DNA of 34,277 bases from Deltaproteobacteria bacterium (GTDB lineage: Bacteria > Desulfobacterota > Syntrophia > Syntrophales > JACQWR01), in contig JAPLJV010000007.1 in assembly GCA_026388415.1 (NCBI GenBank), positions 1-34,277 on the forward strand. Reading direction: 5' to 3'. The translations under genes were made by a program, and so were the position numbers. Positions 1-34,277 of this stretch are shown piece by piece (the first letter of the stretch is position 1; each line of letters begins with the position of its first letter). A model generated the notes under the pieces. It had not been told where the DNA came from, ran no database searches, and was given only the letters and a program-made list of their open reading frames with translations.

Positions 1-1
1 T

Positions 2-40
2 AACTCCTGCACAAGAATAACTGGCGAGGAAAGCGAACAT
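2..40 (-). CDS. possible 5' end of a divergent gene, cut by the window edge
   Basis: An ATG at 40-38 on the minus strand opens a frame that runs off the left edge after 13 codons. An AGGAGG lies upstream at about 51-56, a spacing of roughly 10 bases, which is slightly long. The reading frame begins M-F-A-F-L-A-S-Y. I do not recognise the protein from this much. It would be divergent to the SOS-controlled gene at 200 and could share its intergenic region. It may equally be chance. Confidence 0.25.
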   Translation of the reverse strand, partial: MFAFLASYSCAGV

Positions 41-163
41 CCGCCGCTCACCTCCTGTTCTCAAAATAGATCCCTCTTGAAGAACAGAAAAGCGGACAAA
101 TCACGTGCTACAAAACCGGACAATTCTATTTGCTCTTGACACAAAAAAACACAAAAAAACTTC

Positions 164-193
164 TTGACAAATAGAACAATCGTTCTATATGCT
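164..193 (+). promoter_or_regulatory. promoter with embedded LexA (SOS) box for the lexA-like gene
   Basis: The perfect palindrome TAGAACAATCGTTCTA lies at 172-187. It matches the GAAC-N4-GTTC form of the SOS box known from Gram-positive bacteria and also used in some deltaproteobacteria. A consensus -35 TTGACA is at 164-169 and a weak -10 TATGCT at 188-193 (18-base spacer; TATATG at 186-191 would give 16). The operator therefore fills the space between the two promoter hexamers, as expected for autorepression of lexA. A transcript from this -10 would start at about position 200, on the ATG itself. Confidence 0.8.
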
Positions 194-199
194 GTAATC

Positions 200-787
200 A
201 TGGATAGTAACCGCACAATAAAAACAGTCCATCAAGCCATCGCTGCCTTCTTCAGGGAAAATAGGCGTATGCCTTCCTATGGGGAAATGATCACCCTGCT
301 TGGCGTAAAATCAAAGAGCGTCGTGGACTTCTGGATCAAAAAGCTCATCAATGCCGACTTAATTGAAAAAGACAGCAAAGGCCATCTGACCTTTTCAAGG
401 AGTTCTATCGGCCTGCCCATGGCAGGTTCAGTTCAAGCAGGTTTTCCGTCACCCGAAGAAGAAGCCCTCTGCGACGTCATTTCCATGGACGAATACCTGG
501 TCACCAGGCCGGAGGCATCTTTCTTGCTGCGTGTTAGCGGTGATTCCATGATTGGCGAGGGCATCATGGAAGGGGACTTGGTCATCGTTGAAAAAGGACT
601 GGAACCGAAAGAAGGCGACGTCGTTATTGCTGAGGTTGATGGCGAATGGACCATAAAATACTTCCGGAAGCAGGGTAAGCAGATAATTCTGGAAGCAGCC
701 AATCCCAAATATCCCATTATCAGACCTCAGCAGGAACTAAAGATTGGCGGCATAGTTTCCGCAGTTGTCCGCAAATATCACCACTAG
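200..787 (+). CDS. lexA: LexA-like SOS repressor with UmuD-like autopeptidase domain
   Basis: This 195-residue protein has an N-terminal winged helix-turn-helix (about 1-68) and a C-terminal S24 autopeptidase domain. The expected self-cleavage bond is Ala80-Gly81, in a VQAGFPSP context that resembles UmuD more than classical LexA. The catalytic pair is Ser116 (in SGDSM) and Lys153 (in TIKYF). On RecA activation in SOS the family cleaves itself and leaves the operator. The SOS box 13 bases upstream indicates autorepression. I chose the ATG at 200 because the longer frame from 164 begins inside the promoter. No Shine-Dalgarno precedes it, so the mRNA may be leaderless. No umuC, imuB or dnaE2 partner follows. 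It could be a second, accessory LexA rather than the only one. Confidence 0.88.
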   Translation: MDSNRTIKTVHQAIAAFFRENRRMPSYGEMITLLGVKSKSVVDFWIKKLINADLIEKDSKGHLTFSRSSIGLPMAGSVQAGFPSPEEEALCDVISMDEYLVTRPEASFLLRVSGDSMIGEGIMEGDLVIVEKGLEPKEGDVVIAEVDGEWTIKYFRKQGKQIILEAANPKYPIIRPQQELKIGGIVSAVVRKYHH

Positions 788-847
788 CGATATAAAGATT
801 AAAGATTATTGGTTTATTGCCGATAATAGTATTGAAAGGAGCGCATT

Positions 848-1078
848 ATGACTACCATCGCAACGACTTTTTCAAGGCATATAAGAACGCCAAGACCAGC
901 TTATAGAACTTTTTCAATGCCCAACTATGTTACGCAATTCTGCTATGTTATAGAACATTCCGACTGGGATCAGAAAATCCTTGCCTATGAAGCTCGGGTG
1001 AATAAGATCTGTGTGGGCATAATCATCGCTTCTGTTCTTTTCTTTGTGCCAACTTTGGTAAAAGTATTTCTGCGATAG
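848..1078 (+). CDS. small single-pass membrane protein, unknown
   Basis: This 76-residue frame starts 60 bases after the lexA-like stop, with GGAG at 839-842 well placed before the ATG. The N-terminal half is polar and rather basic. The last 25 residues form one hydrophobic helix (IIIASVLFFVPTLVKV region) ending in Leu-Arg, so the protein is probably a C-tail-anchored inner-membrane protein. I do not recognise a family. Its place directly behind an SOS repressor leaves open co-transcription and damage induction, but no separate SOS box is visible in front of it. Confidence 0.55.
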   Translation: MTTIATTFSRHIRTPRPAYRTFSMPNYVTQFCYVIEHSDWDQKILAYEARVNKICVGIIIASVLFFVPTLVKVFLR

Positions 1079-1133
1079 GCGCCACAATCTTCTGGGGTTT
1101 CTTTTTCTTACCTTGCCATTATGGTGAACCGCG

Positions 1134-1295
1134 ATGTCACGAAAAAAAATGATAATATTGGGGATGGTTATCGGTTCTATTGCCGGAGGGTATATCCCCT
1201 CACTCTTTGGTAGTGATGACCTTATGATCTCACTTCTGGGAAGCTCTGTTGGTGGTATTCTCGGCATCTGGATAGCATATAAATTATCCGGATAG
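1134..1295 (+). CDS. 53-residue glycine-rich membrane protein
   Basis: A frame of 53 codons: a basic start (M-S-R-K-K), a hydrophobic segment with small residues (MVIGSIAGGYIPSLFG), a short acidic turn (S-D-D), and a second hydrophobic segment (LLGSSVGGILGIWIAYKL). Two GxxxG-rich helices with a Gly-Tyr-Ile-Pro motif resemble small conserved membrane proteins I have seen in Geobacter-like genomes, but I cannot name a family. The ribosome-binding site is weak (a GGTGAA about 10 bases upstream). The codon pattern and clean helical hairpin make it more credible than a random frame. An inverted repeat follows the stop directly. Confidence 0.55.
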   Translation: MSRKKMIILGMVIGSIAGGYIPSLFGSDDLMISLLGSSVGGILGIWIAYKLSG

Positions 1296-1296
1296 C

Positions 1297-1324
1297 TTAT
1301 TGGTATGGGTTTCCTGACCAATAA
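1297..1324 (+). terminator. inverted repeat after the small membrane gene
   Basis: TTATTGGT (1297-1304) pairs with ACCAATAA (1317-1324) across a 12-base loop, just after the stop at 1295. An AT-rich tract (AAAATTTTCAT) follows, with no strong T-run. It is a plausible weak terminator and separates the plus-strand SOS group from the minus-strand group that follows. Confidence 0.4.
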
Positions 1325-1357
1325 AAATTTTCATATTTTTATATCTTGAGAAAACCA

Positions 1358-1727
1358 TCACACCGGCACATAAACTCCCCGCTTCGTCGTTTTTATCCCG
1401 CCCAACCTTGCCGCCCGGCTGGTGATGGCATGGATCTGCTTTGGGGTCATGCCTTTTTCAGCGGCCACTGCTACTTTTTATGAATGCCGGATCTCTCTCA
1501 AGCTCCTTGGCAAGCTCCTGTATCTCCCTTTGTATTGCAGGTGAAAAAGAATTGAAGGCGCCTTCTGCCCCGGAGTTCTTTCCTGCCTCAACATGGCTGG
1601 AGGCATTAGCGCCGCTTTCCTGCATGATCATAAGAATGATTTTTTCAAATCTCTTTTGAATATTCGGCGAGAATTGTGCAAGATTCTGTTCTGCCTGTAA
1701 TGCAGCGGGATTCTTTGACGCTATCAT
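1358..1727 (-). pseudogene. small hypothetical gene downstream of dtd, split by a one-base frameshift
   Basis: From the ATG at 1727 the frame codes 89 residues, predicted helical, and stops at 1458-1460. The alternative frame then continues without a break to a stop at 1358-1360 with protein-like sequence (EKGMTPKQIHAITSRAARLG, ending in KTTKRGVYVPV). The two frames join if one A is removed from the A5 run at 1475-1479 (minus strand), giving a single protein of about 120 residues. The start overlaps the dtd stop as ATGA, with GGAGG inside the dtd 3' end, so it is translationally coupled to dtd. Function unknown. A sequencing error in the homopolymer would look the same. Confidence 0.6.
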
Positions 1728-2182
1728 CCTCCTTGTGAAGATTTTCTACTGTCCAACAGTATTGTTACCGGGCCATCATTTATGAGTTCCACTTTCATCA
1801 TAGCCTGAAATTCCCCACCGGACACATTATTGATTCTTTCCCGTCCTTTGGAGATGAAGTATTCGTAAAGCAGATTGGCTTTTACAGGATCTTCGGCAGA
1901 TACGAACGATGGTCTTCTTCCCTTACGACAGTCCCCCAAGAGGGTAAATTGTGAAACCACAAGCATTGCATATGATTTATCCAGCAGCGAATGATTCATT
2001 TTACCCATTTCGTCATCAAATATCCTTAAGTTTATTACCTTATCCAGAAGATAATCAGCATCTTTGTTATCATCGCCGCGTTCAACACCGAGAAATACCA
2101 ACGCCCCTTTTTCTATAGAAGAAATCTTCCTGTTACCAACAAATATGGCTGCACTACCCACTCTCTGCACGACAGCTCGCAT
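1724..2182 (-). CDS. dtd: D-aminoacyl-tRNA deacylase
   Basis: This 152-residue protein has the usual family length and begins MRAVVQRV like other bacterial Dtd enzymes. It carries both signature motifs: SQFTL in the middle, and the Gly-cisPro motif in NDGPVT near the C-terminus. Dtd is a cytosolic homodimer that removes D-amino acids (and glycine mischarged on tRNA-Ala) from tRNA, protecting translation fidelity. It is on the minus strand, 138 bases after purF, with a palindrome in between. It overlaps the small frameshifted gene downstream by four bases, which suggests a two-gene transcript. Confidence 0.95.
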   Translation of the reverse strand: MRAVVQRVGSAAIFVGNRKISSIEKGALVFLGVERGDDNKDADYLLDKVINLRIFDDEMGKMNHSLLDKSYAMLVVSQFTLLGDCRKGRRPSFVSAEDPVKANLLYEYFISKGRERINNVSGGEFQAMMKVELINDGPVTILLDSRKSSQGG

Positions 2183-2267
2183 ATTAATGATACCGCCTTT
2201 CTATCCAAACCGAAGTGCTTAGCCAAAAAGCATAGCTGCCTATTGCATGCTCAACAGCCTCAATGAC

Positions 2268-2297
2268 TGTAGGGGCACGTGGCAACGTGCCCCTACA
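2268..2297. repeat. palindromic intergenic repeat (GTAGGGGC type)
   Basis: TGTAGGGGCACGT (2268-2280) and its exact reverse complement (2285-2297) flank a four-base loop. It lies just 3' of the purF-like stop (minus strand) and ahead of dtd. Intergenic hairpins with GTAGGGGC ends are common in anaerobe genomes and metagenomes. Half of a related end (CCCCTACAG) occurs at 13552-13559. It may attenuate or stabilise the purF-dtd transcript. Confidence 0.75.
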
Positions 2298-2319
2298 GAT
2301 CGCTTAACGATTGCGTTTT

Positions 2320-3723
2320 TTACCGTCCCCGCCAGCAGCAGAGACAGAGCTGCTCTTCCTTGAGGCCAATGGCTTCTATCATATCTTCAATGTGCAGGTA
2401 TTTGAGAGACGTCACATTGAGGTCACAACGGATCCATTCAAGCATATTCCTGTATTTCTCGGAGCGGTGATCCAGATATTCCTCAATGTTCTCGATGTCT
2501 GCACCCTCAATGGCCCGGATGGCCCGACGGGAAGCCAGTTCCGCTTTCGACCTTGTCGAAGAGGCAAAAGTGCAGGGAAACATCAGGGGCGGACAGGCCG
2601 GACGGATGTGGATTTCCAGGGCGCCGTTGTCAATAAGCTTCTTGACAGTAAAATTCTTCAGTTGTGTCCCGCGCACGATGGAATCATCGCAGACAATCAT
2701 CCGGCTGTCTTTGATGACGCCCCGGATGGCGTTTAGTTTCATGGTCGCCACAAGATCCCGGATATCCTGGGAGGGCGGGGTGTAACTCCGGCCATAACCC
2801 GGTGTATATTTTACGAGCGGCCGCCGGTAAGGAATGCCCGATTCGATGGCGTATCCGATGGCATGACCGACGCCGGAATCAGGAATCCCGGTGACAAAAT
2901 CGGCCTGGACGTCATCGTTACGGGCCATGGCTCGGCCACAGCGCTCCCGGGCGTTTTCCACGGTAACGCCCTCATAGACCGATGAGGGATCGCCGGTGTA
3001 GATCCAAAGGAAGGCGCAGACGCGTTTCTCCGCGTTTTCTCCTTTGAGGTTTTTCAGTCCTGACAAGGATAGCAGCGTGATTTCACCCGGTCCCAAATGT
3101 TTTACCAGATGGTATCCGAGGTTTGGAAAGGCGCTGACCTCGGTTGCGACGGCAAATCCCGTCGCCCCGTCAATGCTTTTCTCGCCGATGGAAAGGGGGA
3201 AACGACCGTATTTATCCCGAGCGGCATAGACGCCTTCGGGGGTCATGATCAGCGCACAGATGGACCCTTCAATGGCATCCTGCATCTTGACGATGCCGTC
3301 AACAATGGAATCGCCCTGATTGATCAATTTGGCCACCATCTCGACGGTATTGATCCCTCCACCGGTCATTACGCTGAAGGACGCTCCCTTGTCCATCAGC
3401 TCTTTCGTGAGCCGTTCCTTGTTGGTGATCAAACCGGTTACGGCAATCGCGAAGGTGCCAAATTTGGAACGCACAATCAGGGGTTGGGGCGATTCATCGT
3501 CAATGGAGCCGATCCCCTGATAGCCGAACATTCTTTTGTAATCCTCAACGAAGCGGGATTTGAATTGCGCCTGGCTGATGCTGTGAATGGTATTGTAAAA
3601 CCCGTGATCTCCAAAAATGGAGAGTCCGCCGTTTTCCGTACCCAGGTGTGAATGATAATCGGTCCCATAAAACAGCGTCTTCGGACAATCCTGCCGCGAT
3701 ACAACCCCAAATAAACCGCCCAT
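2320..3723 (-). CDS. PurF-like phosphoribosyltransferase with degenerate glutaminase domain
   Basis: This 467-residue protein has the two-domain PurF layout. The C-terminal phosphoribosyltransferase half is well kept: GIPDSG, a loop similar to the PurF flexible loop, and the PRPP-binding DDSIVRGT motif at about residues 346-353. Cysteines fit the Bacillus-type Fe-S cluster positions (CAF, a Pro-Cys in the C-terminal half, and CLCC near the end). The N-terminal Ntn-type glutaminase begins MGGLFG instead of MCGIFG, so the nucleophilic Cys is Gly. The Arg of the RYST region and the Asn of the HNGN region are also missing. Glutamine hydrolysis is therefore unlikely; the enzyme may use free ammonia or have a different job. 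I recall MGG-type paralogs in Bacteroidetes and other anaerobes. The start is supported by GGGAGG. Confidence 0.85.
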   Translation of the reverse strand: MGGLFGVVSRQDCPKTLFYGTDYHSHLGTENGGLSIFGDHGFYNTIHSISQAQFKSRFVEDYKRMFGYQGIGSIDDESPQPLIVRSKFGTFAIAVTGLITNKERLTKELMDKGASFSVMTGGGINTVEMVAKLINQGDSIVDGIVKMQDAIEGSICALIMTPEGVYAARDKYGRFPLSIGEKSIDGATGFAVATEVSAFPNLGYHLVKHLGPGEITLLSLSGLKNLKGENAEKRVCAFLWIYTGDPSSVYEGVTVENARERCGRAMARNDDVQADFVTGIPDSGVGHAIGYAIESGIPYRRPLVKYTPGYGRSYTPPSQDIRDLVATMKLNAIRGVIKDSRMIVCDDSIVRGTQLKNFTVKKLIDNGALEIHIRPACPPLMFPCTFASSTRSKAELASRRAIRAIEGADIENIEEYLDHRSEKYRNMLEWIRCDLNVTSLKYLHIEDMIEAIGLKEEQLCLCCWRGR

Positions 3724-3935
3724 TCTGGCCTCCCAAATTGTTTAGAAAAATGACAATTACTTCGTTTGATCAATAATACCTATTTGCATGGGGGTTATAA
3801 GCAGCAACGGACATGTATGTCAATGAGATATTGGTCACAAAATGTGGGCTCAAATTACACGTTGCCTGATTTCCCTTCTTCATGTTATATCTTAAACAAA
3901 ACGAGGCGTTATTTTATAGATTTTCAGGAGCTCAA

Positions 3936-4997
3936 TTGCCAACAACAATCGTCAGAAGGGATACGCGGCCTGTTATTCTGGGCGGCGTGCAGATAGGCGG
4001 CGCGGCACCGGTAGTCGTGCAGTCAATGACCTGTACCGATACCCGTGATATTAGAGCCACCCTGACTCAGATCAGCGCCTTGGCTGCGGCTGGTTGCGAG
4101 GTGGTCCGGGTGGCGGTTCCCGATATGGAAGCTGCCGCCGGCCTGGCGGAGATAAGAAAGAATAGCCTGATACCGCTCATTGCGGATATTCATTTTGATT
4201 ATCGGCTGGCGCTGGAGGCTATCCTCCAGGGTGTTCCGGGGGTACGCATTAATCCGGGCAATGTCGGTAAAAGGGGAATCAAGGCCATTGTCAATTTGGC
4301 CAAAGAAAGAGGGACGGTAATTCGTATCGGCATTAATTCCGGTTCTCTCGAAAAGGATATATTGACCCGGCATGGCGGGCCCACGTCGGCCGCCCTGGTG
4401 GAGAGCGCTTTGCGGAACGTCGCCCTGATCGAGGATATGGATTACCGATTGCTCAAGCTGTCTCTGAAATCTTCCGACGTGGTGACGATGATTGAGGCCT
4501 ATCGCGGCATCGCGGCAAAATGTTCCTATCCGCTGCATCTGGGCGTGACGGAGGCAGGCACCTTGGTCAACGCCGCCATTAAATCCTCCCTCGGCATTGG
4601 TTTGCTTCTCCATGAGGGCATCGGCGATACCATCCGGGTTTCCGTGACGGGTGATCCCGTCAGCGAGATGCGGGTAGCCTATGGTATCCTGCGCGCTCTG
4701 GGCATCAGGAAAGTAGGGCCGGAGATCATTGCCTGCCCCACCTGCGGCCGCTGTGAAATTGATGTCCTGAAACTGGCGGAAGAGGTAGAAAATCGTCTTG
4801 CCGGTTCGAAGACCTATGTCAAGATTGCCCTCATGGGTTGCGTGGTAAATGGACCGGGGGAAGCCGCGGAGGCCGACATCGGCATTGCCGGGGCGCGCGG
4901 TTTCGGCTTTCTTTTCAAGAAAGGCAAAAAGATAAAGAAGATCAGAGAAGAAGAGTTTGTGAAGGTATTGCTGGAAGAAATCAATAATATTTTATAA
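3936..4997 (+). CDS. ispG: 4-hydroxy-3-methylbut-2-enyl diphosphate synthase
   Basis: IspG (GcpE) converts 2-C-methyl-D-erythritol 2,4-cyclodiphosphate to HMBPP, the penultimate step of the MEP isoprenoid pathway. The protein has the TIM-barrel N-terminal part (VQSMTCTDTRD, VRVAVPD) and a C-terminal 4Fe-4S domain with CPTCGRC and a further Cys in MGCVVNGPGEA. I chose the TTG at 3936, which gives 353 residues, the usual family length. AGGAG at 3926-3930 sits five bases ahead of it, and the product begins close to conserved sequence. An in-frame ATG at 3882 would add 18 unlikely residues. proS follows after a 77-base gap that contains a hairpin repeat. Confidence 0.95.
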   Translation: MPTTIVRRDTRPVILGGVQIGGAAPVVVQSMTCTDTRDIRATLTQISALAAAGCEVVRVAVPDMEAAAGLAEIRKNSLIPLIADIHFDYRLALEAILQGVPGVRINPGNVGKRGIKAIVNLAKERGTVIRIGINSGSLEKDILTRHGGPTSAALVESALRNVALIEDMDYRLLKLSLKSSDVVTMIEAYRGIAAKCSYPLHLGVTEAGTLVNAAIKSSLGIGLLLHEGIGDTIRVSVTGDPVSEMRVAYGILRALGIRKVGPEIIACPTCGRCEIDVLKLAEEVENRLAGSKTYVKIALMGCVVNGPGEAAEADIGIAGARGFGFLFKKGKKIKKIREEEFVKVLLEEINNIL

Positions 4998-5064
4998 CCC
5001 CGATGAACGGGATAAGTGCGTTAACGAAATTGTTTCCCGTCGGGAAGCAATTTCTAACTTACTA
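4998..5064. repeat. hairpin repeat, copy R1, between ispG and proS
   Basis: The element starts with CCCCGATGAACGGGATAAGT and continues through GTTAAC to a stem: GAAATTGTTTCCCG (5026-5039) against CGGGAAGCAATTTC (5041-5054), with one G-T wobble. It ends TAACTTACTAA. The reverse complement of the region after the amidase gene (copy R2, 9949-10094) shows the same order of blocks. The proS ribosome-binding site AAGGAGG begins right at its edge. It could act as a terminator-like or processing hairpin between the two genes. Confidence 0.7.
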
Positions 5065-5074
5065 AGGAGGTTGC

Positions 5075-6787
5075 ATGCGTTATTCGGAGATGTTTCTGCC
5101 CACGGTGCGGGAAATCCCTGCCGATGCGGAGACGATCAGCCATCAACTGATGATCCGGGCCGGAATGATCAGGAAATTGACGAGCGGTATTTATTCTTAC
5201 CTGCCCCTTGGATATATTGTGGTGCGCAAGGTGGAGCAGATCGTTCGGGAAGAGATGAACCGGGCCGGCGCGCAGGAGGTTTGTCTGCCCGTGGTGCTGC
5301 CGGCGGAACTGTGGCAGGAATCGGGCCGGTGGGATCATTACGGGAAGGAACTGCTGCGCTTTAAAGACCGTCATGACCGGGACTACTGCCTCGGTCCGAC
5401 GCACGAAGAGGTAATTACCGATCTTGTCCGTCATGAAATTAAGAGCTATCGTCAACTGCCCAGGAATCTTTACCAGATTCAGACCAAGTTCCGCGACGAA
5501 ATCAGGCCGCGTTTCGGCGTCATGCGGTGTCGGGAATTTGTAATGAAGGACGGCTACAGTTTTGACGCCGATGAGGCAGGCACGGATATTACCTACCGCA
5601 GGATGTATGATGCCTACCAGCGCATCTTCGAGCGGTGCGGCCTCAAATTCCGCGCCGTTGAGGCCGATTCCGGCAATATCGGCGGGAGCTTTTCCCATGA
5701 GTTCATGGTCATCGCCGCTTCGGGCGAGGATGGCCTGGTATTTTGCAGCGCCTGCGACTATGCCGCCAATCTGGAAAAGGCGGAGGCTCTACGACCGGCG
5801 CAAGAGACCACGGACCCGGCAACATTTCTGCCGCGGGAAGAGGTGTTGACGCCCGATGTCAAGTCCATCGTCGAGGTTAGTAATTTTCTTAAGTTACCCC
5901 CCGAAAAACTTGTAAAAACAATGATCTTTAATGCCGACGGGGCGCCCATTGCCGTACTGGTCCGGGGTGACGAGGAGATCAATGAGATTAAGGTAAAAAA
6001 TTACCTGGGTTGCACGACCCTGGAATTGGCCGATGATGCCCTGATTAACTTGGTAACGGGCGCTCCGCGAGGCTTTGCCGGGGCCGTCGGCATAAAGAGC
6101 GAGATCATCGCCGATTATTCCGTCCTGAACATGACCAATTTCGTGATGGGCGCCAACCGGGAAGATCACCATCTGCTCAACGTCAACACCGGTCGGGATT
6201 TCGCCGTCAAGGCCTTTGCCGATTTGCGGTTTGTGAAAGAATCGGACTGCTGTCCGCGCTGTCAAAAACCAATGCGGCTGGCCCGGGGCATTGAAGTCGG
6301 GCACGTCTTTAAACTGGGGACCAAGTACAGCAAGGCGATGAAGGCGGTTTATCTGGATGCGCAGGGCCAGGAACAAACGATGATCATGGGCTTCTACGGC
6401 ATCGGTATCGGGCGCACGGTTGCCGCCTGTATCGAGCAGAATAACGACGAACAGGGCATCGTCTGGCCCCTGCCGCTGGCGCCTTACCAGGTGATTATTA
6501 CGCCGGTTAACGTCAACAATGAGGCCCTGGCGACGGCGGCCGAAGGTATGTATAGCGAACTTGAGAGCCGGGGTATCGCAGTACTCTTGGACGACCGGGA
6601 TGAGCGGGCCGGGGTGAAGTTCATGGATGCCGATCTCATCGGTTTGCCGCTCCGGGTGACTATAGGCCCCAAAAGACTGGCCGAAGGCCAGGTGGAAATA
6701 AGGGAAAGACGCAGCGGCGAGGTGCTGGTAATGACGATCGCGGCGGCGCAGGATTATATTGTGGACTATATCAAGCGTAAAAGCTGA
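5075..6787 (+). CDS. proS: prolyl-tRNA synthetase (bacterial type, with editing domain)
   Basis: This is a 570-residue class II synthetase with the full bacterial ProS layout. The catalytic core runs to about residue 210 (motif 2 around FRDEIRPRFGVMR, followed by REFVMKDGYSF). The inserted YbaK-like editing domain that clears mischarged alanine spans about 225-400. Motif 3 is GIGIGRT, and the anticodon-binding domain fills the C-terminal 110 residues. AAGGAGG stands four bases before the ATG. It attaches proline to tRNA-Pro, and a tRNA-Pro(UGG) gene lies 4.7 kb downstream. rel follows after only five bases, so the two genes are very probably co-transcribed, linking a synthetase to the enzyme that senses uncharged tRNA. 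Confidence 0.97.
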   Translation: MRYSEMFLPTVREIPADAETISHQLMIRAGMIRKLTSGIYSYLPLGYIVVRKVEQIVREEMNRAGAQEVCLPVVLPAELWQESGRWDHYGKELLRFKDRHDRDYCLGPTHEEVITDLVRHEIKSYRQLPRNLYQIQTKFRDEIRPRFGVMRCREFVMKDGYSFDADEAGTDITYRRMYDAYQRIFERCGLKFRAVEADSGNIGGSFSHEFMVIAASGEDGLVFCSACDYAANLEKAEALRPAQETTDPATFLPREEVLTPDVKSIVEVSNFLKLPPEKLVKTMIFNADGAPIAVLVRGDEEINEIKVKNYLGCTTLELADDALINLVTGAPRGFAGAVGIKSEIIADYSVLNMTNFVMGANREDHHLLNVNTGRDFAVKAFADLRFVKESDCCPRCQKPMRLARGIEVGHVFKLGTKYSKAMKAVYLDAQGQEQTMIMGFYGIGIGRTVAACIEQNNDEQGIVWPLPLAPYQVIITPVNVNNEALATAAEGMYSELESRGIAVLLDDRDERAGVKFMDADLIGLPLRVTIGPKRLAEGQVEIRERRSGEVLVMTIAAAQDYIVDYIKRKS

Positions 6788-6792
6788 ATGTT

Positions 6793-8949
6793 ATGCTGCG
6801 AATCACGGATATTCTGGATAAGGCGCAACTCTTTCTGCCGGCGGCCGAGCTGGAAATGATCGAGAAGGCCTACATCTTTTCCGCGTCTGTCCATCAGGGC
6901 CAGATGCGCCTGAGCGGTGAGCCTTATCTGACCCATCCCATGGAAGTGGCCGGCCTGCTGACGGACATGAGAATGGATAGCGCCGCTATTGTCACGGGCT
7001 TGCTGCATGACACTGTTGAGGATACCTGGGCCACTACAGCCGAGATCGAAGAGGCTTTCGGCAAGGATGTTGCTTTTCTCGTAGATGGCTTGACCAAACT
7101 CAGCAAGATCAGCTTTCGCAGTCAGGAAGAGCATCAGGCCGAAAATTTCCGCAAAATGATTCTTGCGATGTCGGAAGATATCAGAATCCTGATGGTCAAA
7201 CTGGCCGACCGAATTCACAATATGCGCACCCTGGAATATCAGACACCGGAACGACAGCAGTTTATCGCCCAGGAAACGCTGGAGATTTATGCCCCCTTAG
7301 CCAACCGGCTCGGTATCAACTGGATGAAGACGGAGTTGGAAGATATGTCCTTCCGGTGGCTTAATTTTGAGGCGTACAATGACCTGGCTAAAAGGGTTGC
7401 CAAGACGCAGGAAAAAAGAGATCAATACACCAATGAAGTGAAGAGCCTCATCCACAAGGAACTGGAAAATTTCGGCATTAAGGGGGAGGTAGAGGGTCGG
7501 GCGAAGCATTTCTTCAGCATCTTTCAGAAAATGAAGGAACAGAACCTCAATTTTGATGAAGTATATGATCTGATCGCCTTCCGCATCATTCTGGATTCAG
7601 ACACAGATCGGACGTGTTATGAGGTATTGAGTATCGTCCATGCCCTCTGGAAACCGGTTCCCTTTCGCTTCAAAGATTATATCGGCATGCCCAAGGCCAA
7701 CAACTATCGTTCTCTGCATACGACGGTCATCGGCCCCTATGGCGAACGAATGGAAGTCCAGATCAGAACGCAGGAGATGCATAAATGGGCGGAAGAGGGC
7801 ATCGCGGCCCATTGGCGTTACAAGGAAAAAGGGGCTTACCCGGCGGCTGATCAGGAGCAGATCAAGAAGCTGCGGGATCTGCTCGATTTCCAGCATGATC
7901 TGGCCAATCCGCGGGAGTTCATGTCGAACCTGAAAATGGCCCTTTTTCCTGATGAGGTGTACGTCTTTACACCGAAGGGAGATGTGAAGTCCTTTCCCAA
8001 GGGTGCCACTCCCATTGATTTTGCCTATAGCGTCCATACGGATGTGGGGAATCGCTGCATCGGGGCCAAGGTGAACAGGAATATCGTGCCTCTCAAATAT
8101 GTCTTACGGAACGGGGATACGGTGGAGGTCGTAACCCAGGTCGGGCATAAACCCAGCAAAGACTGGTTGAAATTCGTCGTTACCTCCAAGGCCATCGCCA
8201 AGATCAGGGGCTTTGTGAAGGCCGAAGAAAGAGAAAAAAGCCTGGCTCTAGGTAAGGAACTGCTGGAAAAGGAGTTCCGGAAACAACATCTGAAGTTTAA
8301 TCAGTTGCTAAAATCGGATGAAATGAAAAAAATCTTCACGGAACATACCCTCAATGAGCCGGAAGATCTTTATCTGATTGTTGGTTATGGGAAGTTATCG
8401 CCGAAATATGTGGCCAACCGGTTCATAATCGAAGAGCCAGTAGATAAAGAGAAAACAGGTGCGGAAGTCAAGAAAAAGAAAACCGCGCCCCCCACCATAC
8501 CGGGGATCTCACTGACCGGCATTGAAGATGTCATGGTCCGGTTTGCCAAATGCTGCGATCCCATCCCGGGAGATGAGATCTACGGCTATATATCCCGGGG
8601 CCGGGGGGTGACCGTCCATACCGCACAATGCCCCGTTATCAGGAGCATGGACACTGACCGGCTGGTGGATGTCGCGTGGAACATCAAGGGGGATCTGAAG
8701 GGGAAACATACTTACCCCGTTCAGATGAGGGTCGTTTCCATTGATTATAAGGGAGTTCTGGCGGAAATCAGCGCGGTTATCGCGGCCCTGGACGTCAATA
8801 TCAGCCATGCCGAGGTGGACACAACCTCCAGCAACCAGGCTGTATGTAATTTCACCTTGGATGTCAATGACTTGAAGCATTTTGACAAGGTGGTGGCAGA
8901 GATAAAAAAATTGAGCAAGGTGCTCTCCGTGGAAAGGCTGAGGAAGTGA
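6793..8949 (+). CDS. rel: bifunctional (p)ppGpp synthetase/hydrolase
   Basis: At 718 residues this is a long RelA/SpoT homolog. It has the HD hydrolase domain (LLHDTVEDT, about residues 72-80) with intact metal-binding His-Asp. The synthetase domain carries the RFKD motif typical of bifunctional enzymes rather than the EXDD of hydrolase-dead RelA. A TGS domain follows (VYVFTPKGDVKSFPKGAT), then a Cys-containing conserved region (FAKCCDPIPGDEI) and a C-terminal ACT domain. It makes and degrades the stringent-response alarmone on the ribosome. A small oddity is NNYRSLHT where most relatives have YQSLHT. The gene begins five bases after proS, with a weak ribosome-binding site, so coupling is likely. 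No separate spoT is seen. Confidence 0.96.
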   Translation: MLRITDILDKAQLFLPAAELEMIEKAYIFSASVHQGQMRLSGEPYLTHPMEVAGLLTDMRMDSAAIVTGLLHDTVEDTWATTAEIEEAFGKDVAFLVDGLTKLSKISFRSQEEHQAENFRKMILAMSEDIRILMVKLADRIHNMRTLEYQTPERQQFIAQETLEIYAPLANRLGINWMKTELEDMSFRWLNFEAYNDLAKRVAKTQEKRDQYTNEVKSLIHKELENFGIKGEVEGRAKHFFSIFQKMKEQNLNFDEVYDLIAFRIILDSDTDRTCYEVLSIVHALWKPVPFRFKDYIGMPKANNYRSLHTTVIGPYGERMEVQIRTQEMHKWAEEGIAAHWRYKEKGAYPAADQEQIKKLRDLLDFQHDLANPREFMSNLKMALFPDEVYVFTPKGDVKSFPKGATPIDFAYSVHTDVGNRCIGAKVNRNIVPLKYVLRNGDTVEVVTQVGHKPSKDWLKFVVTSKAIAKIRGFVKAEEREKSLALGKELLEKEFRKQHLKFNQLLKSDEMKKIFTEHTLNEPEDLYLIVGYGKLSPKYVANRFIIEEPVDKEKTGAEVKKKKTAPPTIPGISLTGIEDVMVRFAKCCDPIPGDEIYGYISRGRGVTVHTAQCPVIRSMDTDRLVDVAWNIKGDLKGKHTYPVQMRVVSIDYKGVLAEISAVIAALDVNISHAEVDTTSSNQAVCNFTLDVNDLKHFDKVVAEIKKLSKVLSVERLRK

Positions 8950-8960
8950 AAACTGATGGT

Positions 8961-9101
8961 CTCGTAAAAAGTTGTAAATAATACTTCCGTTCATGGTTCG
9001 ACAAGCTCACCATGAACGGAGTTGCTGTAAATACCGTAGCTTATATAGCATACTGCCGCTCATCCTGAGCCTGTCGAAGGATAAAAGAGACTTTTTACGA
9101 G
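8961..9101. repeat. 141-bp MITE-like element with 12-bp terminal inverted repeats
   Basis: CTCGTAAAAAGT (8961-8972) and ACTTTTTACGAG (9090-9101) are exact inverted repeats bounding a non-coding element. Inside is a perfect hairpin: CCGTTCATGGT (8987-8997) with ACCATGAACGG (9009-9019) around a GACAAGC-type loop. Near the right end is a half-element (TCATCCTGAGCCTGTCGAAGG). The GTTCATGG...GACAAGC...CCATGAAC palindrome is a widespread bacterial intergenic repeat. It fills most of the 285-base gap between rel and the amidase gene. It may be spread by a transposase in trans. Confidence 0.7.
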
Positions 9102-9160
9102 GTCGTAAAAACCTGCTTTCGTAATTTTAGCTGGTAAAACGAGCCCGAAGGGATATTGTA

Positions 9161-9190
9161 TTGACAGGCCATGAATATTTGCTGTATGAG
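9161..9190 (+). promoter_or_regulatory. possible sigma-70 promoter of the amidase gene
   Basis: A consensus TTGACA lies at 9161-9166, with TGTATG at 9184-9189 (17-base spacer) or TATGAG at 9185-9190 (18-base spacer). Either would start transcription about 40 bases before the amidase ATG, just right of the MITE-like element. The -10 is weak. Confidence 0.4.
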
Positions 9191-9234
9191 ACGCGGACTC
9201 TAACTTTGCTATTCATAGTTAAAAGGGAGATGGA

Positions 9235-9948
9235 ATGATCATGTCTGTGAAGTGCGGAAATATAATCTTTCTTCTGCTGATGGGGCTTATGTTTTCCTGG
9301 CCGCTTTTCGGGGCGGAACGCCTCCCGGTGAAGGACGTTGTCGTCATTGACCCTGCTCACGGAGGCGACGATAAGGGTGTTAAATTGACCGATGATCAGA
9401 ATGAAAAAGACATCACCCTGAAGATTGCACAGGCGTTGCAGAAAGAACTGCAGGCGAGTGGGAACATCACGGTGCAACTGACCAGGACGGCTGATCGGGA
9501 TGTGCCGGTGGCCGAGCGGATCAAGATGGTGCAATCCGCCGGAGCCAGGATGCTGATCAGCCTCCATATAAACGCCGGATTTGGCAAAAAAGCAGCCGGT
9601 TATGAGGTTTATTTCCCCGGTTTTAATACTGCTCCGGTCGGCAAGAATGGCGGCAAGAATGGCGCCGCAGGAATTATCAAGGATATGGCGGGCAACAAAC
9701 ATCTTAACGGGAGCGTTGCTCTGGCGCAGAATATCATGCGCAATCTGCAGGATCTGTTTCCCCGGAAAGAACGGGGTCTGAGGGATGCCCCGGTTCCGGT
9801 TCTGGAAGGATTAGCCCTGCCGGCAGTGGCGGTGGAAATCGGCTTTGCCACCAACCTGGAAGACAAGAAGATAATTACCGATGAAAAAGGGCAGAAGGCT
9901 GTGACGCTGGCCTTAAGCAAAAGTATCAGAGAGTTTCTCCGTCATTAG
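9235..9948 (+). CDS. exported N-acetylmuramoyl-L-alanine amidase (Amidase_3)
   Basis: This 237-residue protein has a signal peptide (basic start, hydrophobic IIFLLLMGLMFSW, cleavage near FGA-E) and a single Amidase_3 domain. The zinc ligands are visible: His42 in DPAHGG, Glu57 in NEKD, His111 in SLHINA; catalytic Glu201 lies in VEIGF. Such enzymes cut the bond between muramic acid and the stem peptide in the periplasm, for septum splitting or wall turnover. There is no SPOR, LysM or AMIN targeting domain, so it is a minimal amidase. The ATG at 9235 follows GGAG at 9226-9229; an in-frame ATG at 9241 is a less well spaced alternative. Its stop is directly followed by the R2 hairpins. Confidence 0.92.
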   Translation: MIMSVKCGNIIFLLLMGLMFSWPLFGAERLPVKDVVVIDPAHGGDDKGVKLTDDQNEKDITLKIAQALQKELQASGNITVQLTRTADRDVPVAERIKMVQSAGARMLISLHINAGFGKKAAGYEVYFPGFNTAPVGKNGGKNGAAGIIKDMAGNKHLNGSVALAQNIMRNLQDLFPRKERGLRDAPVPVLEGLALPAVAVEIGFATNLEDKKIITDEKGQKAVTLALSKSIREFLRH

Positions 9949-10094
9949 TAAGTTAGAAATAATTTCCTGCGTTTTTCCGGCAGGAAATTATTTCGTAAAC
10001 TTATTAGAGAGTTAGAATTTGCTTGGCTGTGACAAGCAAATTCGTTAACAAACTTATCCCGCTCAGCGGGACTTATCCCGTTTATCGGGGCCGG
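9949..10094. repeat. hairpin repeat, copy R2 (several stems), after the amidase gene
   Basis: Four stems in a row. Stem A: GAAATAATTTCCTGC (9956-9970) with its exact complement (9980-9994). Stem B: GAATTTGCTTG (10015-10025) with CAAGCAAATTC (10033-10043), flanked by GTTA and GTTAAC. Stem C: CCCGC (10058-10062) with GCGGG (10066-10070). Stem D: CCCG (10077-10080) with CGGG (10086-10089). Read on the minus strand it matches copy R1 (4998-5064) block by block: CCCCGATAAACGGGATAAGT, then GTTAACGAA, a stem, and TTTCTAACTTACTAA, with an extra stem unit. The stem sequences differ but remain perfectly paired. Confidence 0.75.
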
Positions 10095-10121
10095 AATTAA
10101 TAAGTAATGAGGTGTAATTCC

Positions 10122-10844
10122 TTGCGTCTAAATGGCAGAAAATGTGATGAGCTTCGCGATCTGACCATCACCAATCACTATCTCAAATTCCCCCGGGGTT
10201 CCGTGCTCATGGGAATGGGGGATACGAGGGTAATCTGTACGGCAACCATGGAGGACAGGGTGCCCGCCTTTCTAAAAAATTCCGGGCAGGGCTGGTTGAC
10301 GGCCGAGTACTCCATGCTGCCGGCTGCCACCCAGAATCGCAATCCCCGTGAAGCCGCCCTGGGCCGGGTAGGGGGGAGAACGCACGAGATTCAGCGACTT
10401 ATAGGTCGTTCCCTGCGGGCTATCACCGACCTGAAGGCGTTTGGGGAAAGAACGATCTATATTGACTGTGACGTCATCCAGGCGGACGGAGGCACGCGCA
10501 CGGCCTCTATAACCGGCGCCTTTGTGGCGCTCGTGGATCTTTTTCGTGATTTGCAGGAACGGGGCCTGGTGAATCATCCCCCGGTGAAAGACTATCTCTC
10601 CGCTGTCAGCGTGGGGATTGTGGCCGGGGAAGCGCTGCTCGATCTCGATTATGAGGAGGACTCCCACGCGGAGGTGGACATGAACTTTGTCGCGACGTCA
10701 GGCGGCCTTTTTATCGAGGTGCAGGGCACGGCCGAGGGAATCCCCTTTCGCCGCGATCAACTGTTGGCTATGACTGATCTGGCCTTGAAAGGGATTTGTA
10801 CCCTGACTTCGATGCAGAAAAATGTTCTGGGGGAACTAAACTGA
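10122..10844 (+). CDS. rph: ribonuclease PH
   Basis: RNase PH is a phosphate-dependent 3'-to-5' exonuclease that trims tRNA 3' ends, working as a hexameric ring. Family signatures are present: [37 protein letters not shown], and the [16 protein letters not shown] active-site stretch. I place the start at TTG 10122, giving 240 residues. It is preceded by GAGGTG at 10109-10114 at good spacing, and the product then begins with the family pattern (L/M)RxxGRxxDELR. The in-frame ATG at 10107 would add five residues and overlap that ribosome-binding site. rdgB follows with an overlapping stop and start, a pairing common in bacteria. Confidence 0.95.
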
Positions 10845-11437
10845 CGCGCGTCGTATTGGCCACCAGGAATAGCGGCAAGGTAAGGGAGATAAGGGAAATG
10901 CTGGCGGGCCTCGATGTGGAAGTTCTTTCCCTGCTCGATTTTCCCGATGTTCCGGAGATCAGGGAAGACGGCCAATCCTATCTGGAAAATGCCCTGCAAA
11001 AGGCCAGGACGGTGGCGGAGTTTACCGGGGAAATAGCGTTGGCGGATGATTCAGGGTTGGAGGTTGATGCTCTGGACGGCACTCCGGGTATCTACTCGGC
11101 GCGTTTCGCCGGCCCGGATGCAAATGATGCGCAAAATATCCAGAAGCTTCTGGAAGCGCTCAAGAGCGTGCCGCCCGAAAAGAGAGGCGCCTCCTTTCAT
11201 TGTGTGCTGGTCTTTTCTCGCCCTGATGGAGACCATGAGGCTTTTACCGGCAATTGGCAAGGACGTATCCACAATTTCCCCCTGGGAGAGGGCGGCTTCG
11301 GATATGACCCCGTTTTTTTCCTGCCCGACCAGGGCGTGACGGTAGCACAATTGCCGCCAGGGGAGAAAAACAGGCTCAGCCACAGGGCGCAGGCTTTTGC
11401 CAAGCTCAAGGAATGGTTGCAAACGGAAAAATTATGA
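10841..11437 (+). CDS. rdgB: XTP/dITP diphosphatase (RdgB/HAM1)
   Basis: This enzyme hydrolyses dITP, XTP and other deaminated purine triphosphates to monophosphates, keeping them out of DNA and RNA. Conserved features are the N-terminal [49 protein letters not shown], and SHRAQA near the end. Homologs begin a few residues before LATRN. The only start fitting that and the ribosome-binding site (GGGGGA at 10829-10834) is CTG at 10841-10843, which overlaps the rph stop as CTGA and gives 198 residues. An in-frame ATG at 10796 lies inside rph and would add 15 residues. Translation is probably coupled to rph. Confidence 0.93.
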
Positions 11438-11440
11438 GGA

Positions 11441-11517
11441 CGGGGCGTAGCGCAGCCCGGTAGCGCGCCTGCTTTGGGAGCAGGATGTCGAGTGTTCAAA
11501 TCACTCCGCCCCGACCA
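11441..11517 (+). tRNA. tRNA-Pro (anticodon UGG), CCA encoded
   Basis: Acceptor strands CGGGGCG (11441-11447) and CGCCCCG (11507-11513) pair fully. The anticodon stem CCTGC/GCAGG encloses loop TTTGGGA, with anticodon TGG. The T arm has GTTCAAATC. Discriminator A is at 11514 and a genomic CCA at 11515-11517. It lies between rdgB and the FKBP gene on the same strand, four bases after the rdgB stop. Confidence 0.95.
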
Positions 11518-11566
11518 TATATTTCCTCAACCTTCGCACACGTTAGTCTATCTATGAGGAGTAACT

Positions 11567-12256
11567 ATGAGATCACGAATATTTTTGTCAGCGCTTTTGA
11601 TTATTCTGGCTATGGTAACGTTAGCTTTTGGGGAGGACGAGTTAAAGAATAAGGAAGACAAGCTGAGCTATGCACTGGGCCTGAACATTGGGAATAGCTT
11701 TAAGCAGCAGTCCATTGAGATTAAACCAGACATTTTCCTCAAGGGGATAAAGGATGCATTCGCCGGTGGTAAACAGTTACTGAGCGATGATGAGATCCGC
11801 GAAACTATGGTTGTGCTCAATAAGGAATTGGCTGAGAAAAAGGCTGAAGCTATGAAGAAATTGGCTGAAAAAAACAAAGAGGACGCCGTAACGTTCTTCG
11901 CGGAGAATAAGAAAAAGGAAGGGGTAAAAACGCTTGCCAGCGGTTTACAGTACAAGATTATAACTGAGGGGAAGGGCAAGAGCCCCAAGGCGACAGATAC
12001 TGTAACCGTTCATTATCGGGGCACGCTTATTGATGGGAAGGAGTTTGACAGCTCTTACCGACGCGGTGAACCGGCAACTTTCCCGGTAAATGGTGTCATA
12101 TCTGGCTGGACGGAAGCCCTTCAGTTAATGAAAGTGGGCTCAAAATGGCAACTTTTTTTACCGTCAGATCTTGCCTATGGAGAAAAAGGGGCCGGTAATC
12201 TTATCGGACCCAATGCTGCGCTTATCTTTGAGGTAGAGTTGATCTCGGTAAAATAA
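11567..12256 (+). CDS. exported FKBP-type peptidyl-prolyl isomerase (FkpA/Mip-like)
   Basis: This 229-residue protein has a signal peptide of about 22 residues and an N-terminal helical dimerisation domain (YALGLNIGNSFKQQ, then a long Lys/Glu-rich helix from about residue 85 to 120). The C-terminal FKBP domain shows VTVHYRGTLIDGKEFDSS, a conserved VISGWTEALQLMKVGSKW, and LAYGEKGAG. It would catalyse proline isomerisation and act as a chaperone for proteins folding in the periplasm. The layout and length match FkpA and Mip. GAGGAG stands just before the ATG. It directly follows tRNA-Pro. Confidence 0.93.
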   Translation: MRSRIFLSALLIILAMVTLAFGEDELKNKEDKLSYALGLNIGNSFKQQSIEIKPDIFLKGIKDAFAGGKQLLSDDEIRETMVVLNKELAEKKAEAMKKLAEKNKEDAVTFFAENKKKEGVKTLASGLQYKIITEGKGKSPKATDTVTVHYRGTLIDGKEFDSSYRRGEPATFPVNGVISGWTEALQLMKVGSKWQLFLPSDLAYGEKGAGNLIGPNAALIFEVELISVK

Positions 12257-12358
12257 GGCGAACAATCCCAAGGTTAAGCACTGCTTACGTAGCCCTTTTA
12301 ATGATTTCCCTCATTATTAATTAAATGGTATAATGAAGCAGTTATTACGGTTGTGCAG

Positions 12359-12382
12359 GTTGAAATACTGCCGCCCCGACCA
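12359..12382 (+). repeat. partial copy of the tRNA-Pro 3' end
   Basis: The 24 bases match the last 24 of the tRNA-Pro gene (T-loop to CCA) with about five mismatches. The final 12, CCGCCCCGACCA, are identical. It lies 865 bases downstream of the tRNA in the same orientation, just before the small repeat-containing gene. Short tRNA-end copies are typical footprints of integrated elements, but no integrase is present between the two copies, and duplication by recombination is equally possible. Confidence 0.55.
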
Positions 12383-12403
12383 ATTTCATCATGAGGAGGA
12401 ATT

Positions 12404-12640
12404 ATGCAGGAAGCAATACCTCAAGCAATACCTCAAATGGTACCCATTATGAAGGAAGCAATACCTCAAATGGTATTCATAGTGATACTTTTAATTAATT
12501 TAACCACCTCGCTATTAGACTCTAATCGTAATTTTAAGGCAAGTCTCATCTCTACAAGTATTTTAGTGGCGATCACCTATTGGGGGGGCTTCTTTCAACC
12601 ACTATTTATTCTCATAAATTCCCTAAATGGTAGAATGTAA
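12404..12640 (+). CDS. small membrane protein with N-terminal EAIPQ repeats
   Basis: A 78-residue protein behind a strong GAGGAGG. The N-terminus repeats the pentapeptide (E)AIPQ three times, and the DNA repeats nearly identically (AGCAATACCTCAA), pointing to recent tandem duplication or slippage. Then come two hydrophobic segments (about 24-36 and 48-73) separated by a polar turn (SNRNFK), so a two-helix membrane protein is likely. I recognise no family; holin-like or small toxin-like proteins have this shape, but nothing here proves it. The partial tRNA-Pro end lies 22 bases upstream. Confidence 0.5.
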   Translation: MQEAIPQAIPQMVPIMKEAIPQMVFIVILLINLTTSLLDSNRNFKASLISTSILVAITYWGGFFQPLFILINSLNGRM

Positions 12641-12678
12641 CAGGCAATTTGAAGATTGCTCATTATTCACTTTAATCT

Positions 12679-12770
12679 GAAAATCCCCCCATCCCCCCTT
12701 TACCAAAGGGGGGTTAAAGGGGGATTTTCATGTTTCGTTGTGTTCGCCTCGGGTATGGGGGTTAATCGGC
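12679..12770. repeat. dispersed C-rich/G-rich hairpin repeat, copy 1
   Basis: GAAAATCCCCCC at 12679-12690 pairs with GGGGGATTTTC ending at 12729, and an inner hairpin CCCCCCTTT-accA-AAGGGGGG lies between. The similarity to copy 2 (17178-17270) continues past the hairpin through ATGTTTCGTTGTG and a (T)GGG-ATGGG-GTTAA-CGG tail. In this copy that tail contains the TTA that is the stop codon of the minus-strand flavin reductase-rubredoxin gene. It probably also serves as a terminator between the converging genes. Confidence 0.8.
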
Positions 12771-13454
12771 AGAAAAGTTCGACTTATCGGCGCCGCAGAC
12801 CGGGCATACCCAGTCTTCCGGCAGGTCCTCAAATTTTATCCCCGGTTTAATGCCCGCATCGGGATCTCCCGCCTCGGGGTCGTAAACATATCCGCATACG
12901 TCACATGTATATTTGGTCATGCTAACCTCCTTCGATTTTGTTTTTGGTTCCTCCGCCTGGTAGGTCGGCGCTGTTTTCGGCGCCTTGCCACCCTTGACGG
13001 CATGATAATAGGCGTAGGTCATCGGTTCGGCATCGTTTAGCACGTCGCAGTCCTTCACCTCGCCGAGAAAAATCCGGTGCGTGCCGCAATCGAATTCTGC
13101 GATCACTTCCGCTTCCAGCATGGCCACGCAGTGTTCCGTGACGATGGGAACGCCGGTTATTCCGGCCCGGTATTGCACCCCCTCAAACTTGCTGATATCG
13201 CGGCCGCTCTTAAAACCAAAACGGCCGATAAAATCCATCGGTGCCGCCGTGGACAGGATGGAGACGGAAAATTTCTTGCTCTCCCGGATGAAATCATGGG
13301 TCAGGTTAAGCTTGTTGATGCTAACCCCGATCGTCGCCGGTTCCGAGGTAACCTGGAAAGCGGTGTTGGCAATCTGGCCATTCAGTTTGTTCCCGCTGCA
13401 GGAACTGACCACATAAAGACCGTAACTAAGTTTGTAAAATGCCGATTTATTCAT
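12762..13454 (-). CDS. flavin reductase-rubredoxin fusion (high-molecular-weight rubredoxin type)
   Basis: This 230-residue protein has an N-terminal FMN-binding split-barrel domain (about 1-150, starting [18 protein letters not shown]) and, after a short linker, a complete C-terminal rubredoxin (residues 179-230) with CDVCG and CPVCG iron ligands and the aromatic [11 protein letters not shown] core. The arrangement matches Hrb of Moorella, which passes electrons from NAD(P)H to flavodiiron or other rubredoxin-dependent oxygen and NO reductases. It is cytosolic and fits a strict anaerobe. GGGGGAGG lies upstream of the ATG. The linker encodes an AAGGAGG-spacer-ATG exactly at the rubredoxin start. 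The stop codon is inside a dispersed repeat. Confidence 0.93.
12918..12932 (-). promoter_or_regulatory. internal ribosome-binding site and ATG at the start of the rubredoxin domain
   Basis: On the minus strand AAGGAGG (12932-12926) is followed after five bases by ATG (12920-12918), in frame inside the fusion gene. Initiation here would give a free 52-residue rubredoxin ([10 protein letters not shown] onward), the normal length of stand-alone rubredoxins. The bases also encode Lys-Glu-Val-Ser-Met of the linker. It looks like the intact start region of a formerly separate gene. Confidence 0.6.
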
Positions 13455-13532
13455 GGCGTCTGCCTCCCCCTTTTGGGATTACTTGTGGGGCATTATTGTA
13501 GTAAAATCGCTCGCTGTCAATCTTTTTGTCTC

Positions 13533-13553
13533 GGGCGGGTTTGAAACCCGCCC
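13533..13553. repeat. hairpin GGGCGGGTTT/AAACCCGCCC
   Basis: A near-perfect palindrome in the 137-base gap between yggS and the flavin reductase-rubredoxin gene, both on the minus strand. It is followed by CCCCTACAG, the same end as the palindrome at 2268-2297. It resembles common dispersed intergenic repeats and may terminate or stabilise the yggS transcript. Confidence 0.6.
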
Positions 13554-13591
13554 CTACAGTTTTCAGGGCGATGCCGAATCAGGAGGCGCCT

Positions 13592-14293
13592 CTACGGCCT
13601 TTCCCCGAATATTCCGCGTCCTATCCTCACCAGCGTTGCCCCTTCCTCGATAGCTACCAGATAGTCATCCGTCATCCCCATGGAAAGTTCCTGCATCTGC
13701 ACATTCGGGAGTCCCGCCGCCTTGATGGTTTCCTGGAGTTCCCGGAGGCATTTGAAATAAGGCCGCGCCTTTTCCGGGTCGTCAAACCAGGGCGGGATGG
13801 TCATTAGCCCTTGGAGGGAGAGGTTTTCCATCTGGGCCACGCTCTTGGCGAGCTCCAGGGCTCTCAAAGGTGAAACGCCCCCCTTCGTTGTTTCCTCGCC
13901 CGTGTTGACCTCGATCAGTACCTTCATGATTCTGTTTACGGCCTTGGCCCGCTTGTTAATTTCGTGTGCCAGCTCTACGCGGTCCAGGGACTCAATCATA
14001 TCGAAAAGTCGGACCGCCAACGCCGCCTTGCGGGTCTGTAGATGGCCGATCATGTGCCATTCCAAGAGGTCTCCTGCCTGCTCCAGCAGCGGCTTTTTGC
14101 GTGCTGCCTCCTGAACATAGTTTTCCCCGAGGATCATTATTCCCGCCGCGAGGGCTTCCCCGATCCGCGCATCGGCGACCGTTTTTGTGACCGCCATCAG
14201 TTTAATATCCCGGGCATCCCGACCGGCCCTGGCCGCTGCGGTCAACATATTATTTGCTATATCATTGATATTAGACAGGATATCAGCAGTCAT
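13592..14293 (-). CDS. yggS: pyridoxal-phosphate homeostasis protein (YggS/PLPBP)
   Basis: This 233-residue single-domain TIM-barrel PLP-binding protein has the Schiff-base lysine at Lys37 in AVTKT, GENYVQEA, the WHMIGHLQTRKA stretch, LIEVNTGEE(T)TKGG, and the C-terminal LSMGMTDDY...EGATLVRIGRGIFG signature. The family buffers free PLP and affects amino-acid balance; no enzymatic reaction is firmly assigned. It begins 11 bases inside the end of maf, so the two are probably translated from one message. A palindromic repeat follows its stop. Confidence 0.95.
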   Translation of the reverse strand: MTADILSNINDIANNMLTAAARAGRDARDIKLMAVTKTVADARIGEALAAGIMILGENYVQEAARKKPLLEQAGDLLEWHMIGHLQTRKAALAVRLFDMIESLDRVELAHEINKRAKAVNRIMKVLIEVNTGEETTKGGVSPLRALELAKSVAQMENLSLQGLMTIPPWFDDPEKARPYFKCLRELQETIKAAGLPNVQMQELSMGMTDDYLVAIEEGATLVRIGRGIFGERP

Positions 14294-14894
14294 GGTTGCC
14301 TCCCGGAAATTTAATGGCGCCCGCCAGTTTCAGCAAATTTACCGCCTCGCACAGAGGCAGGCCAATGACATTGGTATAAGAGCCGTGTATTTCCTTGACA
14401 AAGAAAGCTCCCCGTCCCTGCAGGGCATAGCCCCCCGCTTTGTCATAGGGTTCATCGGTACCAACATACCAGTCCATTTCTTCCCGGGAAAGATCCTTGA
14501 AGATCACCTCTGAGGCCACCACGTCGCTCAAATTGATCTCCGTCGCCCGGCGTGTCACGGCAATGCCCGTATATACCCGATGCTGACGTCCGCTCAGCTT
14601 GTCGAGCATTGCTCTGGCCTCGCTCTCAGTGGCCGGCTTTCCTAAAATATCGCCATTAATAACCACGATCGTATCGGCGCCGATGATCCATGCCTCCGGA
14701 TAACGGCAGGCGACCTCCCCGGCCTTGGCCACGGCCAGGCGGCGCACGTGCCCGGCGGGTGTTTCTCCCTCCAGCGCAATTTCATCAATACCGCTCGGCA
14801 GGACCTCAAATTCCAGCCCCAACTGTTTCAGCAGTTCCCTGCGGCGGGGGGAGGCGGAGGCCAGAATGAATCTATCCAATACTTTTATCCCCAT
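14283..14894 (-). CDS. maf: Maf-like nucleoside triphosphate pyrophosphatase (YhdE type)
   Basis: From the ATG at 14894 this is 203 residues, beginning shortly before the family motif LASASPRRRELL. GADTIV is the catalytic Asp region, and there is a TGIAV segment and a C-terminal GGYALQGRGAFF...GSYTNVIGLPL stretch. Maf proteins hydrolyse dTTP, UTP or modified pyrimidine triphosphates, removing non-canonical nucleotides or restraining division. An upstream ATG at 14957 would overlap the rhomboid gene and add 21 residues not expected for the family. The next gene, yggS, overlaps its end by 11 bases. Confidence 0.93.
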   Translation of the reverse strand: MGIKVLDRFILASASPRRRELLKQLGLEFEVLPSGIDEIALEGETPAGHVRRLAVAKAGEVACRYPEAWIIGADTIVVINGDILGKPATESEARAMLDKLSGRQHRVYTGIAVTRRATEINLSDVVASEVIFKDLSREEMDWYVGTDEPYDKAGGYALQGRGAFFVKEIHGSYTNVIGLPLCEAVNLLKLAGAIKFPGGNHDC

Positions 14895-14919
14895 AATTAC
14901 TTTTCTTTCTTGCCCCCGA

Positions 14920-15756
14920 CTAAAATAAATAAACGTAGGCCGTCTGGAAAACAACATAAAGCAGCACGAGGCCGGTCAGGACAAGGCATCCCTTGGCCAG
15001 AGCCTTATGCAGGATTGTCTCCCGCCGTTCTTCCACATAACCCAGCCACCACGCAAACAGGATGCCGGAGGCAAGACCTCCCCCATGCGCCCAGTTGTTG
15101 ATGCCCGAAAATAACAGGCCATAGATGACCAACCCGACGACCCATCCCATTGCCTGCCTGTAAATGCCCTCGCCGTAAAAACCGCCGCGCGATTTTCCAT
15201 AGTAGAGGATGGCGCCGATCAAGCCGCAGATGCAGGCCGAAGCGCCGATGGTAAAGGGAACACCGGCCAGGAAAGATAAAAGAAAGCCCGTAACGCCGGT
15301 CACGGTGTAAATGATGACGAAACGGTTCAGACCGTACTCCTGGACCACAAAGGGCCCTAATTGCACGAGGGCGATCATGTTGAAAAAGATATGCATCAAG
15401 CTGCCGTGCAGAAAGGAGGCCGAAATGAGAGTCCACCAGCGCCCGAAGCCGGCAATGGGAATCGTTCCCGTTCCCCCGAGGATAAAAAGTCCTTCCTGGG
15501 AAGGGGAGAGCAGCGTAAAGGGATTGGCCGACAAGCCGATGTTGGCGGCGCTGAGGAGCAGGGACAGGATAAAGAACCCCGCATTCAGATAGATAATGAT
15601 CTTGGTGATGTCTATGGAAAGATTGTTAAGGCCGCCATAAAGGATATTGCGGGCGCCGGGCTTGGACAGACCGCAATAGGGGCAGGCCGGCTCATCGGCG
15701 CTGATGAGCTTGCGGCAGTTGGGGCAAAGCAGGGAGGTGCGTTCTCGGGAAGCCAT
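14920..15756 (-). CDS. rhomboid family intramembrane serine protease with N-terminal zinc ribbon
   Basis: A 278-residue protein. Cys11, 14, 25 and 28 form a small zinc ribbon (CPNC...CPYC). Six to seven membrane helices follow. Rhomboid signatures are the FLHGSLMHIFFNM segment, GASA with the probable catalytic Ser173, and NWAHGGG with the partner His224. The usual GxSG is GASA here, a mild deviation. Rhomboids cut transmembrane substrates inside the lipid bilayer. AAGGA five bases before the ATG at 15756 favours that start over the ATG six bases earlier. The gene starts 17 bases after the TraB-like gene on the same strand. Confidence 0.9.
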   Translation of the reverse strand: MASRERTSLLCPNCRKLISADEPACPYCGLSKPGARNILYGGLNNLSIDITKIIIYLNAGFFILSLLLSAANIGLSANPFTLLSPSQEGLFILGGTGTIPIAGFGRWWTLISASFLHGSLMHIFFNMIALVQLGPFVVQEYGLNRFVIIYTVTGVTGFLLSFLAGVPFTIGASACICGLIGAILYYGKSRGGFYGEGIYRQAMGWVVGLVIYGLLFSGINNWAHGGGLASGILFAWWLGYVEERRETILHKALAKGCLVLTGLVLLYVVFQTAYVYLF

Positions 15757-15772
15757 AATCATCCTTGCTGCG

Positions 15773-17029
15773 TTAAAAAAACCTCATAATCACGGGGATC
15801 GCGACGAAGGTGCCGATGGAAGTCGTCAGGTTGACAACTGCGACCAACAGCAGGATGCGCGTAATTTTGTTGCTGAAAAAGCCGCGGATGCTCGTGATGT
15901 CCTCGGCCAGAGCGAGAAAGTCAGCCACCTTGGGCTTCCTGATCGTGGCCTCCGTAATCCCCGCCACCCATCCGGCCGCGATCAGCGGATGGAGCGTGGT
16001 AAAGGGAGCGGCAAAGGCCGATGCCATAATCGTCAGCGGATGGGCCAGCAAAATAAGCGCGCCCAAGCCGGAGAAGGCGGCTGTCACTGCGGACCAGCCC
16101 ATGATCATATTCATGCTCGCGCGGATGCCGGACAAAAATAAACCGGCCACAAACAAACCGATAATAAAAAGGGGAACAAACCAGACGATGATCCCTCCCC
16201 AGATGCTGGCGGGCGGTATCGTCAGCAGCGGTATGATATTGATATCTTTACCGATATTCTCTATGACGCCTTTGACATGCCCGGCGCCGATGACGGCGAC
16301 GATTTTAGGCCCCGGCGCCTGACCGATGGCATAAGCCAGGTATTGGTCCCGTTCGTCAATCAGGATGGTCTTGATGGACGGCAGCTTGTCGGCCAGGGCG
16401 CGCATGGCAAGCTCCAGGGTGTCATGCTGTTTCATCTGTTCCACTTGCTCTGCCGTGATATCTTCCGTGATGAACAGGGAAAGCAGCATTTCCGGCAACA
16501 GTTTAACCTTGCTGATAAAGCCCATGCTCCTCCAAGTGCGCAGGAGGGAAATCCTGATATCCCGATCCACAGGCACGATTTCCGCATGGTATTTTTTGGC
16601 CGTGACAATGGCCCGCAACATATCCTCGCCGGGATTGACGAGGAACTTTTTGGCCATCTTTTTCTGGATGGATGCCAGCAAGAGCTGGAAGAGCAGTAAG
16701 GAGGCGCGTTTTTCGCGAATCACCCGGACGATGTCCATCTCCTGCCATTTATCTTTTTGCTGCAGGGCCTCCAATCGGGCCGGGCAGAGTTCCACGCAGA
16801 CGGTATCGGGATTCTCCCGCGCGATGATCCGCTCTACCAGGTCGGCGCTTTCTTTAGATATATGAGCCGTGCCTACCAAAATGATCTCTTTGCCGTTATG
16901 GATCAGGCGCTGTGCATGCTGCTCGTCTTTTGACCCGACGACTGAGGATAGGCCGCTGGACAAACCGCCCGAAGACGAATCCGAAGCAGATATGCCCTTG
17001 CCATCCTGTAACGTTTCGTTATGAGTCAT
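15773..17029 (-). CDS. TraB/PrgY-family membrane protein
   Basis: A 418-residue protein. The N-terminal 40 residues are Ser/Gly-rich and look disordered. The TraB domain follows with GTAHIS, an ELCPARLEAL motif, RD repeats and GAGHVKG, conserved elements shared with the putative metalloprotease-like Tiki/EreA superfamily. The C-terminal 160 residues hold about four membrane helices. In enterococci PrgY/TraB reduces export of active mating pheromone. In most bacteria and archaea, as here, the role is unknown. It is first in a minus-strand group with the rhomboid gene 16 bases downstream, so membrane proteolysis is a reasonable shared theme (inference). Confidence 0.88.
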   Translation of the reverse strand: MTHNETLQDGKGISASDSSSGGLSSGLSSVVGSKDEQHAQRLIHNGKEIILVGTAHISKESADLVERIIARENPDTVCVELCPARLEALQQKDKWQEMDIVRVIREKRASLLLFQLLLASIQKKMAKKFLVNPGEDMLRAIVTAKKYHAEIVPVDRDIRISLLRTWRSMGFISKVKLLPEMLLSLFITEDITAEQVEQMKQHDTLELAMRALADKLPSIKTILIDERDQYLAYAIGQAPGPKIVAVIGAGHVKGVIENIGKDINIIPLLTIPPASIWGGIIVWFVPLFIIGLFVAGLFLSGIRASMNMIMGWSAVTAAFSGLGALILLAHPLTIMASAFAAPFTTLHPLIAAGWVAGITEATIRKPKVADFLALAEDITSIRGFFSNKITRILLLVAVVNLTTSIGTFVAIPVIMRFF

Positions 17030-17130
17030 TATTTCCCTTTGTCGCTTTTCTCACAAGCAGCCCGGTTAGTTAACAGCATTCACGTCGCTTGTAAAGGGAA
17101 ATGCTAAATGCTAAAAGGGCAACAAACTTT

Positions 17131-17165
17131 GTCATTTCGAGGAGCAGGCGCGACGAGAAATCTTT
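17131..17165. repeat. fragment of the common GTCATTTCGAGGAG...GAGAAATCTT intergenic repeat
   Basis: GTCATTTCGAGGAGC is followed by CGACGAGAAATCTTT, the two ends of a short imperfect palindrome found between genes in many bacterial genomes. It lies in the 243-base gap between the divergent TraB-like and rlmD-type genes, directly left of the second C-rich/G-rich repeat. Confidence 0.5.
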
Positions 17166-17177
17166 ACTATTTTATGT

Positions 17178-17270
17178 GAAAATCCCCCCCATCCCCCCCT
17201 TTACCAAAGGGGGGTTAAGGGGGGATTTTCATGTTTCGTTGTGCACGCGCTGGGCATGGGAGTTAAACGG
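17178..17270. repeat. dispersed C-rich/G-rich hairpin repeat, copy 2
   Basis: A near-identical counterpart of 12679-12770, with the same hairpin (GAAAATCCCCCC...GGGGGGATTTTC) and the same right flank (ATGTTTCGTTGTG, then GGGCATGGGAGTTAAACGG). It ends two bases before the ATG of the rlmD-like gene, so the repeat forms that gene's whole proximal leader. The hairpin could influence transcription into the gene. Confidence 0.8.
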
Positions 17271-17272
17271 AA

Positions 17273-18478
17273 ATGCAGGCAGGCGAGGTTATAAATATCC
17301 GGATCGAGGATGTCGCCTTCGGCGGATCGGGGGTCGGGCGTGTGCAGGGGATGGCCGTTTTTGTTCCCTTTACCGTGACGCACGACGAAGTAACAGTGGA
17401 GATCACGTCTGTCCGGAAAAAATTCGCCTTGGCGGAAGTCAGGCGGATATTGCAACCATCGGAATATCGTGTTGCACCGGCGTGCCGGTATTTCGGCCGG
17501 TGCGGCGGTTGCCAGTTCCAGCATATCGCCTGTGAGCAGCAGTTGGCCATCAAGGAAAAACAGGTGCGGGACATATTTGCCAGATTGGGCAAATTCCCGT
17601 CGCCACCAGTTTTGGGGATCATCCCTTCTCCGGGCCGGCTCCATTACCGGGGCAAGGCGGATTACCATGTCCGGACGGGCAAGGACGGCCGGCTTTTGAG
17701 TCTCGGCTTCATGCAGGGCGCGTCAGACTCGGTGCTGGATATAGAAAGGTGCGAGATCGTGGCGGAAAGCATCAATCAGTCCTGCCAGACCTTCCGTGCC
17801 GCCCTGCTTGCGGAAGGCGGGAAATACCGGCGCGACCGACAGACTATCTGGTCTTCCGGTGAGGAAGGAAAAATCATTGCCGTCCCGGATGATGATGCCA
17901 TGCCGCCGCTTATTACCAGGATTGTCCGGGGCAAGCGCCTCGTCGTTCCTTACGGCGGTTTTTTCCAGATCAATACCAGCCTTTTGGACGTATTGGTGGA
18001 ACAGGTATTGAAACTGGCCGACTTGACGGGCAGGGAGACGGTTCTGGACGCGTATTGCGGGGTAGGGCTCTTTTCTCTTTTCCTGGCCCCCTCGGCCAAA
18101 AACATCACGGGCATCGAAATCGTCGGCCCGGCGATCCAATGTGCCCGCGAAAATCTTCAGGAAGCGGGTTGCGGCAATGCCTTGTTTTTACGGGGTGATG
18201 TGGGCGAGGTAATGAAGCAGAAGTTCACTAAACGAGGTCGGCAAGCCGATGTCGTCATCCTGGATCCGCCCCGGAGCGGCTGCGACCGTCAAGTCCTGGA
18301 CGCCGTCCGGAAAACGGCGGCAAAAAAAGTTATCTACATCTCCTGCAACCCCACGACTCAAGCCAGAGATCTGCGTTATCTCGTGGAAGCCGGGTTCTCT
18401 CTGGAATGCCTGCAACCGCTGGATATGTTCCCGCAAACCGGCCATATCGAAGTCATCGGACTGCTCACGGCCCGATGA
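17273..18478 (+). CDS. 23S rRNA (uracil-5-)-methyltransferase, RlmD/RumA family
   Basis: A 401-residue protein. The N-terminal TRAM domain (about 1-60) binds RNA. A 4Fe-4S site is formed by Cys71, Cys77 and Cys80 (CRYFGRCGGC) with a later Cys in DIERCEIV. The C-terminal SAM-dependent methyltransferase has DAYCGVGLFSL, ILDPPRSGCD, and the catalytic cysteine in ISCNPTT. The family adds a 5-methyl group to one or two uridines of 23S rRNA; which position (747, 1939 or both) cannot be told from the sequence. The ATG at 17273 has only a weak GGA just upstream, and its leader is made of the repeat at 17178-17270. Confidence 0.92.
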   Translation: MQAGEVINIRIEDVAFGGSGVGRVQGMAVFVPFTVTHDEVTVEITSVRKKFALAEVRRILQPSEYRVAPACRYFGRCGGCQFQHIACEQQLAIKEKQVRDIFARLGKFPSPPVLGIIPSPGRLHYRGKADYHVRTGKDGRLLSLGFMQGASDSVLDIERCEIVAESINQSCQTFRAALLAEGGKYRRDRQTIWSSGEEGKIIAVPDDDAMPPLITRIVRGKRLVVPYGGFFQINTSLLDVLVEQVLKLADLTGRETVLDAYCGVGLFSLFLAPSAKNITGIEIVGPAIQCARENLQEAGCGNALFLRGDVGEVMKQKFTKRGRQADVVILDPPRSGCDRQVLDAVRKTAAKKVIYISCNPTTQARDLRYLVEAGFSLECLQPLDMFPQTGHIEVIGLLTAR

Positions 18479-18509
18479 AATTTTCATAATGGCGCCGCGT
18501 CACAAAGGA

Positions 18510-18625
18510 TAATGAAAATCTCCCCTAACCCCTCTTTGCCAAAGAGGGGAAGCATAAAGTTCCACTTTATAAAAGGGGGAAACAATAAACTCCCCCTTTA
18601 GCAAAGGGGGATTGAGGGGGATTTG
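18510..18625. repeat. dispersed C-rich/G-rich repeat, copy 3 (composite), at the trmFO 3' end
   Basis: The left part (GAAAATCTCCCC, then CCTCTTTGCCAAAGAGG) and right part (CTCCCCCTTTAGCAAAGG, then GATTGAGGGGGATTT) are two hairpins of the type seen at 12679 and 17178, joined by an A/T-richer middle. The right part is translated on the minus strand as the last eight residues of TrmFO (KSPSIPLC) and its stop. It lies between converging genes. Confidence 0.7.
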
Positions 18626-19929
18626 ATGTCTTCCCCGATCAGCCATTGTTCCAGGTCTGTCAGGGCACGAGTGGAGTAACTGCTGCCCCGTAATTTTTTG
18701 GGGGTCTTGGCGGGTAGCGGCGGAAAGATGCCGAAGTTGACGTTCATGGGTTGGAAGGTCTTTTTGTCGGCCCGGGTGATGTAGTTTACGAGCGCGCCGA
18801 TGGCCGTGGTCTCCGGTGGTGGTGGTAGAATCCTTCCCGACAAGTGGGCGTGGGCGCTCAGGCCGGCCAAGAGGCCCATCGCCGACGATTCAACGTAGCC
18901 TTCCACGCCCGTTATCTGTCCGGCGAAGAAAATCCCGGAGTTGCCATGCAGTTGCAGCGTCTTTGCCAAGAGCGCAGGCGAATTGATGAACGTGTTGCGG
19001 TGGATGCTGCCGTAGCGGACAAATTCCGCCTCGGCCAGCCCCGGAATCGTCCGGAAGATCCGCCGCTGCTCGGGCCAGGTCAATTTCGTCTGGAATCCCA
19101 CCATGTTATACAGCGTAGCCGCCAAGTTTTCCCGGCGGAGCTGGACCACGGCATAGGGCTGTCGGCCAGTATGGGGATTGATCAGTCCAACGGGCTTCAT
19201 GGGCCCGAAGGTTAGCGTTGAAAGTCCTCTTTTCGCCATTACTTCAATGGGCATGCAACCCTCAAAAAACTTCAGTTCCTCACAGGTCTGGAGCGGCACC
19301 TCGTCGCCCTCGCTCAGCATTTGCCAGAAATGTTCATATTCATCTTTTTCCATTGGGCAATTCAGGTAATCTCCTTCACCAGCCTCGTAGCGGGAAGCGC
19401 GGAACACCTTGTCATAATTGATGGATTCGCCGTCAATGATGGGTGAAATGGCGTCATAGAAATAGAGATCTGCGCTTCCCGTCCACTCGGCAAGATGTCG
19501 GGCCAGATCCGGTGAGGTGAGGGGACCCGTGGCGATAATGACGGGTCGTTCGGGGGGCAGTTCCCGTACCTCGCCACGGATAATCTCCAATGCCCCGTGG
19601 CTCAGGAGCTTTTCTTCGATATAGCGGGAAAATTCTAACCGGTCCACGGCGAGCGCGCTGCCGGCGGGTACGGCGGTGGCGTCTGCCGCGGCGATGATCA
19701 GCGATCCCAGGCGCCGCATCTCTTCCTTGAGGAGCCCGACAGCATTATCCAGGCTGTTGGAACGTAGCGAATTACTGCATACCAGCTCGGCCAGGTGCGG
19801 CGATTTATGGGCCGGAGAGAAAGACCGGGGCTTCATCTCGTAAAGGACGACGCGTTGCCCCCTCTGCAGCAGCTGCCAGGCCGCTTCACACCCGGCCAGG
19901 CCGCCGCCGATAATGATCGTAGCAGTAAT
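18598..19929 (-). CDS. trmFO: tRNA (uracil-54-C5)-methyltransferase, folate- and FAD-dependent
   Basis: TrmFO makes the T54 of tRNA using methylenetetrahydrofolate and FADH2. The frame includes the N-terminal dinucleotide fold [15 protein letters not shown] (Gly8-Gly13) followed by [19 protein letters not shown] with a likely catalytic Cys51, [11 protein letters not shown], and a C-terminal [16 protein letters not shown]. Full length is 443 residues, as in the family. The frame contains no ATG, GTG or TTG ahead of the FAD motif. The first ATG, at 19836, would delete it. The start must be ATT at 19929 or ATC at 19932, directly behind the topB stop (19936-19934), presumably by reinitiation. The last residues come from a dispersed repeat. 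Confidence 0.92.
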
Positions 19930-19933
19930 GATT

Positions 19934-22585
19934 TTATGCCCCGGCTTTGATCTTCATGATATTCTTGCATTCGGGATAGCCGGAGCAGCCCAGGAAAGGG
20001 CCGAATCGCCCGCGTTTAGTCGCCATGGGGCGGCCGCATTTGTCGCAGATGGTATCCGTCAGCTCCGGGGGTTGAGGCTGGGCGGATCCGGCCGCTCCCT
20101 TGCCTGTCTTGACAATGTTCTTACATTCCGGGTAGCCCGAGCAGCCGAGGAAGGTCCCGAAACGGCCCCTCTTGACGGCCATCGGTTTCCCGCATTTCTC
20201 GCAGACGACGTCGCTCTGGGTTCCCCCTGCCGGGGCGGCGACCGGTTCCCCATCCGGGCCGACGTTGATCGTATGCTTGCATTCCGGGTAACCGGTGCAG
20301 CCGAGGAACGGACCGAAGCGGCCCTGGCGGGCGGACATTGGCTTGCCACAGAGGGGGCAGGGGATATTCGGACCATTTTCCCCGCCGTTTGCCGTGCGAT
20401 CTTCAAAGACAAATTCTACCTTCCATTCGTCATTGAGGCGGAGTCCGGCGGAGAAGTGCTTGCGAGTCTTGAACGAGAAGAAGCCATCCAGCGGCCCGAT
20501 CTCCTGCTTATCCATCAGTTCAATGGCCTCATCTTTGGTGATCAGGCGCTGGCTCATGGTCTTGTAGAGCTTGAAATCGCAGCCGGTGCATTCATAGGCC
20601 TTGAGTTTCTCCCGTAATGTAACGCCACACTTCGGGCACTTTCCAAAAGGTTCACTGTTCTCGAATCCGGTATCCATATCAAATCCCCTCGCTTTTTCCA
20701 CGATCTGGGCGGTAAACCGCATAATGTCCCGCATGAAGTCAGGACGGGAAAGCTTGCTTTTCTCCATCATCAGCAGCTTGTTTTCCCACTCGCCGGTCAG
20801 GGTGGGAGAGACGAGTTCCTGTACCGGAATGGCCAGCAGCAGGCGGATCAGGTTCATCGCCTTTGATGTGGGCACAAGATCCCTGCGGTCGCGTGTCACA
20901 TAGTGAGCGCTGATCAGCTTCTCAATCGTTTCAGCCCGCGTGGCCGGCGTGCCCAGGCCCCGCTCCTTCATGGCTTCGGCCAATGTCTCGTCGTCCAGCA
21001 GCTTTCCTGCCGTCTCCATGGCAGCCAGCAGCGTGGCGTCGTTGTAGCGCGGCGGCGGATTGGTACGGCATTCGTCCAGCTCCACCTTGCGTGTCAATAT
21101 GCCTTCACTGTCTACGAGGGCGGGCAGGTGGCTGGCGATACCGACATCGGTCTCCGGTTCCTCCTCCTTTCCGAACGCCTCGCGCCAGCCGGCCTTCGCC
21201 AGCACCCTCGCGGTGGTGCGGAAGGTATCTTTGCCGACGCGGGTGGTTCTTTCCACGATTTTCCATACGGCCGAGTCCATGAAGGCGGCCAGAAATCGGC
21301 GCACGACCAGGTCGTAAACCTTCTGTTCCACGGCGGTGAGCCCTTTGGGCGTTTCGCCGGTGGGGATGATCGCAAAGTGGTCAGAGATCCGGGTGTTGTC
21401 GAATATCCGTTTCGCCATCTGCGCCCGGGAAGGATCGCCGATGCGCTGGGCGAGCGGGGCGTACAGTCCGTCCAGAGAACCCAGTGTCCGGCTCACTTCG
21501 GCGGGGTAATCTTCTGGCAGGCATTTGCTGTCGGTGCGCGGATAGGTGAGCACCTTGTGCTTCTCGTAGAGGGACTGGGCCGCGGAAAGGGTGGAGCGCG
21601 CAGAAAGTCCGAAGCGCCGGTTCGATTCGCGCTGCAGGGTGGTGAGGTCAAAGAGGGTAGGGGGGGCTTCCCGGGTTTCCTTTGCCTTATCGGTCGCCAC
21701 CGCCGACTTACCCGCACAACGCGCCACAATCTCGTCCGCCGTAGTTTTGGACCAGATTCTGTCGGCCCGGTCGTCTGGATCGTTGGGCTTCTTCTTGAAG
21801 TGTTCCCGAATCCAGATCCCTTCGTAGGTGTCTCCCGATACCTCAAATATACCCCTGACAATCCAGTAATCACGGGATACGAAGGCCTGGATCGCTTTTT
21901 CCCGCTCCACCAGCAGGGCCAGGGTAGGAGTCTGGACACGGCCCAGATTTGCGGTTTCCTTGACGTTTCTTCCGAACAGGCGGATGGTGAAGGCGCGCGT
22001 GGCGTTGATGCCGACCAGCCAGTCCGCTTCCGAGCGGCACACGGCAGCGTCGGCGAGTCCGGCCTTCCTGTCACCCGGCAGCAGATGCGAGAAACCTTCC
22101 CGGATCGAGGCGGGCGTCATGGATTGCAGCCACAGGCGCTCGGTGTTTTTGTTGATCCCCAGGTACTTCATGATGTAGGTGAAGATGAGTTCGCCTTCGC
22201 GCCCCGCGTCGCAGGCATTCACGATCCCGACGATCTCCTTGCGCTTTGCCTCCCGCTTGATGATGTCGAGCAATTCGGAGCCACCCTCGGGGGGCGTTTC
22301 TGCCTGGTCTTTCTTCTTGCTGAAGCGGCCCTTGGGACCGTCGCTTCTGGACGGCTTTAACTGAAAGGTTTCAGGCAGGATGGGGAGGGTTTCGAGCCTC
22401 CAGAACCCGTACTTTTTCTTGTCCAGATCCTCGGGCATGCAAAGTTCCACGAGGTGGCCCGCGGCGGAGCAGACGATCATGTCATCCCGGTCAAAGACCT
22501 TGCCGCGCGCCTTGAAGCCTCCCAGGGCTTTGGCTATGTCGCGGGCGACGGATGGTTTTTCGGTTATGACAAGCTTCTTGGCCAT
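19934..22585 (-). CDS. topB: type IA DNA topoisomerase, TopB-like core with four C-terminal zinc ribbons
   Basis: From ATG 22585 this is 883 residues. The TOPRIM domain has [16 protein letters not shown] and DAGREGE (the latter as in Bacillus TopB). The core has [14 protein letters not shown] and the catalytic tyrosine Tyr348 in LTYPRTDS. The first 590 residues resemble topoisomerase III more than TopA. The tail has one divergent C4 ribbon (CPKCG) and three near-identical ones (CxxCG(K/R)PM...GC(S/T)GYPEC), a TopA-like feature. It relaxes or decatenates DNA by passing single strands. A GTG at 22600 overlaps the dprA stop (GTGA), but AAGGAG abuts it. The ATG at 22585 matches homologous N-termini but is 14 bases from that site. 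The start is therefore uncertain. Confidence 0.9.
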
Positions 22586-22596
22586 TGGCAGTTTTC

Positions 22597-23751
22597 TCAC
22601 TCCTTGCGGACAAATTGTTTTCCCGGCAACTGACGGATGAACCCCTTCAGCTCCAGTAATAACAGGGTATTTAAGATTTCGCCGGCTTTTCCCCCGGTCA
22701 GGGCGATGAGCTGGTCAACATTAACGGGGTCAGCCGATACGTGTTTAAGCAGTTTGCCTTCCTCATTCGTCAGTGCTTCCTGACGGGATGCTGATGGCTT
22801 TTCTGCGACAGGGTCATCAGCACTGACCTTGGGTTTATCAACTTTTGCGGGGGAAGGGGGCGCTAATTTGCTCCTGATCTGGGGCAGGATTTCTTCCAGA
22901 ATGTCGTCGGCGCCCTCGATCAATTTGGCGCCTTCTTTGATCAATTTATTCGTACCTTTTGACCCGTCGGCATCTATGCTGCCTGGTATGGCAAACACTT
23001 CCCGCCCCTGTTCGAGGGCCAGCCGGGCGGTTATCAGGGAACCGCTTCTATAACTGGCCTCTACCACTACTACCCCGAGCGATAGCCCGCTGATGATCCT
23101 GTTGCGGGCGGGGAAATTAGTTCCCTGGGGCGGCGTGCCGAAGGGAAATTCCGTAATGATGGCGCCCTGCTGGGGGATTATTTCAAAAAGCGCCTTGTTT
23201 TCGGGAGGGTAGACGATATCCAGGCCGCAGCCCAAAACGGCGATCGTTCGCCCTTTAGCCGCCAGGCTGCCCTGATGAGCGGCCGTGTCAATACCCCGGG
23301 CCAGACCGCTGACAATGGTAATACCCTTCATGACCAGCTCCCGGCAGAGCCGTTCCGTGGAGAATCTGCCGTAGGTGCTGGCCATCCGGGAACCGACGAC
23401 GGCAATGCAGATATCGTCTTCCCGGAGGGTTCCCTTGACGTAGAGAAATGGCGGAAAATCATAAATATTAAGAAGGTTATGAGGATAAAGACTATCCCGG
23501 CAGGTAATGATTGCAACGTACCGCTCCCGGGCTAAGGCCAGCTCCCGTTCCACCTCGGCCCATTTATGAAAGGCCTTGATCTGGGTTGCCACCTTCGGGC
23601 CGATGCCCGGAGTCGCCTGAAGCCTTGCGGTCGGGGCCTGGAAGACTTCTTCCGGGGAACCGCAGGCGTCCAGCAGGGCGATGAAACCCACGTTGCCGAG
23701 GCCTGGAACCCATTTCAGGGCCAGCCAGTATTTCAATTCATCATCGGTCAT
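22597..23751 (-). CDS. dprA: DNA processing protein DprA
   Basis: A 384-residue protein. The N-terminal helix-hairpin-helix/SAM-like part includes LKWVPGLGNVGF and TPGIGPKVA. The central Rossmann-fold DprA domain has AVVGSRMASTYG, SGLARGIDTAAHQG, AVLGCGLDIVYPPEN, FPARNRIISGLS and GSLITARLALEQGREVFA. A Pro/Lys-rich linker (about 290-325) leads to a C-terminal winged helix. DprA loads RecA on incoming single-stranded DNA during natural transformation; in bacteria not known to be competent its role is unclear. It overlaps the topoisomerase gene by a few bases, a common dprA-topA style pairing. Upstream sequence shows only a weak GAG as ribosome-binding site. Confidence 0.95.
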   Translation of the reverse strand: MTDDELKYWLALKWVPGLGNVGFIALLDACGSPEEVFQAPTARLQATPGIGPKVATQIKAFHKWAEVERELALARERYVAIITCRDSLYPHNLLNIYDFPPFLYVKGTLREDDICIAVVGSRMASTYGRFSTERLCRELVMKGITIVSGLARGIDTAAHQGSLAAKGRTIAVLGCGLDIVYPPENKALFEIIPQQGAIITEFPFGTPPQGTNFPARNRIISGLSLGVVVVEASYRSGSLITARLALEQGREVFAIPGSIDADGSKGTNKLIKEGAKLIEGADDILEEILPQIRSKLAPPSPAKVDKPKVSADDPVAEKPSASRQEALTNEEGKLLKHVSADPVNVDQLIALTGGKAGEILNTLLLLELKGFIRQLPGKQFVRKE

Positions 23752-23900
23752 TTAAGAGCTCGCTGCTTGCCTGCCGGTTAAAGAGTGCGCAAAATATAAC
23801 TTATAGTTGGAGGGTGTCAAGTTATTTCACCTTAAAAGGCGTTGCGTTATTTTTCTCTTTGCGTTAGTTAGCTGCATAATTTTCCAAAAAGAGGATGTAC

Positions 23901-25637
23901 ATGTTAAGGATTTATTATCACCGAACCATCATGGCCATAGTTTTTTTTCTTTCCTTACCGATCCTGATGTACGCTGCCGGCGGCGCCGGATTAAGCAGCG
24001 GGAATAACGGCAGGCAGGAATTTATTAAAATATCCCAGGCGGCGACAAAGGAGGATGCGCCCCGGCCGGCCTTATCCGTTACCCCACGCGAAGTTGATTT
24101 TGGCGATGTTGGTCCGGAAAATGTTGCTAATACATTAATTTATATGAAGAATATGGGGGGAGGGAGCGCTGCCTGGTCCATCGAGGGTCCGGAAGGATGG
24201 GAGCCGGCGGAAAATGAAAAACTGACCGGCAACCTGACGGCCGAACCGGAATATCTGCGCCTGTCCATCAGATCCGTCAAAAGCTTGCCTGCGGAAAGTG
24301 TTCAGATAACAAAACAAAAATATCATAATATTCAGTTAACCGTTGAAGCGAGCGGAAAAACTGTTATTTTCCGTAAGGATTTACCGGTGGGTTCTTACCG
24401 TGAGCAGCTTGAGATCACGTCTTTGGGCGGAACGAGAACGATTTTCTTTAATTTCAAAGTGACGGACGCGAAATCTGAGCCGCAACTGTCCGTGGACCCT
24501 CCGCACCTTGATTTCGGAATTATCTATCCTGGAAAACAGGCAGCCCGGCAAATCAGGATATCCAATAAAGGCCGTGAAACCGTTAAATGGCGCATCGTTA
24601 TCCCCCGGCCGGGTGATGAGAAGTATAATCTGTTGCCCCTCAAAGGCAGATATGTATCCTTTTTGAGTGACGATATTAAAGGCGCCTCCAGCTACGTTCC
24701 CAACAGCCATTTGAAGGAGACGCTGGACATATCCGGTAAATGGATTGAACAAGAAGGATATCCTTCTGCTTTTGGAATCAATAATCTGATCAAATATCGT
24801 TTTTCCGGCACGGGTATCAGCCTCTATCTCTGGCACGGTCCTGATGGAGGAAAGCTGGCCGCCTATATGGACGATCAACTTATCCGCGTTTACGACGGCA
24901 GCGCCACCGAGCGAGGCCGGGAGGAGCTGACGATAGCAGATGGCTTGCCTGATGGTCCGCATGTGTTGACACTTGTGAATGGCGAAGGCCGCACGACTAT
25001 CGAGGGTGTCAGTATCTACGGTAAGGAATTGATGAGGGGAAATCCCGGCTGGATTACGATTAATCCGGATTCCGGCACTACTACCAGAGAGACGGACTAT
25101 GCTAATATTCGTATGGATGCGCAGCAGTTATCACCGGGTTTCTACTGGGAGCAAATCGTTATCGCCTCCAACCGCGGCGATATTACCCTGGAGGCGATGG
25201 TCGAGATAAGGCCCGATCAGACGGCGAAGATTGTTGATGTTTACCGCTATGTGAGGAACCACAATTACCTCTATACGACCAATCCCCAAGCCGAGGCGAA
25301 CCGGATACAGAGTGGCGGCTATAGAAAGGAGGGGATCGCCTTTCGCCTTTTTGCCGCCGGCACGCCCGGTACAACGGAGTTTAACCGTTGGTATAACAGC
25401 AAAAAAGATGACCACTTCTACTCTTATGCTACTAACGGTGGCGGCAAATCTGTCAAGGATTACGTCCTGGAAGGCAGCATCGGCAATATTGGAACCTCGA
25501 AGCTGAGCAATACGAAAGAATTATACCGGTGGTTTAATCAGGAAAGGGGCGGTCATTTCTATACCACCGATCCGAAAGGTGAAGGTATGACCAGAAAAGG
25601 TTATAAATTCGATGGCATAGCCGGGTATGTAAGATAG
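23901..25637 (+). CDS. large secreted beta-domain protein (ASH-like domains, sugar-binding-like module, DUF5648-like repeats)
   Basis: A 578-residue exported protein: basic start, hydrophobic IMAIVFFLSLPILMYA, cleavage near residue 26. Two immunoglobulin-like domains of the ASH/choice-of-anchor kind each open with LSVTPREVDFGDVG or LSVDPPHLDFGIIYPG (about 55-160 and 195-250). A jelly-roll-like module follows (about 255-370). At the C-terminus are three copies of a Tyr-rich motif, YLYTTNPQAE, DHFYSYATNG and GHFYTTDPKGEG, typical of DUF5648-like repeats. It is probably periplasmic or cell-surface and binding rather than catalytic. The ATG at 23901 is preferred over that at 23895 because AGAGG is six bases from it. 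It stands alone between dprA (divergent) and tRNA-Arg. Confidence 0.75.
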   Translation: MLRIYYHRTIMAIVFFLSLPILMYAAGGAGLSSGNNGRQEFIKISQAATKEDAPRPALSVTPREVDFGDVGPENVANTLIYMKNMGGGSAAWSIEGPEGWEPAENEKLTGNLTAEPEYLRLSIRSVKSLPAESVQITKQKYHNIQLTVEASGKTVIFRKDLPVGSYREQLEITSLGGTRTIFFNFKVTDAKSEPQLSVDPPHLDFGIIYPGKQAARQIRISNKGRETVKWRIVIPRPGDEKYNLLPLKGRYVSFLSDDIKGASSYVPNSHLKETLDISGKWIEQEGYPSAFGINNLIKYRFSGTGISLYLWHGPDGGKLAAYMDDQLIRVYDGSATERGREELTIADGLPDGPHVLTLVNGEGRTTIEGVSIYGKELMRGNPGWITINPDSGTTTRETDYANIRMDAQQLSPGFYWEQIVIASNRGDITLEAMVEIRPDQTAKIVDVYRYVRNHNYLYTTNPQAEANRIQSGGYRKEGIAFRLFAAGTPGTTEFNRWYNSKKDDHFYSYATNGGGKSVKDYVLEGSIGNIGTSKLSNTKELYRWFNQERGGHFYTTDPKGEGMTRKGYKFDGIAGYVR

Positions 25638-25727
25638 GCCGGATTCGAACTTGACAATAAACCGCCAAGCGGCTATTAAATACGCCATTCGTAAGTTAAA
25701 AAGTAATTTCATCGGGGCTGTAATATT

Positions 25728-25804
25728 GCGCCTGTAGCTCAGCTGGATAGAGCAACGGATTTCTAATCCGTCGGTCCCGGGTTCGAATCCCTGCAGGCGT
25801 ACCA
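25728..25804 (+). tRNA. tRNA-Arg (anticodon UCU), CCA encoded
   Basis: Acceptor GCGCCTG (25728-25734) pairs with CAGGCGT (25794-25800), with one G-T pair. The D arm has AGCTCAGCTGGATAGAGC. The anticodon stem ACGGA/TCCGT encloses TTTCTAA, anticodon TCT. The T arm GGTTCGAATCC is standard. Discriminator A and CCA are at 25801-25804. It marks the left border of the AT-rich accessory region. Confidence 0.96.
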
Positions 25805-25806
25805 AT

Positions 25807-25853
25807 AAAAACAAGGGGTTAGCCTGATAAGGTTAGCCCCTTGTTTTGTTTTT
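25807..25853 (+). terminator. rho-independent terminator behind tRNA-Arg
   Basis: AAAACAAGGGG (25808-25818) pairs with CCCCTTGTTTT (25837-25847), and GTTTTT follows. The stem, loop and T-run are those of a strong intrinsic terminator three bases after the tRNA CCA. Confidence 0.85.
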
Positions 25854-26137
25854 GCTAACCTATAGCTAACATAAAACATTCCCCATATCCCCCTCCCCAA
25901 AGACTCTCCCCATATATCAAATAATTCCCATTAGTTGTGACAAATATTATTAAAATCACCTTTTCACTCAATATCACCATTCATCACCAAGCAAAATCCC
26001 GATTAATTTGATCAAACATTTCCCCCCCAGAATAGCCTATTTTGATCCGTACCCATAGCCTATGACTGGATTGTATTAGTTATTTTAGTGATTTAAGGTG
26101 GCCCAAAGCAAAATAATGAAAGGGAGTTTATCACAAA
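25854..26137. other. AT-rich non-coding stretch right of tRNA-Arg
   Basis: No coding frame or RNA gene is evident. Base composition drops sharply compared with the genes to the left. The words TAGCCTAT and AGCCTATG recur (about 26033 and 26057), similar to part of the repeat found further right. It probably belongs to the integrated element at the tRNA. No second copy of the tRNA-Arg 3' end was found by eye within the window. Confidence 0.4.
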
Positions 26138-26215
26138 ATGGAACGCCGATTATTGACGGCAAACGAGGTAGCGGAGCTTCTGCGAACGACCCCTGGAAAC
26201 TTATCCTGTGTTTAA
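26138..26215 (+). pseudogene. truncated excisionase-like helix-turn-helix gene
   Basis: Behind AAGGGAG (26120-26126) a frame begins MERRLLTANEVAELLRTT, the typical first helices of AlpA/Xis/MerR-type DNA-binding excisionase proteins (usually 60-75 residues). It runs to PGNL and then stops after only 25 residues, where the sequence changes into the end of the mtfA-like fragment on the other strand. It looks like the 5' remnant of a gene cut by a rearrangement at about 26200. An excisionase-type gene beside a tRNA supports an integrated element. No integrase is visible in the window. Confidence 0.6.
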
Positions 26216-26821
26216 ATTCATGCATGTGTTCCTGCCTACCCGTGCCGCTGGATCCTGGCGATAATATTCCTGCAATACTCGATAGAGATCGGGAGAATGT
26301 TCCTTTAATCGGATTGGTCGGTCAAAGAATTCTTCCGTGGCGACAGAAACGAATTCAGCTTCATTGGTGGCACCGTAGGCATTGAGGAATGATTTCCTGC
26401 CGGCTTTGACCTCACTTTTCAGGCGCAGGTATTCCCTTGAACAGGTAACAACCCAGTCCTGAAATTCAGCTCGATCTCTCAAAGGGGGAGTCCCATCGGC
26501 GGCGCCATCCAGCATATCAAGTTTATGGGCAAATTCATGATAGACCACATTATGACCCTGTTCCGGGTGGCGGCTATCGCTCAGAATGGCATCCCAGATG
26601 AGAATAACCGGCCCTTGCTGGAAGGCTTGTCCGATAATGGGATGGGCGGTTTCAACTGGTTCTAAAGCAATCTCAAAATGACCGAGTTTTCGCTTGGGAG
26701 GAATGACAGTAGATGGGTAAACCAGGATGGTCAAGACGTTCCGATAGAATTCATGTGGCAGGCCGAGAAGAAGAAGGCATGCCTGGGCTGATACCTTCTG
26801 GAATAGGAGATCTCCTGAGCC
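26201..26821 (-). pseudogene. mtfA: mtfA-like zinc peptidase, N-terminally truncated
   Basis: The frame encodes the MtfA (YeeI) peptidase core. AQACLLLLGLPHEFYRN lies just upstream of the first usable start, then VLTILVYPSTVI, the zinc site YHEFAHKLDM (HExxH), and AEFVSVATEEFFDRP with the third-ligand Glu, ending near ...VLQEYYRQDPAAR. The N-terminal roughly 80 residues of a normal MtfA (about 260) are missing. Homology ends near 26795, where a repeat begins, and an in-frame stop lies at 26822-26824. At the other end the last residues run into the broken excisionase gene. The only start is a TTG at 26734 inside the domain. MtfA in E. coli binds the Mlc repressor and has peptidase activity. 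Probably non-functional here. Confidence 0.7.
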
Positions 26822-26834
26822 CTATACAAGGGGA
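26793..26834. repeat. degenerate gene-border repeat, copy C (right half)
   Basis: CCTTCTGG...GATCT-CT...GCC(C)TATACAAGG matches the right half of the repeat at 28951-29040 (CCTTCCTGG...GATCTTCT...GCCTATATAAG). It sits exactly where the mtfA homology stops. Confidence 0.4.
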
Positions 26835-26943
26835 AGGGATCAGAAAACAACCGACTAATGAATGGTAAGATAAATCTTTATTGATACATTTTAGCGGGTG
26901 TGTTAGCTTCATCACGGATAGCTCGTAGCAAAGAGGTTTCATT

Positions 26944-27123
26944 ATGATTCCAACTCGTTCTGGCAAAGAAAGAAGAAGTAATAAAAATAGAAGAGAATTA
27001 AACGATGCAAATTATAATGGGCCAGAGCGGAGAATTATCCCCGATCGACGATCTCATAACAATAGGAGGAATTTTGAAGTATTGCCATTTTTCGATAAGA
27101 TAAATAAAAAGCCCCACCCCTAA
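26944..27123 (+). CDS. 59-residue Arg-rich small protein
   Basis: The ATG at 26944 is preceded by AGAGG at seven bases. The product has no hydrophobic segment. It has clustered Arg/Lys and an ERRxxxDRRSxxNRRN pattern in the centre (GPERRIIPDRRSHNNRR), then a short FEVLPFFDKINKK tail. Short proteins with ERRxGxDRR-type motifs are common in deltaproteobacteria, with unknown function. The repeated basic turns could bind nucleic acid or acidic lipid head groups. It lies between the broken mtfA and the broken yprB-type gene. Confidence 0.5.
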   Translation: MIPTRSGKERRSNKNRRELNDANYNGPERRIIPDRRSHNNRRNFEVLPFFDKINKKPHP

Positions 27124-27139
27124 TCTTCAAACTTCTTCC

Positions 27140-27824
27140 ATGCTAAAAAAACACCTTTTGTCATATCCAGAGAATCGGACCAGCCACAGAATCAAAACTG
27201 TGGTCAGCAGGGATTCACGACTGGGACCAATTCCTTCAGTCACCAAATATTCCCCTTTCCAAATCCAGAATCCTGGCCATTTCCCAAGAGCTCGAAGAAT
27301 CACAAAAACAGTTGGCCAACGGGAATCCCCACTACTTTGTCCAGCACCTTCCAGTCAATCAGTACTGGCGATTATTCACCCATTTCCGGGATACCATTGC
27401 CTATCTTGATACCGAGACCACGGGTTTGGAAAATTGGTGTAATGAGATAACGACCATAGCTTTATATGACGGTCAGACAGTCGATACCTATGTCAAGGGT
27501 CGGAATCTTAATGATTTTGTTCATGATATTCAACGGTTTAAAATCATAGTGACCTACAACGGTCGGTGCTTCGATGTCCCTTTTATTGAGCGATATTTCC
27601 GGATTAAGCTTGATCAAGTCCATATTGACCTCAGATTTGTTTTAAAAAGTCTTGGATATTCCGGTGGTTTGAAAGGATGCGAAAGACAACTGGAGATTGA
27701 TCGGGGAGAATTATCCGATGTGGACGGGTTTTACGCAGTGGTCTTACGGGAAACATACAAGAGCACCGGTCACCAGAAATCCTTGGAGATGCTTTTCGTG
27801 TTACCTCCCAGTGAAATGTTTTAA
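27140..27824 (+). pseudogene. YprB-type RNase H-like exonuclease, frameshifted near the start and degenerate at the end
   Basis: Most of a ribonuclease H-like 3'-5' exonuclease domain is present from about 27146: IAYLDTETTGLE (DEDD motif I), VTYNGRCFDVPFIE (motif II), HIDLRFVLKSLGYSGGLKGCE. The N-terminal helical region also reads well in this frame back to 27146, but the only start, ATG 27140, is one base out of frame. Seven A's at 27144-27150 should be six. The first start in the good frame is TTG 27312, which would lose the N-terminal part. At the end, QKSLEMLF runs into VLPPSEMF and a stop, where relatives have the last helix with the final acidic residue; scrambled remnants follow. Function, if any, is doubtful. 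Confidence 0.7.
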
Positions 27825-27954
27825 CTTTCATTCAAATCCCAGAGACATAATCCAAGCCGCGCATTGGAGCACCTCTTTAATTCTAATATACGAGCGGCTA
27901 TTGTTAATGTCAACAGGTCGGCCAACAAAATAAAAATGGTCAGAAGGCAGATGT

Positions 27955-28040
27955 AAGCGGTAGCCACTTTTGATTCTGGTTATCCCTGATCTTCCTAACC
28001 CTTCCAGGAAGGGTTATCTTTGGTAACGCATATAAGTGAG
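27955..28040. repeat. degenerate gene-border repeat, copy A
   Basis: GCGG-GCCACTT...TCTGGTTATCCC opens the element. A hairpin AACCCTTCC-a-GGAAGGGTT follows, then ATCTTTGGTAACGCATATAAG. Copy B (28951-29040) has the same blocks in the same order with a different hairpin. It lies in the 280-base gap between the yprB-type and secreted-protein genes, in which I see no other gene. Confidence 0.5.
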
Positions 28041-28104
28041 TGGTAATAGTTTCTGAGCCGGTATATGACGTTAATGGGTGTAAGCTGAATTAGTATGATG
28101 GCGG

Positions 28105-28566
28105 CTACTTTACAGTGTACCCACGACCATCAAGACAGGCACTCTCCGCACGTCGATAGTTTGCACGTTGGGTTTCCGGCAGGGATTTGATAATAACAGT
28201 CCATTCCTCCATACTAACTTTCCGGGGCTCGTGCCAAGTCTGACTCACAGCCCAAGTGTGGCATTCGTAACGATCCTTCGCCTGTTGTTCTTCACTCTGG
28301 CCTTGGCGCGGATAAACAAAGATTCGTTCAGTAGACGACGGTGTTGCAGATGAGGCTGTTTGAAAATATACCGGAGGCTGTTCGCGGATGATCAGTGGGG
28401 GAGGTTCATAATATGGCCTATGATAATAAGGCGCCAGAACGGCCACACCTCCTATTACCGCCCAAGGCAACCACCAACCACCATGTTCGCCTCTTGCTTC
28501 ACTTGGCAATGGGTTGAGACAGATGACCATTGTCAGAATAAGCACCGCACAAACAATTTTCTTCAT
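28105..28566 (-). CDS. small secreted protein of unknown function
   Basis: A 153-residue protein with a clear signal peptide (MKKIVCAVLILTMVICLNPL, cleavage near SEA-R). A Gly/Trp/Tyr/Pro-rich stretch follows (GGWWLPWAVIGG, YYHRPYYEPPP), then a linker and a conserved-looking C-terminal part with QQAKDRYECHTWAVSQT and a final ACLDGRGYTVK. The two cysteines of the C-terminal part may form a disulfide in the periplasm. I have seen the DRYECHxWAVxQTG and RGY endings in outer-membrane-associated proteins of Geobacter-like bacteria, but no function is known. AGAGG precedes the ATG. It is flanked by repeat copies A and B. Confidence 0.75.
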   Translation of the reverse strand: MKKIVCAVLILTMVICLNPLPSEARGEHGGWWLPWAVIGGVAVLAPYYHRPYYEPPPLIIREQPPVYFQTASSATPSSTERIFVYPRQGQSEEQQAKDRYECHTWAVSQTWHEPRKVSMEEWTVIIKSLPETQRANYRRAESACLDGRGYTVK

Positions 28567-28834
28567 ATTTTACCTCTTTATCTGCTTCGGCAAGTGTGTC
28601 ACTGATGTTTATACTCCCCTATTCAACTTGTTTCTAACAATAAGCAATGAGTGCACCTAATAAGGGAAAACAACATAAACATAGGGAATCATATCACATA
28701 TCGTGATTATACTTTTTTGTAATTGGATTCTTTTCATTAAAATTGATCGGATATGTGTAGCGATTATGATACAGTTGCATGTATCGGGATCTCCCCAGCC
28801 GGTATGTTGCATAAATAATGTTGACTCAGCATAA

Positions 28835-28866
28835 AAAGCGCAGGTTCCTGCGGTTTTGAGGTTTTT
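28835..28866 (+). terminator. terminator-like hairpin
   Basis: AAAA-g-CGCAG pairs with CTGCG-g-TTTT around GTTC, followed by GAGGTTTTT. The A-run on the left and T-run on the right make it potentially bidirectional. No gene ends close by on the plus strand, so its role is unclear. Confidence 0.35.
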
Positions 28867-28950
28867 CCCATATCCTACGAGAAAAAACGATACTGGCCTT
28901 TGTGTGAAAAGCTCATTATCAAACGACCAAGAAAAAGTATGCTATAATCA

Positions 28951-29040
28951 GCGGCCACTTCTGGTTATCCCCGAGTATCACCATCCCCTGCCTTCCTATA
29001 CCTTCCTGGGCAGGTGATCTTCTACAGCCTATATAAGAGA
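28951..29040. repeat. degenerate gene-border repeat, copy B
   Basis: GCGGCCACTTCTGGTTATCC opens the element. A stem CCTGCC...GGCAGG follows, then TGATCTTCTACAGCCTATATAAGAGA. The outer blocks align with copy A (27955-28040) and the right half with copy C (26793-26834); a shorter trace (CGGCAGCCTATAGACC) is at 29462-29477. The stem differs from that of copy A but is still paired. Confidence 0.5.
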
Positions 29041-29089
29041 CCAACATGGCTTCTGAAGCGGTTACGGGCGAGCCTAAGATTGAGCTTGC

Positions 29090-29425
29090 TTAAGATACCG
29101 CTTGTTCCTTCTTTTTCTTTTTTCCCTTGCCCTCTACAGGGGCTTCCGGTGCTTTTTTCTCCTTACGGTCTTCTGGATCTTTTTTGAGGGCGGCTTTTTC
29201 CGCCTTTGTCTTTGCCAGTACTTCCGTCTTCTCTTCGGAGCTGGCAATCGTCTTAAGTCTGGCATTTAGGGAATCAATATTTGCCCGCAATTTTTTTAAG
29301 ATAGTATCTTTCTTGATCTTGGCAGATTCGATCCCTTTTTCAGACAGGAATGACATCCGGTCTTTCAGTTGTCGTTCGAAATATGCCTTTCGTTCCATTT
29401 GTGCTGGCTTCCGATTTGATCCCAT
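29090..29425 (-). CDS. Lys-rich coiled-coil protein of unknown function
   Basis: A 111-residue protein behind GGAGGGG. The N-terminal 70 residues are an amphipathic helix or coiled coil (RKAYFERQLKDRMSFLSEKG, then KLRANIDSLNARLKTI). The C-terminal 40 are Lys/Glu/Ala-rich and end in a lysine run, like a histone H1-type disordered tail. The opening QMERKAYFERQLKDR resembles conserved hypothetical proteins of Geobacter-type bacteria as I remember them. A nucleic-acid- or partner-binding role is possible but unproven. Confidence 0.7.
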   Translation of the reverse strand: MGSNRKPAQMERKAYFERQLKDRMSFLSEKGIESAKIKKDTILKKLRANIDSLNARLKTIASSEEKTEVLAKTKAEKAALKKDPEDRKEKKAPEAPVEGKGKKKKKEQAVS

Positions 29426-29830
29426 ATTTTCCCCTCCCTCTCAGATACACTTGTTTTTCCTCGGCAGCCTATAGACCATGAAAAGCTTGCTCTTCCCCGC
29501 CGCATAGATGAATAATGGGGATACCCCTATCAGTGATCGCGTAGAAAAGCCATTACATTTAAATTAGCTCTTGCCTATACTGAAAAGCATCTTAGCAATC
29601 CCATTGGCTATTCCGCCCTGCCTGTCAGGTCAAATAATCCGTTTCTTCCCGCCATACAGTTTGATTCCGCCCACTACCAATTTCATACTTGCACCGCTTT
29701 TACCCGCCAATTTAGTTTCCGACAGTGTTTTTCCCGCAATCCCTAAATGTATTTTATTCCGATCTTCGATCAGCTGCTGAACAAATTATTGAGAACCAAA
29801 TTATATCTAAATCAGAAAGGAGATAGCGAC
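29426..29830. other. 405-base gap with a possible decayed gene on the minus strand
   Basis: On the minus strand, about 29783 down to 29622, a frame without start reads FVQQLIEDRNKIHLGIAGKT and then a Gly/Lys-rich end (KLVVGGIKLYGGKKRII). It looks protein-like but I cannot assign it, and the upstream frame is closed by a stop. A trace of the gene-border repeat is at 29462-29477. The rest shows nothing I can support. Confidence 0.35.
29782..29804 (+). promoter_or_regulatory. direct repeat ahead of the ribbon-helix-helix operon, possible operator
   Basis: CAAATTAT occurs twice (29782-29789 and 29797-29804), 15 bases apart, directly before the ribosome-binding site of the first ribbon-helix-helix gene. 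Ribbon-helix-helix proteins usually bind short repeated half-sites in their own promoters, so autoregulation here is a reasonable guess. No clear -35/-10 pair is visible. Confidence 0.3.
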
Positions 29831-30007
29831 ATGAAAAAGAAAATCTATATCAGGCCGGTTTGTATCATGCTTAGCCAGGAGATGTATGAACAAGTTGCCA
29901 AACTGACGGAGCAAAGAGAAATCAGCATGTCAGATTACATTCGGGTGGCACTTCATGACAAATTGGCCGGAGAACAGCAATCAGCAAACGGGAGGATTAA
30001 ACCATGA
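29831..30007 (+). CDS. ribbon-helix-helix protein 1 of a three-gene operon
   Basis: A 58-residue protein with AAGGAG nine bases before the ATG. After a basic start (MKKKIYIRP) comes a beta-strand, helix, turn, helix pattern (VCIMLSQEMYEQVAKLTEQR, then ISMSDYIRVALHDKL) characteristic of CopG/Arc/MetJ DNA-binding proteins, which act as dimers of dimers. The S(M/x)SDYIR turn is the family's usual second-helix start. Its stop overlaps the next start (ATGA). No toxin gene follows directly, so it is not an ordinary toxin-antitoxin pair. AT-rich surroundings suggest recent acquisition. Confidence 0.75.
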   Translation: MKKKIYIRPVCIMLSQEMYEQVAKLTEQREISMSDYIRVALHDKLAGEQQSANGRIKP

Positions 30008-30186
30008 GAAACAGAACATTTCATACCTCGATAAATCTACTCATTGAAGCAGGGCTTTATCAAAGGCTCAGATGGGCCGCCAAACAAACAAAGACCAGTA
30101 TGTCAAAGATTGTTCGTGAAGGCATAAAGCTCATACTGGCCCAGATTGAAAAAGAAATTGATATCGTTATGGGAGGGCATAAATGA
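30004..30186 (+). CDS. ribbon-helix-helix-like protein 2
   Basis: A 60-residue protein starting four bases inside the previous gene's stop and overlapping the next start the same way. It aligns with protein 1 in layout: strand (FHTSINLLI), helix (EAGLYQRLRWAAKQT), turn SMSK, helix (IVREGIKLILAQIEKEI). It carries more basic residues than protein 1. The tight overlaps imply equal, coupled synthesis of the three products, perhaps as hetero-oligomers. Partner and target are unknown. Confidence 0.7.
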   Translation: MRNRTFHTSINLLIEAGLYQRLRWAAKQTKTSMSKIVREGIKLILAQIEKEIDIVMGGHK

Positions 30187-30560
30187 TGAACGCACCAGTA
30201 ACCAATAAACCAGTGATGCCAGGAAACAAAGTTATTGCCAAACCAAACACGGCCAAGCCAGCCAATAATCAGCAGCTCATTAGTCAGCTTAGACAGGAGA
30301 TTAAAACCCTGAATAAAACGATCAAGGATATTCAAAAGAAACCGGATCTGCAGATCGTAAGTGTCATGATGCCGCGCCAATTGCTGTCCAAGGCTAATGC
30401 CCTTCTATTAGCCTATTCACACAGTATGGGAGAGTTATACGGCATATCTGACCTTATCTGTGATGCCGTGGAGCTTTATGTATGGGGAGATGAAGAAAAC
30501 CAGCGATTAGAGAAAGAGCAACAGGAAGCAGAGCAGGCCAAGGCTGAATCGGAGAAGTAG
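30183..30560 (+). CDS. ribbon-helix-helix-like protein 3 with N-terminal extension and coiled coil
   Basis: A 125-residue protein. A Pro/Lys/Asn-rich N-terminus (about 1-28) leads to a coiled coil (QLISQLRQEIKTLNKTIKDI). A third copy of the same small fold follows: strand (LQIVSVMMP), helix (RQLLSKANALLLAYSH), SMGE turn, then DLICDAVELYVWG. It ends in a charged Glu/Gln/Lys helix. Its start overlaps the preceding stop by four bases. The extra coiled coil could be the interaction arm of a complex made with proteins 1 and 2. No family recognised. Plasmid-partition or mobilisation accessory proteins have similar architecture, but no ATPase or relaxase is present. Confidence 0.6.
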   Translation: MMNAPVTNKPVMPGNKVIAKPNTAKPANNQQLISQLRQEIKTLNKTIKDIQKKPDLQIVSVMMPRQLLSKANALLLAYSHSMGELYGISDLICDAVELYVWGDEENQRLEKEQQEAEQAKAESEK

Positions 30561-31016
30561 AAGGTGAAGTGATGGATGGCGACTGAGATTGATACCACCT
30601 TTCACCCCGTAATGAACGGTGTGCTATCAAGGGAAATGGGTATGTGCCGAAAATTCGTTTCACCTCCTACTAATCAATGGTTTTTGGTCTGAAAATCAAC
30701 GGATGATTACCACTTGTAATCAGTTTTATAATCATCAATTAAATCAGCGGTGCGACTCGAAACATTTTTTTGCTGCCATAGAAACAGCCGTCAGTCAAGA
30801 GGGTGTGGCATTGCAGATTTAATCCGAGTAAGCCGCCGAGGTTTGACGGCAGTGACTGCGCCGAGGATTGGGTCATTTTCAGGCACTGAATGCTAGAGAA
30901 ACACTTTCAGTGATTATTTTAACTTTCTATTGACATTTCAATACGATGCGTATAGAAAGAAGCCAATCGATTTTTCGACCACATTTGCAAAAAATAAAAT
31001 AAAATGGAGTCGTCCT
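30561..31016. other. 456-base non-coding stretch before the ACT-fhs operon
   Basis: No convincing gene. The inverted words GCCGTCA (30787-30793) and TGACGGC (30844-30850) lie around a short gap, and the phrase CGCCGAGG occurs twice (about 30836 and 30859). The stretch ends in the promoter-like region at 30930. The upstream half is AT-rich like the accessory region, and the border to the core genome is probably within this stretch. Confidence 0.4.
30930..30956 (+). promoter_or_regulatory. possible sigma-70 promoter for the ACT-fhs operon
   Basis: TTGACA at 30930-30935 and TATAGA at 30951-30956, with a 15-base spacer that is shorter than ideal. The predicted start would lie about 50 bases before the ATG at 31017. 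Confidence 0.4.
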
Positions 31017-31556
31017 ATGAGATCATATGTTGTTATTTCCTCCATGGGGCCGGATCGTCCTGGTCTGGCCAAAGAAATCGCTGAATTTTTTACCGCCCGC
31101 GGCGTTAATATCGAACGGTCCCGTGGTTGTGTGTTGGGCAATGAATTCGGCATGATCATTCTCACATCGGGAAAGACTGACGACATCGAGCGTCTGATTA
31201 AAGATCTGGACAGCCTTCGCAAAAAAACAAAGCTGGAGATTTACGTTCGGAAAACCAAAGCGCCCAGCCATCGCGACACATTGCCGTCGATTCCCTACAA
31301 GCTCATTGCCACATCCATCGATCATCCTGGGATCATCCATCAAATCTGCAAATCACTCCAACTGCGGGGAGTCAACATCGAAGACATATCAACCAATGTG
31401 GATAATAATCCCTTTACGGGAGCTAATGTGTTCCATATGGCCTGCTACTTTTCTCTGCCGCCGGCTGTTAAAATTATAGATCTAAAAAACGATTTTAACC
31501 GCATCGGTGATGAATATAATATTGATATCCGGTTCGACGCTGTAATCAGTAAGTAG
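31017..31556 (+). CDS. double-ACT-domain regulator (GcvR-like)
   Basis: A 179-residue protein from the ATG at 31017, which has GGAG seven bases upstream; a longer frame from 30930 adds 29 residues inside the promoter region. Two ACT domains are seen: SYVVISSMGPDRPGLAKEIAEFF with RGVNIERSRG, and KLIATSIDHPGIIHQICKSL with RGVNIEDIST. This tandem is that of GcvR, which in E. coli restrains the glycine-cleavage operon activator GcvA when glycine is low, and of related amino-acid sensors. The gene ends four bases before fhs, so sensing of glycine or another amino acid to tune C1-folate flux is a sensible inference. Confidence 0.85.
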   Translation: MRSYVVISSMGPDRPGLAKEIAEFFTARGVNIERSRGCVLGNEFGMIILTSGKTDDIERLIKDLDSLRKKTKLEIYVRKTKAPSHRDTLPSIPYKLIATSIDHPGIIHQICKSLQLRGVNIEDISTNVDNNPFTGANVFHMACYFSLPPAVKIIDLKNDFNRIGDEYNIDIRFDAVISK

Positions 31557-31560
31557 CGCT

Positions 31561-33231
31561 ATGAAGAAAACCAAACAACACAACCCTGAAAAAAACCTGC
31601 GGTCCATTGTTGACATTGCCTCAATGCTCGGGTTGAAGGAAAATGATCTGGAATTATACGGCCGTTATAAGGCCAAAGTAAGGCTGGAAGTAATCCGGCG
31701 ATTTTCACGCAGGAACAATTCATCTTTGATTCTTGTGTCGGCCATGACACCGACCCCTGCCGGTGAAGGAAAGACCACCGTGTCCATCGGGCTTGCGCAG
31801 GCTCTGGCTAAAATCGGCAAGTCCACCATAGTGGCTTTGAGAGAACCATCACTGGGGCCTGTTTTCGGCATAAAAGGCGGGGCCACCGGCGGCGGACTTT
31901 CCCGTGTTCATCCGGTCGATGACATTAATCTCCATTTCACAAACGACTTTCCAGCAGTGGAAAGTGCGCACAATTTGCTCTCCGCTATCGTGGACAATTC
32001 CATTTTTCACGGCAATCATTTAAATATCGATCCGCGTAAAATCACCTGGCGTAGGGTTATAGATATGAATGACCGCTCACTTCGGGATATCGTCATAGGT
32101 CTGGGCGGTTCCACCAATGGAGTACCCCGGGAAACCGGATTTGATATTGTTCCCTCCAGTGAAATTATGGCAATTCTCTGCCTTTCGCGCTCCTATGAAG
32201 AATTGAAAGACAAGATACGCAAGATTCTGGTGAGCTTTACCTATGACGACTATCCGGTGATTGCCGGCGACCTAAAAGTGGAAGGAGCGGTCACGGCACT
32301 CTTGAAATATGCGTTACTACCCAATCTTGTGCAGACCACCGAAGGCGTTCCGGCCATTATACACGGCGGTCCATTTGCCAACATTGCCCAGGGTACCAAC
32401 AGTATCATGGGCACGGACCTGGCGCTTCGTCTGGCGGATTATGTGGTAACCGAAGCCGGATTTGGCTTTGATCTCGGCGCAGAGAAGTATTTCGACATCG
32501 TCGCGCCCTACGGCAATTTTCATCCCCGGATTGTCGTTTTGGTTGCTACCGTTCGTGCGCTGAAATATCACGCGGGCATTGCGCGAAAAGAACTGAACGA
32601 TCCCAACCCCATTATGGCCGTGCTAGGAATGGCAAATCTGCGCAAGCACTATGAAAATATCGACAAATTCAACGTCCCCTGCATTGTTGCTTTAAACCGG
32701 TTTCCTTCAGACACGGATGAAGAAATTAAAGCGGTTGTGGAAGCTGCGGAAAACGAAGGGATGAACATTGCCCCAGCGGATATCTTTAGACTGGGAGGCG
32801 AGGGCGGTTTGGAGCTTGCAGAAAAGACTGTCCGGCTGATTGCCGAAGCCAAAGGGACATTTAAGCCGCTCTATGACTGGAAACTGCCGGTGGAAGATAA
32901 AATATTTAAAGTTGCGAGCGAAATCTACGGCGCTGTTTCCATTGATTACCAGCCGCAGGCTAGGCGCAATCTCGATATGATCAAAAAAATCGGCTACGAT
33001 AAACTGCCGGTCTGTATTGCCAAGACCCAGCAATCGCTATCCGACAACCCGAGCCTTTTGGGTCTTCCCAGCAACTTTATCGTTACCGTTCGGGAAATTA
33101 AAATCGCTTCCGGCGCGGGCTTTTTGATTCCCATTACCGGAGAAATCCTCCGGATGCCCGGCCTTTCCAAAGTGCCAGCCGCCTACAACATTAATATTGA
33201 CCATACCGGAAATATAACGGGAATTGTATAG
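31561..33231 (+). CDS. fhs: formate--tetrahydrofolate ligase
   Basis: A 556-residue protein of the full family length. It has the nucleotide-binding loop TPTPAGEGKTT (63-73), EPSLGPVFGIKGGATGGG (the formate/folate region), INLHFTNDF, a long stretch ending GGPFANIAQGTNSI, and the C-terminal KTQQSLSDNP and AGFLIPITGEILRMPGL. It makes 10-formyl-THF from formate, THF and ATP, the entry of the methyl branch of the Wood-Ljungdahl pathway; run backwards it can yield formate and ATP. In a syntroph or acetogen-like anaerobe either use is possible. It is coupled to the ACT-domain regulator upstream. Confidence 0.97.
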   Translation: MKKTKQHNPEKNLRSIVDIASMLGLKENDLELYGRYKAKVRLEVIRRFSRRNNSSLILVSAMTPTPAGEGKTTVSIGLAQALAKIGKSTIVALREPSLGPVFGIKGGATGGGLSRVHPVDDINLHFTNDFPAVESAHNLLSAIVDNSIFHGNHLNIDPRKITWRRVIDMNDRSLRDIVIGLGGSTNGVPRETGFDIVPSSEIMAILCLSRSYEELKDKIRKILVSFTYDDYPVIAGDLKVEGAVTALLKYALLPNLVQTTEGVPAIIHGGPFANIAQGTNSIMGTDLALRLADYVVTEAGFGFDLGAEKYFDIVAPYGNFHPRIVVLVATVRALKYHAGIARKELNDPNPIMAVLGMANLRKHYENIDKFNVPCIVALNRFPSDTDEEIKAVVEAAENEGMNIAPADIFRLGGEGGLELAEKTVRLIAEAKGTFKPLYDWKLPVEDKIFKVASEIYGAVSIDYQPQARRNLDMIKKIGYDKLPVCIAKTQQSLSDNPSLLGLPSNFIVTVREIKIASGAGFLIPITGEILRMPGLSKVPAAYNINIDHTGNITGIV

Positions 33232-33496
33232 CTTTTAAAATCGTTTTAAAATCTTGACAGCCTTTTTCCGTTTAATTTATCATGCCTAATAACAAGCTTT
33301 TTTAATAAGAACTTCCTTTTTAGTGGTTTGCAATATAGGAAGCGTGGTCTTATGTGTCAATGAAATCTTGTGGCGTGAATTGTGTTGATTACGAATTGAA
33401 GTCCTGCATTGTCGGTGAGGGTAACGGTTTGTGGACTACAGGAAGGCATCAGCACCTTCATGTTGCATTGTATTCGAGTGGAATTGGATGAACGTT

Positions 33497-33955
33497 TCAA
33501 ACCGTAATGTTCGGGAACGCTTGCTTCAAAACCTCGTCTTTACCTGCTGTGACTATATCAAATGCCGACTTTAGTTCTTCGGGAATAGACATTGGTCTGC
33601 CGGTGGCGAGATTTACAAAAACCCATAGCGTTTCGGCCTCTGCAAGAATTTTTTTATCTCTTGCCCTCCAAAACAAGTATTTCCGCGGATGACTTTTCTT
33701 ACTGACACCACTAATCCAAGTAATAATTGAAATTGAATCTCCCAAGAAGGCTGGGCTTAAATACTTAATATAATGGGACCTTATTACCCAACTTGAGCCC
33801 GAACTTACGTAGCGCTCCATTGGCCAACCTCGGGCAATTGAATGTTCAAGGGATGCTTCCATCATCCAGCGGAGGTACTCAAGGTTATTGACATGCCTAT
33901 TAAGGTCAATTGATTTCTCAGAAACTGTTAAGTTCTTAACGTATATTCCCGCCAT
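33497..33955 (-). CDS. hot-dog-fold acyl thioesterase (FatA/YbgC-like)
   Basis: A 152-residue protein with one hot-dog domain. The active-site region reads DLNRHVNNLEYLRWM, with the Asn-x-His-Val-Asn-Asn-x-x-Tyr pattern shared by plant FatA-type acyl-ACP thioesterases and 4-hydroxybenzoyl-CoA-type enzymes. The middle has SHYIKYLSPAFLGDSISIITW, and LAEAETLWVFVNLATGRPMSIP forms the final strands. It would hydrolyse acyl-ACP or acyl-CoA; the substrate cannot be read from the sequence. It faces fhs across a 265-base gap in which I see no gene and no clear terminator. Confidence 0.88.
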   Translation of the reverse strand: MAGIYVKNLTVSEKSIDLNRHVNNLEYLRWMMEASLEHSIARGWPMERYVSSGSSWVIRSHYIKYLSPAFLGDSISIITWISGVSKKSHPRKYLFWRARDKKILAEAETLWVFVNLATGRPMSIPEELKSAFDIVTAGKDEVLKQAFPNITV

Positions 33956-34023
33956 ATTCTATTTAACTCCAACGCTCACGCCGCTTTCTTCTTAAAAAGA
34001 CTTTTTATTGAAACAAAGTATGT

Positions 34024-34149
34024 CTGAGAAAACTGTTTGATGCTCTCTTACAGGAAGAACGAGTGCATTATCGCGAACTGAAAACAGACTATCAAGACTT
34101 TGCACCTTTCAAACCTTACTACAAAATGTTAGACATGTATGAAAATTAA
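34024..34149 (+). pseudogene. C-terminal fragment of an unidentified protein
   Basis: An open frame without a start codon reads LRKLFDALLQEERVHYRELK and then TDYQDFAPFKPYYKMLDMYEN, followed by TAA. An in-frame stop lies about 12 bases upstream of the shown sequence. It looks like real coding sequence, possibly the last 40 residues of a gene whose front was removed, next to the insertion-sequence gene at 34205. I cannot name the family. Confidence 0.4.
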
Positions 34150-34204
34150 GACCTCAGGAGACAATTTGTGATAAAATTCATTATTTCTCCAAGGAGGTCG
34201 GTTT

Positions 34205-34277
34205 ATGACACAGGCACAACGAGATATCAGCAGAAAACTTCGTGTTCTGAATTATGCAAAGGAGTGCGGAAACGTAT
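34205..34277 (+). mobile_element. 5' end of a transposase gene (IS481/IS3-type helix-turn-helix start), cut by the window edge
   Basis: AAGGAGG at 34191-34197 stands seven bases before the ATG. The 24 visible codons read MTQAQRDISRKLRVLNYAKE and CGNV, which matches my memory of the N-terminal helix-turn-helix of rve-type transposases that begin MTxAQRDIxRKLRVL...GNVxKTCRYFG. The rest lies outside the window. The left inverted repeat would fall in about 34150-34190, but without the other end it cannot be defined. Confidence 0.6.

Follow-up and report, generated by a model that had tools for sequence, protein, structure and literature searches.

Do three small overlapping genes in the window, as we call the whole 34,277-nucleotide stretch of delta-proteobacterial DNA analyzed here, encode an unusual DNA-binding complex, or do they belong to a system of a known kind? 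A sequence-only reading had described them as three ribbon-helix-helix (RHH)-like proteins, strictly coupled in translation and possibly forming a three-subunit complex, with no toxin, relaxase, ParA or other usual partner nearby. We examined their coding status, folds, relatives, leader sequences and genomic surroundings.

Three small genes with their own translation signals

The three ORFs, here called P1, P2 and P3, lie on the same strand and overlap at ATGA joints at 30004-30007 and 30183-30186 (Table 1), exactly where the sequence-only reading had placed them. In comparisons of the window with homologues, nonsynonymous differences were far fewer than synonymous ones for P1, P2 and P3 (pN 0.18-0.35 versus pS 0.64-0.89), and all three therefore look like real genes under purifying selection. 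Translational coupling is possible, but calling it strict was an overstatement, because a separate Shine-Dalgarno-like site precedes every gene (AAAGGAG for P1, GGGAGG for both P2 and P3). Nor are the overlaps conserved: among relatives, the spacing may be a gap of 11 or an overlap of 11, or a gene for a 315-aa protein may stand between P1 and P2. P3 may start at its second ATG (30186), since the homologue in genome G154, which is 40% identical, begins MNVP. The G+C content of the operon is 40-45%, against 50.7% for the whole window, and both flanks are similar to the operon.

Table 1. Features of the operon, its leader and its surroundings in the window.
Feature	Position	Strand	Basis or remark
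P1, CopG/ORF56-like ribbon-helix-helix protein, 58 aa	29831..30007	+	profile matches
P2, second ribbon-helix-helix protein, 60 aa	30004..30186	+	profile match, hhalign, AlphaFold model
P3, 125 aa; an N-terminal tail, then a coiled coil (~residues 27-51) and a C-terminal part that is probably RHH-like	30183..30560	+	
GAACAAAT, motif common to P1-family leaders; candidate operator or promoter element	29779..29786	+	
Second CAAATTAT copy, local to this locus	29797..29804	+	absent there in relatives
AAAGGAG, P1 ribosome-binding site	29816..29822	+	sequence; kept across leaders
Small, probably exported protein	28105..28566	-	62% identity to G154 C67:18596-19078
Right flank, ACT-domain protein	31017..31556	+	Pfam ACT_6
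Right flank, formate-tetrahydrofolate ligase-like protein	31561..33231	+	read from sequence

P1 and P2 are ribbon-helix-helix proteins

Profile comparisons clearly assign both P1 and P2 to the RHH fold: in Pfam, P1 matched RHH_1 (25.9 bits against a cut-off of 20.5, 8.9e-6) and P2 matched RHH_3 (23.5 bits against 21.6, 5.5e-5). The two are related to each other (hhalign, 96.5%). The best named family for P1 in NCBIfam was ORF56 plasmid copy control (NF041793, 4.5e-6); at 26.7 bits the match lies under the curated cut-off of 50, so P1 falls short of membership in that family. The top solved structure for the P1 profile was likewise ORF56 (PDB 2k9i, 3.3e-5). The AlphaFold model of P2 (pLDDT 78.5) drew mostly RHH structures in Foldseek, including ORF56 and CopG, although for a chain this short none of the E-values reached significance.

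The proposal of three RHH-like proteins held for P1 and P2, but P3 found no significant relative in Pfam, PHROG, NCBIfam or PDB. The C-terminal half of P3 aligned weakly with the P1 profile (hhalign probability 70.5%, pair E 3.9e-5), with six residues inserted between the helices, and scored 0.3% against the P2 profile. Its structural model, built on a two-sequence alignment and of low confidence (pLDDT 61), has helices at 27-51, 65-82 and 88-124 and no strand. The first of these helices agrees with the coiled coil that had been predicted for the third protein, and P3 is probably an RHH-like domain behind a coiled coil. The SM(S/G) element thought to be common to all three proteins did not extend to P3: because 'GISDLICDAVELY', and not 'HSMGELY', aligns with the P1 segment 'ISMSDYIRVAL' in hhalign, the SMG of P3 is a coincidental resemblance. 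Residues ~64-100 of P3 also matched proteins of ~310 aa in many relatives, which we treated as chance resemblance; the one member of that group that was read through (L002) is presumably a quinolinate synthase (NadA)-like protein.

P1 is the constant member of a variable operon

The P1-P2-P3 set is rare and patchy. P2 was present in 3 of 155 genomes of the class, the source genome yielded no second P1, and viral contigs, plasmids and phages held no relative of the proteins searched; we found no earlier description of the three-gene set in the literature and databases searched. Whether the three genes co-occur elsewhere had been posed as a test of the sequence-only reading. They do stand together again in G154, in the same order, interrupted between P1 and P2-P3 by the 315-aa gene and a hairpin leader (Table 2).

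Table 2. Gene order at loci with close relatives of P1.
Locus	Gene order
Window locus	P1-P2-P3
G154 contig 67	P1-315aa-P2-P3-DUF1016_N-like
G061	P1-P2-radical-SAM/DUF5131-like
JAGVVH010000547.1	P1-P2-DUF1016_N-like
JAKPTX010000037.1	P1-107aa-P2
G074, P1 without P2	P1-60-aa gene-radical-SAM-like gene
G023, P1 without P2	P1-DUF1016_N-like gene

P1 is the constant part (7/7 loci), joined by P2 at five and by P3 at two. P2 was never found without P1 (5/5 loci) and lacks P3 at three, while P1 stands without P2 and P3 in G074 and G023, as do its distant relatives in the three replication operons described below. The cargo behind the closer P1 relatives is swapped from locus to locus, being a DUF1016_N-like protein with a coiled coil, a DUF5131/radical-SAM-like protein, or unknown. 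Because P1 so often occurs alone, an obligate three-subunit complex is disfavored, and the separation of P1 from P2-P3 in G154 also speaks against it. That P1, P2 and P3 assemble on DNA into a single heteromeric RHH complex, in which the P3 coiled coil would link dimers, and travel as a repressor-plus-architecture module exchanged between islands, is a reading to which we give little credence. P2 and/or P3 might also heterodimerize with P1 and relieve its repression; the kinship of P2 with P1 and its unfailing company would suit such antirepressors, but P1 also occurs without P2, and we assign the idea a low probability.

The varying cargo bears as well on whether P1 and P2 could be orphan antitoxins that have lost their toxins, or that neutralize a toxin within the cargo. 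RHH domains are common in antitoxins, and type II RHH antitoxins (CopASO, ParD, RelB-like), which share the fold, were the top weak Foldseek matches of P2. However, the matches to antitoxin models (CopG_antitoxin, RelB-like) were weak and all below cut-off, and PADLOC returned no match for P2 or P3 and a single weak model for P1. The operon contains no toxin gene, and the next genes at the various loci encode primases, DUF1016_N-like or radical-SAM-like proteins rather than small toxins. We regard an antitoxin role as very improbable.

Several further observations concern these loci. JAGVVH010000547.1 and JAKPTX010000037.1 belong to MAGs titled Bacteroidetes or Bacteroidota, which may reflect misbinning or transfer between phyla; between L029 and L030, from MAGs so titled, the P1 and P2 genes are up to 93% identical. 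On the minus strand of L024, two near-identical hairpin leaders (AGGCCGCCTGGAAATCTAATAATCCTAGCGGCCTT, then a ribosome-binding site; ~1028-1085 and ~1670-1730) precede P2 and the DUF1016_N-like gene of G154, and a different hairpin (AAGGTCATCAC...GTGATGACCTT) lies ahead of P2 at 718-790 of L030. These hairpins may serve as attenuators or as points at which cargo genes are exchanged. The P1-operon loci L026, L030, L046 and L047 have neighbors in common, which we take to be SemiSWEET transporter-, DUF1232-type- and XRE regulator-like genes, and this suggests one common kind of island.

A motif is shared by the leaders of P1-family genes

The octamer GAACAAAT was exact in six of nine P1-family leaders and present with at most one mismatch in all nine, mostly ~50-63 nt upstream of the start codon, distant replication operons included. 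The leader on contig 39 of G074 has TAACAAAT and that of G023 has GAACAAAA, the latter nearer the start codon, each with one mismatch; the P1 leader of G154 carries GAACATAA at the equivalent position (two mismatches) and GATCAAAT further downstream. When the leaders were shuffled 40 times with dinucleotides preserved, the best 8-mer was exact in at most four of nine leaders and within one mismatch in six to eight (eight once). Because the nine leaders have a common ancestry, this comparison overstates the significance and is not a clean probability. Within 90 nt upstream of 15 unrelated RHH genes of the class, exact GAACAAAT was absent (0/15).

The motif alone is too short for genome-wide specificity. 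A pattern search of 155 genomes gave 30 readable loci, four of them P1-type, and as a stand-alone finder GAACAAAT followed by a ribosome-binding site and ATGAA(A/G) returned mostly chance matches. The most similar-looking of the pattern matches (G072 C1) belongs to unrelated genes; the one full-pattern match in the source genome is the locus studied here.

In the window, CAAATTAT occurs twice in the leader (29782-29789 and 29797-29804), and this direct repeat had been put forward as a candidate operator. The leader does contain the conserved GAACAAAT, and with it the first CAAATTAT; because only that copy is kept in relatives, the repeat is half conserved motif and half local.

The same motif could be a promoter or activator site of the islands, in which case P1 and P2 would target DNA elsewhere and the operon would not be autorepressed. 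The fairly steady distance from motif to start codon and the AT-rich stretch downstream fit a promoter too, and we saw no clear inverted repeat common to the leaders. Against this, no sigma-70-type site was recognized in the leader, and wherever an exact GAACAAAT in the fetched P1 loci has a ribosome-binding site and an ORF behind it, the gene is P1-type. We consider the promoter explanation rather unlikely.

Centromere binders that work with ParA, such as ParG and omega, are typically small RHH proteins with extra tails, and the operon resembles them, as well as TraY and NikA, in its RHH fold (probable for P3) with extra tails. P2 and P3 might be imagined as centromere-binding proteins like ParG or omega in a complex that partitions or organizes DNA, where the coiled coil of P3 would bridge sites; ParG is among the weak Foldseek matches of P2, and P3 has a long predicted helix. 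However, no ParA-type ATPase was recognized at 28-33 kb of the window or beside the relatives examined, nor any other NTPase in the operon or next to those relatives, and no adjacent transfer gene is present. Reading the ORFs beside the operon and its relatives revealed no relaxase. The leader has no iteron array, and most loci lack P3. Such a complex seems improbable.

Distant P1 relatives precede replication genes

Three distant relatives of P1 (23-26% identical to it) lie directly before replication genes, within 20 nt of the primase/helicase gene or overlapping it. On G154 contig 67, the gene behind (30823-32730) combines Prim-Pol, PriCT_1 and DnaB_C domains; on contig 11 of G074 and contig 6 of G154, D5_N + DUF5906 genes follow. 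The earlier statement that no usual partner is present thus stands for the window locus but not for the family.

This arrangement recalls the Sulfolobus plasmid pRN1, where ORF56 acts as a repressor and in copy control and shares a transcript with ORF904, the replication protein (PMC4234260). ORF56 (NF041793; PDB 2k9i/3ft7), the best named match of P1, is a small RHH protein like it and is encoded by the first gene of its operon, directly ahead of a Prim-Pol protein, as is the distant P1 relative in G154. P1 of the window differs in its score under the curated cut-off, its bacterial host and the two additional small genes behind it, and is not directly upstream of a replication gene. A second parallel is CopG of the pMV158 family, a short RHH repressor that heads a replication operon and binds its own leader. 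P1 is likewise short, RHH and first in its operon, but RepB is absent here, and GAACAAAT is a candidate operator known from leader sequences.

The locus may be a remnant of a mobile island

The 43-kb contig of G154 (contig 67) that holds P1, P2 and P3 also bears an integrase-like gene at 38.1 kb, the Prim-Pol operon, an exonuclease-like protein and what we take to be a UvrD-like helicase; it is, or carries, an integrated island. Besides P1-P2-P3, it has in common with the window the gene for the small, probably exported protein (Table 1), with a conserved leader, and this gene is possibly part of the same import. That leader (28567-28770, minus strand) is strongly conserved with L052 18390-18595 of G154 (for example, TATAATCACGATATGTGATWTGATWCCCTATG), has no Rfam family, and is a possible regulatory element or promoter. 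Left of the operon, 29090-29425 on the minus strand encodes a lysine- and glutamate-rich 111-aa protein without a Pfam match.

The right flank of the window, where the ACT gene is followed by a presumed formate-tetrahydrofolate ligase-like gene, has matches to the ACT gene and to what comes after it in three genomes (G008, G006 and G003), none of which has P1-P3 in the 1.5 kb upstream of the ACT gene. No integrase, att repeat or replicase was recognized in the window, so it is the shared genes that lead us to infer that the locus is a fragment or late remnant of an island. Rfam identified two tRNAs and nothing else; tRNA-Arg (25728-25804) was considered as an attachment site and set aside, there being no repeat of it downstream.

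P1 as a candidate self-regulated switch

Given its fold, family and place as first gene, its relatives in replication operons and the conserved leader element, the economical reading is that P1 is an autorepressor of the CopG/ORF56 type heading a variable mobile-island operon, here with P2 and P3 and no replicase; we put this at about an even chance. As a dimeric RHH protein, P1 would bind its own leader around GAACAAAT (29779) and the AT-rich sequence that follows, and would thereby limit transcription of the operon. What points to such binding and repression of its own promoter is the shared leader motif. The P1 family would then provide the switch gene of mobile-island operons in this bacterial class: where a primase/helicase gene comes next, replication of the element after its excision would be under the control of the P1-type protein, and other copies would control accessory cargo. 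P2 and P3 would most likely serve a former or partly degraded island as co-regulators or as proteins of DNA architecture, adding binding specificity or oligomerization, with the coiled coil of P3 providing the latter.

The three-protein set is a local variant of the P1 switch-gene family, built from parts of known type. Judged from sequence comparisons, the operon is most likely a switch that regulates itself in the manner of plasmid copy control, carried on mobile islands of anaerobic delta-proteobacteria. The family to which it belongs, CopG/ORF56-like and with a shared leader motif, appears to be undescribed in the mobile islands of syntrophic delta-proteobacteria. Since one kind of switch stands before replication genes at some loci and before accessory cargo at others, it may offer a way to test how these islands govern themselves.
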